From the NCBI RefSeq assembly GCF_000716595.1, contig NZ_JNXC01000032.1:1-64000 (forward strand): 64,000 bases of DNA, written 5' to 3'. This DNA comes from Saccharothrix sp. NRRL B-16314 (GTDB taxonomy: Bacteria > Actinomycetota > Actinomycetes > Mycobacteriales > Pseudonocardiaceae). This document shows, one piece after another, positions 1-64,000 of this stretch; position 1 is the stretch's first letter, and every line of letters starts with the position of its first letter. Below the pieces are notes generated by a model. It made no database searches and was not told where the DNA came from. It saw nothing but the letters and a program-made list of their open reading frames with translations. Made by a program: the position numbers and the translations under genes.

Positions 1-1283
<1,283 letters not shown>

Positions 1284-2339
1284 CTACGCGGGCGGCCCGG
1301 CGGTGCTGGCGCGCAAGACGAGGCGGGTCGGGACGAGCGTCGTGCCGGGACCGACCGGTTCGTTGCGGACCTGGCGCACGACGCGTTCCACGCAGCGGCG
1401 GCCGACCTCGGTGAAGTCCTGGTGCACGGTGGTGAGCGGCGGCACGAAGGAGCCGGAGTCGGGGATGTCGTCGAAGCCGACGACGCTCACGTCGCGCGGC
1501 ACGACCTTGCCCTTCTCGTGGAACGCCCGCAGCAGCCCCAACGCCATCTGGTCGTTGGCCGCGAACACGGCCGTGCAGTCGGGCTCGCCGGCCAGCGCCA
1601 GACCGGCGCGGTACCCGGACTCGGCGGACCAGTCGCCGCGTGACAGCGGCGGGACGACCCGGCCGGCCCCTTCGAGTTCCGTCCGCCACGCCGTCGCGCG
1701 CCGCTCGGCCGCGAACGACTCCTCCGGCCCGGCCACGTGCCACACCGTGCGGTGGCCGAGGTCGAGCAGGTGGCGCACGGCCTGCCGGGCGCCGTCGACC
1801 TGGTCGGTGTCCACGACGGTGTAGCGGTCGTCCGCGTCGGAGTCCACGACGACGACCGGCACGCCCGCCGGCAGGCTCACCGTGGCGGCGTCGAGCAGGT
1901 GGATCTCCATGATCACGATCACCGCGTCGACGGCCAGCTCGCCGAGCCGGGTGAACGCGCCGAGCACGCCGTCCCGGGTGGGCACGGCGACCGGGATGAG
2001 CGTGATCGCGTAGCCCTCCTCGGCGGCCTGGTCCACGATCGCTTCGAGGGTCCGGCTGTTCCCGACGGACGACAGCGTGAACAGGATGACGCCGATCGTG
2101 CGGAACTGGCCGTACTTCAGCGCGCGGGCCGCGCTGTTGGGGCGGTACCCCAACTCCCGCATGGCTGCCAGCACCTGTTCGCGGGTCGAGCCGACGACGC
2201 TCGGATGGCCGTTGGACACGCGCGAGACGGTCTGCGCCGACACACCGGCGCGGCGGGCGACGTCCGCCATCGACACCCGACGAGCAGGGCGTCCGGGTGG
2301 ATCAGTCGGCCCTTCGGCCGCCGGCCTGGTCAGGCTCAC
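1284..2339 (-). CDS. LacI-family transcriptional regulator
   Basis: Sugar-responsive DNA-binding repressor of the LacI/GalR family. An N-terminal helix-turn-helix (MADVARRAGVSAQTVSRV, residues about 24-41) is followed by a periplasmic-binding-protein-like ligand domain. In that domain GVPVVVVDSDADD, VAGPEESF and FAANDQMALGLLRAF are typical family segments. I chose the GTG at 2339 because GGAAGGGAG lies nine bases upstream; this gives 351 residues. An upstream GTG at 2393 and a later GTG about 20 codons in are alternatives. The family usually autoregulates, and a palindrome of LacI-operator type lies upstream at 2405-2422. The next gene on the strand is the xylanase, so control of xylan or xylo-oligosaccharide use is a reasonable inference. 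The ligand cannot be read from the sequence. Confidence 0.93.
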   Translation of the reverse strand: MSLTRPAAEGPTDPPGRPARRVSMADVARRAGVSAQTVSRVSNGHPSVVGSTREQVLAAMRELGYRPNSAARALKYGQFRTIGVILFTLSSVGNSRTLEAIVDQAAEEGYAITLIPVAVPTRDGVLGAFTRLGELAVDAVIVIMEIHLLDAATVSLPAGVPVVVVDSDADDRYTVVDTDQVDGARQAVRHLLDLGHRTVWHVAGPEESFAAERRATAWRTELEGAGRVVPPLSRGDWSAESGYRAGLALAGEPDCTAVFAANDQMALGLLRAFHEKGKVVPRDVSVVGFDDIPDSGSFVPPLTTVHQDFTEVGRRCVERVVRQVRNEPVGPGTTLVPTRLVLRASTAGPPA

Positions 2340-2404
2340 GCTCGACTGCTCCCTTCCGCGCCGAGCCTTGACGCCACGGCACCGCGCCGCCACTATAGCG
2401 CCGC

Positions 2405-2422
2405 CATGTTTGCGTAAACATG
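2405..2422. promoter_or_regulatory. LacI-type operator palindrome
   Basis: A perfect inverted repeat, CATGTTT and AAACATG, separated by GCGT. It contains the TGTTTRCGYAAACA core typical of LacI-family operators. It lies about 65 bp upstream of the preferred regulator start and inside the G+C-poorer promoter region, so autoregulation is the simplest reading. No second full copy was found in front of the xylanase. Confidence 0.7.
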
Positions 2423-2488
2423 AAGTCTTGGTCGATCACACCGCAGCGTCGACCACGGCCCGGTCCGCGGTGATCGGCGCGGGCGGTG

Positions 2489-3082
2489 TCAGGCCGGGGG
2501 CAGCCGGTCGAGGGCGAGCAGGAGCAGCGACTCCAGTGCCGGACAGCGGTCCTCGGGGCCCTGCTTGACTGCCAGCACCGCCAGCAGCGCCGGCCTGTCG
2601 TCCGGGACCTCGACCGGTTCGCGGAGCAGGACCTTGATCATGCAGACCTCGCCACCACCGCCGCGCCGCGCGGGGTTGCCGTCGAGGACGATCCGCTCCC
2701 CCAACCACGCGACCGCCTTCGGCGTCTGGATCACCAGACCGGAGTCGGGGACGCCCTTCGCGTCGGTGGTGCCGCCGAGCGGCCACGTGCACTTGTCCGG
2801 CCCGGTCGCGATGCCCTCCACCGCCTGGACGCCCGTGGCCGCAGTGATCTCCAGGGCGGTGAGGAGGCCGCACAGGTCGTCGGCGGGGACGGTCTGCTTG
2901 GGGCGGTCGACCTCCTCGGCCCACATCTCCGCCTGGTCGGGGGGCAGGGAGGGCGGGACGGTGCGCGTCGACGACGACGGAGGAGCGGCGGCGGGTTCGG
3001 CGGGCGCGGCCGAGCAGCCCGCTACGAGAGCGAAGGCCACCAGCGCCGCTGCCGATGCCGGGAAGGCGGCGTGGCGGGTCAT
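2489..3082 (-). CDS. DUF3558-like lipoprotein
   Basis: Predicted membrane-anchored lipoprotein of about 197 residues. The ATG at 3082 gives a short signal peptide ending in the lipobox VAGC. A low-complexity Ala/Pro/Ser spacer follows. The mature part has paired cysteines (DLCGLLTALEI, DKCTWPL) and ends with EDRCPALESLL. This spacing of CGLL, KCTW and late Cys resembles DUF3558-type lipoproteins of actinobacteria, whose function is unknown. An in-frame upstream start would put residues before the signal peptide and is less likely. The gene stands alone between the lacI operator region and htpG, with an 84-bp gap to htpG on the same strand. Confidence 0.8.
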   Translation of the reverse strand: MTRHAAFPASAAALVAFALVAGCSAAPAEPAAAPPSSSTRTVPPSLPPDQAEMWAEEVDRPKQTVPADDLCGLLTALEITAATGVQAVEGIATGPDKCTWPLGGTTDAKGVPDSGLVIQTPKAVAWLGERIVLDGNPARRGGGGEVCMIKVLLREPVEVPDDRPALLAVLAVKQGPEDRCPALESLLLLALDRLPPA

Positions 3083-3166
3083 GATCGGCACTGTAACCGC
3101 CCTGCCGCCAGGCAACCGCGTCGGTGGAGCCCCCGGTCCGGAGGCTCCACCGACGCGGGGTCCACC

Positions 3167-5035
3167 TCAGAGGCCGCGTTCCAGGTGGTCCGCCATCAGC
3201 CTGACGAAACGGGACGGGTCGGGGAGGTCGCCGCCCTCCGCGAGCAGCGCCATGCCGTGCAGCAGCTCGGCGGACTCGGCCAGCCGGCTGTGGTCGTCGT
3301 TCCCGGCGAACGCCGTGTGCAGCCTGGTGACCAGGGCGTGGCCGGGGTTGAGCTCCAGCACCCGCTTCACCGGCGGCAGCTCCTGCCCCATCGCCCGGTA
3401 CATCTTCTCCAGGGTCGGGGTCAGGTCGTGGGCGTCGCCGACCACGCAGGCGGGCGAGGTGGTGAGGCGCGAGGACAGCCGCACCTCCTTGACCCGGTCG
3501 GTCAGCGTGGTCGTCATCCACGCCAGGAAGTCGGCGAAGTCCTTCTGCCGCTCCTCCGCCTGGGCCTTTTCCTCCTCCGTCTCCAGGTCGACCTGCCCCT
3601 TGGCGATCGACTGGAACGCCTTCCCCTGGTAACCGGGCACGGCGTCGACCCACATCTCGTCGATCGGGTCGGTGAGGATCAGCACCTCGAAGCCCTTGGC
3701 GCGCAGCGCTTCCAGGTGCGGCGAGTTCTCCACGGTCGCCCGCGAGTCACCCGTCATGTAGTAGATGTGCTGCTGGTCGTCCTTCATCCGCTCGACGTAC
3801 TGCGCGAGCGTGGTCGGCCGCTCGGCGTCATCGGTCGAGGCGAACGACGCGACGTCGAGGATGGCGTCCTGGTTCTCGGTGTCGCTGAGCAGGCCTTCCT
3901 TGACCGCCGCGCCGAACTCGCGCCAGAACGTCTCGTACGACTCGGGCTTGTCCGCCATCAGGGACTTGACGGTGGACAGCACCTTCTTCACCAGCCGGCG
4001 GCGCACGCTCTGGATCTGGCGGTCGTGCTGGAGGATCTCCCGCGACACGTTCAGCGACAGGTCGTGCGCGTCCACGACGCCCTTGACGAACCGGAGGTAC
4101 TCCGGCATCAGCTCTTCGCAGTTCTCCATGATGAAGACCCGCTTGACGTAGAGCTGCACGCCGCGCTTGCGCTCGCGCATGAACAGGTCGAGCGGCGCCT
4201 GCGACGGGATGAACAGCAGCGCCTGGTACTCGAAGACCCCCTCGCCGTGCATGCGGATGGTTTCGAGCGGCTTGTTCCAGTCGTGGCTGACGTGCCGGTA
4301 GAACTCGGCGTACTCGTCCTCGGTGACGTCGGAGGCCGGGCGCGCCCACAGGGCCTTGCGGGAGTTGATCGTGGCGGGCTCGGCGCCGTCCTCGGTCGCC
4401 ATCCGGATCGGCCACGTGATGAAGTCCGCGTACCGCTTGACGACTTCCTTGATCTTCGCGGTGGACGTGTAGTCGGCGAGGTGGTCCTCGCTGTCCGCCG
4501 GCTTGAGGTGCAGGGTCACCGAGGTGCCCTGCGGCACGTCGGCGACGTCCTCGATCGTGTAGGTGCCCTCACCGCTCGACTCCCACCGGACGCCCTCCGC
4601 CGAACGCGGGTGCTTCGTCACCAGCGTGACCTTGTCCGCGACCATGAACGACGAGTAGAAGCCGATGCCGAACTGCCCGATCAGGTCCTGCGACGCGGCG
4701 GCGTCCTTCGTCTCGCGCAGCTTGTCCAGGAACTCGGCCGTGCCGGACTTGGCGATCGTGCCGATCAGCCCGATGACGTCCTCGCGGGTCATGCCGATGC
4801 CGTTGTCCCGGATGGTGAGCTCGCGCGCCTCCCGGTCCACCTCGATGGCCACGTGGAGGTCCGACGTGTCCGCGACGAGGTCCTTGTCGCGGAACGTCTC
4901 CAGCCTCAGCTTGTCCAACGCGTCCGAGGCGTTCGACACCAGTTCGCGCAGGAACGTGTCCTTGTTCGAGTAGACCGAGTGGATCATCAGTCGGAGCAGC
5001 TGACGTGCCTCCGACTGGAACTCGAGCGTTTCCAC
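3167..5035 (-). CDS. htpG: Molecular chaperone HtpG (Hsp90)
   Basis: Cytoplasmic ATP-dependent Hsp90 chaperone that remodels late folding intermediates. The N-terminal GHKL ATPase shows the N-box ([14 protein letters not shown]), the [10 protein letters not shown] motif and the [13 protein letters not shown] lid/glycine-rich segment. The middle and C-terminal domains ([35 protein letters not shown] region) follow in normal order. The GTG at 5035 is preferred: AAGGA lies five bases before it and the protein then begins [14 protein letters not shown], the usual HtpG start. Length is 622 residues, full for the family. It is divergent from the RNA-repair operon across a 138-bp region that must hold both promoters. 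I see no CIRCE element there. Confidence 0.97.
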
Positions 5036-5173
5036 GTTCGTCCTTTCTGTCCTACCGCCGTCGACCCGTGATCGTATCCGTTCTCCCGGTGGCCGGGTGC
5101 GGTGTGGAAAACCGGTCGGCCATCCGTGGTGCCGATCTCTATGGTTCTCCCTGATCGAGTGGTGGGAGGGGTC

Positions 5174-6835
5174 ATGCGCACGCCGTACCCGCGCACGCCG
5201 CACCTCCCGTGGTCGCCAGGGGTGTCGGCGGACGACGTGCGGATCGCCGACCTGGGGCGGCTGCGCGGCCGTGAAGTGGTGGTCACCGAGAAGCTGGACG
5301 GGGAGAACACCACCCTGTACGCGGACGGGGTGCACGCGCGGTCGCTCGATTCGGCGCACCACCCGTCCCGGTCGTGGGTCAAGGGGCTCCAGGGCCGGAT
5401 CGGGTCACGGCTGCCGCGCGGGTGGCGCGTCTGCGGTGAGAACGTCTACGCCCGTCACTCGATCGGCTATTCGGACCTGGCGAGCTGGTTCTACGGGTTC
5501 TCCGTGTGGGACGGCGACCGCTGCCTCGACTGGGACCGCACGGTGCGCTTCCTGCGGGACGTGGGTGTGCCCGCTCCCCCGGTGCTGTGGCGCGGGGTGT
5601 TCGACGAGCGGGCGCTCCGGAAGCTGCGGGTCGACACCGAGCGGCAGGAGGGCTTCGTCGTGCGGACCGTCGACGGGTTCCCGCGCGCGGAGTTCGGGCA
5701 GCGGGTGGCGAAGTGGGTGCGCGCCCGGCACGTGCGGACCGACCAGCACTGGATGACGGCACCGGTGGTCGAGAACGGGCTCGGCCCGGCGTCGGTGCTG
5801 TGGGACGTGCGGTCCGGTGCGCCGTTCGACGCCGCGGCCCTGTTCTCGGCGGTCGGTGTCGCGGGTGATGCGGAGCCGGCGCTGGCCGTGTGCGCCGGTG
5901 GGACAGGCGACGCGCGGCTCGCCGCCGTCCTGGCGGCCGGGTTGCACCGGGTTCGACGCGGACGGGTGATGCCCTTGCTGGCGGGGCCGGTCGGGGTCGG
6001 GGTGGCACGGCGCGTGGGTGATCTCGTGGGCCTGCACCGCCTGCTGCACGAGCCGTTCCCCGACGAGGCGCGCCGGGCGGGGTTGCTGCGCATGTCGACG
6101 GCCGTCGACCTGGACGTGCTGCACGCCGTGTCGGCCGCCGTCTCCGACGACCGCGCCGCGCGTAACCAGGTGGCCTGGTCCGCGCTGCACGCCGAGGAAG
6201 TCGGGTCGTGGGAGCGGCTGCGCGCGGGGTTGCGGGAGCGGCTGGGGCACGGCCCGGTCGGTGATCGGTGCTGGGCCGAGGCGCGGGACGCGAGCCTCCG
6301 GGCGGGGCGGGTGCTGGACGTGGCGGAAGCGGAGGCCGCGACCTGGCGGTGGCGCTCGGGTGACTTCCCGGCGTTGGTGCAGCTGGTGGGGCTCTCCGGG
6401 AGCGGCAAGACCACGTTCGCCGCCGGGCTGCCCGACGTGGACGAGCGCGTGTCGCTGGACGACCTGCGTGCCGACGCTGGTGACCGGGCCGACCAGCGGG
6501 CCAACGGCCGGGTGCTGCGCGCCGGGCTCGACCGGCTCGACGCGGCGCTGCGCGTCCACCGGACCGTGGTGTGGGACGCGACCTCGCTGGTCGACCAGCA
6601 GAGGTCGCTGGTGCACGCGGTCGCGCGGCGGCACGACGCGATGGTGACGCACGCGGTGGTGTTGGTGGACGAGCGCGAAGTGGCCCGGCGCAACGGGATG
6701 CGGGAGCACGCGGTGCCGGCGGCGGTTCTCGACGCGCAAGCACGCCGGTTCAGCCCGCCGTACCCGTGGCAGGCCCACCGGACCTGGTACGTCGGCGCGG
6801 ACGGCGCCTCCGCGCTCGACGAAGGGGACCTGTGA
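5174..6835 (+). CDS. RNA ligase - P-loop polynucleotide kinase fusion
   Basis: Bifunctional RNA-repair enzyme of 553 residues. Residues 1 to about 225 form an ATP-dependent RNA ligase nucleotidyltransferase domain. Motif I is EKLDGEN with the adenylated lysine K40; YGFSVWDG, EGFVVR and AKWVR match the later ligase motifs. A helical linker (about 230-395) has no assignable fold; it could be a degenerate HD-like region. Residues about 400-553 form a P-loop kinase (GLSGSGKTT, K412) with the DATSL and RNGMREHAVP segments seen in T4-type 5'-OH polynucleotide kinases. Expected roles are phosphorylation of 5'-OH RNA ends and sealing to 3'-OH ends. Start ATG 5174 follows GGGAGGGG closely; an in-frame ATG at 5141 is possible. 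The stop overlaps the next start (TGATG), so translation is coupled. Confidence 0.88.
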   Translation: MRTPYPRTPHLPWSPGVSADDVRIADLGRLRGREVVVTEKLDGENTTLYADGVHARSLDSAHHPSRSWVKGLQGRIGSRLPRGWRVCGENVYARHSIGYSDLASWFYGFSVWDGDRCLDWDRTVRFLRDVGVPAPPVLWRGVFDERALRKLRVDTERQEGFVVRTVDGFPRAEFGQRVAKWVRARHVRTDQHWMTAPVVENGLGPASVLWDVRSGAPFDAAALFSAVGVAGDAEPALAVCAGGTGDARLAAVLAAGLHRVRRGRVMPLLAGPVGVGVARRVGDLVGLHRLLHEPFPDEARRAGLLRMSTAVDLDVLHAVSAAVSDDRAARNQVAWSALHAEEVGSWERLRAGLRERLGHGPVGDRCWAEARDASLRAGRVLDVAEAEAATWRWRSGDFPALVQLVGLSGSGKTTFAAGLPDVDERVSLDDLRADAGDRADQRANGRVLRAGLDRLDAALRVHRTVVWDATSLVDQQRSLVHAVARRHDAMVTHAVVLVDEREVARRNGMREHAVPAAVLDAQARRFSPPYPWQAHRTWYVGADGASALDEGDL

Positions 6836-9471
6836 TGCGCACCAGCGAAGAGGTCTACCACCGGATCCGCTGGGACCCGCGGTTCGACCCGGCCCGGTTC
6901 GTGTTCGGCGTGCAACAGCGTGGCGCCAGGCCGAAGCGGGTCGCGCTGTCGTCGTTCGTGCCGGGTGGCGAGGTGCCGTGGCACCGGGTGCTGTTCGTGG
7001 AGGCCGACGGCGAGGTGGTCTGGGACCGGGCCACCGGACTCGACCGCGTCGGTTCGTCGGGCGCCGGGCGAGTGCGTGCCCCGCGCCGGTTGCGCGCACC
7101 GGTGTTCACCGCCGGCACGCCACACGCCTGGGACAACGGTTGGGTGCCCGCCGAACCGGTGGGGACGACCGTGGAGACCGTGCGGGTGTTGACGTGGAAC
7201 GTGCTGTGGGACCGCTACGACAGCGACCGCATCGACACGGCCCGCCGCCGTCCGCTGCTGTTCGCCGAGCTGGCGGCGGCCGACGCGGACGTGATCGCGT
7301 TGCAGGAGGTCGAGCCGGAGCTGCTCGTCGCGCTCCTCGCCCAGCCGTGGGTGCGCCAGAGCTACACCGTCGACGTCGACCCGCTCGGCCCGGACGTCGA
7401 CCGCACGGGTGTGGTGGTGTTGAGCCGGCTGCCCGTGATCGAGGCCGGTCGGTTGTCGCTCGGTGCGCACAAGGCCGTCGCCGCGGTCGTCGTGGAGACC
7501 GCCGGCGGGCCGCTCGTGGTCGCCGCCACGCACCTGACCAGCGACCACACCGCCAACGGTCCGTCGAAGCGGCGGGCGCAGCTGGTGCGGGTGGCCGAGG
7601 CGTTCGCCGGGGTCGAGGGCGAGGTGCTGCTGGTCGGGGACTTCAACGACGGCGGACGGCGGCCGGCCGAGGTGCTCGGGATGCGGGACACCTGGCTGGA
7701 AGCGCGGTCCGACGAGCCGCCGACGTTCGACCCCGTGGCGAATCCCCTGGCCGCTGTCTCGTCGCTGTCGGGCCGCGCCTCGCGACTCGACCGGGTGTTC
7801 GTGCGCGGCCGGCTGCGGTGCGTCGGGACCGAACTCCTGGGCACCGAGTCCACCGACGGCCTGTTCGTGAGCGATCACTACGGGGTGCTGGCGAGCCTGG
7901 CGCCCTCCGTGCCGTCCGGCTCGCTGGACTCGGAACCGACCCCGCGCACGGCCGTGGTGTGGCTGCCGGGGCCGTGGGAGGAGGTCGAGCGCGTCCGCCG
8001 TGACCACGACCCGCGCGCCGACCGGTGGCCGCCCCACGTGACCGTGCTGTTCGGGTTCGTCCCGGAATCCGACTTCGACCAGGCCGTGCCGCTGCTGTCC
8101 GAGGCGGTGGCGGAGGTGCCGGCGTTCCCGGTGCGGGTGGCGGGGGTGCGTTCGTTCGGGCAGGACGTGGTGTGGCTCGACCCGGCGGCGGCGGGCGTCA
8201 CGCCGTGGACGGCGCTGCACGACGCGGTGCGGCGGCGGTTCCCCGGCTGCCGGAGCCGTGACCGCTTCACCCCGCACCTGACGGTCGGCGGGTCCGCACG
8301 CGCGGCCGAGCGGATCGGCGAGTGGTCGGGGCGGGTGGACGAGGTGGTGGTGCTGTCGCGCCGGGGCGACGGCCCGATGCTCCCGCGCGCGGCGGTCGCG
8401 TTGGGGACCGGTGAGGTGCGGTGGTTCGAGGAGCCCGCGAGTGAAGCGGGACCGTCACTGGACGCGGTGGCCGAACGCGTTGCCCGCGCGTTGACCCCCG
8501 CGTTGGACGTGGTGCACGTGGTCGGGTCGCGGCGGATGGGCTGTGGCCTGCCCGACGCGGACCTGGACCTGGTCGTCGTGGCGGCGGATCCGACGACCGT
8601 GGCCGACCGGGTGGCCGCCGCGCTGCCGGGGGTGGCGGTTCGACCGGTGATCGGCGCCCGGACGCCGGGGTTCCGGATGGCCGTGGACGGGCTGGACGTG
8701 GACCTCGCGGTGGTGGCCGGCGGTGCGGCGGACCGCGAGGTGGCGATGAGCGCGATCTCGGACGCGGACGCGGTGTCGGCGGCGGTCGGGGGTCGGGTCG
8801 ACGAGTTCCGACGTCTTGCCCGTGAGGTGAAGAGGTGGGCTCGGGCACGCGGGTTGGACTCGGCGCCGTTCGGAGGTGTCCCGGGTCTCGGCTGGTCGGT
8901 GCTCGCGGCGAGGACCGTGCGCGACTGGGACGGCCCCGACCTGCTCGCCGGTTTCTTCACCCAGTGGGCCGCGTGGGACTGGCGCGACCCGATCGGTCTG
9001 GTCGCAGCACCCGCGAGCACCGGCGCTCCGGTGACGATCATGACCCCGACCGCTCCCGTGCGTTCCTGCACCGAGCAGGTCGGCCCCGGATTCCGGGACC
9101 TGCTGACGGCCGAGCTGTACCGGGCGTGGGAGATCGTGGCGGCCGGTGGACCCGGCCTGTCCGCCCCACCCGACGCGCACCGCACGCACGCCGCTTGGGC
9201 GTTGGTCACCGTGCCGCGCGGGCTCGTGGGTCCGGTGCGCGGCCGGATGCGTGCGCTGCTCACGGCGTTGGAGGTGGCGGGCGCACCGGACGCCCACGCT
9301 TGGCCCCGACCGGTCGGGCGGGAGCCGGACTCGGTGCGGTTCGCGATCGGCTTGGGCCGCCGTCCCGTGTCCGCCGCCGTGCTCGCCGAGGTGGTCGCGT
9401 CGTGGCGGAGCGGGCTGCGCGGTGTCGAGGTCGTCCGGGTCGGGAACGGCGATGTACCGACCCTGCGCTGA
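6835..9471 (+). CDS. MJ1316 / EEP / 2H phosphoesterase / poly(A)-polymerase-like RNA repair protein
   Basis: Multidomain RNA end-processing protein of 878 residues. Residues 1-75 match the MJ1316 (DUF504) module, proposed to recognise RNA cyclic-phosphate ends (EEVYHRIRWDPRFDP, EVPWHRVLFVEADGEVVWDR). About 118-360 is an endonuclease/exonuclease/phosphatase fold (LTWNVLWDRY, IALQEVEPE, GDFND, SDHYG). About 375-545 is a 2H phosphoesterase with paired H401-V-T and H481-L-T motifs, expected to open 2',3'-cyclic phosphates. About 550-870 is a beta-type nucleotidyltransferase (GS at 564-565, D576-L-D578, third acid in LDVDLAVV) followed by a poly(A)-polymerase-like helical domain (VKRWARARG, GVPGLGWSVLAA). 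Together with the overlapping ligase-kinase gene this supplies end recognition, healing, extension and sealing. Catalysis is inferred from motifs. Substrate is unknown, but a tRNA cluster faces the operon. Confidence 0.88.
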   Translation: MRTSEEVYHRIRWDPRFDPARFVFGVQQRGARPKRVALSSFVPGGEVPWHRVLFVEADGEVVWDRATGLDRVGSSGAGRVRAPRRLRAPVFTAGTPHAWDNGWVPAEPVGTTVETVRVLTWNVLWDRYDSDRIDTARRRPLLFAELAAADADVIALQEVEPELLVALLAQPWVRQSYTVDVDPLGPDVDRTGVVVLSRLPVIEAGRLSLGAHKAVAAVVVETAGGPLVVAATHLTSDHTANGPSKRRAQLVRVAEAFAGVEGEVLLVGDFNDGGRRPAEVLGMRDTWLEARSDEPPTFDPVANPLAAVSSLSGRASRLDRVFVRGRLRCVGTELLGTESTDGLFVSDHYGVLASLAPSVPSGSLDSEPTPRTAVVWLPGPWEEVERVRRDHDPRADRWPPHVTVLFGFVPESDFDQAVPLLSEAVAEVPAFPVRVAGVRSFGQDVVWLDPAAAGVTPWTALHDAVRRRFPGCRSRDRFTPHLTVGGSARAAERIGEWSGRVDEVVVLSRRGDGPMLPRAAVALGTGEVRWFEEPASEAGPSLDAVAERVARALTPALDVVHVVGSRRMGCGLPDADLDLVVVAADPTTVADRVAAALPGVAVRPVIGARTPGFRMAVDGLDVDLAVVAGGAADREVAMSAISDADAVSAAVGGRVDEFRRLAREVKRWARARGLDSAPFGGVPGLGWSVLAARTVRDWDGPDLLAGFFTQWAAWDWRDPIGLVAAPASTGAPVTIMTPTAPVRSCTEQVGPGFRDLLTAELYRAWEIVAAGGPGLSAPPDAHRTHAAWALVTVPRGLVGPVRGRMRALLTALEVAGAPDAHAWPRPVGREPDSVRFAIGLGRRPVSAAVLAEVVASWRSGLRGVEVVRVGNGDVPTLR

Positions 9472-9547
9472 GGCCCGTCCTGGGGTGGATCCGATCAGCG
9501 GTGGCCGGCGAACGGGCACGTCGAAGTCAGCTGGGCCGACACGGTGT

Positions 9548-9570
9548 CCGCCGCCCAGCCAGGGCGGCGG
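9548..9570. terminator. G+C-rich hairpin after the RNA-repair operon
   Basis: Perfect nine-base-pair inverted repeat (CCGCCGCCC, loop AGCCA, GGGCGGCGG), 77 bp after the repair operon stop. There is no T-tract, as is common for actinobacterial terminator hairpins. It probably ends the plus-strand transcript before it enters the opposing tRNA cluster. The remaining sequence from 9472 to 9631 holds no recognisable gene. Confidence 0.55.
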
Positions 9571-9631
9571 CGGTCCACGCGGCAGTCGGAGTCCTGTCCG
9601 CGCGGATCACCGACGTCACCACGGGCTGCCT

Positions 9632-9652
9632 GATCATCCGATACCGATGATC
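9632..9652 (-). terminator. Hairpin at the 3' end of the tRNA cluster
   Basis: Perfect seven-base-pair stem (GATCATC / GATGATC) with a seven-base loop. On the minus strand it lies three bases beyond the encoded CCA of the CAU tRNA-like gene. It is well placed to end the tRNA-cluster transcript or protect its 3' end. There is no T-tract. Confidence 0.5.
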
Positions 9653-9655
9653 CGC

Positions 9656-9727
9656 TGGTCGCGCGTCCTGGTGTCGATCCAGGCACTCCGGAGTTATGAG
9701 CTCCAGGTGGCCGCCGGGCCACGCGCG
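9656..9727 (-). tRNA. tRNA-like gene with CAU anticodon, degenerate D-arm, encoded CCA
   Basis: Cloverleaf-like gene of 69 nt plus encoded CCA. The acceptor stem CGCGCGT/ACGCGCG is perfectly paired with C1-G72 and discriminator A. The anticodon stem TGGAG/CTCCG (one wobble pair) encloses CTCATAA, giving anticodon CAU with the normal U33. The T-stem CCTGG/CCAGG is perfect, but the T-loop ATCGACA lacks the canonical TT at its start. The D-arm is reduced to GGCC, a four-base loop and GGCC, with no G18-G19 pair. This is not an ordinary tRNA-Met or tRNA-Ile2: tertiary D-loop/T-loop contacts look lost. It may be a decoy, a specialised substrate or a decaying gene. It is the last of three tRNA units on the minus strand. 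Confidence 0.7.
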
Positions 9728-9730
9728 TGA

Positions 9731-9756
9731 CCGCCCACCGCTGATCGGGTGGGCGG
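9731..9756 (-). other. Spacer hairpin between tRNA units
   Basis: Perfect nine-base-pair inverted repeat (CCGCCCACC, eight-base loop, GGTGGGCGG) filling the 34-bp gap between the GUG and CAU tRNA units. It could be a processing hairpin or a partial terminator that sets the ratio of the two tRNAs. Confidence 0.55.
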
Positions 9757-9761
9757 GGTCT

Positions 9762-9838
9762 TGGGGTGACCGACCGGACTCGCACCGGCTTCGACCAGAT
9801 CCACAATCTGGCGCCTCGTCTACTTCGGCTTCGGCCAC
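9762..9838 (-). tRNA. tRNA-His-like (GUG), encoded CCA, no G-1
   Basis: Cloverleaf with acceptor GTGGCCG/CGGTCAC (one G-T wobble), discriminator C73 and encoded CCA. The anticodon stem CCAGA/TCTGG encloses TTGTGGA, giving anticodon GUG (His) with U33. C73 is the histidine discriminator. However, the base before G1 is T, so the G-1 usually needed by histidyl-tRNA synthetase is not encoded. The D-stem is GCC/GGC with an 11-base loop lacking the normal AG...GG pattern, and the T-loop TGCGAGT has G at position 55. It starts two bases after the discriminator of the upstream GAC unit, so the two must be processed from one transcript. It may be aminoacylatable only after G-1 addition, or not at all. 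Confidence 0.82.
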
Positions 9839-9840
9839 AG

Positions 9841-9913
9841 TCGTCCCGCCAGGCTTCGAACCTGGGACCTTCCGCATGTCGAGCGGATGCTCTACCGGCT
9901 GAGCTACAGGACG
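9841..9913 (-). tRNA. tRNA-like gene, nominal anticodon GAC (Val) with C33, no encoded CCA
   Basis: A 73-nt cloverleaf with canonical D-arm (GCTC/GAGC, GG in loop), variable region AGGTC, T-arm CCAGG-TTCGAAG-CCTGG and acceptor CGTCCTG/CGGGACG, discriminator A. The anticodon stem TCCGC/GCGGA encloses TCGACAT. Read normally this gives anticodon GAC, but position 33 is C instead of the near-universal U, and C1-G72 is not the usual valine acceptor. CCA is not encoded. The body looks functional while the anticodon loop is aberrant, which fits an RNA meant to be cut or sensed rather than translated. A shifted reading (CGA, Ser) would need an unpaired stem and is less likely. It is the first unit of the cluster. 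Confidence 0.72.
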
Positions 9914-9914
9914 T

Positions 9915-9938
9915 CTTCTGCCACGGCACGAACAGAAG
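9915..9938 (-). other. Second leader hairpin before the first tRNA unit
   Basis: Six-base inverted repeat CTTCTG/CAGAAG with a 12-base loop, directly between the terminator-like hairpin at 9939-9970 and the first tRNA unit. Its first arm is also the pyrimidine-rich tail of that hairpin, so the two elements are contiguous and could influence each other's folding or serve as a processing site. Confidence 0.4.
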
Positions 9939-9970
9939 AGCCGCCCGGATCGGTTTCCCGATGGGCGGCT
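9939..9970 (-). terminator. Terminator/attenuator-like hairpin in the tRNA-cluster leader
   Basis: Long imperfect hairpin: outer arms AGCCGCCC/GGGCGGCT (8 bp), a two-base bulge, then ATCGG/CCGAT (5 bp) around a TTTC loop. On the minus strand it is followed by CTTCTGTTC, the most T-rich run nearby, as in an intrinsic terminator. It lies 23 bp after a 23-residue ORF and 26 bp before the first tRNA unit. If transcription of the tRNAs starts upstream, this would act as an attenuator; otherwise it simply ends the small-ORF transcript. Confidence 0.55.
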
Positions 9971-9993
9971 CCCCGGTCACGACGAAGGTCACG

Positions 9994-10065
9994 TCATGGC
10001 AGGAAGTCCGTGCAGCGCAGGAGCATCGAATGGACGGGATGGACCGCGTGTCGCATGGTCATCAT
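9994..10065 (-). CDS. Possible 23-residue leader peptide ORF
   Basis: A short ORF starting ATG at 10065, eight bases after a perfect AAGGAG, and reading MMTMRHAVHPVHSMLLRC then TDFLP. It is rich in His, Met and Arg and has no signal or membrane segment. A terminator-like hairpin lies 23 bp after its stop, and the tRNA cluster follows. The layout (strong ribosome binding site, tiny ORF, hairpin, RNA genes) resembles a translational attenuator. The three His codons are suggestive because a tRNA-His-like gene is downstream, but that link is speculation. An in-frame extension upstream to about 65 codons exists but lacks a comparable ribosome binding site. Confidence 0.4.
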   Translation of the reverse strand: MMTMRHAVHPVHSMLLRCTDFLP

Positions 10066-10174
10066 GATGTCCGCTCCTTCCGCTGTGGTGTGGGGCAAGC
10101 ATGCCTGTCGGACTCCAAGTGGTGCAACGCCTTTACCAAGCCCTTCATGCAATCGCTCGGCTACGATCCACCGC

Positions 10175-10828
10175 ATGCCGGAACCCCGCACCCTCGCGGA
10201 CCTCCCCTTCGCCTCCTACCTGGAGGACCACGACGGAGAACACCTGGAGCCGGGCGGCGACTACAACGTCGTGCGCTTCGCCGACCGGGAGTTCCCCGCC
10301 CAGGCGGCGGGGAACGCGAGGTTCAGCGAGTCGGCGATGTCCACCGTCAGGTTCACCGACGGGTCGTTGCGGCGGTCCCGGTTCAACGACGTCTGGCTGC
10401 ACGGCGTCCAGGTCATCGGCACCGACCTGGCCGAAACGGGCTGGCTCGACGCGGAGATCGTGAACAGCGCGTTCGCCGGGGTGGCGCTGTTCGAGTCGTC
10501 CATGAGCCGCGTGGTGTTCTTCGGCTGCAAGCTCGTCTCGATCAACCTCCGCGGCGCGAAGCTGCGCGACGTCACGTTCGTGAACAGCATCCTGCGCGAC
10601 GTGGACTTCACCGAAGCCGAGCTGACCAACGTGTCCTTCCCCGGCTCCACCCTCGAAGACACCCGGTTCGCGCAGGTCAAGCTCAAGAAGGTGGACCTGC
10701 GCGAAGCCGCCGAACTGGGCATCCGCAACGGTGTCGACTCGCTCAAGGGCGCGACGATCACCCTCGCCCAGGCGTTGGACCTGGCCCCGGTGTTCGCCCA
10801 CACGCTCGGCATCACGGTGAAGGACTGA
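10175..10828 (+). CDS. Pentapeptide-repeat protein
   Basis: Cytoplasmic protein of 217 residues. About residues 50-190 are pentapeptide repeats of the A(D/N)LXX type (VRFTDGSLRRSRFNDV, DLAETGWLD, INLRGAKLRDVTF, ILRDVDFTEAELTNVSF). They fold as a right-handed quadrilateral beta-helix. Some family members mimic DNA and shield gyrase from quinolones or peptide toxins; most have unknown roles, and nothing here proves gyrase binding. The start ATG at 10175 follows the usual N-terminal PEPRTLADLPF segment; no strong ribosome binding site is present, so the transcript may be leaderless. The 3' end overlaps the convergent serine hydrolase gene by 17 bp. The promoter region is shared, head to head, with the small leader ORF of the tRNA cluster. 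Confidence 0.88.
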   Translation: MPEPRTLADLPFASYLEDHDGEHLEPGGDYNVVRFADREFPAQAAGNARFSESAMSTVRFTDGSLRRSRFNDVWLHGVQVIGTDLAETGWLDAEIVNSAFAGVALFESSMSRVVFFGCKLVSINLRGAKLRDVTFVNSILRDVDFTEAELTNVSFPGSTLEDTRFAQVKLKKVDLREAAELGIRNGVDSLKGATITLAQALDLAPVFAHTLGITVKD

Positions 10829-12173
10829 CCCTCGGCGCCGCGCGGAACCCGAAGTGCAGGTAGGGCGAACCGTCGGGCAGGTCGTAGAACACCACGGGTG
10901 CCCACGGGTCGTGCTCGTTGCGCCGTGCCGCGAAGATCCCGTCCCCGACCGGCACGAGGTCCATGTCCAGCGGCGTGCTGACCTTGGCCAGCTCACCGCT
11001 GTTCACGCCGCGCAGGTGCAGCACGCCGTCCCGCTCGGTCACCTCCACCGTGAAGCCCTCACGCGGGTAGCAGCCGACGTACTGGGCGATGTCCACCACC
11101 GGCGGCTCGGCGGGCGGTGCGAAACGCGGCACGGCGACACCGGCGCACTCGGTCAGCAACTCGCTGAACAACCGGGAGTAGACCTCGTTGGCGACACCGC
11201 CGTTGGCGAGCAGCGCCACCGCCACCCCCGCCTCCGGAACCACCCGCAGCACCGCCTTCTGGCCGATCGTCGCGCCGTCGTGGCCGATGACGCGACGGCC
11301 GGGCCAGTCGTAGAGGATCCAGCCGAGGCCCCAGTCCAGGTGCGAGGCACGGCGGAACGGCGGCGACACCTGCGGTTCGCGCATCGCGGCGACCTGCTCG
11401 GCGGGCAGGATCACGGTGCCGTCCGGCGCGCGTCCGCCGTCCATGTGCAGTCGGGCGAACCGGACGACGTCGGCGGCGGTCGCGGTGATGGTCCCGGCCG
11501 GGCCGGCGGAACGGGCGAGGTTCCACACGGGCGCGGGCACCGGGTCCTCACCGGGTTCACCGAGATGGCCCAGGGCCGCGCGGAACCTCAGCGCCTCCTC
11601 CGGGAGCGTCATCGTGCTCCGCACACCCAACGGGGTGAGGATGCGTTCTCGCAGCGCGACGTCCCAGACCTGGTCGGTGAGCACCTCGACGATCCGGCCG
11701 AGGATGCTGAAACCGCTGTTGCAGTAGGACATCGTGACGCCCGGCGGGTGGTTCTGCCCCAGCGCCGCGCACGCCGCGACGTACACGGCCAGGCAGTCGT
11801 CGCCGCGCCCGGTGTCGTGGAAGAAGTCACCGTCGATGCCGCTCGTGTGCGAGAGCAGCTGGCGGGGCGTCACGGTCTTCGTGGCCACCGGGTCGGCGAC
11901 CGCGAAGCCCGGCAGCACCGACGCGACCGGTGCGTCCAGGTCGAGCCGGCCCTCCGCGACCAGCTGCATGATCAGTGTGGCGGTGTACAGCTTGGTGATC
12001 GAGCCGATCTGGAACAGCGAGTCGGTGGTCGCCTCGACTCCGGTGCCGACGTGCAGCACGCCGGTCGCGCACTCGTGGATCTCACCGTCGACCAGGACGG
12101 CCAGTGACGCGCCTGGCACCCGATGCTCTTCGCACAGCTCCGCAAGCCGGTTCTTCCAGTGGTCGATGTCCAT
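10812..12173 (-). CDS. Serine hydrolase, beta-lactamase/PBP class C fold
   Basis: Penicillin-binding-protein-like serine hydrolase of 453 residues, probably a cytoplasmic esterase or D-aminopeptidase because no signal peptide is present. The nucleophile motif is S58-I-T-K61, the second motif is YCNSG, and the late HDG motif is in GHDGATIGQK. A C-terminal beta-rich region (VGCYPREGFTVEV to the end) is lipocalin-like, as in many actinobacterial members. Start ATG 12173 follows a G-rich GGGGGGAG sequence; a further in-frame start 15 codons upstream lacks support. It overlaps the pentapeptide gene by 17 bp tail to tail. Substrate cannot be predicted. Confidence 0.88.
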   Translation of the reverse strand: MDIDHWKNRLAELCEEHRVPGASLAVLVDGEIHECATGVLHVGTGVEATTDSLFQIGSITKLYTATLIMQLVAEGRLDLDAPVASVLPGFAVADPVATKTVTPRQLLSHTSGIDGDFFHDTGRGDDCLAVYVAACAALGQNHPPGVTMSYCNSGFSILGRIVEVLTDQVWDVALRERILTPLGVRSTMTLPEEALRFRAALGHLGEPGEDPVPAPVWNLARSAGPAGTITATAADVVRFARLHMDGGRAPDGTVILPAEQVAAMREPQVSPPFRRASHLDWGLGWILYDWPGRRVIGHDGATIGQKAVLRVVPEAGVAVALLANGGVANEVYSRLFSELLTECAGVAVPRFAPPAEPPVVDIAQYVGCYPREGFTVEVTERDGVLHLRGVNSGELAKVSTPLDMDLVPVGDGIFAARRNEHDPWAPVVFYDLPDGSPYLHFGFRAAPRVSPSP

Positions 12174-12236
12174 CGCCCGCTCCCCCCGGATGCCGCGAAA
12201 ATACCGTCGTACCAACACGTTAACCGACTCTGTGAT

Positions 12237-12812
12237 CTACGGGAGGGCGCTTTCCTCCGACCAGGTGTAGTCGGGCGGGCGGTAGTCGCGGCAGCGGGAG
12301 AGGAGCCGGTCGAGGTCGTGGTCCACCAGCAGCATCTCGCGGTACGGCGGCTTGAGGAATCCCTCCTCCACCATGTGGTCGATCATCTTCAGCAGGTGCC
12401 CGAAGTAGCCGTCGACGTCCAGCAGGCCGACCGGCTTGGTGTGCAGGCCCAATTGAGCCCACGTCCAGACCTCGAAGAGCTCCTCCAACGTGCCCGCGCC
12501 GCCGGGGAGCGTGATGAAGGCGTCGGCCAGGGTCGCCATCAACGCCTTGCGCTCGTGCATCGACTCGACCACGTGCAGTTTTGTGAGATTTCCGTGCGCC
12601 ACCTCCCAGTCGACCAGGCTGCGCGGGATCACCCCGGTGACCGAGCCGCCGGCAGCCAGTGCCGCGTCGGCCAACGCCCCCATCGTGCCGACCCGCCCGC
12701 CCCCGTAAACCACCTCGGTGCCGCGTTCGGCCAAGGTGCGGCCGACCAGCGCGGCGACCTCGACGTGCCGAACCCGGCCGCCGGACGAACCGCAGAACAC
12801 ACACACCCGCAT
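12237..12812 (-). CDS. LOG-family protein (cytokinin-type nucleoside 5'-monophosphate phosphoribohydrolase)
   Basis: Protein of 191 residues with the Rossmann-like LOG fold. The N-terminal VCVFCGSSGG, GGGRVGTMGALADAAL and the active-site PGGAGTLEELFEVWTW (PGGxGTxxE) are diagnostic. Family members release free base from nucleoside 5'-monophosphates such as isopentenyladenosine monophosphate; older annotation as lysine decarboxylase is unsupported. The ATG at 12812 gives the standard MRVCVFCG start; the 14 upstream in-frame residues are not conserved in style. It is a single gene whose upstream region carries the tandem repeats at 12951-13004. Physiological substrate in actinomycetes is uncertain. 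Confidence 0.92.
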   Translation of the reverse strand: MRVCVFCGSSGGRVRHVEVAALVGRTLAERGTEVVYGGGRVGTMGALADAALAAGGSVTGVIPRSLVDWEVAHGNLTKLHVVESMHERKALMATLADAFITLPGGAGTLEELFEVWTWAQLGLHTKPVGLLDVDGYFGHLLKMIDHMVEEGFLKPPYREMLLVDHDLDRLLSRCRDYRPPDYTWSEESALP

Positions 12813-12950
12813 GCACCCACGGTAGGACGTCGGCGGCGAGGCGGCCGAGATCACCCGAAAGGGGGGCCGAATTCGGGCATGAATGGAATCGCCGGAATTG
12901 TTGCCGAAGAAGAAAGGTGTGGCACTCGGCCACTCATGCTCGGGGTAGGA

Positions 12951-13066
12951 CCTGGGTGGCCGGGCAGTCCTGGGTGGCCGGGCAGTCCTGGGTGGCCGGG
13001 CAGTCCAGGAGCCCGGGAGTCCGGAAGCCAGGGTGTCCGGGAGCCCGGGAGTCTGGAAGCCGGAGA
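12951..13066. repeat. 18-bp tandem repeat and a second degenerate repeat
   Basis: Three exact 18-bp copies of CCTGGGTGGCCGGGCAGT fill 12951-13004. Right after them a related motif (GCCCGGGAGTC followed by T/CGGAAGCC) appears twice, at about 13011 and 13042. The 375-bp gap between the LOG gene and the SDR gene holds no gene otherwise. There are no spacers, so this is a minisatellite and not a CRISPR array. A 5-bp-stem hairpin (GTGGC/GCCAC) precedes it at 12919-12933. Confidence 0.85.
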
Positions 13067-13187
13067 GAAGGTCGGGGGCGGAACAGCTAGGGAAGGTTGG
13101 CTGCGGGCCGCCGAGGGACGGTCAGCCGAGGACGGTCAGCGGCCCGGCAGCTCCAGAACGGAGTCGGCTGCCGGGCCGTCGGGGTGG

Positions 13188-13907
13188 TCAGCGACCCAGG
13201 CCGGCGCCTCCGTTGACGCCGATGACCTGGCCGGTGATGTGCCCCGCCTCCGGTGACGTCAGGAACGCCACCGCCGCGGCCACGTCGGAGGGTTTGCCGG
13301 TGCGGCCGTTGGCGGGTTGTCCGACCAGCTTCTTGCGCCGCTCCTCGGACAGCGTGCCGCCGAAGAACTCGGTCTCCTCGGTGACCCCCGGCGCCACCAC
13401 GTTCACCGTGATGCCGCGACCGCCCAACCCGAACGCCAAGTCCGCGGTCCACGCTTCGATCGCCGCCTTCGCCGGCCCGTAGCTGCCCGAACCGCGTCGG
13501 GCCGCGATGGAGCCGATCGTGACCACCCGGGCGTCGTCGGCCAAGCGCGGCTCGAGGGCGGTGGTGACGAGGACGGCGGTGAGGACGTTCGACTCGAAGT
13601 TCGCGAGCCACAGCTCGCGCACGTCCGCCAACCCGTCCGGCGCGGGGCGGCGGCGGGCCATGTTGCCGCCCGCGTTGTTCACCAACACGTCCACCCGCTC
13701 CGGCAACTCGTCCAACGCCGCCTGCACCTGTGCCGGGTCGGCGGCGTCGAACACCACCGCCCGCGCGCCGATCTCCGCCGCCGCCGCGCCGAGCACGTCC
13801 GCGCGCCGACCTGTCACCACGACGTCCAGCCCCTGCTTCACCAACCCGGCCGCCACTGCCTTGCCGATCCCCGTCCCACCACCGGTCACGACCGCTGTTC
13901 TCGTCAT
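13188..13907 (-). CDS. Short-chain dehydrogenase/reductase
   Basis: Cytoplasmic NAD(P)-dependent oxidoreductase of the classical SDR family, 239 residues, full length. The cofactor motif TGGGTGIGK lies at residues 8-16, the NNAGG motif near 84-88, the catalytic Ser in VVTIGSIAARR, and the YGPAK (YxxxK) pair follows. The C-terminal GQVIGVNGGAG is typical. An Arg-Arg pair after the second beta strand (TGRRAD) suggests NADP preference. Start ATG 13907. The substrate cannot be inferred; neighbours (LOG protein, dirigent-like protein) give no pathway. The region from 13908 to 14148 holds a divergent promoter with the gene at 14149. Confidence 0.93.
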   Translation of the reverse strand: MTRTAVVTGGGTGIGKAVAAGLVKQGLDVVVTGRRADVLGAAAAEIGARAVVFDAADPAQVQAALDELPERVDVLVNNAGGNMARRRPAPDGLADVRELWLANFESNVLTAVLVTTALEPRLADDARVVTIGSIAARRGSGSYGPAKAAIEAWTADLAFGLGGRGITVNVVAPGVTEETEFFGGTLSEERRKKLVGQPANGRTGKPSDVAAAVAFLTSPEAGHITGQVIGVNGGAGLGR

Positions 13908-13975
13908 GCCATGGTCCTATCAGCGCGATTCGGCCGGGTCGATCCGCTCGTCGGCCCAATAATTCCCGCGATTGT

Positions 13976-13987
13976 TCACATTTGTGA
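13976..13987. promoter_or_regulatory. Short palindrome in SDR/dirigent-like divergent promoter
   Basis: TCACA and TGTGA arms separated by TT in a G+C-poor stretch between two divergent genes. It has the shape of a dimeric regulator site, but with arms of only five bases it may be chance. Confidence 0.3.
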
Positions 13988-14148
13988 TCACGCCCCCGTC
14001 CCGACGCACCCGGTCGCGGTCGGGTGAAAGTGCCTACCACGTTCGAAGGTTCATTTTCAGTCGAAGGTGGAATTGACCGTCCCCCCGCACGCCTCCCGCA
14101 CTAGCGTCCGCACAGAAGTGCGTTCCCACGCTCCGGAGGTGTTTGGTC

Positions 14149-14619
14149 GTGCAGGTCCACCCATGGCTGGTTCTCGCGCTCGCAGGCGGTCTTCTCGGCG
14201 CCGACCAGGTCGGTTCCAGGGAAGCGACCATCGAGGTGGTGGCTAAACGCGGGCTGATGTCCGCCCCGGCCGCACCGGGGGTCGGCGGCGGGTTCGTCGC
14301 CGGCGGTGAACTCTTCACCCCCGACGGCGCCACCAAGGCCGGTGACGGCTATTCGCATTGCGGTGTGCTGTCGGTTTCCGTGGACGTGCCGCCGGCGGTG
14401 ACCGCGCACTGCACGTCCACGTACCGGTTGGCGGACGGAGAACTCCACCTCTCCAGCATGCGCACCTACAAGTCCATCGCGCTGGGCTTCGAGGACACGA
14501 CCATGGCGATCTTGGGCGGCACCGGCGCCTACTCGGACGCCCGCGGTGAGGCCAAGGTGACGCGGTCGTCCTCGTCCGACGTCGCCTACAGGTTCGTCTT
14601 CACCGTGACCGACGGCTGA
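14149..14619 (+). CDS. Dirigent / allene-oxide-cyclase-barrel-like protein
   Basis: Protein of 156 residues. The C-terminal half carries ILGGTGAYSDARGEAKV, close to the GGTGxYxxARG motif of dirigent and allene-oxide-cyclase-barrel proteins, and the N-terminal half has GDGYSHCGVLSVSV. In plants such barrels guide stereochemistry in phenoxy-radical coupling or oxylipin cyclisation. Bacterial members are mostly uncharacterised and often secreted. The GTG at 14149 lies nine bases after GGAGG. The first 17 residues (HPWLVLALAGGLL) could be a weak signal peptide, though the positive n-region is poor. The gene overlaps the convergent gene at 14586 by 34 bp. No partner gene is evident. Confidence 0.72.
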   Translation: MQVHPWLVLALAGGLLGADQVGSREATIEVVAKRGLMSAPAAPGVGGGFVAGGELFTPDGATKAGDGYSHCGVLSVSVDVPPAVTAHCTSTYRLADGELHLSSMRTYKSIALGFEDTTMAILGGTGAYSDARGEAKVTRSSSSDVAYRFVFTVTDG

Positions 14620-15680
14620 CCGACCTCCAGTTCACCGGACAGCGGCACGAGCGGTGAGCGGCGGTTGTCCACCACGGCCAACACCGGGCGCGGGCCACCC
14701 CGCCACTGCCCGCCCGCCAGCGGGATCGTCGCGACGCCGGTCGCGGGCCCGCGGGTCCAGTCGAGCACGCCGGCCATCGTCGTCAGCCGCGTGGCCGCCA
14801 GCACCTCGGCCACCGACGTGGTCGAGTCGGCCGCGTCCACGGCGTGCGCCGCGACCTCGAACAACGCGTGCGCGAGCCCGAGCGGTTGCAGCCAGGGCGA
14901 TCCGGTCGCCTCCTCGTACGCCCGCGCCAGTTCCCGCGGCGTCCACCCGTTCCCGGCGACGTGCTCGTGCTCGGGCGTCCACGACACGATCGTCGCCACC
15001 CGGTCCAGACCGTGCCGGGCCACGCCGAACGGGTAGGTCAGCCACCGCGAGCACGTCACCAGCCGGGGCCGCCGGGCACGCACCACGGCAGCCAGGTCGG
15101 CGGCGGTCGCGGCGCTGGTCACCACCTCCACGTCCCCGATCGCGGGCACCACACCGCTCGACTCCCGGTACGGCAGGTCGACCAGCTCGTGCCCGCGCTC
15201 GACGGCGACAGGCCGGAACCACCGCCGCAACGCGACCCCCTGCGGCCCGTCGTTCCACACGCAGCCGACGGTCCGCGCCGGCCCGACGTGCTCCCACAGG
15301 TCTGCGAACACGGACGCGATGTCGTCCAGCCCCCAGCAGAAGTGGAACGCCCAGCCCGGACGGGAACGGCCGGGGCCTGATCGGGCGGCGGCGAACACCT
15401 GCCACGGCAACGTCGTGGACACGCACGGCACCTCGTGCGCGGCGCACTCGTCCACCACCGCGGGCAACGTCGTCGTGCCGCCCAACGTCACCACCACCCG
15501 CACACCGTCCTCGACCAGCGACCGGGTCGCCGCGCGGGCGCCCTCGGGCGTCGACCCGCTGTCCCGCAGCACCACCTCGGCGGGCCAGGGCAGGGCGCGG
15601 GCGACGAACTCCAGCGGCGCGCCGAGCGGCGCCAGCCTTCCGGTCGCCGCGAGGACGACTCCGATCCCGGGACGCGACAC
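14586..15680 (-). CDS. Periplasmic-binding-protein-like protein without signal peptide
   Basis: About 364 residues with the two-lobed fold of amino-acid-type ABC substrate-binding proteins (type 1 periplasmic binding fold): GIGVVLAATGRLAPLGAPLEF, VVLRDSGSTPEGARAA, VVVTLGGTTTLPAVVDEC, WAFHFCWGLDDIASVF. No signal peptide or lipobox precedes the first strand and no transporter genes are near, so it may be a cytoplasmic sensor or orphan binding protein. Two starts are possible. The GTG at 15680 places the fold at residue 2; the GTG at 15737 adds 19 residues reaching into the upstream tandem repeat. Neither has a good ribosome binding site. It overlaps the convergent gene at its 3' end. Confidence 0.68.
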   Translation of the reverse strand: MSRPGIGVVLAATGRLAPLGAPLEFVARALPWPAEVVLRDSGSTPEGARAATRSLVEDGVRVVVTLGGTTTLPAVVDECAAHEVPCVSTTLPWQVFAAARSGPGRSRPGWAFHFCWGLDDIASVFADLWEHVGPARTVGCVWNDGPQGVALRRWFRPVAVERGHELVDLPYRESSGVVPAIGDVEVVTSAATAADLAAVVRARRPRLVTCSRWLTYPFGVARHGLDRVATIVSWTPEHEHVAGNGWTPRELARAYEEATGSPWLQPLGLAHALFEVAAHAVDAADSTTSVAEVLAATRLTTMAGVLDWTRGPATGVATIPLAGGQWRGGPRPVLAVVDNRRSPLVPLSGELEVGQPSVTVKTNL

Positions 15681-15730
15681 GCCGGCAACGTACCGACGCG
15701 CCCTCGTCCACGATCGGGCGATCCCTACCC

Positions 15731-15768
15731 GAACCACTACCCCGAACCACTACCCCGAACCACTACCC
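15731..15768. repeat. 13-bp tandem repeat, three copies
   Basis: Three 13-bp copies of GAACCACTACCCC lie upstream of the binding-protein-like gene, followed by degenerate GAACC runs to about 15800. This may be a promoter-proximal minisatellite. The rest of 15769-16102 carries the cellulase promoter region and no gene. Confidence 0.8.
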
Positions 15769-15854
15769 GGAACCCGAACCGGAACCCCGGACCGGAACCT
15801 GCACCGGATCGCATTTCGCCCGCCACCGAACAATCCGGTTCACCGCACCGGTCG

Positions 15855-15868
15855 TCGAATGCATTCGA
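15855..15868. promoter_or_regulatory. Perfect 14-bp palindrome upstream of cellulase
   Basis: TCGAATGCATTCGA is a perfect palindrome in a G+C-poor block about 235 bp upstream of the cellulase start. It differs from the LacI operator at 2405 and from the CebR-type TGGGAGCGCTCCCA site, which was not found here. It is a candidate operator with unknown binding protein. Confidence 0.4.
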
Positions 15869-16102
15869 TTCTTGCGGTCGAATAGCCGACCTGATTTCCG
15901 TCGAACACGTCGACGCGATACCGGACGCCCGCACCCCGGAACCGCGTTGCCAGTCGATTCGCGTCGAAACCCTTGCGTGACCCTTCTACTACCGCCAACA
16001 TCATGGCGAGGCAGCGCTGGAACACGCCGCCGCGCCCACCTGTTCCCGGCGCGCGTTCGGTTCCCTCCCTTCCCGCTGCCGCATGCGATTACGAGGAGCG
16101 TC

Positions 16103-18193
16103 ATGGCCGATATGCGCGGCAAGCTGAGAAGAATTCGTCGGCGGGTTGGCCTGCTGGCGGGCGGAATGGCCTCGCTGCTCGCGGGCGTGGGTCTGGTCGC
16201 GGTGACCGACGCCCAGGCGGCGGCGGGCTGCAAGGTGGTCTACTCGGTGCCCAGCCAGTGGCAGGGCGGCTTCAGCGGCAACGTGGGCATCACCAACCTG
16301 GGTGACCCGGTCACCGGGTGGCGGCTCACGTGGACCTTCCCGTCCGGCCAGCAGATCACCCAGGCGTGGAACGCGTCGGTCACCGCTTCGGGCGCCGACG
16401 TCACCGCGACCAACGTCGGCTACAACGCGGCCATCGGCACGAACGGCACGGTGTCGTTCGGGTTCAACGGCTCGTGGACGGGCACGAACACCGCTCCGAC
16501 CTCGTTCGCGCTCAACGGTGTCACGTGCACCGGTGGCACGACGACGACCACCAGCACCACCACCACCACGACGACGACCACGACCACAAACCCGCCGGCC
16601 GGCGACGCGATGGCCCAGGTCGCCGCGATGCAGCCCGGCTGGAACCTCGGCAACTCGCTGGACGCCGTCGGCAGCGACGAGACCGCGTGGGGCAACCCCC
16701 GGATCACCGAGGCCCTGCTGGACAACGTCCGCGCGCAGGGGTTCAAGAGCATCCGCATCCCGGTGACGTGGAGCGCGCACCAGGGGCCCGCTCCCGGCTA
16801 CACCGTCGACGCGGCGTACCTGAACCGCGTGAAGGAGGTGGTGGACTGGGCGTTGGCGGACGGTTTCTACGTGATGGTCAACGTGCACCACGACTCGTGG
16901 CAGTGGATCAACGCCATGCCGACCGACCGCACGAACGTGCTGGCCCGCTACAACTCGCTGTGGACGCAGCTGGCCACCAAGTTCCGCGACTCGTCGACCA
17001 AGCTGATCCTGGAGAGCGTCAACGAGCCGCAGTTCGCCAACAGCTCCGGTGACGCGCAGAACGCGCAACTGCTGCACGAGCTGAACACGTCGTTCCATGG
17101 CATCGTGCGCCGGTCGGGCGGCAACAACGCCACCCGCCTGCTGGTGCTGCCGACGCTGCACACGTCGTCGGAGCAGGCCCGGGTTGACGAGTTGGTCACC
17201 ACGTTCAACTCGCTCAACGACCCCAACCTCATCGCGACCGTGCACTTCTACGGCTACTGGCCGTTCAGCGTGAACGTCGCGGGTGGCACGCGGTTCGACG
17301 CGGCCGTGCAGAAGGACCTGACCGACTCGTTCGACCGGGTGCACGCGGCGTTCGTCTCGCGGGGCATCCCGGTCATCATCGGCGAGTACGGCCTGCTGGG
17401 CTTCGACCGGCACATCGGGACCATCCAGCAGGGCGAGAAGCTGAAGTTCTTCGAGTTCCTGGGCCACTACGCGCGCAGCAAGCAGCTCACGACCCAGTTG
17501 TGGGACAACGGTCAGCACTTCGGCCGCACGTCGTTCCAGTGGAGCGACCCGGAGCTGTTCGCGCAGATCAAGTCGAGCTGGACCACGCGGTCGGGCACGG
17601 CGTCGTCGGACCAGGTGTTCAGCGCTCGCGCGTCCGCGATCACCGGCAAGGCGTTGACGCTCAACCTGAACGGCACGTCGTTCGTGGGGTTGCGCCACGG
17701 CACCACGGACCTCGTGCGCGGCACGGACTACACGGTGTCGGGCGACCAGCTGACGATCACGGCCTCCGCGATCACCCGGTTGAGCGGCTCGCGGGCGTAC
17801 GGGACGAACGCGACGCTGTCGGCCCGTTTCTCGGCGGGTGTGCCGTGGCGGATCAACCTGGTCACGTACGACACGCCGGTGCTCCAGAACGCGACCGGGA
17901 CGACGGCGGCGTTCGCCGTCCCGACCACGTTCCGCGGCGACCAGCTGGCCACGATGGAGGCCAAGTACGCGGACGGCTCCAACGCCGGGCCGCACAACTG
18001 GACGTCGTACAAGGAGTTCGACCAGGCGTTCGCGCCCGACTACGCCGCCAACGCGACCACGCTGAAGCCGGCGTTCTTCGCCGAGGTGACGGACGGGGCG
18101 AAGGTGACGCTCACGTTCCACTACTGGAGCGGCGCGAAGGTGACGTACTACGTCACGAAGTCCGGCACGTCGGTGACCGGCAGCCTGACGTGA
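16103..18193 (+). CDS. Secreted modular cellulase: CBM2 - Thr linker - GH5 - CBM_X2-like
   Basis: Secreted endoglucanase of 696 residues. A signal peptide with a basic n-region (RRIRRRVG) and a hydrophobic core ends near DAQAAA. Residues about 40-140 form a family 2 cellulose-binding module (CKVVYSVPSQWQGGFSGNV, GWRLTWTFPSGQ, SFGFNGSWTG). An almost pure Thr linker follows. The GH5 catalytic domain spans about 170-490, with acid/base E308 in SVNEP and nucleophile E428 in IIGEYG. The C-terminal part is an Ig-like CBM_X2 domain (about 500-590) plus a further beta domain ending VTYYVTKSGTSVTG. ATG 16103 has GAGGAG four bases upstream; ATG 16112 is an alternative. With the xylanase it indicates growth on plant cell wall. 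Confidence 0.95.
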   Translation: MADMRGKLRRIRRRVGLLAGGMASLLAGVGLVAVTDAQAAAGCKVVYSVPSQWQGGFSGNVGITNLGDPVTGWRLTWTFPSGQQITQAWNASVTASGADVTATNVGYNAAIGTNGTVSFGFNGSWTGTNTAPTSFALNGVTCTGGTTTTTSTTTTTTTTTTTNPPAGDAMAQVAAMQPGWNLGNSLDAVGSDETAWGNPRITEALLDNVRAQGFKSIRIPVTWSAHQGPAPGYTVDAAYLNRVKEVVDWALADGFYVMVNVHHDSWQWINAMPTDRTNVLARYNSLWTQLATKFRDSSTKLILESVNEPQFANSSGDAQNAQLLHELNTSFHGIVRRSGGNNATRLLVLPTLHTSSEQARVDELVTTFNSLNDPNLIATVHFYGYWPFSVNVAGGTRFDAAVQKDLTDSFDRVHAAFVSRGIPVIIGEYGLLGFDRHIGTIQQGEKLKFFEFLGHYARSKQLTTQLWDNGQHFGRTSFQWSDPELFAQIKSSWTTRSGTASSDQVFSARASAITGKALTLNLNGTSFVGLRHGTTDLVRGTDYTVSGDQLTITASAITRLSGSRAYGTNATLSARFSAGVPWRINLVTYDTPVLQNATGTTAAFAVPTTFRGDQLATMEAKYADGSNAGPHNWTSYKEFDQAFAPDYAANATTLKPAFFAEVTDGAKVTLTFHYWSGAKVTYYVTKSGTSVTGSLT

Positions 18194-18291
18194 CCTGACC
18201 TGACCTGACCTGAACGGCGGCGGCACCGACCGGCACTGCCCTGCCGAAAGCCGACGGCCCGGAGCACACCGCTCCGGGCCGTCGGCCTTTT
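18194..18291 (+). terminator. Cellulase terminator preceded by CCTGA repeats
   Basis: Directly after the stop codon, CCTGA is repeated four times (about 18193-18212). A very strong hairpin follows at 18247-18291, with long self-complementary arms ending GGAGC and GCTCC around ACACC. It is flanked by AAA and TTTT, so this is a convincing intrinsic terminator. The remaining gap to 18461 holds the promoter of the next operon, including a possible -10 TATGCT near 18417. Confidence 0.85.
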
Positions 18292-18461
18292 CACCGGTGA
18301 GACCGCAATAATCGGGCGAATCGCGTGTGAACGGTGACCGAAAGCGCGCCTGTGGACAACTTCCGGACACAAAGCTGACACGAATTCACCCGACCCGATA
18401 AGCGTTCCGGCTGTGGCTATGCTGCGAACTCCCCCATTCAGCCGTAGGCCGAAGGAACGCC

Positions 18462-21400
18462 ATGCGCAGGTTCCAGTCGACATTGATGCTGCCGCTCGCG
18501 ACAGCACTGCTCCTGAGCTGCACCGGAAGTCCGCCGGAGCAGGAAACCCGGCGGCCGGAGAGCGCCGATTTCGTGGTGTCCTACGCGGGCGCGGCCGGGC
18601 GGCTCGACGGGCTGGACGCGGTCGAGTCCGCCGCGCAGGTCCGGGATTGGGCGCGCACCGCGCTCGCCGCCCACCTGGAGCTGGACAGCGCGAAGCTGCG
18701 CGACACGGCCTACGACACGCTGCCGGTGCGCGACGACGGGTTCACCGACCTGTCCCGGCAGACCACCGGTCCCGGGCGGTCGCTGTTCGACGGCGAGACG
18801 CTGCACCTGCTGGTGGCCACCGACGACGGGCACCGCGCCCGCACCATCGCGCAACTGCTGGACCAGCACCGCACCGACTCGGGCGGCGATCCGCAGCGGG
18901 TTCGTGTCCACCCGTACACGGTGCGCCCCGACACGAACACGGTCGACATCACCGCCGAGGAACCGGCGTCCGCCGCCGACGTGCGTGCCGCGAACGGGTA
19001 CGTGTCGATGCGCGTGGACGGTGACAAGGCCGCGTTGACGGAGTTCCTGGCCAAGACGGAAGCGCTGTCCACGTTGGAGAGCCGGGACGGCGGCGTGTGG
19101 GCGGGCGGCTGGGACTGGCCGGGTGACGGGGCGGGCCTCACGCTGGAGGAGGTGTCGACGCTCCAGCGCGGTTACGCGGCCGGTTCGCCGACTCCCGGCT
19201 TCTCGCTCGACCCCGGTCCGGAGGAGACCGCCGAGGATTTGCGGGCCGTGCTGCCGAACGTCAGCGGCGAGATCATCGACCGGGTGCTGGCCGACGACTG
19301 GACCGGTTCGCCGTTCGTCTCGGCCGACGACCTCACCGGCTACGTCGAGGACTTCCTGTACTTCGACGCGGTGCCACCGGCGGAGTTGGCGCAGTTCGGC
19401 CTGACCGACGACCGGGTGCAGCTGTGGGGCCTGCTCGCCGCGGTGTCCGGCCGGTCGGTGTACAGCCAGGCCCGGTACGACGGCGGGTTGGCCGGCACCA
19501 CGATCGGCGCCACGCTCTTCTACACCGACTACGTGGCCAAGGACTGGGCGAACGGCGTGGGCACGGGCGTGCCGGCGAAGGCCGTGGCGGGTTTCGTCCC
19601 CGACCCGGACGCGCAGACGCCGTGGAGCCACTGCGACACCGGCACGATCAGCGAGAGCGGCCGGTTGTGGCTGGGCCAGAACGACTCCGCGTTCGCGTTC
19701 GACGACAAGTCCATCAGCATCGGCGCGCAGTCCACGCGGCTGTTCTCCCGGTCGGACGGTGACGACGGCGGCGAGGTCGAGCCCAGCTACGCGTTCGGCC
19801 GGGGCTTGGAGTGGTGGGACCGCAACTACCAGGCGGTGGCGGACTACGAGCCGCAGTACCAGCGGCTGGACCAGATCATGCGGTGGAGCGGCGCGCTGGA
19901 GTGGCTGGTCGCCAAGACGTCGGCCCGGCTGCCGCAGCTGGACGACTCGGAGATCCGGTCCGACCTCACCTTCGCCGAGTGGTACGCGGGGAACTCCGCG
20001 TTGCGCGAGCGCGCGCCGATCCGGTTCGTCACCCCGCCTTCGGCCACCGACGAGGCGGTCGCGCCCGCGCCGTCGCGGACGTTCGACAGCTGCGGGTACC
20101 GGTCGATCTACGGCGGTGTGTCGCTCGGCGACGTGATCTCCCGCAAGGGCGCGGAGGCGAAGCGCGCGGACCTGCCGGGGCCGGTGAACCGCGCGGGCGC
20201 GGGCGGTGACTCGACCTTCGACCCGGCTACCGGCCGGGGTTCGGTCAAGCAGAAGGCCCTGGACGCCGAGGGCAAGGTCGTCGACAGCCTGGAACACCGG
20301 ATCACCACGGACGGCGGCGGCACCACCGTGGAGGCGGTGGGTGGTCCGCGCAAGGTGGTGTCCTTCGGTGGCCTGAAGCTGCTGCTGGACGGCAACCGCG
20401 CGGTGAAGACGCGGATCGAGGCGCAGGGCGGCAAGGTGTCGCAGCGGTCCGAGTACCTTGACCACGAGGTGGGCGAGCTGACCGCGGTGAAGGACGGCGG
20501 CGTGGTCGCGGTCCACTGGCGGCGCGGGGTGTTCGACCGGGTCCGGACCGCGCTCGAATCCGTTCAGAAGCGGCTCACGGCGTCGCCGTCCGAAGCGCTG
20601 CCGCCGGTGAAGGACGGTGTGCTGCAGACGCTTCAGCACCCGTCCGGGCGGGTGGAGCACCTGGTGGACGCCGAGTGGTCGGTGTCGATCGGCGGTGACC
20701 AGCCGCCGCCGGGTGGTGTGACGTTCCGGCTCGGCTCGCCCAGTCCGGGCGGTGAGGGGCCGCGTTTCCTGTACGGGAAGCTGGAGAAGAGGACCGAGCC
20801 GGTCGCCGACAGCTGGGTGGACATCGCGCCCGCCACGGCCGACCAGGCCGCGACGGTGGTCTTCTCGGACCGGCCGGCGGGTGACGCGGGGACCGTCACG
20901 GTGACCGCCAAGGGCGGGTCGACGTCGACGCTGCACGTCGTGGGCGACCACGTCCGCCACCCGGCCGGTGACCCGGTGTTCGGCACGCCGGAGGGCATGG
21001 CGCTCACCGCCGGGTTCCCGCGCGTGCTGGAGGCCCGGAAGCAGGCCGTGACGGCGGACGACGGCCTGTACCGGCCGGTGCCGCTGGACGGCGCCGTGGC
21101 GCTGGTGGGCGCGTCGGAGATCAGGTTGCCGGCGGCCGGTGACGCGTGGAGCTTCCGCGTGCGGGCCGCGCTGCACGGCGACGCGTCCCGGGCGGTGCTG
21201 GTGCGGTTCGAGGGCGATCAGCTCGTCCTGGTCGACCGGGGTCCGCTCGAAGTCGGGCCGCGCCGCGACATGACGTTCGGCGAGGCCGTCGACCAGCGCA
21301 CGACCGACCCGTACGTGCACGAGCGCTTCCGCGAGTCGATGACGATCGAGAACGGGCGGATCGTCGCCTCGACGATCCCGCGTGACACCAAGGTGAGGGT

Positions 21401-21668
21401 CCGGGAGGCGGTCGTCGTGGGTACGCCGCTGCTCGACTTCATCGCCCGGCCGGACGTGCGGTCGCACGCGGGTGCGGAGTGGCGCGGGGTCGACACGCCG
21501 CGCGGTGTGGTCACCGCCAACGGCGGCAACACGCCGACCCCGTCGGCCTCGTCCGCGCCGACCGCGCCCTCGGTGCCCGGTGGCGCCGCCACGCCGGGTC
21601 GGGTGGCGACCGTCCTGCTGATCTGCCCGGACACCGACGACGAACCGGCCGGCTGCGGTGGTGGGTGA
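18462..21668 (+). CDS. Large lipoprotein of unknown function
   Basis: Predicted surface lipoprotein of 1068 residues. The signal peptide MRRFQSTLMLPLATALLLSC ends at a lipobox cysteine, and the mature N-terminus is Pro/Glu-rich. No known domain is recognised. The first third is rich in acidic helices (AEDLRAVLPNVSGEIIDRVL); the middle has WSHCDTGTISESGRLW; later parts look beta-rich (VVSFGGLKLLLDGN, VHWRRGVFDRV). Four or more cysteines occur in the mature protein, and the C-terminus is a Thr/Pro/Ser linker ending CGGG. ATG 18462 has GAAGGA six bases upstream. Its stop is only five bases before the CHAT gene, so this extracytoplasmic protein is co-transcribed with CHAT and TIR genes, suggesting a role as sensor or target-facing part. 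Confidence 0.75.
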   Translation: MRRFQSTLMLPLATALLLSCTGSPPEQETRRPESADFVVSYAGAAGRLDGLDAVESAAQVRDWARTALAAHLELDSAKLRDTAYDTLPVRDDGFTDLSRQTTGPGRSLFDGETLHLLVATDDGHRARTIAQLLDQHRTDSGGDPQRVRVHPYTVRPDTNTVDITAEEPASAADVRAANGYVSMRVDGDKAALTEFLAKTEALSTLESRDGGVWAGGWDWPGDGAGLTLEEVSTLQRGYAAGSPTPGFSLDPGPEETAEDLRAVLPNVSGEIIDRVLADDWTGSPFVSADDLTGYVEDFLYFDAVPPAELAQFGLTDDRVQLWGLLAAVSGRSVYSQARYDGGLAGTTIGATLFYTDYVAKDWANGVGTGVPAKAVAGFVPDPDAQTPWSHCDTGTISESGRLWLGQNDSAFAFDDKSISIGAQSTRLFSRSDGDDGGEVEPSYAFGRGLEWWDRNYQAVADYEPQYQRLDQIMRWSGALEWLVAKTSARLPQLDDSEIRSDLTFAEWYAGNSALRERAPIRFVTPPSATDEAVAPAPSRTFDSCGYRSIYGGVSLGDVISRKGAEAKRADLPGPVNRAGAGGDSTFDPATGRGSVKQKALDAEGKVVDSLEHRITTDGGGTTVEAVGGPRKVVSFGGLKLLLDGNRAVKTRIEAQGGKVSQRSEYLDHEVGELTAVKDGGVVAVHWRRGVFDRVRTALESVQKRLTASPSEALPPVKDGVLQTLQHPSGRVEHLVDAEWSVSIGGDQPPPGGVTFRLGSPSPGGEGPRFLYGKLEKRTEPVADSWVDIAPATADQAATVVFSDRPAGDAGTVTVTAKGGSTSTLHVVGDHVRHPAGDPVFGTPEGMALTAGFPRVLEARKQAVTADDGLYRPVPLDGAVALVGASEIRLPAAGDAWSFRVRAALHGDASRAVLVRFEGDQLVLVDRGPLEVGPRRDMTFGEAVDQRTTDPYVHERFRESMTIENGRIVASTIPRDTKVRVREAVVVGTPLLDFIARPDVRSHAGAEWRGVDTPRGVVTANGGNTPTPSASSAPTAPSVPGGAATPGRVATVLLICPDTDDEPAGCGGG

Positions 21669-21673
21669 CGTCG

Positions 21674-24298
21674 ATGGCCGGTGACTTCGAGGTCGACCCG
21701 GACAGCCCGGTCGGACGTGCCCTCACCGCGGCGCGGCGGGCGGTCGCGCGGGGTGACGTCCGGCGGGCCGACGCCGCCTACGAGACGGTGTTCGAGCTGG
21801 CCGGCGGTGGGCCGCTCGGCGAGTCGGTCGCGATCGACCACGTGGCGGCGCTGCTGACGTCGGGCGCGGTGGCGCGGGCGGCGAAGCGGTGCGCGGAGTA
21901 CGCCGGGTCGCTGGGCGCGGACCACGTCGGGTTGTCGTTGCTGCGGGCCGAGATCAGCAGCGCCGCCGGTGACCAGGCGCGCGCCGGGGACGACGTGGAA
22001 GCGGTGCGGGCCGCCCTCGCCCGCGGCGCGGTGCTCGACCCCGAGGACCACGCGCGGCTGCTGCGGCTGGACGGGCTGGTGGCCGCCGACCGCAGTGAGC
22101 TGCTGCTCGCCGAGCGGAAGCTCGGCGAGGCGAGGGACGCGTTCCTGGTGCTGGACCACGAGCAGGGCGTGGCCGGCGTCGACGGCGACCTGCTCACGCT
22201 CGCGGTCCGGCACGGTGTGGAGTCGGCGGTGTCGGACGTGGTGTCGGGGCCGGCGCCGCGCACCACCGCCGACTACCTGCTGCGCGCCTTGGCGTTCCGC
22301 CGTGAGCTGCGGTACGAGGAGGCGTGCCGGACGTTGCTGGAGTGCCTGGAGCGGACGGAGGTCGACCCGGCGCTGCGGCTGCCCGTGCTGGCGGACCTCA
22401 CCGCGCTGCTGTGGTTGACGCGCCGGCCTGAATTGGCCGAACGGCTGCGCCCGATGCTGCTCGACGCCGCCGAACACGCCCCCGACCCGGTGGCGGCGCG
22501 GCGGGAGGTGGAACGGCTGTCGCCCGACGGCATCGTCGACCCCGACCGGTCGCCCCGGTTCGAGCGGCGGGTCGAGTACGCCCGCCGGCTGCTCGTCGCC
22601 GGGCGGCTGGAGGAGGCGGAGAAGCTGCTCGTCGAACTCCGCGACCTGGCGCACGGCGACCGTGACGTGGCGTCGTGGCACCTGACCGCCGGTGAGCTGG
22701 AGTGGGGCCGGTTCCACGAGTCCGGTGACGAGTCGTCCCTGCGCGAGGCGGTCGGCCACTTCACCGCGGCGGCCGGGCGGGCCGCGTCGACGGCGCTCAC
22801 CGAGACGCGGGTGCTGGCGTTGCGGCTGCTCGGCCGGGTGCTGTTCAAGCTGGAGCACGAGGACCGGGCGGACGCGTGCTGGGTCGAGGCGCACGGGTTG
22901 GAGGAGCGGATCGCCGCACGGCAGGACAGCGACGCCGTGCGGGTGCGGATGCTGCTGTCGGCCGCGGACGAGCACGACGAGCGGGTCCGTGCGGCCCACG
23001 ACGCGGTGACCGGGCGTGGGCCGCACGCCGTGGCGGGGGTCGTCGTGGCGGTGGAGCAGGCGCGCGGCGCGACGATCCTGGACGGCCTGCTGCCCGGCGG
23101 GGCGGGGTTCCTCCGCGATTTGCCCCGGATCACCGACCTGGACGCCGCGTGGCGGTGGGTGGGTGACGTGACCCGAGACCTGCCGAAGTCCCAGGTGGTG
23201 TGGATGCTGCACGCCACCCCGCACCGCGTGCACCACGTCCTGCTGGGTCACGGCGTGCTGCGGCACTGGTCCGCGCCGGTGGCCCGGGAACACCTCGTGG
23301 CCGCGGTGAAGGGGCTGAAGTCGTGGTGGGGCAAGTCCGTGCTGGACCTGGGGATCAGGACGGGCGACTTCGAGCAGCGGCTCGCGGACATCGCGGACCT
23401 GCTCGACCTCGCCCCGTTGACCGGGGAACTCCCGCCGCACGTCCACCGGGTCGCGGTCATGGTGGGCGGTGTGCTGGCCGACGTGCCGTTCGCCGCGCTG
23501 GTGCTGCCCGGCGGACAGCGGCAGCGGCTCGGAGACCGGTTCGCGTTGTCCGACCTGCCGTGCCTGTCCGCGCGGCGCCCGCTGCTGCACCGGGCCCGCC
23601 GCCGGCGCGGCGACCGGGTGCTGCTGGTGAGCCCGATGCGCGGCAGGCTCGCCGCCGCCGCCGCGGAACGACCCGGCCACACGCTCCTCGACGGCGAGGC
23701 CGCCACCCCGGCGGGGCTGCGCGCCGAACTGGCCCGGCGTCGGCACCACCAGGTCCGCGTCCACGGCCACGGTGAGCACGACCGCGAGGACCCGGCCCGG
23801 TCGTGGCTGCAACTCGCACCGGACGGCCCGGACGGGTGGCTGCGGTCCGACCAGCTGCAAGGGCTCGACCTGTCCGGCTGCGGCACGCTCGTGATGGGCG
23901 CCTGCGAATCCGGGATGGCGAACCGGGTGGGCCAGGACGAGCCGGTCGGCCTGGTGCGCGCCGGGTTGCAGGCGGGCGCGGCCTCGGTCGTCGCGGCCCG
24001 GTGGGTGGCCGACGAGGCGGTCGCCACGGCCGTGCTCGACCGGTTCGGGGAGTACGCCCGCTACCTGCCCCGTGACGTCGCGCTCCAACGCGCCCAGGGC
24101 GACGTGGTGCGGGGTGAGGTCGTCGCGCACGCGCTCGTCGACGACGTCCCGACACCGGTGCCCGATCAGGACCACCCGGCGCGCTGGGCCTGCTGGACCG
24201 TCTACGGCGACGCGGGGTGGCAGACCGCGGCCGGACCCTTGCGTCGGCTGCTGCGCCGGACATTCGACAACTGGAGGCGTCGTGCCGCGAACCGTTGA
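21674..24298 (+). CDS. CHAT-domain (caspase-like) protein with TPR-like N-terminus
   Basis: Cytoplasmic protein of 874 residues. Residues 1 to about 500 are alpha-helical and TPR-like (DEAYETVFELAG-type repeats, RRLLVAGRLEEAEKLL). Residues about 600-874 form a CHAT protease domain of the caspase-like clan. The catalytic His lies in VHGHGEHD (H697/H699/H702 region) and the catalytic Cys is C744 in MGACESGM. CHAT proteins act as regulated peptidases, for example in conflict systems that cut host proteins on infection. ATG 21674 is five bases after the lipoprotein stop. The 3' end overlaps the TIR gene by 17 bp, so the three genes form an operon. Activity and trigger are inferred only. Confidence 0.87.
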   Translation: MAGDFEVDPDSPVGRALTAARRAVARGDVRRADAAYETVFELAGGGPLGESVAIDHVAALLTSGAVARAAKRCAEYAGSLGADHVGLSLLRAEISSAAGDQARAGDDVEAVRAALARGAVLDPEDHARLLRLDGLVAADRSELLLAERKLGEARDAFLVLDHEQGVAGVDGDLLTLAVRHGVESAVSDVVSGPAPRTTADYLLRALAFRRELRYEEACRTLLECLERTEVDPALRLPVLADLTALLWLTRRPELAERLRPMLLDAAEHAPDPVAARREVERLSPDGIVDPDRSPRFERRVEYARRLLVAGRLEEAEKLLVELRDLAHGDRDVASWHLTAGELEWGRFHESGDESSLREAVGHFTAAAGRAASTALTETRVLALRLLGRVLFKLEHEDRADACWVEAHGLEERIAARQDSDAVRVRMLLSAADEHDERVRAAHDAVTGRGPHAVAGVVVAVEQARGATILDGLLPGGAGFLRDLPRITDLDAAWRWVGDVTRDLPKSQVVWMLHATPHRVHHVLLGHGVLRHWSAPVAREHLVAAVKGLKSWWGKSVLDLGIRTGDFEQRLADIADLLDLAPLTGELPPHVHRVAVMVGGVLADVPFAALVLPGGQRQRLGDRFALSDLPCLSARRPLLHRARRRRGDRVLLVSPMRGRLAAAAAERPGHTLLDGEAATPAGLRAELARRRHHQVRVHGHGEHDREDPARSWLQLAPDGPDGWLRSDQLQGLDLSGCGTLVMGACESGMANRVGQDEPVGLVRAGLQAGAASVVAARWVADEAVATAVLDRFGEYARYLPRDVALQRAQGDVVRGEVVAHALVDDVPTPVPDQDHPARWACWTVYGDAGWQTAAGPLRRLLRRTFDNWRRRAANR

Positions 24299-25145
24299 CC
24301 GCCCGAAGGTGTTCCTGTCGTTCTCCGGGAACGACCGGGAATCCGCCCGGCTGCTCGGGAAGGAGTTGGGCGCACGCGGTTTCGCGGCGTTCGTGGACGA
24401 GCTGAGCATCAAGGCGGGCGACGACCTGCTGCTCGCGATCAACCAGGGCATCGAGGAGTCCCACTTCTTCGTGCTGCTGTGGTCGCGGCACACGGTGGAC
24501 CGCAAGTGGGTGGCGGCGGAGTGGACGGCGGCGCTCGCCCGCGACCTCGACCAGCGGCACTGCTTCCTGTTCGTGGTCCGGTTGGACGACACCCCCTTGC
24601 CTACGCTGCTCGCACCGCGCAAGTACCTCGACGCCCGAGGGGACCTACCTGCCGTGGCCGAGGCGCTGACCGCCGTGTGGCAGCGGGACTCCGCTGTCGG
24701 TGAACCCGTGCTGCCGGCTCCCGTCCGGTCCGTCCCGTCCGGTCCGACGATCACCCTGTACGTGCGGAACCACGCGCTGGCGGTGGCGCACGAGGTCGCC
24801 GTGCCGGCCGTGACCACCGGCAGCGGGCTGAAGGACGCGGTGCGGCAGGCGCTCGCGCTGCCCGACCAGGAGACGAAGTTCGGCGGCGCGGTGGGGATCA
24901 GGTTCGACTACGAGCTGCGGCGCGCGGGCGAGTCGATCCCCGACGAGCCGGTGCCGATCACGTCGCTGGACGACGGCGACACGGTCGACCTGGCGGTGCG
25001 GATGGAGTCGTTCGGACCGGATGGCACGTTCGCGAAGTCCACGTACCTGGACTCGCCGTCGGCCGGCGGGCTGCCGCCGGAGATGGTGGAGACGCTGGTC
25101 AGGTCGGCGTTCGAGCACCTCATCCCGCGGCGTCGCCCCAGGTGA
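24282..25145 (+). CDS. TIR-domain protein with ubiquitin-like C-terminal region
   Basis: Protein of 287 residues. Residues about 8-140 are a TIR domain (KVFLSFSGNDRESARLLGKEL, FVDELSIKAGDDLLLAINQGI, FFVLLWSRHTV). E80 in AAEWTAAL sits where NAD-cleaving TIR proteins have the catalytic glutamate. Residues about 155-240 (TITLYVRNHALAVAHEV to DTVDLAVRM) look like a beta-grasp, ubiquitin-like fold. The GTG at 24282 follows GGAGG by four bases and overlaps the CHAT gene end by 17 bp. Bacterial TIR proteins often act as NADase effectors or as adaptors in immunity operons. Here pairing with a CHAT protein suggests a two-part signalling or suicide module. The gene's 3' end overlaps a convergent gene by 26 bp. 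Confidence 0.88.
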   Translation: MPRTVDRPKVFLSFSGNDRESARLLGKELGARGFAAFVDELSIKAGDDLLLAINQGIEESHFFVLLWSRHTVDRKWVAAEWTAALARDLDQRHCFLFVVRLDDTPLPTLLAPRKYLDARGDLPAVAEALTAVWQRDSAVGEPVLPAPVRSVPSGPTITLYVRNHALAVAHEVAVPAVTTGSGLKDAVRQALALPDQETKFGGAVGIRFDYELRRAGESIPDEPVPITSLDDGDTVDLAVRMESFGPDGTFAKSTYLDSPSAGGLPPEMVETLVRSAFEHLIPRRRPR

Positions 25146-26073
25146 CGCCGTAGGACAGGTTCGGCTTCAGGTCGGTGAACGCCAAGTGCACCTCACCGGA
25201 CCCGTTCGCGGTGACGCGCTCGCGGCTCGACTCGGGGTCGGCCAGTTCGATCGGCAGGGTGTCCTGGAGCCGCCAGATCGCACCGGGCACCCGGCCGGGG
25301 CCGAACCGGACGTGCAGGCGGAACGACGCGCACGGGAAGCGCGGGGTGCACACGTAGTAGGGCGCGATGCCGCGTTCGGGTGAGAGCCGGATGCGGAACG
25401 AGTACTCGTGCTCCTCGTTGCGCCGCAACGGTTCCGGTAGGCGCAGCGCGAACCCGATCCGGTTGGTGGACCTGCGGGCACGGTCGGTCAGCACCCCGCC
25501 GTACAGGACGTCCAGGCCGATGTCGTCCAGCGGGCCCCGGCCGGGGTCCGGCGGCTCCAGCGTCACGGACAGCTCGACCTCGGCCAGCCCGTCGTGCTGG
25601 GCGACGATCCGCCGGGTCTCGATCACTTCCGGCACCGGCAGGTCGAGCACCACGACGGCGCTCAGCTCGGCGGTGCGCCAGGGCAGGTCGGGGGCGGGGC
25701 GGCGGGCGTCCGGGTCGAGCGCGCGTTGGGCGATCCTCAGCAGGGCGTCGTCGATGCGGCGACGGGCGGTGCGGTCGTCGCGCTCGATCAGGAGCGCCAC
25801 CGAGCGGACCCGTTCCTGGTAGAGCCGGGCGTCGCCGTCGAGCCCGAACGCCTGGCACGCCGCCGTCCGCAGGTCTTCGGGCAGGCCCTTGGCGTGGGTC
25901 GTGAGCCAGTCCCTGAGCTGCCGGCGGACCCGCGCGGGACCGTCGTCGTCGCCGAGGCCGACGAGCCGGCGCAGCGGCGGCGCGACCCGCGTGTCGACGT
26001 CGGCGCTCTCGATCCCCCGCCCCTTGCGCAGCGATTTCAGCTCGGCCACGAGTTCGGCGACGCTGAGCTCCAC
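25120..26073 (-). CDS. Unknown protein, helical N-terminus and beta-rich C-terminus
   Basis: Protein of 317 residues with no recognised family. Residues 1-140 are helical and arginine-rich (VAELVAELKSLRKGRG, RVAPPLRRLVGLG, QERVRSVALLIERDDRTARRRI). Residues 150-317 look like two beta-sandwich parts (ELSVTLEPPDPG, FALRLPEPLRRNEEHEYSFRIRLSPERG, SFRLHVRFGPGRVPGAIWRL). The GTG at 26073 lies seven bases after GGGGAGG, a clear ribosome binding site. The helical start resembles N-termini that precede regulatory proteins in actinomycetes, but that is impression only. It is convergent with, and overlaps, the TIR gene, and it is divergent from the 18-codon ORF, so it may share regulation with the regulator downstream. 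Confidence 0.75.
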   Translation of the reverse strand: MELSVAELVAELKSLRKGRGIESADVDTRVAPPLRRLVGLGDDDGPARVRRQLRDWLTTHAKGLPEDLRTAACQAFGLDGDARLYQERVRSVALLIERDDRTARRRIDDALLRIAQRALDPDARRPAPDLPWRTAELSAVVVLDLPVPEVIETRRIVAQHDGLAEVELSVTLEPPDPGRGPLDDIGLDVLYGGVLTDRARRSTNRIGFALRLPEPLRRNEEHEYSFRIRLSPERGIAPYYVCTPRFPCASFRLHVRFGPGRVPGAIWRLQDTLPIELADPESSRERVTANGSGEVHLAFTDLKPNLSYGVTWGDAAG

Positions 26074-26274
26074 CCCCGCACCTCCCCTGGGTACCGATGC
26101 GCCCCAGCGTGCCACGTCCCGGTGCGGTGCAGGCGGGTGCCGACACCGGCGTTTCCCGGGTTTCCGATTGTTTCCCCCGGCCGGAAACCACTGTCCGGCG
26201 CGGAGTGGGATCGGCATCCTTCCTGGTGTCGGACATTTCCGGTGCCGGCACCGATAAGAGGAGGTGAGCCGGCA

Positions 26275-26331
26275 ATGCACACACACTCCAACGCGATCCT
26301 CATGCTGATCTGCGGTTTCCCGTTCGGCTGA
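26275..26331 (+). CDS. 18-residue peptide ORF with near-ideal ribosome binding site
   Basis: A tiny ORF, MHTHSNAILMLICGFPFG, starting at 26275. AGGAGGT lies nine bases upstream, the best Shine-Dalgarno sequence in the window, so translation is very likely. The peptide has a polar His-rich head, a hydrophobic middle and a Cys-Gly-Phe-Pro-Phe-Gly tail. It has no classical secretion signal. A stable hairpin follows at 26339-26359 and then the XRE/NB-ARC/TPR regulator gene, which begins 42 bp after the stop. It could be a communication peptide sensed by the TPR domain, a leader peptide, or a small modified-peptide precursor. No homologue is recalled. Confidence 0.6.
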   Translation: MHTHSNAILMLICGFPFG

Positions 26332-26338
26332 GCGGGCA

Positions 26339-26359
26339 CCCGGCGGTGCTCCCGCCGGG
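26339..26359 (+). other. Hairpin between peptide ORF and regulator gene
   Basis: Perfect eight-base-pair stem (CCCGGCGG/CCGCCGGG) with loop TGCTC. It starts eight bases after the peptide stop codon and ends 13 bases before the regulator GTG. It could be an attenuator or could hide the regulator ribosome binding site unless the peptide ORF is being translated. Confidence 0.5.
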
Positions 26360-26372
26360 CCATAATGCGGCG

Positions 26373-28574
26373 GTGACCGATCGGGCGACGGAGTTCGGCA
26401 GGGAACTGCGGCGGCGACGTGAGGCGGCGGGGTTGTCGCTGACGGCGTTCACGGCGCGGGTCCACTACAGCAAGAGCCACCTGAGCAAGGTGGAGAACGG
26501 CCATGCCACGGCGAACCGGGAATTCGCGGTGGCGTGCGATTCCGTGCTCCACGCGGGCGGTGCGCTGGCAGCCCTGGTCGCGGTGCCGGAACCGGTCGGG
26601 TTCTCCGGGCTGCCGGCGGTGACGTCGCACTTCACCGGGCGGGACGAGGAGCTGCGCCGGATCAACGCGGCGCTGGTCGGCGGTTCGGCGTCGGTGTGCG
26701 TGCTCGACGGCATGGCGGGCGTGGGCAAGACGGCGCTCGCGCTGCGGGCGGCGTGGACCGCCGAAACCCACTTCCCGGACGGCTGCCTGTTCCTGGACCT
26801 GCGCGGCTTCACCCCCGGCGACACCGGCCCGACCGGTGACGACGTGCTCGACCGCCTGCTGCGCATGCTCGGCGTCCCGGCCGAGGACGCGCCGCGCGAC
26901 GAGGACGGCCGGGCCAACTTCTACCGCGACCGACTGCGGGGCAAGCGGATGCTGTTGGTGTTCGACAACGTCCGCAGCGCCCGGCAGGTCCTGCCCCTGC
27001 TACCGGCCGAACCGAGGTGCCGAGTGCTGATCACCAGCAGGAACCGCCTGAACGCGCTGGACGACGCGGTGCACGTGTCGGTGGGCATGCTGTCCACCGC
27101 GCAGGCCGTCGAACTGTTCCGCGCGGTGGCGGGGGAACGGGTTCCGCCCGCCGACGACGGGGTGGTGGAGCGCATCGTCGAGCACTGCGGGCGGCTGCCG
27201 CTGGCCGTGCGGATCGCCGCCGCCCGGTTCCGCGGCAGCCCGATGTGGACGTTGCCGGACTTCGTCGCGCGGCTGGCGGACGAGACGGTGCGGCTGGGCA
27301 CGCTGGACGACGGCGAGCGCAGCGTCACGGCCGCGTTCACCCTGTCGTACCGGGGCCTGGCGGCGGACCAGCGGCGGATGTTCGGCCTGCTCGCCCTGCA
27401 CCCCGGGCGTGAGGTGGGCGTGCGCAGTGCCGCCGCGCTGGCGGGGGTCGGTCTCGCGGAGGCCGAGCGGCTGCTGGCCCGGTTGTACGACGCGTACCTG
27501 GTCACGCAGCGGCCCGGCGGTTACACGGGGTTCCACGACCTGATGCGGGCGTTCGCGCTGGAGCACGCGCTGCCCGCGATCCCCGCCGACGACCGGGACG
27601 CCGCCGTGCGCCGGTTGTCCGACCTGGCGCTGGCCACCACCGCGGCGAGCGACGAGTTGCTGGTGCCGCAGCGCTACCGGCCCGCGCTGGAGCTGGACGA
27701 TCCGCCGCCGGTGGTCGAGGGGTTCACCGACGCGGAGTCGGCGCTGGCGTGGCTGGACGCGGAGTGGCCGAACCTGGTGGCGTTGTGCGGCATGGCGTCG
27801 GCGAAGGGCTGGCACCGGAAGTGCTGGCAGTTGGCGTTCCTGCTGCGGGACTTCTTCTTCCGCGCGAAGCTGTGGGACGCGTGGATCCACACCCACCGGC
27901 TCGCGGCGGCGGCGGCGCGGGCGGCGGGTGACGTGAACGCGCTGGCGATGACGTTGAACAACCTCGGCATGGCGCACGTGGACCGGGGTGATCTGGAGGC
28001 CGCGTCGGAGCACTACGAGGAGGCGCTGGCGCTGTTCCGGTCTTCGGCGGACGAGCACGGGACGACCAGTGCCCTGTCGAACCTGGCGTGGGTGAACCTG
28101 TACCTGGGCGAGCACCGGAAAGCGTTGCGGGACATGGGTACCGCGCTGGAGTCGTACCGCCGCTCGGGTTCCCGCCGCAACGCCGCGATCACGTTGCGCG
28201 GGATGGCGTTGACGGAGACGGAGCTGGGCGCGTTCGAGGACGCGGTGCGCCACGGCGTCGAGGCGCACGACGAGTTCGTCGCCCTCGGGCTGGACCTGGA
28301 CCTGGCGATGGCCCTGAACTGCCTGGCCTGGACCCACTTCCGCGCCGGGCGGCCCGACGAAGCCGTGGCCTGGTACGACCGAGCCGCCGAGCAGGCCGCC
28401 CGGTGCGGCAGCGTCCACGAGGTCGCGCGGGCCGAGACGGGCCTGGCCAACGCAGCCGCGACGACCGGCGACCAGGACACCGCCCACCGCCTCTGGACGT
28501 CCGCCGCCGGCACGCCCCTCGACCCGGTCATGGTGGGTGAGGAGCGGGTCAGGCGGGCACTGATCGCGGGCTGA
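26373..28574 (+). CDS. XRE - NB-ARC - TPR regulator
   Basis: STAND-type signalling regulator of 733 residues. Residues about 5-60 are an XRE helix-turn-helix (FGRELRRRREAAGLSL, YSKSHLSKVENGHA). About 85-330 is an NB-ARC ATPase (FTGRDEELRRI; P-loop GMAGVGKTALAL with K119; Walker B RMLLVFDNVRSA; ITSRNRL; GLPLAV-like CGRLPLAVRIAA). A winged-helix-like segment and TPR repeats (about 500-730: LNNLGMAHVDRGDLEAASEHYEEAL and similar) complete it. Such proteins are nucleotide switches opened by a ligand on the TPR part. The start is uncertain: GTG 26373 is preferred because an upstream GTG at 26346 lies inside the hairpin. Its neighbours (peptide ORF, CHAT/TIR operon) suggest local control. Confidence 0.9.
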   Translation: MTDRATEFGRELRRRREAAGLSLTAFTARVHYSKSHLSKVENGHATANREFAVACDSVLHAGGALAALVAVPEPVGFSGLPAVTSHFTGRDEELRRINAALVGGSASVCVLDGMAGVGKTALALRAAWTAETHFPDGCLFLDLRGFTPGDTGPTGDDVLDRLLRMLGVPAEDAPRDEDGRANFYRDRLRGKRMLLVFDNVRSARQVLPLLPAEPRCRVLITSRNRLNALDDAVHVSVGMLSTAQAVELFRAVAGERVPPADDGVVERIVEHCGRLPLAVRIAAARFRGSPMWTLPDFVARLADETVRLGTLDDGERSVTAAFTLSYRGLAADQRRMFGLLALHPGREVGVRSAAALAGVGLAEAERLLARLYDAYLVTQRPGGYTGFHDLMRAFALEHALPAIPADDRDAAVRRLSDLALATTAASDELLVPQRYRPALELDDPPPVVEGFTDAESALAWLDAEWPNLVALCGMASAKGWHRKCWQLAFLLRDFFFRAKLWDAWIHTHRLAAAAARAAGDVNALAMTLNNLGMAHVDRGDLEAASEHYEEALALFRSSADEHGTTSALSNLAWVNLYLGEHRKALRDMGTALESYRRSGSRRNAAITLRGMALTETELGAFEDAVRHGVEAHDEFVALGLDLDLAMALNCLAWTHFRAGRPDEAVAWYDRAAEQAARCGSVHEVARAETGLANAAATTGDQDTAHRLWTSAAGTPLDPVMVGEERVRRALIAG

Positions 28575-28576
28575 CC

Positions 28577-28955
28577 CGGCCTACTCCGCACCGAGGGCAA
28601 CGAGCGCCTCCCGGCACCGCCGCAACCGCCCCTCGTCAGCACGAACCTGGTCGCTGCACGCGGGCAGACCCCGACCTACTCCCCGCCGAGAGCGACGAGC
28701 GCGCCCCGGCACAACCGCAACAACTCCTCGTCGGCACGAACCTGGTCGCTGCACGCGGGCCGACCCCGGCCTAGTCCACGCCGAGAGCAACGAACGCGTC
28801 CCGGCACCGCCGCAACCGCCCCTCCTCAGCACGAACCTCGTCGCTGCACGCTGGCCGGCACCTACCTACTCCACGCCGAGAGCGACAAGCGCACCCCGGC
28901 ACAACCGCAACAACTCCTCGTCGGCACGAACCTGGTCGCTGCTCCACCCGTCGTC
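28577..28955. repeat. 95-bp tandem repeat derived from the 3' end of the HEAT gene
   Basis: Four copies with a strict 95-bp period. The anchor CGAACCTGGTCGCTG (one copy CGAACCTCG) begins at 28642, 28737, 28832 and 28927, and stop triplets on the minus strand fall at 28581, 28676, 28771 and 28866. The rightmost copy is the actual C-terminal end of the HEAT-repeat protein. Each extra copy still encodes a near-identical tail (SDQVRADE, then LRxCRxALVALG and a stop) on the minus strand. Copies differ by scattered substitutions. There are no unique spacers, so this is not a CRISPR array. It fills the gap between the regulator and the HEAT gene. Confidence 0.92.
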
Positions 28956-30896
28956 CTTCGCCGTGTGCCGCCGGGGTCGCGCCAGTTCTTCCCGCAGCAG
29001 CGGCGCGGCCGGCGCGGCGGCGGGCCCCATGTCGGCCATGCAGCGGACGGCCGCGCGCCGGGTGTGGGCGTTCACCGTCCACACGGCGGTCAGGAGCGGG
29101 AGCACGGTGTCGGCGTCGCCCGTCAGCCGCCACAACGCCTCCGCGACGTGCAGCCTCGTCCAGCCGTAGTCGTCGGGCTTGGTGAGCAGCGCCCGCAGTG
29201 CGGGCAGGTGCGGTTCGGCGGCCTCCCCCAGTTCCCCGAGCGCCGCCACCGCGTGGACGTTGTCGAGGTGACGCGCCAAGGTCGACCGCACGCGGTCGGC
29301 GTCCCCGTCCACGCGCCACAACGCGGTGGCGGCGGCGACCGCCACCGACGTGTTCGGGTCGTCCAGGAGGCCGCGCAGCGCCGGTACCGCTTCGGCGGCG
29401 CGCGGCCCGAGTGCGCCGAGCGACTCCAGGGCGGAGGTCTCCGGGAGGAACTCCACGATGTCCGGCACGGCTTCCGCCGCACCCAGCGGCCCGAGCGCCC
29501 GGACCAGGCCGCTGCGGCGGGAGTCGAACCCCTCGGTGACCGGCAGGTCCCGCAGCCGCGCCCGGATCAGGGGCACGAAGTCGGCCGCCGGCGGGCCGAG
29601 CGCGCAGACGACGTGCCCGATGTCCGACGGCGGTTCCGGGCGTTCGAGCGCCCACCGGACCGGCTCCACCGCCCTCGGGTCACGCAGGGCCGCCAAGGCG
29701 TGCAAGGTCGGCCCTGTGCCGGGCAGGCCCTGCGGCCACAGCGTCAACCACGCCGGCGGACCGGTCTCGTCGCTGTGCGGCGCCTCCCGCGGTGCGGCTG
29801 CGACGCTGGCGGCGAGCGCGTCGGCGGCCGGCGCGGCCACCTCGCCGAGGTGCTGCAACGCGGACGCGGCGGCCCCGGGCACGCGCGGTTCCGGGGCGTG
29901 GAGCTGTGCCCCGATCAGCCGGACCAGCCGCTCGTGGTCGCCGCGCCGGCCCTGGATCAGCGCGCTCGCGGCGTGGACGGCGTCGATCCGCTGCTCCCAG
30001 TCGGCGGACTCCAACAGCGGGACGAGCAGCGCGGTCCGGTCCTCGACCCGGTCGCCGAGCGCCCGGCTCAGCCCGGCCACCAGGAGGAACGCGTCAGGAG
30101 CGCGCCGGCCGACCGCGCTCTGCTCGGTCTGTTCCCGCAGCGCTCCCAGCAGCGTGGGGGTGGAGAACCCGGCCGGCTCCACGGTCGGCGTGCCGGCGGC
30201 GTAGACCTCGGCGATCAGCCCTGACGCGACGGCGACCACGTCGTCCGGCAGGGCGTCCGGGGCGAAGCCCGCCAGCTCGGTGAGCGCGGTGATCCGCAGC
30301 GCCGGGTCGGTGTGGTCGTCCGCCACCTCCGCCAGCCTGACCGGGAGCGACGGCAGTTCCGCGCCGGCACGCGCGCCGAACGTCCCGAGCGCCGTCACGA
30401 TGGCGCTGCGCGCTCCGGCGTCGGTCTCGATCCGCAGCCTGTCGACCAGGGCGCCGACGACCTCGGCGGTCTCGGCGCGGCACACCGTCAGCGCCTCGCA
30501 CGCGGCCTGCCGCACGTCCGGGTCCGGGTCGTCCAGCGCGGCCAGGAACAGCGGGAACGCCTCGGCCACCGCGTCGGTCGCCTGCCGCTCCGGGGTTCCC
30601 GGCTCGAAGTCCCCTTCGGGGTCGCCGATGCTCGCCAGCAGCTCCAGCACGTCGGACCGCCCCGGCAGCCCGCCCTGGCCGGCGATCCGGATCAGGAACG
30701 GGATCGCGGCCAGCGTGCTGTCGTAGATGGACTCCTGGTGGTGCACGGCGGCGTACATGCCGTCCAGCGCCGTCTCCCGGACCTCCGGGTCGTCGGACAC
30801 CAGACCGCGCAGCAGGTCCGGCACCTCGTGCGCCGGCCCGTAGGCGTGCTCCAGCGCGCTCCAGTCGATGTCATCCAAGCCGGTGAGGAGATCCAC
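28866..30896 (-). CDS. HEAT-repeat protein
   Basis: Cytoplasmic helical-repeat scaffold of 676 residues. Repeated two-helix units with the signature P-D/E-V-R-x-x-A-x-x-A-L run through almost the whole length (DDPEVRETALDGMYAAV, DDPDPDVRQAACEALTV, DPRAVEPVRWALERP, AAVRCMADMGPAAAPAAPLL). Such proteins bind partners; no catalytic residues are visible. GTG 30896 is the start; its first 26 bp overlap the end of the GH95 gene on the same strand, so the two are translationally coupled. The C-terminal 24 residues (SDQVRADEELLRLC...) are the unit duplicated downstream as 95-bp tandem copies, so the present stop position is probably a product of that repeat. Confidence 0.88.
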   Translation of the reverse strand: MDLLTGLDDIDWSALEHAYGPAHEVPDLLRGLVSDDPEVRETALDGMYAAVHHQESIYDSTLAAIPFLIRIAGQGGLPGRSDVLELLASIGDPEGDFEPGTPERQATDAVAEAFPLFLAALDDPDPDVRQAACEALTVCRAETAEVVGALVDRLRIETDAGARSAIVTALGTFGARAGAELPSLPVRLAEVADDHTDPALRITALTELAGFAPDALPDDVVAVASGLIAEVYAAGTPTVEPAGFSTPTLLGALREQTEQSAVGRRAPDAFLLVAGLSRALGDRVEDRTALLVPLLESADWEQRIDAVHAASALIQGRRGDHERLVRLIGAQLHAPEPRVPGAAASALQHLGEVAAPAADALAASVAAAPREAPHSDETGPPAWLTLWPQGLPGTGPTLHALAALRDPRAVEPVRWALERPEPPSDIGHVVCALGPPAADFVPLIRARLRDLPVTEGFDSRRSGLVRALGPLGAAEAVPDIVEFLPETSALESLGALGPRAAEAVPALRGLLDDPNTSVAVAAATALWRVDGDADRVRSTLARHLDNVHAVAALGELGEAAEPHLPALRALLTKPDDYGWTRLHVAEALWRLTGDADTVLPLLTAVWTVNAHTRRAAVRCMADMGPAAAPAAPLLREELARPRRHTAKDDGWSSDQVRADEELLRLCRGALVALGVE

Positions 30897-33234
30897 CGGA
30901 CGAGGTTACCGACGCCGCGTAGCGGTGCCGGGCCTGCCCGGTGAACGTGGCCGCGTCGCCGTCCACCCGCGCCGGAACCTCCTGCCCCGTCAAGGCGTCG
31001 ACCACCCGGAAGGTCTCCCGGAACAGCGTGCTGCGGACCGTGACCGGACCGTCCTGGCCGGTCGTCAGGGTGATCTCCGTTGCCGCGCCGTCGGACCAGC
31101 GGACGTCGACCGTGATGTCACCACGGGCGCGCAGCCCGGTGTACGAGCCGGTCGGCCACTCGCCGGGCAGCGCGGGCAGGACGTGGACGACGCCGTCCTG
31201 GCTCTGCAGCAGCATTTCCGCCACACCGGCGGTCGCGCCGAAGTTCCCGTCGATCTGGAACGGCGGGTGGGTGTCCCAGAGGTTCGCGGTGGTGCTGGTG
31301 AGGAGTTGTTCCGCCAGCATGCGGTGCGCGTGGTCGCCGTCGAGCAGCCGGGCCCAGAAGTTGATCTTCCACGCCTTGCTCCACCCGGTGCCGCCGTCAC
31401 CGCGCGCGGTCAGCGAGACCTTGGCGGCCTCGGCCAGTTCCGGTGTCGTCCGGGCGCCGATCCCGTTGCCGGGGAACAGGGCGAACAGGTGTGACACGTG
31501 CCGGTGCTCGTCCGCCGGGTCGTCCCAGTCCTCCTTCCACTCCCGCAACTGGCCCCACGACCCGATCCGGGTGCCCGGGTCGAGCCGCTGGAGCGCGTCG
31601 CGCACCTCGGCGCCGAAGTCGTCGCCCAGGACATCGGCGGACGCGACGACGTCGGCGAACAGCTGCCCGACGATCTGCTGCGACATCGCCGCGCCGGCCG
31701 AGAAGTCGCCGTGCTCCGGCGAGAAGCTCGGCGTGACGACGAGCGTGCCGTCACGCGGGTCGACCTTCAGCTCGTCCAGCCAGAACTGCGCCAGCTCCTT
31801 CATCACCGGGTACGCCCGCTCCCGCAGGAACCGGAGGTCCCGCGTGAACAGGTAGTGCTCGTAGAAGTGCCGCGCGAGCCACGCGCCGGCTTCCGGGAAC
31901 CAGAACGCGGTCGCCCAGTCGTGCACACCGCTGAAGCCGAACGGGTTGATCTCGTTGTTGACGACCCAACCCCGGGCGGCGTGCAGCAGGCGAGCCGTGA
32001 CCGCGCCGGGTTCGCGCAGCCCGTCCACGTAGGAGAACAGCGGCGCGGTGGTCTCGGACAGGTTCGTCGTCTCGGCCGGCCAGTAGTTCATCTGGACGTT
32101 GATGTTGGTGTGGTAGTCCGCGCTCCACGGCGGCGACACGGAGTCGTTCCACACGCCTTGCAGGTTCGCGGGCAGCGAGCCGGGCCGCGAGGAGGAGATC
32201 AGCAGGTAGCGGCCGTACTGGAAGTACAGGGCTTCCAGCGCGCGGCGGTGCGGCGCGGGGGCGGTCGCGTAGCCGCGCAGGAGTTCGTCGGTCGGCACGT
32301 CCACCGGCTGCTGCCCGAGGTCCAGGCGCACGCGGTCGAACAGCTCGCGGTAGTCGCGCCGGTGGGCGTCGAGCAGTTCGGCCCACGACTTCGCGGACGC
32401 CGCGTCGACGGCCGCCGTCACCCGCCGATGGGGGTCGGCGCCCCGGTAGGTCGGGTAGTCCTCGGCGTAGTCGGTGCCCGCCGCGAGGACCAGCACCACG
32501 CTGTCGGCGTCCGCGACGGTGACCGAGCCGTCGGCGTCGTCGGTCCGGACGCCGCCGTCGGTGAGCACCTGGAACTGGGCCTCGAACCGCAGCCCGTTGT
32601 CGTGCAGGGCACCCGTGAACGTCGAACGGCCGTCGACGGCCGTGGTCCGCCGGGTGCGGTTGTCGGGGGCGGTGATGGACGCGGTGAAGCCGACGCGGCC
32701 GGGCCGGTCGGCGGACAGCCGGGCGACGATCACGCCGTCTGCGGCGCTGGCGAAGTACTCCCTCGTGTGCCGCACGCCGTCCGCCACGTACGACACCGAG
32801 GCGACCGCGCAGGACAGGTCGAGGTCACGGCGGTAGTCGGTGACCTCGGCGGGCGGGTCCGTCAGCCTCAGGCCGAGTTCGCCGAACGGCTGGTACGCCC
32901 CGAACCCGCGCCGCTCCTGGCCCAGCGCCGCCGCGACGGTGTCCGGATCGGCCTTGTGGTCGCGTTCGATCAAGGCCCGCACACCGCTCAGGGCGTCCGG
33001 TCGCGGGCTGGTCCAGTTGCCGAAGTCGTAGCCCCCGGCCGAGCCGGGACCGCCGGTCCACAACGTCTTCTCGTTGAGCTGGACCCGTTCCGCGGCCACG
33101 GTGCCGAACACGCCGCCGCCCAGCGCGCCGTTGCCGATGGGCAGCGTCTCGGCCTCCCAGTCGGCGGCCGGCCGGTCGTACCACAAGGTCAGCAAGATCC
33201 CACCGCCCGATTCGTGTGGCGGTGACGGTATCAA
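30871..33234 (-). CDS. GH95 family glycosidase (alpha-L-fucosidase type)
   Basis: Glycoside hydrolase family 95 protein of about 787 residues, typical for the family, which contains inverting alpha-1,2-L-fucosidases and some alpha-galactosidases. The N-terminal beta domain begins WYDRPAADWEAETLPIGNGALGGGVFG, followed by the LQLNEKTLWTGGP-like segment. The catalytic (alpha/alpha)6 barrel has SRPGSLPANLQGVWND, NINVQMNYWPAETTNL, PSFSPEHGDF (general acid region) and HPPFQIDGNFGATAGVAEML. No signal peptide is present, so it may act inside the cell on imported oligosaccharides, or the true start may differ. The TTG at 33234 and a TTG about 12 codons later are the options. It overlaps the downstream HEAT gene by 26 bp. 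Confidence 0.92.
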   Translation of the reverse strand: MIPSPPHESGGGILLTLWYDRPAADWEAETLPIGNGALGGGVFGTVAAERVQLNEKTLWTGGPGSAGGYDFGNWTSPRPDALSGVRALIERDHKADPDTVAAALGQERRGFGAYQPFGELGLRLTDPPAEVTDYRRDLDLSCAVASVSYVADGVRHTREYFASAADGVIVARLSADRPGRVGFTASITAPDNRTRRTTAVDGRSTFTGALHDNGLRFEAQFQVLTDGGVRTDDADGSVTVADADSVVLVLAAGTDYAEDYPTYRGADPHRRVTAAVDAASAKSWAELLDAHRRDYRELFDRVRLDLGQQPVDVPTDELLRGYATAPAPHRRALEALYFQYGRYLLISSSRPGSLPANLQGVWNDSVSPPWSADYHTNINVQMNYWPAETTNLSETTAPLFSYVDGLREPGAVTARLLHAARGWVVNNEINPFGFSGVHDWATAFWFPEAGAWLARHFYEHYLFTRDLRFLRERAYPVMKELAQFWLDELKVDPRDGTLVVTPSFSPEHGDFSAGAAMSQQIVGQLFADVVASADVLGDDFGAEVRDALQRLDPGTRIGSWGQLREWKEDWDDPADEHRHVSHLFALFPGNGIGARTTPELAEAAKVSLTARGDGGTGWSKAWKINFWARLLDGDHAHRMLAEQLLTSTTANLWDTHPPFQIDGNFGATAGVAEMLLQSQDGVVHVLPALPGEWPTGSYTGLRARGDITVDVRWSDGAATEITLTTGQDGPVTVRSTLFRETFRVVDALTGQEVPARVDGDAATFTGQARHRYAASVTSSGGSPHRLG

Positions 33235-33238
33235 GCGG

Positions 33239-34936
33239 TCAGGGCAGCAGGACGTCGAGGAACGGGTTGCTGAACACCCGGTGCGGGTCGTGCGCGTCGA
33301 GGGTCGCGAGCGCGGCGTCCCACGTCGGGTCGGGGCCCCGGCGGTAGGAGTCGGGCACCGTCCCGGTGATCACCGCGTGGTCCGCCCACGCCGCTTCGGT
33401 GGTGTAGGCCCAGCCCTTGGACCACTCGGCGCGCGTCGTGGCGTACCCGCCGGTGTACCGGGTGAAGAAGAACTGCTCCAACTCCCGGTAGAACGCCGCC
33501 GCACCGGGCGCGGTGGGGAACGTGAGCACGTCGAACCACACCGCGACGTCCCACTCGGGGTGGTCCCCACGCGGTCGCACCGCCGACAGCGCGGGCGGTT
33601 CGGCGCCGGGCACGCCGACGTGCGACGGGTCGTCCAGGCCGCCGACGCGGATCTCCACCTGACCCGTGACGGGGAACAGGCCGCGTTCCGCGTAGGACGT
33701 CAGGAGCTGTTCGTAGAACGCAGCGAAGTCGCTGACGACGCGTTGGACCTCGGCACGGCTGGTGAGCACCGCGTACCCGTTCGCGGTCTCGCGCAGGGTG
33801 GTCGGTTTGACGTACAGCAGGAGGTTCTTCGACGGACCCCACAGGTCGGTGGAGAGCGTGGCGGTCAACCCGGTGGCCGCGGTGGTGTACTGCAACCGGC
33901 CGAACGTCGGCGTGAGGTACCAGGCGCCGTTGATCAACTGGTCGGCGAGGTCGGAGACGAGCTCGGGGACGTTGTCGGAGAACGGGTAGTTGTACGGCGC
34001 GACAACGGGTCGCGACGTCAGCGGCCGGTTCGGCGACACGCTCCACACCTTCAGCCACGGGTGGTCGGTGAAGGCGAACCAGATGGCCTCGACCCGTCCG
34101 GCCCGGTCGAGGAAGCTCGCGAACGTGCGGGACGCACCGCTCCCCGGCGGCGCGAACAGCTCGCTCGTCGGGATGTCGACCCTGCTGACGCACCGCAGGT
34201 TCTGGTTCGCGCCCACGCGCAGGGTGACTTCGGTCAGGAACGCGCGCCCCACGTGCGTGAGCAGCGCGGCGCACCCCGGTTCGTCGCGCTGGAACGTGCG
34301 GAGTCGGTACTCGCCGCCGTCCCACACCACGGCCGTCAGCGAGACGATCATGTTGCTCAGGGAGCCGTAGGTGTGGCCGGGTGCGCGGGTTTCCCCGATC
34401 GCGGGGACGGACGTGCCGTGGCCGTTGATCGCCAGCACGCCGCCGACGGTGAGGTCGCCGGGCGCCGGCGTGTTGGTCACGCCGAGGCCCGCGTCCTCCA
34501 GGAACGCCAGCAGGTCGTCCATCGACGCACCGGTCTGCGTCCGCACCGCGCCCGGCAGGACCGTCATCGCGGTCAGGTGCCGGGTGGTGTCGACCAGCAC
34601 GACCCGGTCCGCTCCGGTCGTGCCCGGCGTGACGGTGAGCGGCGACCACCCGTGCCGGAAACCCCTGGGCCGCAGGGTGAACCCGTGGCCGTGCGCCCAG
34701 TTCGCGAGGAGCACCACGTCCGCCGGCGTTCGCGGGACGCACGTCCACAGCTCGTCGGTCCGGATCTCCCCCGCCCAGTTCTCGTACGCCTGCCGGTACA
34801 GGTCGATGCCCGCCGGGAAGTCCGGCGGCGGATCACCGGCGGGCACTCCTCCCGGTGTCGGGACGGGTAACCACGCCAGTGCGGACGCGCCGAGGAAGTG
34901 GCGCCGGGACAGGGAATCACCGAGCCGGCTCATCAT
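33239..34936 (-). CDS. Tat-exported covalent-FAD cholesterol oxidase (VAO/BCO2 type)
   Basis: Secreted flavoprotein of 565 residues resembling class II cholesterol oxidases, which oxidise and isomerise cholesterol to cholest-4-en-3-one. A twin-arginine signal (SRRHFLGASALAWLP) opens the protein. The VAO-type FAD domain shows VPRTPADVVLLANWAHGHG, the histidine H95 in FRHGWSPL matching the covalent flavin attachment site, and GVLAINGHGTSVPA. The substrate domain includes the FFFTRYTGGYATTRAEWSKGWAYT segment characteristic of this class. ATG 34936 overlaps the stop of the upstream P450 (ATGA), so the two were translationally coupled. The P450 is now frameshifted. An alternative ATG lies one codon later. 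Confidence 0.88.
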   Translation of the reverse strand: MMSRLGDSLSRRHFLGASALAWLPVPTPGGVPAGDPPPDFPAGIDLYRQAYENWAGEIRTDELWTCVPRTPADVVLLANWAHGHGFTLRPRGFRHGWSPLTVTPGTTGADRVVLVDTTRHLTAMTVLPGAVRTQTGASMDDLLAFLEDAGLGVTNTPAPGDLTVGGVLAINGHGTSVPAIGETRAPGHTYGSLSNMIVSLTAVVWDGGEYRLRTFQRDEPGCAALLTHVGRAFLTEVTLRVGANQNLRCVSRVDIPTSELFAPPGSGASRTFASFLDRAGRVEAIWFAFTDHPWLKVWSVSPNRPLTSRPVVAPYNYPFSDNVPELVSDLADQLINGAWYLTPTFGRLQYTTAATGLTATLSTDLWGPSKNLLLYVKPTTLRETANGYAVLTSRAEVQRVVSDFAAFYEQLLTSYAERGLFPVTGQVEIRVGGLDDPSHVGVPGAEPPALSAVRPRGDHPEWDVAVWFDVLTFPTAPGAAAFYRELEQFFFTRYTGGYATTRAEWSKGWAYTTEAAWADHAVITGTVPDSYRRGPDPTWDAALATLDAHDPHRVFSNPFLDVLLP

Positions 34937-36185
34937 CCGACCATAGGACCGGACGCGGCGGGCCACAACCGACGGGGCGTGAGCGCGACCGGCAGGGTGA
35001 GGTGGCCGTTCGTGATGAACGACCGGACCGGCCGCAGCTCGTCGACCGGCACGGCGAGCGCGAGATCCGGGAAGCGGCCGAACAAAGCTCGCAACGCCAC
35101 TTCGGCCTCGACCCGCGCCAGGGGTGCGCCGAGGCAGTAGTGGACGCCGTGGCCGAAGGCGAGGTGCGACTTGTCGGCCCGGGTGAGGTCGTACTCGTCG
35201 GCGGTGGCGCCGTGGTGGGCCGGGCCGCGTCCGGCCGCCGCGTAGTTCACCAGGATCGCGTCGCCTCGACGGATGTCCACGCCGTCCACGGTGATGTTCT
35301 CGACTGCGTAGCGCAGCGGCGGGTTCGCGACCGGCGCCTGCCACCTCAGCGTCTCGTCGACCACGTCGGCCCACGTGCGTTCACCCGAGACGACCAGGCG
35401 CAGGTGGTCGGGGTGGGTGAGCAGCGCGGTGACGGCGTGGTCAAGGGGTTGACCGTGGTCTCGAAACCGGCGGCGATCACCAGGAACAGGGTGTTGACCA
35501 GCTCGTCCTCGGTGAGCGTCGCACCGTCCTCCTCGCGGGCCGCGATCAGGCCGCTGGTGAGGTCGTCGCCCGGTGCGGCGCGCTTGGCGGCGACGAGGTC
35601 GTTCAGGATCTCCTGGACCCGGTGGTGGTCGGCCTGCGACCGCTCGGGGGTCGTCGTCGTGTCGACCACGCCGTCCACGCTCGCGCGCAGGCCGGGGCAG
35701 GCGTCGTCGGGGATGCCGAACAGGTGGCAGACGACCTCGATCAGCAGCGGGTAGGCGTACCTCGGCGCGCAGGTCGACCACGTTCGGACCGGCCGCGAGC
35801 CGGTCCAGCAGCTCGGCCACGATCCGGTCGACCCGTGGCCCCAGCGCCGCGACCCTGCGGGCGGTGAAAGCCCTCGACGCCAACGATCTCAGCCTGCGGT
35901 GCTCGGCGCCGTAGGCGTTGACCATGTCGTCGCCCGCGACCGGGGGTTCAGCGGCCAGTCGTCCGGGATGTCGCCGTTCCGCCAGGCGCGCCAGTGCCGG
36001 CCCGGGTCCTTCGACACCCGCGGGTCGGCGAGCAGCCGGCGGACCAGGTCGATGCGGCCGATCGACCACGCCGTGACGCCGCCCGGCAGTTCGACCGGTG
36101 TCACCGATCCCCGCGCGCGCAGCAGTGCCGCTTCGGCGTGGAGGTCGCCACCGGTCGGGTCGAGCACGTACGGGCTGGGACTCAT
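34933..36185 (-). pseudogene. Cytochrome P450, three frameshifts
   Basis: A recognisable bacterial P450 split over three frames. The start ATG at 36185 opens with SPSPYVLDPTGGDLHAEAAL. The frame changes near 35942-35946, in a run of five C on the coding strand where one more C would restore NPPVAGDDMVNAYG. It changes again near 35760 (an extra G after VVDLRAE) and near 35442 (a missing G in NPLDHAV). All family landmarks survive across frames: the I-helix AAGFETT, ETLRW (ExxR), and the heme loop FGHGVHYCLGAPLAR with the Cys ligand. The 3' end is coupled by ATGA to the cholesterol oxidase gene, suggesting a former sterol-oxidation pair. Sequencing errors at short homopolymers cannot be excluded. 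Confidence 0.88.
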
Positions 36186-36265
36186 GCGCACCTCGTTCGA
36201 TACTCGCAACGCAAGCACAAGGGTTGCCGGACCGGCGGCGGGCCGCGGTCTGGCAAGATCAACAG

Positions 36266-37018
36266 ATGACCACCTTCGAACCCGCGGGCTGGGCCGCCAC
36301 CACCGGCCGGGACGGCAAGGAGACCTACACCAGGCACGTCGGCATGGTGAACGTCGTCGCCGAATGGGACCCGGCCGCCTCGCTCGGCGTGATCAGGGTG
36401 GACGACGGCATCGGCACCCGCTACGCCGCCGGCTCGGACGCCTTCGGCGACGCGCACTCGTTCTGGATCGCCGCGAAGCTGGTCGCCGACACCGCCGCCG
36501 CCCCGCTGCCGGTGGCCGGGCACGTGATCGGCGGCATCAAGGTCGACCCGGGCGACTTCCTGGAAGCGGAACTCGACCTCACCCTCGCCGACGGGCGCGA
36601 GATCGGCCTGTCCGTCATCGACCGGCAGGCGTTCGACCTGATCAGCGATCTGCACAGCGTCGAGAAGTACGTGTGGGCGGAACAGGAGGACGAAGACGAG
36701 GAGGACGACGACCCGTACGAAGGCCCCGACCACGGCGCCTACAGGGAAGTCCTGCCCCGGGTGACGGCGGCGGAGACGTTGGCGCTGGTGGAGATCCTCA
36801 CCAGCCGGTTCGACCTGGGGCGTGACGCGGTCAACGTCTCGGGCGGCGGTTCCTGGATCACCATCTCCGGGGACGACGCGGTGAGCGCGGTCCTGGCGCG
36901 CGAGCAGGAGTTCGACGGCGCGATCGGCGCGAAGTGGCGCTACGCCACGGGGCACGACGGGTTCGGCGAGCAGCGCCTGACCGTCCAGTACTACCCGAGG
37001 GGCGAGTACCAGACCTGA
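36266..37018 (+). CDS. Hypothetical acidic protein
   Basis: Cytoplasmic protein of 250 residues with no recognised domain. It has two halves. Residues 1-130 look beta-rich (VNVVAEWDPAASLGVIRVDDGIGTRY, VIGGIKVDPGDFLEAELDLTLADGREIGL). A very acidic stretch (EQEDEDEEDDD, about 140-151) then leads to a segment ending WRYATGHDGFGEQRLTVQYY. ATG 36266 was chosen as the first Met with the conserved-looking MTTFEPAGW opening; no clear ribosome binding site precedes it, so the transcript may be leaderless. It is divergent from the P450 pseudogene and convergent with the MFS gene. The acidic linker suggests binding to nucleic acid or a basic partner, but this is conjecture. Confidence 0.72.
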   Translation: MTTFEPAGWAATTGRDGKETYTRHVGMVNVVAEWDPAASLGVIRVDDGIGTRYAAGSDAFGDAHSFWIAAKLVADTAAAPLPVAGHVIGGIKVDPGDFLEAELDLTLADGREIGLSVIDRQAFDLISDLHSVEKYVWAEQEDEDEEDDDPYEGPDHGAYREVLPRVTAAETLALVEILTSRFDLGRDAVNVSGGGSWITISGDDAVSAVLAREQEFDGAIGAKWRYATGHDGFGEQRLTVQYYPRGEYQT

Positions 37019-37036
37019 CGGCCGTTCTCGGTCTGG

Positions 37037-38329
37037 TCAGTCCCCGGCGGTGATCGCCCTGACTTGTGGGGCCGGTCCGGGAGTGGGTCCGGGCGCGGGT
37101 TCGGGCGCGGATTCGAAGTCCGGGGACACGACCGGCGGGCGCAGGTGGTGGCGGCGCAGCACCGCCAGGCCGGCCATGAGCGCCGACACCACGGCGAAGG
37201 CGGCGGCGACGGCCAGGGCGCGCTGCGGGCCGGCGGCGGCCACCACGGCGCCGGCCGCGACCATGCCGATCGTGCCCGCGCCGACCGTGATCGCGCCGAC
37301 CGCGGCGAACACCCGCCCCCTGGCCCAGTCCGGCGTCCTCACCCGGACCAGCTCGTTGAGCGTGACGTTCTGCACCGAGCTGCACGCGCCGGCGACCACC
37401 CACGCGACCGCGTTGACCACGACGTGCGGGATCAGGGCGGGCGCGAGCAGCGCGACGGCCATCACCAGGCCGGCGGTGGCGAACGCGCCGACCAGCGACC
37501 GCGCGGTGGTGAAGCGGCGGCCGGCGTTCGACCCCAGCAGCAGGCCGGCGGTCCAGCAGGCGAGCACGGCGCTGTAGGTGAAGTCGCCGCCGCCCAGCGG
37601 ACCCTGCACCAGGAAGACCTCGTTGACCAGCGCGATCGCCACGGCGACGCCGCCGACCACCTGCGCCACCACCCGGCCCACCAGCAACCTGTCGCTGCGC
37701 AGCAGCACCGTCCCGCTCCACTGGGCGCCCAACCCCGGTGCGCCCTCGTCCCGCCCCGGCTCACGGTCCACGGTGAGCCGCAGGACCAGCACCAGGTGCA
37801 CGAACGTGGCCACCGCGTCGAGCAGCAGCGCCACCTCGATCCCCGGCCCCGCCGCGATGACGCCACCGAGCACGATGCCCGCCACGGACCCGGTGTTCTG
37901 CGCCGACGACATCCAGGCGTAGCCGCGAACCGACTGGTCCTCGCCGGTCGTCAGCGGGATCAACACGGACCCGCACGTCCGGACGACACCCCCGGACAAG
38001 CCGAGCAGCACCACCAGCCCGTAGAGCACCGGCACCCGCTCGTACCCGAACAGCAGGCCGATCAGCAGCAGCACCTGACCGCACACGGTGGCGGCGAGCA
38101 GCATGCGGTTGCGGAACCGGTCGACGACCCACCCGGCGAGCGGCGCGCCGAGGACCGCACCGAGAGCGGCGGCCACGAACAGCCCGGCGACCGCCGACGG
38201 CCCGGACCCGGCCAGCACGAGCGTGAACCCGACCAGCGTCAACTGCGTGCCGAGGCTCGACACCCCCGACCCGGCCGCGAGCAGCGCCAGGTCCCGATTC
38301 GCCCGCAGACCGCCCAGCACTGCGACCAT
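37037..38329 (-). CDS. MFS transporter
   Basis: Integral membrane transporter of 430 residues with about twelve membrane segments. The opening LRANRDLALLAAGSGVSSLGTQLTLVGFTLVL, the motif-A-like loop GAPLAGWVVDRFRNRMLLA after the second helix, and the second-half equivalent at GSNAGRRFTTARSLVGAF are typical of MFS drug or metabolite exporters. The C-terminus ends in a Pro/Ala-rich cytoplasmic tail (PEPAPGPTPGPAP). Length is usual. It is a single gene, convergent with the unknown acidic protein and divergent from the kinase gene across 180 bp. Substrate is not predictable. Confidence 0.93.
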   Translation of the reverse strand: MVAVLGGLRANRDLALLAAGSGVSSLGTQLTLVGFTLVLAGSGPSAVAGLFVAAALGAVLGAPLAGWVVDRFRNRMLLAATVCGQVLLLIGLLFGYERVPVLYGLVVLLGLSGGVVRTCGSVLIPLTTGEDQSVRGYAWMSSAQNTGSVAGIVLGGVIAAGPGIEVALLLDAVATFVHLVLVLRLTVDREPGRDEGAPGLGAQWSGTVLLRSDRLLVGRVVAQVVGGVAVAIALVNEVFLVQGPLGGGDFTYSAVLACWTAGLLLGSNAGRRFTTARSLVGAFATAGLVMAVALLAPALIPHVVVNAVAWVVAGACSSVQNVTLNELVRVRTPDWARGRVFAAVGAITVGAGTIGMVAAGAVVAAAGPQRALAVAAAFAVVSALMAGLAVLRRHHLRPPVVSPDFESAPEPAPGPTPGPAPQVRAITAGD

Positions 38330-38509
38330 TCCGCTCTCCTGCTGCGTCGCCGGTCGGACCGGGGGCCGGATGCCGTCACCGACCCGTCGATCACCTCGCC
38401 GTGCCGATCATGCCCGCTGTGCCGACCGGGCGGAAAGACCGCCCCTGGTGACGGGCGTGTCAAACCTCGCCCGACCGCCGCGCGACCGTGCGCCGAAAGG
38501 TGTCCGCCG

Positions 38510-40168
38510 ATGTCGTGGTCGGCCGATACGATCCTCGACGTGGATCCCGCCGACGACCTGCTGGCCTGGGCGCCCCCGCCCGGCGAGGGCACGGCGCCCG
38601 CCGTCGCACTGCCCGCCGTCGCACTGCCCGGCTACAGCGACTTCCGTCTCGTCGCGCACGGCGGCGAGGGCACGGTGTACCGGGCCACCCAGGACGGCCT
38701 GGGGCGTGACGTCGCGGTGAAGGTGCTGGACGTGACCGACCCGGACGCGGTCAGCCGGTTCCACCGCGAACTGGAGATCACCGTGCGGCTGGGCCGCCAG
38801 CACCCGCACATCGTGACGGTGCTCGACACGGGCGTGATCGCCGGTCGGCCGTGCATCGTGATGGAGTACCACGACCTCGGATCGCTGCACGACCGGCTCG
38901 TCCAGCGCGGGCCGCTGCCGGTGCACGAGGTGGTCGCGGCGGGGATCGCGGTGGCGGACGCGCTGTCGTTCGCGCACGGCCAGGGCATCCTGCACCGGGA
39001 CGTGAAGCCGCAGAACATCCTGGTGCTGCCCACGTCCTACGTGCTGGCCGACTTCGGCATCGCACGCGGTGCGGACGCGGCGCACACGGCGTCGTTGCAG
39101 CTGGTGAGCTACCGGCACGCCGCGCCGCAGATGGTGGACGGCCGTCGGCCCGCGGCGACGGACGACGTGTGGTCGCTGGGGTCGACGCTGTTCACGCTGC
39201 TCGACGGGCAGCCGCCGTTCGCGTCGGACACACCCGGCGAGGACACCATGCTCGGGTACCTGGGGCGGGTGCGTGAGGCGCGGCCCCGGTCGCTGCTGCG
39301 GCGCGACGTGCCGGTGGAGCTGGTGGCGATCATCCTGCGGTGCCTGCGCAAGGCGCGGGAGGAGCGGTTCCCGGACGCGGCGTCGTTGCGGGCGGCGCTG
39401 GCCTCGGTGCCGACGTGGACGCCGCAGTCCACAGTGGACCCGGATCACACGGTGGCGGTGCGGCAGGAGGTGCCGGAGCGGTACCCGGAGGGTCCGACCG
39501 AGTTGCCCGACTTCGGCCCCAAGCCGGTGGTCGAGGCCGCGGCGGAGCCCGTCGTCGTCGCGCCCGAGCCGGTGAAGACGTGGACCGAGGACGTGGCGGA
39601 CCTGACCGTCCGCCACCACACCGTGCCGCGCCCCGTCCTGCCGCCGCCCGCTCCCCCGCTGGTGGAACTACCGCCGGACCCGCCGCCGCGGCGCAAGCGT
39701 CGGTTGTGGACGGTGGGCGCGGTGGGGGCGGTGGCCGTTGGTGTGGCTTTCGGAGTGGCGTTGAGCCTGCCGGGGTGGTCCGATCGGGCCGCGGTGGCGC
39801 CGTCGTCCGGTGCCGAAGCGGTTGCCACCACGACGGTTGCCACCAGTGCCACGACGATGGCGAGCGTGCCGGCGGGGGGTGACCCGGCGTTCACGCCGAC
39901 GCTCAAGCGGCTGGAGGACGACGGTGACCGGATCGAGCTGTTCTGGACGGACCCGAGCGGCGGCAACGCGCAGTTCGTGGTGGTGGACGTGACCGGGTCG
40001 CCCGCCAAACCGCTGGTGACGGTGGCGGCGGGTGCGACGTCACACGTGGTGGAGGGCTTGGAGCCGACCGCCGGCCAGTACTGCTTCCAGGTGCTGGCCA
40101 TCGGGTTGGCCGACCCGGCGACGCAGCGCGGGGCGTCCGCCCGGACGTGTGCCGTGCGGAACGGCTGA
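38510..40168 (+). CDS. Membrane Ser/Thr protein kinase (PknB-like) with extracellular Fn3-like domain
   Basis: Single-pass receptor-type kinase of 552 residues. The catalytic domain (about 40-300) has GGEGTVYRA, the lysine in VAVKVL, the catalytic loop H162-R-D164-VKPQN and the DFG aspartate D181. A Pro-rich juxtamembrane region leads to a transmembrane helix (about 400-421), then a short extracellular domain (DRIELFWTDPSGGNAQFVVVDV, GLEPTAGQYCFQVLAIG) that looks like a fibronectin type III fold rather than PASTA repeats. ATG 38510 has GAAAGG nine bases upstream. It is convergent, four bases apart, with the transglutaminase-like/DUF58/MoxR/Fn3 gene set. Genes like these are often clustered in actinobacteria, and the kinase may phosphorylate their products. 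Confidence 0.92.
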   Translation: MSWSADTILDVDPADDLLAWAPPPGEGTAPAVALPAVALPGYSDFRLVAHGGEGTVYRATQDGLGRDVAVKVLDVTDPDAVSRFHRELEITVRLGRQHPHIVTVLDTGVIAGRPCIVMEYHDLGSLHDRLVQRGPLPVHEVVAAGIAVADALSFAHGQGILHRDVKPQNILVLPTSYVLADFGIARGADAAHTASLQLVSYRHAAPQMVDGRRPAATDDVWSLGSTLFTLLDGQPPFASDTPGEDTMLGYLGRVREARPRSLLRRDVPVELVAIILRCLRKAREERFPDAASLRAALASVPTWTPQSTVDPDHTVAVRQEVPERYPEGPTELPDFGPKPVVEAAAEPVVVAPEPVKTWTEDVADLTVRHHTVPRPVLPPPAPPLVELPPDPPPRRKRRLWTVGAVGAVAVGVAFGVALSLPGWSDRAAVAPSSGAEAVATTTVATSATTMASVPAGGDPAFTPTLKRLEDDGDRIELFWTDPSGGNAQFVVVDVTGSPAKPLVTVAAGATSHVVEGLEPTAGQYCFQVLAIGLADPATQRGASARTCAVRNG

Positions 40169-40172
40169 CCTT

Positions 40173-42680
40173 CTAACGTCGCCACAAGGGCCGCGGATCG
40201 ACCGCCCAGAACATCCTGCGGTACCAGGGAACACCGCGCCGCAAACCACTGCGGACCTGACGCGCCAACCGCCACGCGTGCTTCTCCGAACTCTCCCCTC
40301 CTGACACTCCGCCGGCCACTTGCCCAGCCGGTGCGAAGGCCGCGAACTCGGCCAACCCGGCCAGTTCCCCAGCCTGCTCCGCCAGTCCCGACGCCATGTC
40401 ACCCGATGCGATGTCGCCCGATGCGATGTCGGGTGCGGTCCGGTCCCGTGGCGGGGTTCGACCGGCCAACAGCAGGCCGTCGAGCACGTAGGCCCAAGCC
40501 CCGGTCGCACCCGCCGCCCGCAGACGCCTCCGCCGCGCCAGCCGGGCCGCCCCGAGGACCAGCAGCAGCACCACCGGCAGGGCGCCGAGCACCGCGTACC
40601 CGATCCACCGGCGCGATTCGGCCGGTGCCTGGGCGGCCACCGCGCTCGACGGCGTCACCAACGGGGGTGGCGGGGACAGCGGCGTGCTGGTCGGACTGGC
40701 CGTGATCGACGCCAACCGGTCCAGCACCTCGCGCTTCTGCGCCGCGCTCGAACCGCCCGACGACACACCCGCCACCGGGTCGAACGGCACCCAACCCCAC
40801 CCGGCGAAGTACACCTCGGGCCACGCGGTCGCGTCGGCGGCACGCACCACCCGCTCCTCCCCCGTGGCCGGCTGGAACCCGACGACCACGCGCGTCGGCA
40901 ACCCCACCGCCCGCCCCAGCACGGCGAACGCCGACGCGAACTGCTCGGCCGTGCCCGCGTTCGCACCAGGTTCACCGGGAGCGCCGAACAGGAACCGCTC
41001 CAGCCGTGCGTACGACGAGCCGACCGGCGCCTGCGGGTCCGGCACCCGCCCCTGCTTCACCACCTGCTCGATGGCCACCGCCCGCTCGTACGGCGTCCGC
41101 GCACTGCGCACGACCTGCCGCGCGTACTCGGCCAGCGAGTAGGGCAGTCCCGGCAACGCCAGGTACCGGTGCGTCCGGCCGCCGGTCGGCACGGTCGCTT
41201 CGAGGAGGTCCGTGTCGTCGGGGACGTCCAGAACGCCGCGGACCCGGTACTTGAGGCCGGGTTGCAGCTCGGTCAGCGAGACCAACGAACCCGAGTCGGG
41301 GTCCACCATGGCGCCGTCCAACGTGACCGCCGTGGGACGCCCCACCGTCGGCAGCCAACTGCCGTTCAGCTCGCCGATGGTGATCTCCACCTCGGTCTCG
41401 TCCACCCGCGCGCCCGGCGGAAGGTCCGGAGCGGCTACCGCGCCGATCGGCCCGTACAACGACGCCGCCCGCCACGCCGCGCCCGAGTAGTCCGACAGCG
41501 CCACCAGACGCACGGCCCGTTCGGGGCCACGCATCCGGAACAACTCGGTGTCCCCCAAACCCGCCCAGAACGCCAACTGCGGCAGCGGACTCGCCACGCC
41601 GAGGCCACTGACCGGCGGCTCCACCAATTCTCGCGGCTCGAACGCCCCGCCGGACGGCAACACGGTGGCGACCAAGGCCACCACCGCCACCGGCACGGCA
41701 GGCAACCCGAGCAACACCCGACCGCCCGCCTCCAGCCGGTCCACCACCAGCCAGCCCACGGCGACAAGCGCGAGCAACACCACCGCAACCAGCCCGTTCC
41801 GGTCCGCCTGGCCGGCGGTCAACAACGCCGTGCACGTGTAGAGCACCGCCGCCCCGACAACCGGCGCAAACAAAGACCGCCCCCGCCCGGCCCGTCCCCC
41901 ACCCCTCCAGCCCCGCCCCACCCGCCCGCTGCCTGCTCGCCCACTGCCTGCTCGTGCACGGCCTGCCGGTCCACGGCCCGCCGACGCCACCCCCAGCGAC
42001 ACCCCGAACACCAGCAACGCGCCCGGGACCATCAGCTCGGGCGTCGCGGGCGCTGGACGTGCGGCGGTCAGCAGGCGCGGCACCAGGTCCAGCAGCACCG
42101 GGAGCGGGTCGGTGGAGTCGATCGCCGAGTCCCGTGCGACCCAGTAGCCGCCGACCAACGCCAACGACACCGCCGCGAACACCACCAGCCCAGCGGGAAC
42201 CCACCGCACCAGCGGCAGGCACAGGAACGCCACCACCACCGCGCCCGCGAACACCAGCGACGGCACGTACCCCTGCCAACCCACGCCCAAGTGCAGCGCC
42301 GCCACTGCGAGCAGCAGCGCCGCCCACCCCAGCCGGGCACTGGTACCGGCGCTGGCCCTGGTGCCGGCGCTGGCAGAGGCACTGGTACCAGCGCTCGTAC
42401 TGGCGCTGGTAGTGGCACCCAGCCGGGCGCTGCGACTGGCACTGGCATCCGGCTGGGCACTGGCACTGGTCCCCGGTTTGGCACTCGCACTCAGGCGGGT
42501 GCTCGTGGCCGGTTGGGTGCTCGTGGCCGGTTGAGGGGTTACGCCTGGTTGGGCGATCCCCTCGACGCCGTTCGCATCAACGCCGCCGGGTCGCCGCGCC
42601 GTCACGCGCTCACCGCCCAGACGGACCGGGGGCCGTGGCGCCGCGACTCCCTTTTCTGGCAACGAAATCGGGATTACCAT
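40173..42680 (-). CDS. Transglutaminase-like membrane protein with degenerate active site
   Basis: Polytopic membrane protein of up to 835 residues, of the kind encoded beside DUF58 and MoxR. Several N-terminal membrane segments (LGWAALLLAVAALHLGVGW onward) precede an extracytoplasmic transglutaminase-like domain, a further TM helix (YAVLGALPVVLLLVLG) and a cytoplasmic tail. The catalytic Cys position in TAEQFASAF is A578 and the catalytic His position in DATAWPEVYF is T618; only D634 in PFDP remains, so it should be inactive as a protease or transglutaminase. The first 110 residues are Ala/Ser/Thr repeats from a low-complexity DNA tract, so the true start may be later than ATG 42680. It is last in the moxR operon order. 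Confidence 0.85.
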   Translation of the reverse strand: MVIPISLPEKGVAAPRPPVRLGGERVTARRPGGVDANGVEGIAQPGVTPQPATSTQPATSTRLSASAKPGTSASAQPDASASRSARLGATTSASTSAGTSASASAGTRASAGTSARLGWAALLLAVAALHLGVGWQGYVPSLVFAGAVVVAFLCLPLVRWVPAGLVVFAAVSLALVGGYWVARDSAIDSTDPLPVLLDLVPRLLTAARPAPATPELMVPGALLVFGVSLGVASAGRGPAGRARAGSGRAGSGRVGRGWRGGGRAGRGRSLFAPVVGAAVLYTCTALLTAGQADRNGLVAVVLLALVAVGWLVVDRLEAGGRVLLGLPAVPVAVVALVATVLPSGGAFEPRELVEPPVSGLGVASPLPQLAFWAGLGDTELFRMRGPERAVRLVALSDYSGAAWRAASLYGPIGAVAAPDLPPGARVDETEVEITIGELNGSWLPTVGRPTAVTLDGAMVDPDSGSLVSLTELQPGLKYRVRGVLDVPDDTDLLEATVPTGGRTHRYLALPGLPYSLAEYARQVVRSARTPYERAVAIEQVVKQGRVPDPQAPVGSSYARLERFLFGAPGEPGANAGTAEQFASAFAVLGRAVGLPTRVVVGFQPATGEERVVRAADATAWPEVYFAGWGWVPFDPVAGVSSGGSSAAQKREVLDRLASITASPTSTPLSPPPPLVTPSSAVAAQAPAESRRWIGYAVLGALPVVLLLVLGAARLARRRRLRAAGATGAWAYVLDGLLLAGRTPPRDRTAPDIASGDIASGDMASGLAEQAGELAGLAEFAAFAPAGQVAGGVSGGESSEKHAWRLARQVRSGLRRGVPWYRRMFWAVDPRPLWRR
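42338..42545. repeat. Low-complexity degenerate repeat in the transglutaminase-like 5' region
   Basis: About 200 bp made of variations on GCACTGGTACCAGCGCTGG-like units on the plus strand, coding on the minus strand for alternating Ala, Ser, Thr and Gly. Repeat boundaries are irregular. It inflates the N-terminus of the membrane protein and is probably length-variable between strains. Confidence 0.7.
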
Positions 42681-42864
42681 TCATCCCCGAAGCCGGTTCC
42701 ACTATCGGGTGATCTTCGGGTCGTGGGGCCGGGGCGGCTGGCTCCCACGCACCGGGCCGCTCGACGGGCGCCGACGCAAGCACCATACCGAGCCCCGTGC
42801 CCGGCCGCGCGTTCAACGCAACCGTCCTCACCGCGCATCCGCCTTCACCGCGACACATCCACCT

Positions 42865-44022
42865 TCACCGCGACACCGCCGTGTTCCACGCGTCCAACAG
42901 CCCCTCGGCCTTCACGTGACGCAGCACCAGCACCGATCCCACCGCCGAAACCGCGAGCGCCGGCTCGGGATCGACCACGAGCACCACTCCGACCGACGCC
43001 CGGCCCGCCTCCAACACCAACCCGGACAGCTCGGCCACCGCCCCGCACACCACCGCCACCACGTCCAGGTCCCGGATCGGCAACGGTCGCGCCCCCGAAG
43101 ACGGAGACGGCTCGTCCACCGCCGCAAGATCAGCCAAAGCCGCCAACACCACCGACGCGTCCGCACCCACGGCCCCCGCCGGCAGCTCCACGTCCACCGC
43201 ACCCGACGACGACACCAACCGCACCGGGTGCCCCTCGGCGATCGCCACCGTCACCAGCGACGCCGCCACCTCCACCGCGTCCTCGAAATCCGCGACCGAC
43301 GCATACCCCTCCGCACGGTCGTCCAGCACCACCGCCAGGTGCGGCCGGGCCGGGTCTGCGTCCTCGCGGATCATCAACGTCCCGGTCCGCGCCGACGTCG
43401 CCCAGTGCAGCCGCCGCAAGTCGTCACCAGGCACGTACTCGCGCAGCCCGACCAGGTCGGTACCGCCACGCTCCACCCGCTCGTCCGCCCCTATGTGCCC
43501 GCGCCGCACCCCACCGGGCAGTCCGCGCACCGGCAGCACCCGAGGCACCACACGGACCTCCACCACATCACCGACCACGGTGCGGGCGTGCGCCAGACCT
43601 GCCGGCCCACGACGGCTCAACGTCAGCGGTCCGATGCGGAGCAGGCCTCGGGCGTGCGTCGGGATCGGGTACTCGACCTTCACCGTCTGCCCCGGCGCGA
43701 GCAGCGGGATGTCCACCGCGACGGCCTCACCCGCGACCTCGTCGGTGGCGTCGAACCACACCGGGAACCGCTTGCTGGTGCCGGTCAACTCCACGACCCC
43801 GGTGCACGCGCCCAACCGCTGCACTGTCCGGGGCCGCACGACCCGCGTCGGCGCGACCTGCGCCCGCGACGACACCGACGCCACCCCGACCGCCACGAGC
43901 ACGAGGAGCGCGATGCCGAACCCCGCCACCCCCGGATAACGCCACCACAACCCCAACCCCACCAACGGCACGCCGAGCAGCACGGCACCGAGCCCGCGTG
44001 CCGTCAGCCGCACCCTGGTCAT
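42865..44022 (-). CDS. DUF58 domain membrane protein
   Basis: Protein of 385 residues, partner of MoxR-type AAA ATPases. Two membrane segments near the N-terminus (GLGAVLLGVPLVGLGLWW, GIALLVLVAVGVASV) are followed by a beta region and the DUF58 core with the signature GGTDLVGLREYVPGDDLRRLHWATSARTG (split: GGTDLVGLREYVPGDD, RRLHWATSAR). A von-Willebrand-A-like segment follows (LAVVLDDRAEGY). Start ATG 44022 overlaps the MoxR stop (ATGA), so it is coupled to MoxR. A 184-bp gap, unusually long for this gene set, separates it from the transglutaminase-like gene. The role of the family is probably envelope or protein-complex maturation together with MoxR, but it is not well established. Confidence 0.93.
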   Translation of the reverse strand: MTRVRLTARGLGAVLLGVPLVGLGLWWRYPGVAGFGIALLVLVAVGVASVSSRAQVAPTRVVRPRTVQRLGACTGVVELTGTSKRFPVWFDATDEVAGEAVAVDIPLLAPGQTVKVEYPIPTHARGLLRIGPLTLSRRGPAGLAHARTVVGDVVEVRVVPRVLPVRGLPGGVRRGHIGADERVERGGTDLVGLREYVPGDDLRRLHWATSARTGTLMIREDADPARPHLAVVLDDRAEGYASVADFEDAVEVAASLVTVAIAEGHPVRLVSSSGAVDVELPAGAVGADASVVLAALADLAAVDEPSPSSGARPLPIRDLDVVAVVCGAVAELSGLVLEAGRASVGVVLVVDPEPALAVSAVGSVLVLRHVKAEGLLDAWNTAVSR

Positions 44023-45005
44023 CGCGCGGCCGGTCTCGGCACCGCCACACCCGCCAGCACGTCGGCCAGGACCTCTTCGGTCGTGGTTCCGGCCAGCTGC
44101 GCCTCGCGGGTCAGCACCAGCCGGTGCGCCAGCACCGGCACCGCCAGCGCCTGCACGTCGCCCGGCACCACGAAGTGCCTGCCCTGCGCGGCGGCGTACA
44201 CCTGCACGCACCGCACCAGGGCCCGCAGGCCACGGGTGCTCGCGCCCAACCGCAACCGGCCGTCCTCGCGGGATGCCACACCGATGTCGCTGATGTACCG
44301 CAGCAACGGGTCGGCCACGTGCAGCATCGCCAGTCGACGCCCGTGCTCCGCCACCACGTGCGGGTTGCTCACGGTGGGCACCGCGCCGACCTGGCCGGCG
44401 CCGCTGCCCGGCCGCAGCACGTCGATCTCGTGCTCCACCGCCGGGTAGCCGATGGACGTCCGCAGCATGAACCGGTCGAGTTGGGCCTCCGGCAGCCGGT
44501 ACGTGCCGTCCAGGTCGATCGGGTTCTGCGTGGCGACCACGAGGAACGGCGCGGGCACCGCGTGCGCGACGCCGTCGACCGTGACCGTGTGCTCCTCCAT
44601 CACTTCGAGCAGCGCGGACTGCGTCTTGGCGGCGGCCCGGTTGATCTCGTCCGCCAGCACGACGTTCGCGAACACCGGCCCCGGCCGGAACCGGACCTCA
44701 CCGGTCTGCGGGTCGTAGACGGACGTGCCGGTGACGTCGGACGGCAGCAGGTCGGGCGTGAACTGCACCCGCCGCGACACCCCGCCCAACGCTCCCGCCA
44801 CCGCACGGGCCAGTGTCGTCTTGCCCGTGCCGGGCACGTCCTCCAGCAGCACGTGCCCGCCCGCGAACAGCGACACGAGCACGAGGTCCACCACGTCCCG
44901 CTTGCCCCGGATCGCGGACTCGACCGCGTCGCCGAGCCGCGCGTGCAGCGCGCGGAACGCCGCGATGTCGTCCGCGCCGATCGCCGGAGCCGCCGTCGTC
45001 GTCAC
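44019..45005 (-). CDS. MoxR-family AAA+ ATPase
   Basis: Cytoplasmic AAA+ chaperone-like ATPase of 328 residues, full length. The P-loop GGHVLLEDVPGTGKTT has K62, Walker B is VVLADEINRA, sensor 1 is VVATQNPIDLDGTYRLPEAQ, and the lid holds RTSIGYP and the late GASTRGLRALVRC segment. MoxR proteins work with DUF58/VWA-type partners in assembling or activating complexes. ATG 45005 is followed by MTTTAAPAIG. It is the second gene of the minus-strand operon, 67 bp after the Fn3/propeller gene and overlapping DUF58 by ATGA. Confidence 0.96.
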   Translation of the reverse strand: MTTTAAPAIGADDIAAFRALHARLGDAVESAIRGKRDVVDLVLVSLFAGGHVLLEDVPGTGKTTLARAVAGALGGVSRRVQFTPDLLPSDVTGTSVYDPQTGEVRFRPGPVFANVVLADEINRAAAKTQSALLEVMEEHTVTVDGVAHAVPAPFLVVATQNPIDLDGTYRLPEAQLDRFMLRTSIGYPAVEHEIDVLRPGSGAGQVGAVPTVSNPHVVAEHGRRLAMLHVADPLLRYISDIGVASREDGRLRLGASTRGLRALVRCVQVYAAAQGRHFVVPGDVQALAVPVLAHRLVLTREAQLAGTTTEEVLADVLAGVAVPRPAAR

Positions 45006-45072
45006 ATTCGCCCCTCGTGCTCGTCACCCACGCACACCGCCGACCGGCAGCGGCCGGGTCTCACCGCCGGTC

Positions 45073-47253
45073 TCACTCGGGGTCTCGCTCCGACTCGCCG
45101 CGCCGCTCGCGCCGGTTCCGGTACGTCAGCAGCCACGCGGTCGCGAGCAGTCCGATGCCGCCGCCGACCAGCTGATTGCCCTCGGCGGACGCCGGGACGC
45201 TCTTCGGGTAGCAGATCCGACCACCGCACTCGTCGATGTCGCGCACGGTCGTGCTGCGGGCCGCCGAGTCGACCGACCCGGTGCCCGTCGCGGCGTGCGC
45301 CCGCACGACGATCACGTTCTGGCCGTAGTCGACCCCGATGGTGGTGGACGTGGCCGAGCACGCGATCGGCTGGGCGAAGCCGTGGGTCAGGTTGACGACC
45401 TCGCACGGACCGTTGTGGCTCGCCCAGTCCGCCGGCGGGGCCAGGTTCACCGGCCGCTCGAACATGCCGCCGTTGTTGACGATCGAGACGATCACCGCGG
45501 CGCCCGCCGTGGGCAGGCTGGGCGGTGGGGGCGGAGGAGGCGTGGTCGTGGTGGTCGGTGGCGGCGGGGGCGGAGGTGGAGGCGGGGGCGGCGTGGTGGT
45601 CGTGGTCGGCACCGGCGCCTGGGTGGTGGTCGGCGGTGGCGCCACGGGGCGGACCGTCCACGACGCCGCGCCGGCCTCACCCGCGCCGAACCGGTTGTAC
45701 GCCGCCACGGCCACGTCGAGCCTGCCGCTCGTGCAGAACGTTCCCGTGCACGCCAGCGTCAACTCGGTCGACGTGCCCGAGACCTGGACTTCCTTGCTGC
45801 CGCCGGCGAACCCGCCGGTCGCCGTCACCGAGTACCCGGAGATCGGCTCACCACCGCCGGGCACCGCGCTCCAGCTGACCGCGACGACCACCGACGTGCC
45901 GTTGTTGCTGCGCTGCGACACCGTCACACCGGACGGGCGTCCCGGCACCACGCCCGCCACGGCGGCGCTCGTCGTCGTCGGTGGCGGCGCGGGCGTCGTC
46001 GTCTCGGTGCCGCCGGCCGGCGGGTTGGGGCCACCGCGCGGGTTGTTCCGCGTCGGCGGGTCCGGACGCGGCGGCGGTGGGCTCGGCACGCTCGGGATCG
46101 GCGACCGCTCCGGGTCCATCACCGGCAGCTCGGGGTCGCGGATCACCACGCCGCGCGTCCGGCCGTCGGCGTCCACGATCACGCCTTCGTTCGCGCCGGG
46201 CGTGTTGATGAACAGCTTGCCGTCGTCGAACACGAGCGCCGGTTCTCCGGAGCCGCCCGTGCGCACGTCGTCCGCGCCTCGCCGGCCGGACCGGTCCAGC
46301 ACGACGACCTTGCCGGAACCCCGGCACGGCACGTAGACGCGGTCGCGGAACACCGCCGGTCGCCCCGGCCTGGGGCAGCCGAGCTGCCCGGTGTCGACCC
46401 GGACGACTTCGTCACCGCTCAGCAGCACCACCGCCGACGCGTCCGGCACCGACGCGGGCACCAGTCCCGTCGGGCTCGTCTGGGCGGCGAGCACCTCGCC
46501 GACCAACGACGCGGTGCTCGCGGTGAGGTCGCGGCCGGTGCCGTCACGCACCACCACGCCGCCCTCCAACCCGAGCAGCGTCACGCCGCGCTCGTGCGGC
46601 ACCAGCGCGGTGCGCGGACCGGCGCCCGCGACCGGCTTGTTGGACCGCTCCGAGAAGTTCTGCTCTTCCTCCGACCACCGCAGCGCGTGCAGGTTGCCGC
46701 CGTGGTCGACGGCCCAGACGACGCCGTCGTCGTCGGCCACCACGTCGGCCAGCGGCTGGCCCGCGAGCCACGGTGCGCCGATGTCGGCCAACGTGATCGG
46801 GTCGGCGTGGTGCACCGATCCCGCCGTGCGGTCGACCACGAACACCCGGTCGCCGACGATGAGGACCTTCGCCGACGGTCCGGGCGGCGCCTGCCGTCGG
46901 CCGGACGAGAGCAGCGTGGCCAGGTCGATCACGGTGATCTGCCCGGTGCGGCGGTCGAGCACGAGCAACGTGTCGTCGGACTGCGCGATCTCCAGCTGCG
47001 CGTCCGCACCGCTGACCTGCAACCGCATCTGCGGTTTCGCCGAGCTGGGGTTGACCTGCACGACTTCGCCCCGCTGGTCGTCGTCCAACCACGTGAGCCC
47101 GTCGGACACGTCCACCGCCGTGCGCGCGATGCCGTCGCCCAACGCGGCTCCGGCCAACAGCAACAGCCCTAACGCGGCCACCCCGACACTGGCCGACTCA
47201 CGTCGACCGGCACCGACGACGCGACGCGCGATCGTACCCAGCTTCACTACCAC
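45073..47253 (-). CDS. Beta-propeller / fibronectin type III membrane protein
   Basis: Membrane-anchored surface protein of 726 residues. An N-terminal membrane segment (SVGVAALGLLLLAGAALG) leads to a propeller-like repeat region (about 60-370: TLLVLDRRTGQITVIDLATLL, VWAVDHGGNLHALRW, RVYVPCRGSGKVVVLDRSG). After a Pro-rich linker there is a fibronectin type III domain (RPSGVTVSQRSN, VSWSAVPGGGEPISGYSVTATG), then two Thr/Pro tracts, another beta domain with four Cys, and a C-terminal TM helix (GGGIGLLATAWLL) with a basic tail. It is first in the operon with MoxR and DUF58 and is probably the external component whose assembly they serve. Start ATG 47253 is uncertain by a few codons. Confidence 0.85.
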   Translation of the reverse strand: MVVKLGTIARRVVGAGRRESASVGVAALGLLLLAGAALGDGIARTAVDVSDGLTWLDDDQRGEVVQVNPSSAKPQMRLQVSGADAQLEIAQSDDTLLVLDRRTGQITVIDLATLLSSGRRQAPPGPSAKVLIVGDRVFVVDRTAGSVHHADPITLADIGAPWLAGQPLADVVADDDGVVWAVDHGGNLHALRWSEEEQNFSERSNKPVAGAGPRTALVPHERGVTLLGLEGGVVVRDGTGRDLTASTASLVGEVLAAQTSPTGLVPASVPDASAVVLLSGDEVVRVDTGQLGCPRPGRPAVFRDRVYVPCRGSGKVVVLDRSGRRGADDVRTGGSGEPALVFDDGKLFINTPGANEGVIVDADGRTRGVVIRDPELPVMDPERSPIPSVPSPPPPRPDPPTRNNPRGGPNPPAGGTETTTPAPPPTTTSAAVAGVVPGRPSGVTVSQRSNNGTSVVVAVSWSAVPGGGEPISGYSVTATGGFAGGSKEVQVSGTSTELTLACTGTFCTSGRLDVAVAAYNRFGAGEAGAASWTVRPVAPPPTTTQAPVPTTTTTPPPPPPPPPPPPTTTTTPPPPPPPSLPTAGAAVIVSIVNNGGMFERPVNLAPPADWASHNGPCEVVNLTHGFAQPIACSATSTTIGVDYGQNVIVVRAHAATGTGSVDSAARSTTVRDIDECGGRICYPKSVPASAEGNQLVGGGIGLLATAWLLTYRNRRERRGESERDPE

Positions 47254-47431
47254 GGAGCGGATGCTAACCGGGCGGCATCACGTTTTCGGGCACAGTTGCG
47301 GCCCTGCTCCGCTCGGCCGATGGCGCGCTGCGCCGGATGCACGACCTGTCCACATCGGACACCGCGCGGGACGTCGGGAGGGTCGGACGGCCGGACGTCC
47401 GGAGTCGGAAGTCGGCAGAAGTCGGCGGGCG

Positions 47432-47923
47432 TCAGAAGTCGGCGAGCTCTTCGCGCGCCGACGCGCACTCCACCGCCAGGCCCGCGTCCACCGCCCGGCT
47501 GATCTCCGCGAGCGACCGCAGCTGCGCGGGGGTCAGCACGTCGAACAGGTGCTCGCGCACCGCCGTCACGTGACCCTCCGCCGCCTGTTCCAGCACGGCG
47601 AACCCGGTGTCGGTGAGGGCCGCGATGGAACCGCGCCGGTCGGACGGGCACGCGCGCCGCTCGACCCAGTGCTCCTTCTCCAGCCGGGCCACCGCGTGCG
47701 ACAGCCGGGACCTGGAGGAGTGGCACACGGACGCCAGCTCGCTCATCCGCAGCGCCCGGCCCGGCGCCTCGGACAGCGCGACCAGGATCTCGTAGTACGC
47801 CATCGGCATCCCGGCGTCCCGCTGCAACTGCCGGTCCAAGTGGTCGGTGAACTTGGTCACGGCGGTCATGAAGGCACGCCACACCTGCTGCTCCTCGGCG
47901 CTCAGCCACCGCACGTCGCTCAT
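47432..47923 (-). CDS. MarR-family transcriptional regulator
   Basis: Winged-helix repressor of 163 residues. The HTH segment RMSELASVCHSSRSRLSHAVARLEKEHWVER and the wing ACPSDRRGSIAALTDTGFAVLE (given in parts: MSELASVCHSSRSRLSHAV; DRRGSIAALTD) are typical. MarR proteins respond to phenolics, oxidants or metabolites. ATG 47923 was chosen for the standard MSDVRWLS start; ATGs at 47932 and 47935 are alternatives and none has a clear ribosome binding site. It is divergent from the yceI-type gene, and two TTGA-N4-TCAA sites lie in the shared region, so it probably represses that gene and itself. One Cys in the HTH (SVCHSS) could be redox-sensitive. Confidence 0.93.
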   Translation of the reverse strand: MSDVRWLSAEEQQVWRAFMTAVTKFTDHLDRQLQRDAGMPMAYYEILVALSEAPGRALRMSELASVCHSSRSRLSHAVARLEKEHWVERRACPSDRRGSIAALTDTGFAVLEQAAEGHVTAVREHLFDVLTPAQLRSLAEISRAVDAGLAVECASAREELADF

Positions 47924-47944
47924 GTCCCACATCATACGCCGCGT

Positions 47945-47990
47945 GGTTGAACCCTCAACCAACGTGGGCTATATTCGATTGAGAGTTCAA
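47945..47990. promoter_or_regulatory. Promoter of the yceI-type gene with two MarR-type operators
   Basis: A near-consensus promoter reads to the right: -35 TTGAAC (47947-47952), 17-bp spacer, -10 TATATT (47970-47975). Two sites of the form TTGA-N4-TCAA overlap it. The first is TTGA-ACCC-TCAA at 47947-47958, inside a 16-bp inverted repeat GGTTGA/TCAACC at 47945-47960, covering the -35. The second is TTGA-GAGT-TCAA at 47979-47990, covering the expected start point. They lie 32 bp apart, about three turns. This arrangement strongly suggests repression by the divergent MarR protein. Confidence 0.8.
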
Positions 47991-48017
47991 CAAAACCAAC
48001 CGCGAAGGATTCTCCCC

Positions 48018-48563
48018 ATGACGACGCAGACCGTTCAGATCCCCGGCTACCTCACCGGCACGTGGGCCATCGACCCGGTGCACTCGGACGTCTCGTTCGT
48101 GGTCCGCCACCTCGGCGTGTCCAAGGTCCGCGGCCACTTCGGCACCTTCGAGGGCACGATCGTGACCGCCGAGAACCCGCTGGAGTCGACCGTCGAGGCC
48201 AAGATCGACGCCGCCTCGGTCGACACCCGCAACGGCCAGCGCGACGCCCACGTCAAGGGCGAGGACTTCCTGGACGTCGAGAAGCACCCCGAGCTGACCT
48301 TCACCTCCACCGGCGTGCGCGCCAAGGGCGAGGGCTTCGTCGTCGACGGCGAGCTGTCGCTGCGCGGTGTGACCAAGACCGTCGAGCTGGGCCTGGAGAT
48401 CAACGGCTTCGGCGACGGCATGGGCGGCGGGAAGGTCGCGGGCTTCTCCGCGTCCACCGAGATCAACCGCCGCGACTTCGGCGTGACCGGCGGCGCGGCG
48501 GGCGCGGTCGTCGGCGACAAGATCACGATTCTGCTGGAGATCGAGGCCGTGCAGCAGGCCTGA
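48018..48563 (+). CDS. YceI-family protein
   Basis: Lipocalin-like YceI protein of 181 residues, a family that binds polyisoprenoid or other amphiphilic chains. Characteristic segments are GTWAIDPVHSDVSFVVRHLGVSKVRGHFGTF (in parts: WAIDPVHSDVSF, VSKVRGHFGTF), DVEKHPELTFTSTGV and DGELSLRGVTKTVEL. No signal peptide is seen, so this is a cytoplasmic member. ATG 48018 lies eight bases after GAAGGA. It is divergent from the MarR gene with operators over its promoter, and a strong terminator follows at 48643. The ligand is unknown; acid or oxidative stress response is a common association in other bacteria. Confidence 0.95.
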   Translation: MTTQTVQIPGYLTGTWAIDPVHSDVSFVVRHLGVSKVRGHFGTFEGTIVTAENPLESTVEAKIDAASVDTRNGQRDAHVKGEDFLDVEKHPELTFTSTGVRAKGEGFVVDGELSLRGVTKTVELGLEINGFGDGMGGGKVAGFSASTEINRRDFGVTGGAAGAVVGDKITILLEIEAVQQA

Positions 48564-48642
48564 CGTCCCGCGCGAGCGGGAGCAGCGCCGTCGGGATCAG
48601 TACCGGCGGGATCAGCCGGGCCTGTCCGGCCGCGATCCACGG

Positions 48643-48672
48643 AAGGGGCCACCGGAGTGCCGGTGGCCCCTT
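48643..48672 (+). terminator. Terminator of the yceI-type gene
   Basis: Perfect 13-bp stem (AAGGGGCCACCGG / CCGGTGGCCCCTT) with loop AGTG, 80 bp after the stop codon. Strong intrinsic terminator. Confidence 0.88.
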
Positions 48673-48836
48673 CGTGCTGCTCGTCCCCTACGGTGCGTAG
48701 GTCAAGTCGCTCGTCCGGGCGAACAAGCTCGTGATTCCATTTCACCCTGCATTTCGGTACTTTCCGGTGCGTCGCCGCAACCGTATGTGAACCGCGCACA
48801 GTCTCCAGCCGTAGTAGATCGTGAATCCCGGGCTTT

Positions 48837-48885
48837 CCTTCGGTGAACACTGAAGGCGTAGAACTCGAAGCGGACACAGTCCGCT
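48837..48885. promoter_or_regulatory. Two palindromes upstream of the 48975 gene
   Basis: A 20-bp palindrome with one mismatched pair, CCTTCGGTGAACACTGAAGG (48837-48856), and 12 bp later a perfect one, AGCGGAC-ACA-GTCCGCT (48869-48885). They lie about 90-140 bp upstream of the next gene, in the 300 bp of non-coding sequence after the terminator. Each could be a dimer-binding site or part of a structured leader. Nothing else was recognised in 48673-48974. Confidence 0.45.
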
Positions 48886-48974
48886 CACGGTCGGTAGACC
48901 ACGTGGGTGACATCGGACGCACTCATGGCACCATCTGGCGTAGCACGCGCCGGACGCAGGCGAGGAGGATCGGT

Positions 48975-49475
48975 GTGAACGCCCAGACCGAACAGGTCGA
49001 CGACCTTCGACTCGTCGCGCTGCCCACCGCGGTGAGCGTCGCGGACATGTTCGTGCGCTTCTCGCTGGGCGAGTGGCGGCTGCGGGCGATGCAGGACGAG
49101 GCAGCGCAGACGGTCCGCCGGCTCGTCGCCGCCGCGGTCGAGGTGGCCGACCGGCGTGCGCCCGGCTTTCTGCTCGTGCGCCTCCGGCTGACCGGCGCGT
49201 ACCTGGTGGTCGAGGTCGAGGGCAACCGCGTCGCGCTGCCGCCGGAGCTGACCGGCACCCGCGCGGGACTGGTCGACCTCACCGCGGGTGGCCGCCTGGC
49301 GTGGTGCGAGCTGGCCCTGCCGAGCGGCATGGACGCCTCGTCCGTGCCCCTGCCGCGCCGTGAGCCGCGCCGCTCCCCCGCCGCCGAGGCGCTGGGCGAC
49401 GAGCCGAACGTGGACCCGGAAGTGATCCAGCGCATCCTCTACGGGCTGGGCGGCGGCGCGCACCGCGGCGACTAG
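48975..49475 (+). CDS. Degenerate GHKL/anti-sigma-like regulatory protein
   Basis: Protein of 166 residues. The first 110 residues resemble the small ATP-binding anti-sigma (RsbW-like) proteins that actinomycetes carry in many copies: VALPTAVSVADMFVRFSLGEWRLR, then TVRRLVAAAVEVADRR where an active member would have a TNAV-type N-box. The asparagine is missing, and no G1/G2 ATP-lid motif is seen, so nucleotide binding is doubtful. The C-terminal 50 residues are charged (LPRREPRRSPAAEAL) and end ILYGLGGGAHRGD. GTG 48975 follows GGAGGA. It has its own terminator. Role unknown; a regulatory partner-binding protein is the best guess. Confidence 0.6.
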   Translation: MNAQTEQVDDLRLVALPTAVSVADMFVRFSLGEWRLRAMQDEAAQTVRRLVAAAVEVADRRAPGFLLVRLRLTGAYLVVEVEGNRVALPPELTGTRAGLVDLTAGGRLAWCELALPSGMDASSVPLPRREPRRSPAAEALGDEPNVDPEVIQRILYGLGGGAHRGD

Positions 49476-49500
49476 CGACCAGCACTGACCAGAACGGACC

Positions 49501-49545
49501 GGCCCGGCCGGCGCCCCGCAGCGGGAGCGCCGGCCGGGCCGTTTC
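49501..49545. terminator. Bidirectional terminator
   Basis: A 14-bp perfect inverted repeat (GGCCCGGCCGGCGC / GCGCCGGCCGGGCC) with a 12-base loop, then GTTTCG. It lies between convergent genes ending at 49475 and 49553 and can serve both. Confidence 0.85.
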
Positions 49546-49552
49546 GCGTGAT

Positions 49553-50398
49553 CTATCCGCGGGCGAGGGCGAGCAGGGCGAGTCCCAGCACGCCCATGCC
49601 GCACCACGACGCGAACGGCAGCCGTTCGTGCAGGACGACCACTCCCAGCACCGCCGCCACCGCCGGTTCGGCGAGGGTCAACGTGGTCGCCGTCGCCGCG
49701 CTCGTGCGCCGGAGGCCTCGTCCGAACAGCAGGTAGGCCACGAACGTGGTGAACACCGCCAGGTGCGCGGTCACCGCGAGGCCCGACGGGGTTGCCACCC
49801 ACCCGACGCCGAGCAGCAGCAGCACCGGCAGCGTCAGCACCGACGCGCCGCCGAACACCGCGCCCACGACCGCCCCGGACGGGTGCCCGAGCCCGATCAG
49901 GTGCGCGCAGATCACCGAGTACACGGCGAACGACAGGCCCGCGATGACGGCCAGCGCCACGCCGACCAGGTCGACGTGCGCGTCACCGCCGCCCAGCACG
50001 AGCACCGCGCAGCCGACCACGGCTGCCGACGTGACGAGCGGTCGGGAACGCAGGCCCAGCACGATCGGCGCGGTGGCCAACGCCACGGTGGTGGCGACCG
50101 CCACACCCGTGCGCTCGACCGCCGGGTAGAAGGCGAGCGCGTAGCCGGCCACGGTCAGCGCACCGAGCGACAGCAGCCGCCGGTCGGCGGTCCGCAGCAC
50201 GGCGTTGGTGCCGCGTGCGGTCACGAAGAGCAGGAAGCCACCGAGCACGAGACCCGCCGCGCCGACGGCGGAGGCCGGTGCGGAGTCGGGTGCCAGTGAA
50301 CTGGCGGTGCCGGTGGTGCCCCACAGGACGCAGGCGGCCAGGATCGGCAGCGGTCCGCGGGTGAATCGAGCGCGTAGTCGTACGGCAAGGGTCGACAC
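49553..50398 (-). CDS. EamA/DMT-family transporter
   Basis: Integral membrane protein of 281 residues with ten predicted helices in two EamA repeats: LPILAACVLWGTTGTASSL opens the first and VGVALAVIAGLSFAVYSVICAHL the second. The second repeat ends TLTLAEPAVAAVLGVVVLHERL, a hallmark of the family. Such proteins export amino acids or other small metabolites. GTG 50398 follows GGAGA by four bases; an earlier in-frame start would add an Arg-rich stretch. It is divergent from the alarmone synthetase gene. Substrate unknown. Confidence 0.94.
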   Translation of the reverse strand: MSTLAVRLRARFTRGPLPILAACVLWGTTGTASSLAPDSAPASAVGAAGLVLGGFLLFVTARGTNAVLRTADRRLLSLGALTVAGYALAFYPAVERTGVAVATTVALATAPIVLGLRSRPLVTSAAVVGCAVLVLGGGDAHVDLVGVALAVIAGLSFAVYSVICAHLIGLGHPSGAVVGAVFGGASVLTLPVLLLLGVGWVATPSGLAVTAHLAVFTTFVAYLLFGRGLRRTSAATATTLTLAEPAVAAVLGVVVLHERLPFASWCGMGVLGLALLALARG

Positions 50399-50579
50399 GA
50401 GGTCTCCGTTCGCGAGACGAGAAGAGGGCGCGAACGGGCGCACTGCGGGAGTCAGGCGTGGGTGCGGGTGTGCTTCAGCGAGTGCGCCCGGTCAGGCGCA
50501 CGGCGGCGGAAGGACCACGTGCCAGTGGGTGTTCACGACCGGCATCCTAGCCGGGCGGCGTGCCGGTATCGTGGGGATC

Positions 50580-51194
50580 ATGGACACAGGCGTCGCGGAC
50601 GACGTGCTGCGGCAGTCGCTCGTGGTGTACAAGTTCGCGGTCGACGAGTTGATGACGAAGCTCCGCATCCTGAGCGAGGAGTTCGACCTCGTCCACCGGC
50701 ACGACCCCATCGAGCACGTCACGCAGCGGGTGAAGCGACCCGACGCGATCCTCGACAAGCTCAGGCGCAAGGGGCTGCCGGCGGACCTGTCGTTGGCGGC
50801 CGAGCACCTGGACGACGTGGCGGGCGTGCGGGTGGTCTGCCCGTTCGTGTCCGATGTGTACCGGGTGCGGGACATGCTGGCGCGGCAGAACGACGTGGAG
50901 ATCCTGAAGACCAAGGACTACGTCGCCGCGCCCAAGCCCAACGGCTACCGCAGCCTGCACCTCATCGTGCGCATCCCGGTGTTCCTGTCGGACCGGGTGG
51001 AGCACGTGAAGGTCGAGGTGCAGCTGCGGACCATCGCGATGGACTTCTGGGCCACGCTGGAGCACAAGCTGTACTACAAGTACGACGACCAGGTGCCCGC
51101 AGGCTTCGTCGAGGAGCTGACCGCCACCGCCGCCATCGCGGCCGAGCTGGACGCCCGGATGGAATCCCTGCACACCGAGGTGCAACGCGACTGA
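50580..51194 (+). CDS. Small alarmone synthetase (RelA/SpoT synthetase domain only)
   Basis: Single-domain (p)ppGpp synthetase of 204 residues. The family core includes YKFAVDELMTKLRILSEEFDLVH, DPIEHVTQRVKRPDAILDKL, LDDVAGVRVVCPFVSDVY, KTKDYVAAPKPNGYRSLHLIV and the acidic VEVQLRTIAMDFWATLEHKL. These are the ATP-binding and GTP-binding loops seen in RelQ/RelP enzymes. It lacks the HD hydrolase and regulatory TGS/ACT domains, so it makes but does not degrade alarmones, which points to transcriptional control. ATG 50580 is a good match to the family start. A weak GGGG precedes it. Immediately downstream is a 16-bp tandem repeat. Confidence 0.95.
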   Translation: MDTGVADDVLRQSLVVYKFAVDELMTKLRILSEEFDLVHRHDPIEHVTQRVKRPDAILDKLRRKGLPADLSLAAEHLDDVAGVRVVCPFVSDVYRVRDMLARQNDVEILKTKDYVAAPKPNGYRSLHLIVRIPVFLSDRVEHVKVEVQLRTIAMDFWATLEHKLYYKYDDQVPAGFVEELTATAAIAAELDARMESLHTEVQRD

Positions 51195-51220
51195 GGTCCG
51201 GCATGGCCGAGGCCCGGCAC

Positions 51221-51316
51221 GACCGACGCCCGACGCGACCGACGCCCGACGCGACCGACGCCCGACGCGACCGACGCCCGACGCGACCGACGCCCGACGC
51301 GACCGACGCCCGGCGT
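51221..51316. repeat. 16-bp tandem repeat, six copies
   Basis: Six head-to-tail copies of GACCGACGCCCGACGC starting at 51221 with a strict 16-bp period; the last copy has one substitution. It lies between the alarmone synthetase and the VOC gene. The 16-bp period rules out a coding repeat. Confidence 0.92.
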
Positions 51317-51437
51317 GGCCGACGTCCGCGCCGGCGTGGTCGCGGTCTGCGGTGCACCATCCCCCTACCCGGACCAAACCTGTCCGCTATCGGTGTCAGG
51401 GTGACCGCATGGACGCCACCACGAACGGAGCTTTGCG

Positions 51438-51899
51438 ATGAGCCGCCACATCCAGGTGACCTTCGACGCCCACGACCCGCGCGCACTGTCGTCCTTCTGG
51501 CGCGACGCGCTGGGCTACGTCCACCCCGGCCCACCTGGCGTGGACCTCCCCGAGGGCGCCGACCCGCTGGCCGCGTGGGACGACTTCCTCGCGCGGGTCG
51601 GGGTGCCGGAGGACCAGCGCAACACGCGATCGGCCATCGAGGACCCGGACGGCGACGGTCCGCGGGTGTTCTTCCAGCAGGTGCCCGAGGACAAGGTCGC
51701 CAAGAACCGGGTCCACCTCGACGTCCGCGCGGCACCCGGCCTCCAGGGCGAGGAGCGGATGGCCGCTCTGGAAGCCGAGTGCGCCAGGCTCGTCGCGCTC
51801 GGGGCGACGCGGGTCCGCCGCGACGAGCCCGCTCCCCCGCTGAGCGCCGGCTTCATCGTGATGACCGACCCCGAGGGCAACGAGTTCTGCTTGGACTGA
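51438..51899 (+). CDS. VOC-superfamily (glyoxalase-like) protein
   Basis: Protein of 153 residues with the glyoxalase/bleomycin-resistance fold. The opening RHIQVTFDAHDPRALSSFWRDALGY and the end GFIVMTDPEGNEFCLD are typical, as is the central RVFFQQVPEDKVAKNRVHLDV. Ligands H3, H-L-D and E in the last strand are placed as in metal-binding members, so it could be a dioxygenase, a lyase or a drug-binding protein; the sequence does not decide. ATG 51438 follows GGAG. A few repeats of GGCCACGGCTGAGC lie after the stop. It is convergent with the MOSC gene. Confidence 0.92.
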   Translation: MSRHIQVTFDAHDPRALSSFWRDALGYVHPGPPGVDLPEGADPLAAWDDFLARVGVPEDQRNTRSAIEDPDGDGPRVFFQQVPEDKVAKNRVHLDVRAAPGLQGEERMAALEAECARLVALGATRVRRDEPAPPLSAGFIVMTDPEGNEFCLD

Positions 51900-51945
51900 G
51901 CGGCCACGGCTGAGCGGCCACGGCTGGGCGGTCACGGCTGGGCGG

Positions 51946-52641
51946 TCACGGCCGGTTGTCGGGCTGGTAGGGCGCGCCGGTGATCCAGCCGCCGACCCGC
52001 TCCGGCGTCTCGTCGGTCGGCACCAGCCCGACCCGGTCGCCGGGGCGGATCTCCCCCGGCTCGATCACCCAGCAGTTCAGGCACAGCTCGTTGCCGAACT
52101 CGGTGCGGATGCGGCGGAACACGTCCAGGTCCTGCGCGCCGGTGTCGGGGTCGATCGACGTGACGACGCACCGCCCGCGCACCGAGTGAACCCCGATCAC
52201 GGCCTCCCCGATGACGAGCGCGTGCCCCGGCCAGTCGCGTTCCTCGCGCGGTCCGACGCCGCCGATGAGGATGTTCGGCCGCAGCCGCCGGAGGTCCGCG
52301 CCCCAGTGCGCCACGGCGCCGTCCGTCGCCACCAACAGGTTCAGCACGTCGAACCGCGCCGGACCGGCGTCCGCCACGAGCCGCCCGCCGTGCGGTGCGA
52401 CGAGGGCGTCGGCCGCCGCGCTGTCCCACCGGTGCCCGGCCACGAGCGGAGTGCCGTCGGGTCCGGTGGACGCCGGGATGGTCAGCAGGCCGTGCCGGGT
52501 GCGCCCGGTCAACGGGCCGCGGTCACCCCGCACGTGCACCAGCCGGTCGCCCGCCACGCCGTCCTCGGTGAGCGCGGCGGCGGTCAGGCGTTCGCCTCCC
52601 AGGGACTTCACCGGGTACCGCCACAGACCGTCGACGCGCAC
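51946..52641 (-). CDS. MOSC-domain protein
   Basis: Protein of 231 residues. An N-terminal MOSC_N-like barrel (VDGLWRYPVKSLGGERL) leads to a MOSC domain (RLRPNILIGGVGPREERDWPGHALVIGEAVIGVH, in parts; GRCVVTSIDPDTGAQDLDVFR; ELCLNCWVIEPGEIRPGDRVGL). MOSC proteins bind the molybdenum cofactor or transfer sulfur through a conserved Cys; C in RGRCVVTSID or LCLNCW are candidates. GTG 52641 begins two bases after the stop of the NTF2-like gene, so the two form an operon. The partner reductase expected for mARC-like or YcbX-like systems is not in the window. Confidence 0.92.
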   Translation of the reverse strand: MRVDGLWRYPVKSLGGERLTAAALTEDGVAGDRLVHVRGDRGPLTGRTRHGLLTIPASTGPDGTPLVAGHRWDSAAADALVAPHGGRLVADAGPARFDVLNLLVATDGAVAHWGADLRRLRPNILIGGVGPREERDWPGHALVIGEAVIGVHSVRGRCVVTSIDPDTGAQDLDVFRRIRTEFGNELCLNCWVIEPGEIRPGDRVGLVPTDETPERVGGWITGAPYQPDNRP

Positions 52642-52643
52642 GG

Positions 52644-53072
52644 CTACGCCAGCGGGAGTTCGGTCGGGCCGGGCAGGCGGCGGTCGGCCGCGGCGATCTC
52701 CACGTCGTTGATGCTCGCCTCGCGGCGGCGCATCAGGCCGTCGGGCGCGAACTCCCAGTTCTCGTTGCCGTAGCTGCGCCACCACCGGCCTTCGTCGTCG
52801 TGCCACTCGTACTGGAACCGGACCGCGATGCGGTCGCCGGTGAACGCCCACAGCGACTTCCGCAGCACGTAGTCGTGCTCCCGCTGCCACTTCCGGGTGA
52901 GAAACGAGATGATCTCGTCGTGACCGCGGACGAACTCGGACCTGTTGCGCCACACCGAGTCCGATGTGTACGCGGCGACGACCCGCTGCGGGTCACGGGT
53001 GTTCCAGACGTCCTCGGCCGCGCGGACCTTGGCGCGGGCGGAGTCCTCGGTGAACGGTGGCACCAGCAGCAC
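52644..53072 (-). CDS. NTF2-like protein (DUF1348 type)
   Basis: Small protein of 142 residues with the NTF2-like cone fold. [70 protein letters not shown] and [25 protein letters not shown] (each quoted in parts of the protein in that order) are close to the DUF1348 group. GTG 53072 follows AAGGAG by seven bases, which fixes the start. It is first in a two-gene operon with the MOSC gene and divergent from a CGNR zinc-finger gene. A 12-bp inverted repeat overlaps its ribosome binding site region. Function is unknown; ligand or small-molecule binding is likely. Confidence 0.92.
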
Positions 53073-53083
53073 GACGGCACTCC

Positions 53084-53157
53084 TTCTAACGTTTGGTCGA
53101 CTCAACAAACGTTAGAACGAACCACTAACGGATGCAAGCCCGTGTTAGCGTTAGAAG
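53084..53157. promoter_or_regulatory. Operator cluster in the NTF2-like / CGNR divergent promoter
   Basis: A perfect 12-bp inverted repeat, TTCTAACGTTTG and CAAACGTTAGAA (53084-53095 and 53106-53117), with a 10-bp spacer. The core CGTTAGAA recurs at 53149-53156, directly before the CGNR start, and a related CCACTAACGG lies at 53121-53130. Several copies of one motif covering both promoters suggest autoregulation by the divergent CGNR protein. Confidence 0.72.
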
Positions 53158-53158
53158 C

Positions 53159-53737
53159 GTGCAGCCACTGGACGCGCGCCCCGAACCGCCGGGGCAGTCC
53201 GGGGAACCCCGGCCGATCCGCCTGATGAACACCGTCCGCGCGGACCGCTCCGGCGTGCACGACCACCTGACGACCACCGGCGAACTGACCGCCTGGCTGG
53301 GCGGGGCACCGGCGGCCGAGGCCGATCTCGTCGCCTTCCGATCACTCCGTGCAGCACTGCGCGCCCTCGCCGCCCTATTGGCGGGTGACACTCGCCCGAT
53401 CGCGACGGGCCACGACGTCGAGCGGGCCGTGGCGGAGATCAACCGGGCGGCCACTTCCGCGTCCGCGTGGCCCCAACTCACGCTGAGCGACGGCGAGCCG
53501 CGCCGGATCATCACGACCGACGCCTCCGCCGCGGCCTCCGCGCTGGCGGGCACCGCCGCCGAGGCGGTCGACCTGTTCACCGGCGACCGCCGGACGCTGC
53601 TGCGCGCCTGTTACGCGCCCCACTGCGTCCTGTACTTCATGAAGGATCACCCGAGGCGCGAGTGGTGCTCGCCGGGGTGCGGCAATCGGGTCCGGGCCGC
53701 CCGGCACTACCGCCGAACCTCCGCTACGGCCGGGTAA
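53159..53737 (+). CDS. CGNR zinc-finger regulator (ABATE domain)
   Basis: Putative stress-linked transcription regulator of 192 residues. An N-terminal ligand-binding ABATE-like domain (RPIRLMNTVRADRSGVHDHL, ELTAWLGGAPAAEADLVAFRSLRAAL) leads to the C-terminal zinc finger, CYAPHCVLYFMKDHPRREWCS and PGCGNRVRAARHYRR, with the CGNR signature and four cysteines. GTG 53159 sits right behind a CGTTAGAA operator copy with no ribosome binding site, so a leaderless transcript is likely; an ATG at 53132 would put the operator inside the coding region. It probably controls the divergent NTF2-like/MOSC operon and itself. Confidence 0.9.
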   Translation: MQPLDARPEPPGQSGEPRPIRLMNTVRADRSGVHDHLTTTGELTAWLGGAPAAEADLVAFRSLRAALRALAALLAGDTRPIATGHDVERAVAEINRAATSASAWPQLTLSDGEPRRIITTDASAAASALAGTAAEAVDLFTGDRRTLLRACYAPHCVLYFMKDHPRREWCSPGCGNRVRAARHYRRTSATAG

Positions 53738-53970
53738 CCTCAAACGACGTCGATCAAAAAAGGTTACGACGCTTCACCCGGAATTGCGGAAATCCAGCTG
53801 AACGGACCACCCCGCACATTTCGTGTGATCCGCGTTACGGCGTGTAGGATCAGGTCCGAGACCGCAAAAATGTTGCCGTGCGATTGTGAACAGTCCTCGC
53901 GCACGGCCTGCCATTTACGAGACGACGCGGTCCAAACCAGCCATTCGAGTGAACCGCCGAAGCCGCCTTC

Positions 53971-54020
53971 TAACCCGGGGTTACAGTCGACGTAAATGGG
54001 TTATTCCCATTCCGGGAATG
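53971..54020. promoter_or_regulatory. Three palindromes upstream of the NRPS cluster
   Basis: Within a 378-bp non-coding, relatively G+C-poor region (53738-54115) lie three close inverted repeats: TAACCC-G-GGGTTA (53971-53983), ATGGG-TTATT-CCCAT (53996-54010) and CATTCC-G-GGAATG (54008-54020), the last two overlapping. They are 95-145 bp before the serine hydrolase start and may be operators or an overlapping switch for the peptide cluster. No gene was seen here. Confidence 0.5.
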
Positions 54021-54115
54021 CTCCGTTCGGCGGTAGCGACAGTCTCCCGGCGACAGCCAACGTTGTGGCCGCAGCCGCCGTTGTGCTCATCGTGGCTCAA
54101 TTCAGAGGATCAATC

Positions 54116-55384
54116 ATGGACACCGACCGGATCGTCACCCGATTAACGGCGCTCACGCGTGACCACCTGGTGCCCGGCGTGCAGATCGCCGTGCACCGCG
54201 GCGGGAGCACGTGGACGCACGAGGTGGGCCTGCCCGCCGAGGCCGCCGTGCCGATCGGCTCGATCACCAAGACGTTCACCGCGACCATCGCCATGGCGCT
54301 CGTCTCCGACGGCGACCTCGCCCTGGACGCGCCGCTGTCCGACCACCTGCCCGTGGTGGCCGACGGTCTCACCTTGCGCCACCTCCTCAGCCACACCGGC
54401 GGACTCCCGTCGGACCCGGACGACGTGCGCGCCACCTCGCTCGGCCGCCACGTCCGGCAGGCCCTCCGCGAACTGCACCCCCTGCACCGGCCCGGCGCGG
54501 GTTTCTCCTACTCGAACATCGGGTACTGCCTCATCGGCCACCTGATCGAGGTGGCCACCGGGATGTCCTGGTCGGAGGCGGTGGAGGCGGTCCTGCTCCG
54601 CCCGCTCGGGCTGCACGCGCGATTCACCACCAGCCCGGACTCCGCCGTCGTCACCGGCCACGCGGTCAACCCCGCGACCGGCCGCGTCGTCCCGGTGCGG
54701 CAGTCACTGGCCCCGGTCGACGCGCCGGCGGGGGCACTGGCCGCCAGCGCGACCGACCTGGTCGTGTTCGGCCGGATGCTGGGCGGCGCCGAGCCGCGCC
54801 TGATCGACCCGGGCGAGCTGGCGCTCATGAGGGAACCCGTGCGGCACGCCGAGCCGTTCGGGATGGCCGACGGGTGGGGCCTCGGCCTCGCCCTGTTCCA
54901 CCGGGACGGCGTCCGCTGGGTCGGTCACGACGGCACGGCGGACGGCACGTCCTGCCACCTCCGGGTCAACCCGGCCGACGGCACGGTGGTGGCGCTGACC
55001 ACCAACGGCAGCACCGGTTTCGCATTGTGGCGCGACCTGGTTCCGGAATTGGTCGCGGCGGGCCTGCCGGTGGCGGATTACGACGGAATGAGCGGCCTGC
55101 ACCACCGCATCGCGCCGCCGCCGGACTGCGCGGGCCGTTTTCGCAACGGCGATGTCGAATACGCTGTGCGAGCGGTGGACCGGGAACGGCTGGCGCTCAC
55201 CGTGGACGGCGAGCCGTTCGCGGACCTCTCGTTGTTCGACGGGCTGGTGTTCGCGATGCGTGATTCCGACACCGGCGACACCAACCAGACCGGGCGTTTC
55301 CTGCGCGACCCGGGAGACGGCGGGATCCGGTGGATCCAGATCGGCGGGCGACTCGCCCGCAGGCAGGTCCCGACAATGTCTTGA
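54116..55384 (+). CDS. PBP-type serine hydrolase, candidate NRPS release cyclase
   Basis: Protein of 422 residues with the beta-lactamase/penicillin-binding fold. Nucleophile motif S49-I-T-K52, second motif Y132-S-N134 and the late HDG in GHDGTADG are in place. A C-terminal lipocalin-like domain (DCAGRFRNGDVEYAVRAVDRERLALTV and following) is present. No signal peptide is seen, so it acts in the cytoplasm. It ends 65 bp before the NRPS start on the same strand. Stand-alone PBP-type thioesterases with this build cyclise and release nonribosomal peptides head to tail. Ordinary esterase or D-peptidase function is equally compatible with the sequence. ATG 54116 follows GAGGATC; the in-frame upstream region is not coding in style. 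Confidence 0.85.
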   Translation: MDTDRIVTRLTALTRDHLVPGVQIAVHRGGSTWTHEVGLPAEAAVPIGSITKTFTATIAMALVSDGDLALDAPLSDHLPVVADGLTLRHLLSHTGGLPSDPDDVRATSLGRHVRQALRELHPLHRPGAGFSYSNIGYCLIGHLIEVATGMSWSEAVEAVLLRPLGLHARFTTSPDSAVVTGHAVNPATGRVVPVRQSLAPVDAPAGALAASATDLVVFGRMLGGAEPRLIDPGELALMREPVRHAEPFGMADGWGLGLALFHRDGVRWVGHDGTADGTSCHLRVNPADGTVVALTTNGSTGFALWRDLVPELVAAGLPVADYDGMSGLHHRIAPPPDCAGRFRNGDVEYAVRAVDRERLALTVDGEPFADLSLFDGLVFAMRDSDTGDTNQTGRFLRDPGDGGIRWIQIGGRLARRQVPTMS

Positions 55385-55449
55385 TCCGACGTTTGAACCC
55401 TTCGCGCAATGGGTACGCGCGCCCTTCGGCCAGAAAGGCACCTCACGCG

Positions 55450-58400
55450 ATGACGCACGCCCACAGTCTGCCGGAAATGATCGCCGCGCAGGCGCTGCGC
55501 ACTCCCGGAGCGCCCGCGGTCATGTCCGCCGAGGAAGTGGTGAGCTACCGGGAACTCGACCACCGGGCGAACCGGCTCGCGCACCTGCTGATCGCGCGGG
55601 GCGCACGCCGGGAACGGGTGGTGGCGCTGGCGCTGCCCCGCTCGGTGGACAACGTGGTCGCGCGGCTCGCGGTGCTGAAGACCGGCGCCGCCTACCTGCC
55701 GATCGACCCGGACTACCCGGCCGACCGGATCGCGTTCATGGTCGAGGACGCGCAACCGCTGCTCGTCCTCGACGACCTGCCCGAGTCGTCGGACCAGCCC
55801 GCCACCGCGCCCGAGGTGACGATCCGGCCGGACGACCCGGCGTACGTGATCTACACGTCCGGCTCGACGGGCCGCCCCAAGGGCGTCGTGGTGCCGCACA
55901 GAGGGTTACCCGCGTTCGCCAGAGCCGAGATCGCGCACTTCGACGTGCGGCCCGGCGACCGGGTGCTCCAGTTCTCCTCCCCCAGCTTCGACGCCTCCGT
56001 GCTGGAGCTGTGCATGGCCCTGCCCGCCGGCGCGACCCTCGTCGTCCCGCCGCCCGGACCACTGCTCGGCGACCAGCTCGCCCGGGTGATCACCGACTTC
56101 GGCGTCACGCACGCCCTGATCCCGCCGGTCGCGCTGGCCACCGTGCCCGACCCGGCGCCGCCGTCGTTCCGCACGCTCGTCGTCGGCGGTGACGCCTGCC
56201 CGCCGGACCTCGTGGCGAAGTGGGTGCCCGGCCGCCGCATGATCAACGCCTACGGCCCGACCGAGTCCACCGTGGTCACGTCATGGAGTGAGGCGCTCGA
56301 ACCCGGTGGCACGCCACCGATCGGCAGGCCCATCCCCGGCACCGAGGTGCGGGTGCTGGACGACGACCTGCGCCCGGTGGCCGAGGGCGAGCTGTACGTC
56401 ACGGGCGTCGGCCTGGCGCGCGGCTACCTGCGCCGGCCGGGCCTCACCGCGCAGCGGTTCGTGGCCGACCCGTTCGGCCGGCCCGGCACCCGCATGTACC
56501 GCACCGGTGACGTGGTCCGGCGCCGTGACGACGGCGTGCTGGAGTTCGTCGGCCGCGCCGACCACCAGGTGAAGATCCGGGGCTTCCGGGTCGAGCCGGG
56601 CGAGGTCGAAGCGCTGCTGCGCGGGTGCCCCGGTGTCGAGCACGCCGTGGTCGTGGCCCGGGACGAGCCGAAGCGGCTGGTCGCCTACGTGGTCGGCGCC
56701 ACCGCCGGTCTGCGGGACCACCTCGCGGCGCGGCTGCCGGACTACCTGGTGCCGTCGGCGTTCGTCGAGCTGGACGCGTTCCCCTTGACCCCCAACGGGA
56801 AGCTGGACCGGGCCGCGCTGCCCGCGCCGGTCGTCGGCACCGCCCCTGAGGGTCACGTCGAGCCGCGCACCCCGGCCGAACGCCGGGTCGCCGACGTGTG
56901 GTCGGACGTGCTGGGCGTGCCGCGGGTGGGTGCGCTGGACGACTTCTTCGCCCTGGGCGGCGACTCGATCCTGGCCGTGCGGGCGTTGTCCCGGCTCGGC
57001 GGGCTGCCGGTGCGGGCCATGTTCGACCACCGCACGGTCGCCGCGCTCGCCGAAGCCCTGCCGGACGGCACCGCCCGGCCCGCCGGTGAGCGGAAGGCGA
57101 TCGCCCGCGTGCCCGACGGGATGCCGCTACCGCTGTCGTCGGCGCAGCGCCGCCTGTTCTCGCTGGACGGCACCGCCGAGCAGAACACCGCGGTCGGGCT
57201 GCGACTGACCGGTGCGCTGGACGTGCCCCGCTTGGCGACGGCGCTGGACGCGTTGGCGGCTCGGCACGACGCGCTGCGCACCACCTTCGACGTGCTGGGC
57301 GACGAACCGGTGCAGGTGGTCGCGCCCAAGGGCACGATCCCGCTGCGCGTGCTGCCGACCTCCGACCCGGCGGCGCTCGGCCTGGACCAGCCGTTCGACC
57401 TGCGGCGCGGGCCGCTGACCCGTGCGGTGCTCTGCCCCCTGGGGCCGGACGAGCACCTGCTGGTCCTGGTGCAGCACCACATCGTCACCGACGGCTGGTC
57501 GGTGCAGGTGCTCCTGGAAGAGCTCGCGGAGCTGTACTCGGGCGGGCAGCCGGCCGAACCCGAGGTGCAATACCCCGACTTCGCGGTCTGGGACCGGAGC
57601 AGGTCCGAGGGCGACCCGGCCTACTGGCGCGAGCGGCTGGACGGCATCGAGTCGCTGGACCTGCCCACCGACCGCCCCCGGCCGCCGCTGCGCACGACGT
57701 CCGGCGCGGTGCTGCGGCGGACCCTGCCCGCGGACCTGGTGCGGAGGCTGGCGGACGTCGGCCGCGCGCACGACGCGACCCTGTTCATGACGCTCACCGC
57801 CGCCGTGCAGGTGCTGTTGTCCGCACGCGGCCGGCAGCGCGACGTCGCGGTCGGCACGGTCAGCTCCGGCCGTGACCGCACGGACCTGGAGCGCACCGTC
57901 GGGTTCTTCGTCCGCACGCTGGTGCTGCGCTCGTGGGTCGACCCGGACCTGCCGTTCACCGGGTTCCTCGACCAGGTGCGGGACACGACCCTCGAAGCGT
58001 TCACGCACGACGACGTGCCGTTCGACCGGGTGGTGGAGGCGGTCCGGCCCGACCCGGACCCCAGCCGCACTCCCCTGGTGCAGGCCATGGTCGCGCTGCA
58101 CCAGCCGCTGCTGCGCGACGCGTCGTTCGGCGACCTCGCCGCGGCCGAGTACGACTTGCCGCGCCCGGTGGCCCGGTTCGACCTGGTGGTGGAGTTCTGG
58201 CCGCGCGGCGACGACCTGGCGTTGACCGTCGAGTACAACGCGGACCTGTTCGACGCGACGACGATCGAGGCGTTGGGCGACGACCTGGACTCGTTGCTGC
58301 GCCTCGTGGTGGACGACCCGGACCGGCCGCTGCACGGCCTGGTCGAGCTGTCCTGGCCGTCCGGTGACGACGCGGTCCGCGTCCGCGGCGTCCGGGTCGA

Positions 58401-61400
58401 CCTCGGCGAGGTGGAGGACGCGCTCCGGCGTCACCACGAGGTGACCGACGCGGCCGTGGTCGCGGTGGACCGGCGGCTGGTCGCGTACGTGACGCCCCCC
58501 GTCAACCCGGCGGCCCTGCGCGGGTTCCTCGGCCAGGTGCTGCCCGCGCACGCCGTGCCGTCGACGTTCGTCGGGCTCGACCACCTCGACCGCGACGCAC
58601 TGCCGGAGCCGCCCGACGAACGCACCGAAGTCCGTTACGTGGCACCGCGAACGCCCGTGGAGGCCGTGCTGGCGACCGTGTTCGCCGACGTGCTGGGCGC
58701 GGCGCGGGTCGGTGTGCGGGACAACTTCTTCGCGCTCGGCGGCGACTCGATCCTGGGCATCCAGGTCGTCACCCGCGCCCGTCGCGCGGGCCTGGTGCTG
58801 ACCTCGCGGGACATCTTCGCGCACCAGACGATCGCCGCCATCGCACCGCACGTGACCCGCGACCTGCCGCCGACCGCCGAGCAGGGCACGGTCACCGGCG
58901 CCGCGCCGCTCACCCCGATCCAGCGCTGGTACCTGGAGCACCACACCGTCCGCCCCGAGCACTTCGAGCAGTCCGTGGTGGTCGACCTCGCCGGCGCAGA
59001 CCTTGCCGACGCGAACCTCACCGGCGCGGACCTTGCCGACGTGGACCTTGCCGCGCTCCGCACCGCGCTCATCGCGCTGGTCGACCACCACGACGCGCTG
59101 CGCACCCGGTTCGAGGGCGACCGCCAGGTGATCGGCCCCCGCTGCCACGTCGACCCGTTGACGCTCGACCGCTTCGACCTCACCGAGGGACCGCTGCTGC
59201 GGGCGGAAGTCCTCGACGGGCGGTCCGTGCGGCTGACCGCGCACCACCTCGTGGTCGACGGCGTCTCCTGGCGCGTGCTGGTGGAAGACCTGATGACGGC
59301 CTACCGCCAGGCCCGCGCCGGCCAGACCGTCCACATCGGACCGAAGACCACCTCGTTCCGCGACTGGGCGACCCGGCTCGCCGAGCACGCCGCCGACGGC
59401 TTCGCCGACGAACTGGACCACTGGACGACGGTGGCCGCCACCCCGACCGCCATCCCGCTCGACCGGCACGGCCCGAACACCGTCGGCTCCGAGCGCGAGG
59501 TGACGGTGCGGCTCACCGCCGACGAGACGGCCGCGCTGCTCCGCGACGTGCCCGGTGTGTACCGGACGCAGGTCAACGACGTGCTGCTGACCGCGCTCGG
59601 CCGGGTGCTGGCGGACTGGACGGGCCGCTCGCGCGTGCTGGTGGACCTGGAGGGCCACGGCCGCGAGGAGCTGTTCCCCGACGTGGACCTGTCCCGCACG
59701 GTCGGCTGGTTCACCACCGTGTTCCCGGTCGCGCTCGACGTGCCCGACAGCGGTTGGGGCACGGCGTTGAAGTCGGTGAAGGAGCAGCTGCGCGCGGTGC
59801 CCCGGCGCGGCATCGGGTACGGCGCACTGCGCCACCTCGCCCGCACCGCGCCGACCTGCGACCCGCGGATCGGCTTCAACTACCTGGGCCGGTTCGCCGA
59901 GGACCAGCGCGACCTCGTGCTGTCCGCCGACCCGGACGCGACGCGCCCCCACCTGCTGGACGTGGTGGGGCAGGTGCGCGGCGACCGGCTCGCGTTCACC
60001 TTCCACTACAGCGGGAACGCGCACGACACGGCCACGATCACCCGGCTGGCCGACGGGTTCGCCGCGGCGCTGCGCGGCATCGTCGCGCACTGCGCCGAGC
60101 CCGACGCCGGTGGTCGCACGCCGTCCGACTTCCCGCTGGCGGACCTGACCCAGGCCGAGGTGGACCGGATCACCGGCGCCGACGCCTACCCGCTCACCCC
60201 GATGCAGGCGGGCATGGTGTTCCACGGCCTGGGCGACCAGGGCGCGTACTTCCAGCAGACCACGTTCGTGGTGGACGGCGTCACCGACCCGGCCGCGTTC
60301 GCCCGCGCCTGGCAGCGGGTGGTCGACCGGACGCCCGTGCTGCGCAGCTCGGTGCTGTGGGAGGGCGTGCGCGAGCCGTTGCAGGTCGTGCACGACCACG
60401 CCCCCGTGCCGTTCACGTTCCTGGACTGGAGCGACCTGGACGAGACGGCCCGCGCCGACCGGCTGCGCACGCTGCTGGCCGAGGACCGGGCGCAAGGCCT
60501 CGACCTCGGTGTGCCGCCGTTGATGCGGGTCGCGATCGCCCGCCTCTCCCCCACCAGCGTCCAGGTGCTGTGGACGTTCCACCACGTGCTGCTGGACGGC
60601 TGGAGCGTCTTCCACGTGCTGTCCGACGTGCTCGGCCCCGGTGACCTGCCGGAACGCCGACCGTTCCGCGACTACGTCGCCTGGCTGGCCCGGCAGGGCG
60701 ACCACGACGAGGCCGAGGCGCACTGGCGTCGGGTGCTCGGCACGTTCGACGCGCCGACCCCGCTGCCCGCGGACCGCCCCGCGTCGCACGGCACGTCGTC
60801 CGAACGCGTCCCGATGGCGCTCACCGAGGCCGAGTCCGGTCGGCTGTACGAGTTCGCCCGCCGGCACCGGCTCACGCCGAGCGCGATCGTGCAGGGCGCG
60901 TGGGCGTTGCTGCTGGCCCGGTCCAGCGGCAGGCGTGACGTCTGCTTCGGCGCGACCGTGTCCGGCCGCCCGGCCGACCTGCCCGGCGTGGACGCGATCA
61001 CCGGCATCTTCATCAACACCCTGCCGGTCCGGGTCGAGGTCGACGGGACCGCGCCGGTGGCGGACTGGCTGCGCGCGTTGCAGGACGCGCAGGTCGACTC
61101 GCGGCGGTTCGAGCACGTGCCGCTGACCGACGTCCAAGCCTGGAGCGGGATCGAGCGCGGCGCCACCCTGTTCGACAGCGTGGTGGTGTTCGAGAACTAC
61201 CCGGTCGAGTCGGCCGAGGGCCTGGGCCTGCGCGAGCTGTCCGCCATCGAGACCACCAGCTTCCCGCTCAGCGTCACCGCGTACCCGGCCGAACGGCTCG
61301 GCGTGCTGCTCGGCTACGAGCCCGCGATGTTCGAGCGGGCCACCGTCGAACGGCTGGGCGAGCGGCTGCGCAGGCTGCTCGTCGGCCTGGTCGCCGACCC

Positions 61401-63192
61401 GGACCGGCCGCTGGCCGACGTGCCGTGGCTGTCCGACGCGGAGATCCGGCAGGTCATCGTCGACTGGAACGGCGTGGTGGCCGACGAGCCGACCACCACG
61501 ACCACCGGGCTGATCACCGAGCTGATCGCCGCGCAGGTGGCGCGCACACCCGACGCGGTGGCGGTGACGGGCGGCGGCAAGAGCCTGACCTACCGCGAGC
61601 TGGACGAGACGGCCAACCGGCTGGCGCACCACCTGGTCAGGTCGGGCGTCGGGCCGGAGTCGGTGGTGGCGTTGCGGCTCCCGCGGTCGCCGGACCTCGT
61701 GGTCGCGGTGTTGGGCGTGCTCAAGGCGGGGGCGGCCTACCTGCCCGTCGACGTCTCGTACCCGGCCGACCGGATCGCGTACATGATCGCCGACTCCGGG
61801 GCGGCGCTCGTCCTGGATGCCCTCCCGGACCTGTCCGGGCTGCCCGACGACCCACCGGAAGTGGTGCTGCGGCGGGAGAACGCCGCGTACGTGATCTACA
61901 CGTCCGGGTCGACCGGCCGGCCCAAGGGCGTGGTCGTGACCCACACCGGCCTGGCGGCCTTCTCCACCGCCGAGATCGCGCACTTCGACGTGTCACCGGG
62001 CGACCGGGTGCTCCAGTTCTCCTCGCCCGCGTTCGACGCCTCGGTCCTCGAACTGTGCATGGCGCTGCCCGCCGGGGCCACCCTGGTCGTGCCACCGCCC
62101 GGACCGCTGCTCGGCCGGCACCTCGCGCGGTTCGTCACCGACTTCGAGATCACCCACGCCCTGATCCCCCCGGCGGCGCTCGCGACCCTCCCCGACGCCG
62201 AGCTCACCACGCTGCGCACTCTCGTCGTCGGCGGTGACGCCAGCTCGGCCGACCTCGTGCGCCGGTGGGCGCCCGGCCGACGGATGATCAACGCCTACGG
62301 GCCGACCGAGTCGACCGTCGTCACCTCCTGGAGCGACCCGCTCGAACCCGGCGGCGCACCACCGATCGGCCGTCCCATCCCCGGCACCGCGGTGCGCGTC
62401 CTGGACGACTCGCTCAAGCCCGTCCCGGCCGGCGTCACCGGTGAGCTGTACATCGCGGGCGCCGGCCTGGCCCGCGGGTACCTCGCCCGGCCCGGCCTGA
62501 CCGCGCAGCGGTTCCTCGCCGACCCGTTCGGCGCGCCCGGCGAGCGGATGTACCGCACCGGCGACCTGGCCCGCTGGGACGACACCGGCACCCTGCACTA
62601 CCTGGGCCGGGTCGACCAGCAGGTGAAGATCCGCGGGTTCCGGGTCGAGCTGGGCGAGGTGGAATCGGTCCTCGCGGCGCATCCTGGTGTCGCCCAGGTC
62701 GTTGTAGTGCCGAACGAGCACCGCCTGGTGGCGTACTTCGTGCCGGACAAGCCGACTACGGCATCGGAGCTGCGCGACCACACGGCCAGGGTCCTGCCCG
62801 ACCACATGGTCCCGGCGGCGTTCGTCGCACTGGAAAGCATGCCGTTGACCGTCAGCGGCAAGCTCGACCGCGTCGCGCTTCCCGCGCCTGAGCGCGACGC
62901 GGTCACGTCCAGGGAGTACGTCGCACCCCGCACCGAGACCGAAGAGGCGATCGCCGCGATCTGGGCGGACGTGCTCGGCGTCGACGAGGTCGGCGTGGAG
63001 GACGGCTTCTTCGCACTCGGCGGCGACTCGATCCGCGGCCTGCACATCACCTCCCGGACCAAGGCGGCGTTCGGCGTCGACCTCTCCCCCCGCGACGTCC
63101 TCACCGCCCGCACCGTGTCCGCCTTGGCCGAACTCGTCGAGGAACTGGTGCTCGCGGACCTCGAAGCCCTCGTTGCCGACACGGAGGCGTGA
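55450..63192 (+). CDS. Nonribosomal peptide synthetase: A-PCP-C-(truncated A)-PCP-E-C-A-PCP
   Basis: Multimodular synthetase of 2580 residues that starts a peptide chain. A1 core YTSGSTGRPKG is near residue 135; PCP1 carries LGGDS with S506; C1 HHIVTDGWS starts at H676. Residues about 967-1062 hold only the C-terminal subdomain of an A domain (VRGVRVDLGEVE), with all core motifs missing. PCP2 has S1100. E has HHLVVDGVSWR from H1265 plus VGWFT and FNYLG motifs. C2 has HHVLLDGWS at H1711, A3 YTSGSTGRPKG at 2150 and PCP3 S2527. There is no C domain before A1, so it is the initiation module, and no thioesterase. A1 and A3 share the same pocket residues (D-A-L-L-V-G-A-V-V). The E domain implies a D-residue in position 2. 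ATG 55450. Confidence 0.95.
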   Translation: MTHAHSLPEMIAAQALRTPGAPAVMSAEEVVSYRELDHRANRLAHLLIARGARRERVVALALPRSVDNVVARLAVLKTGAAYLPIDPDYPADRIAFMVEDAQPLLVLDDLPESSDQPATAPEVTIRPDDPAYVIYTSGSTGRPKGVVVPHRGLPAFARAEIAHFDVRPGDRVLQFSSPSFDASVLELCMALPAGATLVVPPPGPLLGDQLARVITDFGVTHALIPPVALATVPDPAPPSFRTLVVGGDACPPDLVAKWVPGRRMINAYGPTESTVVTSWSEALEPGGTPPIGRPIPGTEVRVLDDDLRPVAEGELYVTGVGLARGYLRRPGLTAQRFVADPFGRPGTRMYRTGDVVRRRDDGVLEFVGRADHQVKIRGFRVEPGEVEALLRGCPGVEHAVVVARDEPKRLVAYVVGATAGLRDHLAARLPDYLVPSAFVELDAFPLTPNGKLDRAALPAPVVGTAPEGHVEPRTPAERRVADVWSDVLGVPRVGALDDFFALGGDSILAVRALSRLGGLPVRAMFDHRTVAALAEALPDGTARPAGERKAIARVPDGMPLPLSSAQRRLFSLDGTAEQNTAVGLRLTGALDVPRLATALDALAARHDALRTTFDVLGDEPVQVVAPKGTIPLRVLPTSDPAALGLDQPFDLRRGPLTRAVLCPLGPDEHLLVLVQHHIVTDGWSVQVLLEELAELYSGGQPAEPEVQYPDFAVWDRSRSEGDPAYWRERLDGIESLDLPTDRPRPPLRTTSGAVLRRTLPADLVRRLADVGRAHDATLFMTLTAAVQVLLSARGRQRDVAVGTVSSGRDRTDLERTVGFFVRTLVLRSWVDPDLPFTGFLDQVRDTTLEAFTHDDVPFDRVVEAVRPDPDPSRTPLVQAMVALHQPLLRDASFGDLAAAEYDLPRPVARFDLVVEFWPRGDDLALTVEYNADLFDATTIEALGDDLDSLLRLVVDDPDRPLHGLVELSWPSGDDAVRVRGVRVDLGEVEDALRRHHEVTDAAVVAVDRRLVAYVTPPVNPAALRGFLGQVLPAHAVPSTFVGLDHLDRDALPEPPDERTEVRYVAPRTPVEAVLATVFADVLGAARVGVRDNFFALGGDSILGIQVVTRARRAGLVLTSRDIFAHQTIAAIAPHVTRDLPPTAEQGTVTGAAPLTPIQRWYLEHHTVRPEHFEQSVVVDLAGADLADANLTGADLADVDLAALRTALIALVDHHDALRTRFEGDRQVIGPRCHVDPLTLDRFDLTEGPLLRAEVLDGRSVRLTAHHLVVDGVSWRVLVEDLMTAYRQARAGQTVHIGPKTTSFRDWATRLAEHAADGFADELDHWTTVAATPTAIPLDRHGPNTVGSEREVTVRLTADETAALLRDVPGVYRTQVNDVLLTALGRVLADWTGRSRVLVDLEGHGREELFPDVDLSRTVGWFTTVFPVALDVPDSGWGTALKSVKEQLRAVPRRGIGYGALRHLARTAPTCDPRIGFNYLGRFAEDQRDLVLSADPDATRPHLLDVVGQVRGDRLAFTFHYSGNAHDTATITRLADGFAAALRGIVAHCAEPDAGGRTPSDFPLADLTQAEVDRITGADAYPLTPMQAGMVFHGLGDQGAYFQQTTFVVDGVTDPAAFARAWQRVVDRTPVLRSSVLWEGVREPLQVVHDHAPVPFTFLDWSDLDETARADRLRTLLAEDRAQGLDLGVPPLMRVAIARLSPTSVQVLWTFHHVLLDGWSVFHVLSDVLGPGDLPERRPFRDYVAWLARQGDHDEAEAHWRRVLGTFDAPTPLPADRPASHGTSSERVPMALTEAESGRLYEFARRHRLTPSAIVQGAWALLLARSSGRRDVCFGATVSGRPADLPGVDAITGIFINTLPVRVEVDGTAPVADWLRALQDAQVDSRRFEHVPLTDVQAWSGIERGATLFDSVVVFENYPVESAEGLGLRELSAIETTSFPLSVTAYPAERLGVLLGYEPAMFERATVERLGERLRRLLVGLVADPDRPLADVPWLSDAEIRQVIVDWNGVVADEPTTTTTGLITELIAAQVARTPDAVAVTGGGKSLTYRELDETANRLAHHLVRSGVGPESVVALRLPRSPDLVVAVLGVLKAGAAYLPVDVSYPADRIAYMIADSGAALVLDALPDLSGLPDDPPEVVLRRENAAYVIYTSGSTGRPKGVVVTHTGLAAFSTAEIAHFDVSPGDRVLQFSSPAFDASVLELCMALPAGATLVVPPPGPLLGRHLARFVTDFEITHALIPPAALATLPDAELTTLRTLVVGGDASSADLVRRWAPGRRMINAYGPTESTVVTSWSDPLEPGGAPPIGRPIPGTAVRVLDDSLKPVPAGVTGELYIAGAGLARGYLARPGLTAQRFLADPFGAPGERMYRTGDLARWDDTGTLHYLGRVDQQVKIRGFRVELGEVESVLAAHPGVAQVVVVPNEHRLVAYFVPDKPTTASELRDHTARVLPDHMVPAAFVALESMPLTVSGKLDRVALPAPERDAVTSREYVAPRTETEEAIAAIWADVLGVDEVGVEDGFFALGGDSIRGLHITSRTKAAFGVDLSPRDVLTARTVSALAELVEELVLADLEALVADTEA
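58984..59058 (+). repeat. 15-bp coding repeat inside the E domain (pentapeptide-like)
   Basis: Five consecutive five-residue units (DLAGA, DLADA, NLTGA, DLADV, DLAAL; residues 1179-1203) are encoded by a degenerate 15-bp tandem repeat in the N-terminal part of the epimerisation domain. They mimic pentapeptide-repeat spacing but are probably a local slippage expansion in a surface loop or helix. Confidence 0.75.
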
Positions 63193-63199
63193 CCCCGAC

Positions 63200-64000
63200 A
63201 TGACAACCTCCAAGCACGACCGCATCTCCGCGTTGCCGGAGCACGTGCGCGAACTCCTCCGCGCCCGGCTCGCGGGCAAGGCCGCCGGCCGACCCGCACG
63301 CGCCGACGTGATCCCGCCCGCGCCGCGGGACGAGCCGCTGCCGCTGTCGGCGGGTCAGCAGCGGCTGTGGTTCCTCGCCCAGTTCCAGCCGGACAGCACC
63401 GAGTACACCAGCGCGGTGGCGTTGCGGCTCACCGGTTCGCTCGACCGGCATCGATTGACCGGGGCGCTGCGCGGGCTGGTGCGCCGGCACGAGTCGCTGC
63501 GCACCACGTTCGACCAGGTCGAGGGCCGGCCGGTGCAGGTGGTGCACGACGACTTCGACTTCGACGTAGCCGATTTCGACGTAGCCCATTTCGACGTGAC
63601 CGACGTCGACGACCTGCGCGCGGAGCTGGACCGGCCGTTCGACCTGCGGCGCGGGCCGTTGTTCCGCGCCTCGCTGTTCCGGCTGGTCGGGTCCGACGAC
63701 GTGCACGTGCTGCTGCTGACGGCGCACCACATCGTGGTGGACGGCTGGTCGCTCGGCCTGCTCATGGACGAGCTGGCCGCGCTCTACCGCGGCGAGACCC
63801 TGGCCCCGCCGACCCTCCAGTACGCCGACTACGCCGTGTGGCAGCGGGAACGGCCGGTCGACACCGGCTTCTGGGTCGACCGGCTCGCGGGCGTCGTGCC
63901 GCTGGAGCTGCCGACGGACCGGCCCCGGCCGGCGGAACGCACGTCCGCGGGCGCCACGCACGAGTTCACGCTGCCCACCCGGCTGGCCGGCGACCTGGCC
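63200..64000 (+). CDS. Next NRPS subunit, N-terminal condensation domain (cut by right edge)
   Basis: The first 267 codons of a second synthetase. The start, ATG 63200, lies seven bases after the previous stop, so the two genes are co-transcribed. The first 35 residues (SKHDRISALPEHVRELLRARLAGKAA) are a helical, basic docking segment able to accept the preceding subunit. The condensation domain follows (LPLSAGQQRLWFLAQFQP, RHESLRTTF, HHIVVDGWS active site, DYAVWQRE), of the type that joins to an L-configured donor. A 15-bp coding repeat (63560-63604) adds acidic residues DVADFDVAHFDVT to a loop. Further modules lie beyond the edge. Confidence 0.94.
   Translation, partial: MTTSKHDRISALPEHVRELLRARLAGKAAGRPARADVIPPAPRDEPLPLSAGQQRLWFLAQFQPDSTEYTSAVALRLTGSLDRHRLTGALRGLVRRHESLRTTFDQVEGRPVQVVHDDFDFDVADFDVAHFDVTDVDDLRAELDRPFDLRRGPLFRASLFRLVGSDDVHVLLLTAHHIVVDGWSLGLLMDELAALYRGETLAPPTLQYADYAVWQRERPVDTGFWVDRLAGVVPLELPTDRPRPAERTSAGATHEFTLPTRLAGDLA
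63560..63604 (+). repeat. 15-bp coding repeat in the second NRPS C domain
   Basis: Three 15-bp units beginning TTCGACGTAGCC at 63560, 63575 and 63590, encoding FDVAD, FDVAH and FDVTD. It is a local expansion in the condensation domain and is similar in unit length to the one in the E domain of the preceding protein. Confidence 0.85.

Follow-up and report, generated by a model that had tools for sequence, protein, structure and literature searches.

A pair of overlapping genes in the actinobacterium Saccharothrix sp. NRRL B-16314 probably encodes an RNA break-repair system divided between two co-inherited polypeptides, in which healing of the 3'-end has been handed from a fused first protein (gene 1) to its partner (gene 2). 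The pair lies in a stretch of 64,000 nucleotides with a G+C content of 72%, hereafter the window. The two proteins have modules that suit a system that would heal, extend and seal broken RNA, their catalytic residues are intact and they are strictly co-inherited, so that the sequences support this reading in part. The kind of system is known, but its architecture and coupling appear to be new. The features of the locus, in window coordinates, are as follows:

5033..5173, no strand: divergent intergenic region common to gene 1 and htpG
5174..6835, + strand: gene 1, predicted RNA ligase, degenerate HD domain and polynucleotide kinase, 553 aa
5270..5719, + strand: predicted ATP-dependent RNA ligase domain, residues 33–182, with K40 at 5291–5293 (Pfam RNA_ligase)
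5783..6361, + strand: degenerate HD domain, approximately residues 204–396 (hhalign against HD-Pnk profiles, with controls)
6374..6760, + strand: predicted 5'-OH polynucleotide kinase domain, residues 401–529, with K412 at 6407–6409 (Pfam AAA_33)
6833..6837, + strand: TGATG stop/start overlap of gene 1 and gene 2
6835..9471, + strand: gene 2, MJ1316, EEP, 2H and predicted poly(A) polymerase modules, 878 aa
6835..7029, + strand: MJ1316 domain, predicted reader of RNA cyclic-phosphate ends (Pfam PF04457)
7189..7878, + strand: EEP (exonuclease-endonuclease-phosphatase) domain with N122, E158, H233, D269, N271, D347 and H348
7969..8367, + strand: 2H phosphoesterase domain with H401 and H481 (Pfam; both histidines in 80 of 80 loci)
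8437..9468, + strand: predicted nuclear-type poly(A) polymerase with palm (GS 564–565, D576, D578, D623), central and RNA-binding domains

Gene 1 starts at the ATG at 5174, in the same column as 27 of the 29 other rows of its alignment; the remaining two rows have five extra N-terminal residues. Gene 2 starts at the ATG at 6835, with GTG 6832 as a possible alternative. The TGA of gene 1 (6833–6835) and the ATG of gene 2 (6835–6837) have one base in common, in agreement with the original prediction, made from the letters alone, of two overlapping, coupled genes. The closest named relatives of both proteins come from Saccharothrix and Actinosynnema, and databases already name relatives 'RNA repair domain-containing protein', 'poly(A) polymerase' or 'RNA ligase family protein'.

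The two genes are gained and lost together. Among 392 genomes of the genus Streptomyces, gene 2 was found in 75 (E ≤1e-150, a cut-off set after weaker matches proved to be remnants or to cover the 2H part only), gene 1 in 77 (E ≤1e-30) and either gene in 80. Both are present in 72 of these 80 carriers, gene 2 only in three and gene 1 only in five. The single-gene cases include two strains discussed below (G333 and G334, the strains of loci L030 and L075), a gene 2 fragment with altered EEP residues (G392), remnants of both genes (G537 and G623), a contig end (G384) and matches over the ligase part only (G589 and G704). If weak matches to the kinase alone (about 40 bits) are disregarded, 24 genomes of the same genus as the window fall into 14 with both genes open over their full length, five in which both have decayed and five with neither, so that the states of the two genes agree in all 24. 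Moreover, the ligase gene is adjacent to gene 2 in 69 of the 71 loci with enough upstream DNA, at a spacing of -22 to +81 nt.

Catalytic residues of gene 2 were compared in two alignments, one of 30 actinobacterial rows including the window (A1), the other of nine actinobacterial rows and 21 relatives of a Calothrix protein (A3). The latter relatives (18 from named cyanobacteria, three metagenome proteins) are 26–31% identical to the window protein. In both alignments the seven EEP residues listed above, the 2H histidines H401 and H481, and G564, S565, D576, D578 and D623 of the polymerase are invariant. In addition, dN/dS lies between 0.0 and 0.54 for all domains compared (three genomes for gene 1, four for gene 2). 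Invariance across such distant relatives, coupled with dN/dS below 0.55, suggests that the modules are more than a chance assemblage.

The C-terminal part of gene 2 appears to be a poly(A) polymerase (PAP) of the nuclear type. Whereas profile searches for MJ1316, EEP, 2H, RNA_ligase and AAA_33 all gave strong matches, PAP_central fell just below its cut-off (E 6.9e-6; 26.3 bits versus 27.1) and NTP_transf_2 was weak (E 0.016). Despite these scores, structure comparison was decisive: the end of the modeled protein resembles a whole nuclear-type PAP fold, including the central and RNA-binding domains, and its structure matches are eukaryotic PAPs. The PAP-like nucleotidyltransferase of the original prediction, with GS at 564–565 and DLD at 576–578, is thus retained, but its C-terminal RNA-binding domain had been overlooked. 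Bovine (1f5a), human gamma (4lt6) and yeast (2q66) PAPs likewise have all three domains, the GS motif and the three carboxylates; they differ in being only about 20% identical, and the gene 2 copy is fused behind MJ1316-EEP-2H. No PolyA_pol head domain, as in PcnB and class II CCA-adding enzymes, was present among the seven Pfam families listed at E ≤1. Y237 of bovine PAP, which we take to be the adenine-stacking tyrosine, corresponds to D675. Aspartate occupies this position in 30 of 30 actinobacterial rows, while the cyanobacterial-group rows have tyrosine (11 of 21) or histidine (10 of 21). With aspartate there, the preference for adenine may be lost.

Gene 2 retains its full set of 14 catalytic residues in 78 of 80 loci (L021–L100). 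The two exceptions, L030 (D578N) and L075 (D578N and D623G), come from the two genomes that have no gene 1 ligase, and both keep their EEP and 2H residues. Since these loci share 94% nucleotide identity and have flanks in common, they represent sister strains, and the decay of the polymerase counts as one event. This event bears on an explanation in which the pair either repairs or destroys RNA, the polymerase adding A-tails to the healed 3'-end for PNPase decay in competition with the ligase for the 3'-OH. The fold is indeed that of a tailing polymerase with an RNA-binding domain, and bacterial 3' tails are described as speeding RNA decay (PMC5872136). However, a decay tag should work without a ligase, yet it is the ligase-less strains that lost polymerase carboxylates while keeping EEP and 2H, albeit once, and with aspartate at the Y237 position the preference for adenine may be lost. 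We consider this explanation unlikely. Loss of the carboxylates only where the ligase is missing favors extension before sealing over tailing for decay; as a single event, it suggests that an active polymerase is of use only next to a ligase. Strains that lost the ligase are a natural experiment in which the role of the polymerase can be tested.

According to passages of PMC5872136 and PMC8208693, Streptomyces lack PAP I and use PNPase to form the 3' tails of their RNA, the same enzyme is posited to do the tailing in cyanobacteria, and one Streptomyces strain has a horizontally acquired PAP I; a polymerase of the gene 2 type goes unmentioned in those passages. Our assignment would place a nuclear-type PAP in bacterial groups where the tailing of RNA is attributed to PNPase. 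A more speculative idea, which we hold only tentatively, is that a full nuclear-type PAP turned into an RNA fill-in enzyme in actinobacteria (streptomycetes included) and cyanobacteria, restoring nucleotides lost from a broken 3'-end ahead of sealing, with an altered choice of base and the degenerate HD domain of gene 1 as a docking part. The eukaryotic enzyme might then have come from, or gone to, these bacteria as a reservoir, other lineages being possible as well.

Sealing and 5'-end healing would fall to gene 1. Here the original prediction had named a ligase with K40 in EKLDGEN and a P-loop kinase with K412, and both residues are in place. Pfam RNA_ligase (PF09414) matches with E 5.3e-35 (121.5 bits versus a cut-off of 27), AAA_33 matches residues 401–529 with E 2e-21, and the P-loop GSGKTT conforms to the GxGK[ST] pattern of T4/CthPnkp kinases and is accompanied by a kinase fold. 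What had escaped notice is a degenerate HD domain between the two. Ligase residues K40, D42, E89, G160 and K180 and kinase-side residues K412, D429, R432, D468 and R505 are invariant in 30 of 30 rows of the gene 1 alignment. In a crude extraction from a larger set of loci, all 68 rows that extend to K40 retain it; of the 78 loci with a gene 1 frame, 77 retain K412 and 73 retain R505, two of the departures coming from a single locus (L049).

The closest counterpart is an operon of Deinococcus radiodurans, the MP1 annotation of which lists an 'RNA ligase family protein', a TIGR02452 protein and an AAA ATPase, with HD-Pnk two genes past the ligase. The order given in PMC1997131 and PMC11833690 is ligase DRB0100, TIGR02452/PARG DRB0099 and HD-Pnk DRB0098. 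In both cases the genes are adjacent and overlapping. The ligase domain of gene 1 (residues 1–203) is 56% identical to the MP1 ligase, with the same K40, and 56–64% identical to Deinococcus plasmid ligases; the kinase part is 44% identical to D. radiodurans HD-Pnk over 147 aa. In contrast, the Deinococcus HD residues are intact, the ligase and HD-Pnk are separate proteins rather than a single chain with a degenerate HD, and no MJ1316, EEP, 2H or PAP gene is annotated alongside. DNA damage induces the operon, for which a role in RNA and/or DNA repair has been put forward (PMC11833690).

As reported in PMC1997131, DRB0100, the closest studied ligase, becomes adenylylated at K40 yet failed to ligate DNA or RNA in vitro, no DNA ligation was observed with its operon partners present, and capping was not excluded. 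By analogy, the ligase domain of gene 1 might not be a ligase at all but place AMP on RNA 5'-ends or on protein as a cap or tag, with the pair protecting or labeling RNA ends. Three observations make this very unlikely: the five ligase residues are invariant throughout the 30 rows, the domain is fused to a 5'-OH kinase, whose product is the 5'-phosphate required by classical ligases, and the partner gene carries 3'-end enzymes. If the pair instead repairs RNA, it suggests what the apparently inactive DRB0100 may lack, namely an end-binding or 3'-end partner.

The HD domain of gene 1 is recognizable only by profile comparison. Pfam produced no HD match in 30 gene 1 proteins among the 25 families listed, but comparison with four Deinococcus HD-Pnk proteins gave a match spanning both the HD part and the kinase (probability 99.9), with an HD domain next to the kinase as in HD-Pnk, and a plain HD-Pnk profile matches gene 1 from model position 129, well upstream of the kinase. 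When the middle part of gene 1 was aligned to the HD part of seven HD-Pnk proteins with hhalign, it scored 57.4 (probability 94.8). Controls scored much lower: the reversed profile reached 18.8, none of 40 column shuffles exceeded 15.8, and five unrelated profiles gave 26.5 or less, the highest being a 2H profile (probability 11.9, E 0.0025). All seven HD-Pnk proteins have H51, H81, D82, H107, H139 and D173 (D. radiodurans numbering), which we take to be the metal-site residues. In gene 1, H51 and H107 align to gaps, D82 corresponds to residue 259 (aspartate in 2 of 30 rows and 8 of 71 loci) and D173 to residue 323 (aspartate in none of 30 rows), whereas H81 is kept as H258 in 30 of 30 rows and H139 as H288 in 28 of 30. 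As judged from these alignments, the site is mostly but not wholly lost, with two of six positions kept. Nevertheless, the HD part evolves under the same purifying selection as the neighboring domains (dN/dS 0.19–0.28), which makes a function in structure or binding probable.

Gene 1 thus appears to be a Deinococcus-type ligase fused to an HD-kinase that has lost most of its 3'-end-healing site. Such a fusion is easy to picture, since three other Deinococcus plasmids show a direct four-base overlap between the genes for ligase and HD-Pnk. Loss of the healing site would in turn explain the presence of 2H and EEP domains in the partner gene.

The first three modules of gene 2 were all anticipated by the original prediction, which gave no role to the EEP fold. 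MJ1316 (PF04457) is matched over the whole domain (E 7.8e-19; 68.6 bits versus a cut-off of 26.3), although this part is poorly predicted in the structure model. Eukaryotic proteins in which MJ1316 is fused to domains of RNA repair are described in PMC6514570. Exo_endo_phos matches the EEP domain with E 5.5e-19, and the fold and the catalytic N, E, D, N and H are present. In fold it is closest to TDP2, a 5'-phosphodiesterase, more so than to known 2' or 3' phosphatases. The 2H domain is matched by 2_5_RNA_ligase2 (E 3.1e-29) and has both motifs, H401-V-T and H481-L-T. Many gene 2 relatives have HVN as the first 2H motif. Among the matches listed by the fold searches there were few or none to the HD part, MJ1316 or 2H; the other domains filled the lists, and this is no evidence against those folds. 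The likeness of EEP to TDP2, a DNA end-processing enzyme, and the damage-induced Deinococcus operon could point to repair of DNA or DNA-RNA ends, but MJ1316, 2H and nuclear PAP are RNA modules and 2',3'-cyclic ends do not arise on DNA, which makes this reading very unlikely.

The 2H part is missing from the gene 2 matches at four Streptomyces loci (L169, L170, L171 and L174), where MJ1316, EEP and PAP are retained next to an intact ligase gene, and in one of the 24 same-genus genomes (G014) it is shortened. A Streptomyces plasmid (L102) encodes a 302-residue MJ1316-2H protein. Taken together, these cases suggest that another protein may provide the 2H activity in trans, or that EEP itself may act on cyclic ends. 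ANGEL2, a CCR4-type protein, is said to act on cyclic phosphate ends also. It hydrolyzes RNA 3'-phosphates (PMC9525292), which is a precedent for a phosphatase role of EEP.

Based on domain families, we propose the following route for RNA repair by the pair. MJ1316 would dock on an RNA end with a 2',3'-cyclic phosphate, as left by a metal-independent ribonuclease. The 2H domain would open the ring, which in this family most likely leaves a 2'-phosphate. EEP would then strip the phosphate to give a free 3'-end. This step is needed because the HD healing domain of gene 1 has lost most of its metal site, and EEP is its candidate since the HD site is mostly gone, 2H leaves a phosphate and neither protein has another phosphatase. 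Next, the polymerase could restore lost nucleotides, the kinase would phosphorylate the 5'-OH and the ligase, adenylylated on K40, would seal the break. Alternatively, the host Tpt1/KptA could remove the 2'-phosphate after sealing. Every reaction here is assigned from the family of the domain, just as the fusion history is read from present-day sequences. The likeliest guess for the RNA substrate is tRNA. If the proposal is correct, one two-gene cassette covers every step from recognition to sealing of cut RNA, plus extension, and just two proteins could suffice to reconstitute the mending of trimmed breaks.

Fungal and plant tRNA ligases (Trl1/RNL) also combine ligase, kinase and 2H cyclic phosphodiesterase activities, but the actinobacterial 2H resides in the partner protein, and MJ1316, EEP, PAP and a degenerate HD are added; in Foldseek searches, Trl1 LIG-KIN (9r3w) was a weak match of gene 1 (TMq 0.25). 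Burroughs and Aravind in 2016 reportedly set out an RNA repair 'syntax', with RlaP, in which ligase, end-healing enzymes and a nucleotidyltransferase occur together, and that work may already show this architecture. The syntax is summarized in PMC7824862, which also reports that jumbo phages have sets made up of a ligase, a kinase, a phosphoesterase and a nucleotidyltransferase. Pnkp1-Rnl-Hen1 is a three-protein repair complex for healing plus sealing (PMC4411300); gene 1 shares its CthPnkp-type kinase, and the pair would likewise heal and seal. The pair differs in having no Hen1, and the full Pnkp of the host is separate. In Pfam searches of both proteins, no Hen1/methyltransferase scored above the cut-off and no metallophosphoesterase matched. 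Therefore, the claim that the pair is more complete than classical systems is only partly right, as the jumbo phage sets and the three-protein complex count against it. A literature search by title and start of abstract, mostly among papers outside subscription, found no experimental study of the pair.

Relatives are widespread but patchy in actinobacteria and cyanobacteria. Across the phylum the pair is uncommon, with three whole copies of gene 2 among 296 genomes, that of the window included. Among the matches listed for the Calothrix protein (120 of 162), most have all five domains and are, where named, from cyanobacteria; the Calothrix plasmid with the gene 2 homolog has no gene 1 homolog. 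Plasmid matches to gene 2 comprise eight records, and the three covering most of it measure 3 to 12 megabases. We rejected phage or viral carriage of gene 2: 50,697 phage records gave no match, and of seven IMG/VR stretches that fit a pattern none encodes a relative. The ligase domain alone occurs in 32 phage records, and the 20 among the matches listed are all at least 235 kb. PADLOC models of known anti-phage defense systems yielded only a P-loop match in gene 1 (E 0.036) and none in gene 2.

The host genome also has RtcB, Tpt1/KptA and a full Pnkp, so the pair is best viewed as an optional system subject to gain and loss, and we infer that it answers sporadic RNA-cutting attacks. Tpt1 was considered as a dedicated partner and rejected, since each of the 24 same-genus genomes has a match to it (in one case below the cut-off), whether or not the pair is there, and it is thus not specific to the pair. 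Likewise, the tRNA cluster beside the window's pair is not part of the system, as ARAGORN found tRNA genes in only 7 of 100 loci, the window's included (20 loci had short flanks).

The location of the pair is variable: htpG lies beside it in 7 of the 15 same-genus genomes in which htpG was sought and beside a remnant in one more (G007). The pair is located away from htpG in three genomes (G004, G011 and G013), and in three others without the pair (G002, G006 and G010) the 8 kb adjoining htpG bear no trace of it. Of the gene families next to the pair, none recurs in more than 18 of the compared loci. By eye, a ribosomal protein L3-like gene was named upstream in 13 other loci, and EF-Tu-like and EF-G-like genes downstream in nine loci each.

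Genes 1 and 2, which together encode the ligase–kinase and the MJ1316–EEP–2H–poly(A) polymerase proteins, have decayed together in five same-genus genomes (G007, G009, G017, G019 and G022). On its upstream side the pair adjoins a gene of the HSP90 family:

3242–5173 of the window, divergent from gene 1: htpG (HSP90-family)

This divergent arrangement was common to 7 of the 15 same-genus genomes examined, and in one further genome of this set htpG lies beside a remnant of the pair. The spacing between htpG and gene 1 is 141 bp in the window, and the intergenic sequence is mostly kept across the three sequences aligned.

Relatives of gene 2 were also found on plasmids:

L101, 7995–10970: full-length homologue of gene 2, carried by a conjugative plasmid (Calothrix brevissima, a cyanobacterium)
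L102, 5001–5909: short MJ1316–2H protein of 302 aa, encoded by a Streptomyces plasmid

A search of the Calothrix plasmid for a gene 1 homologue found none; a dynamin-family gene is located near its gene 2 homologue. Matches to the gene 2 profile were limited to the 2H part in many Streptomyces-genus genomes.

In six compared loci (L071, L076, L090, L094, L096 and L099), a second ligase-like protein is encoded 1.1–1.8 kb downstream of the pair, and by eye it looks like the DRB0094 type of RNA ligase. One example is:

L094, 12581–13867, minus strand: second ligase-like protein

Stand-alone relatives of the gene 1 ligase domain occur in 32 phage records, including L146 and L147, with 39–51% identity to that domain among the 20 of 32 matches listed. 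The carriers include XacN1 and Atu_ph07, both of them large phages.

Downstream of the pair, the window contains:

9656–9913, minus strand: tRNA cluster (tRNA-Val, a GUG-loop tRNA and a 'tRNA-Met')
9887–10828 (longest frame): pentapeptide-repeat protein

The GUG loop was read by eye. The 'tRNA-Met' called by ARAGORN has a CAU loop, an encoded CCA and an odd D arm, had no Rfam match, and is identical at 71 of 72 bases to the sequence in compared locus L164; it is possibly a tRNA-like RNA. The tRNA-Val gene, on the opposite strand, shares sequence with the longest pentapeptide-repeat frame, so the actual start of the pentapeptide-repeat gene probably lies further in.
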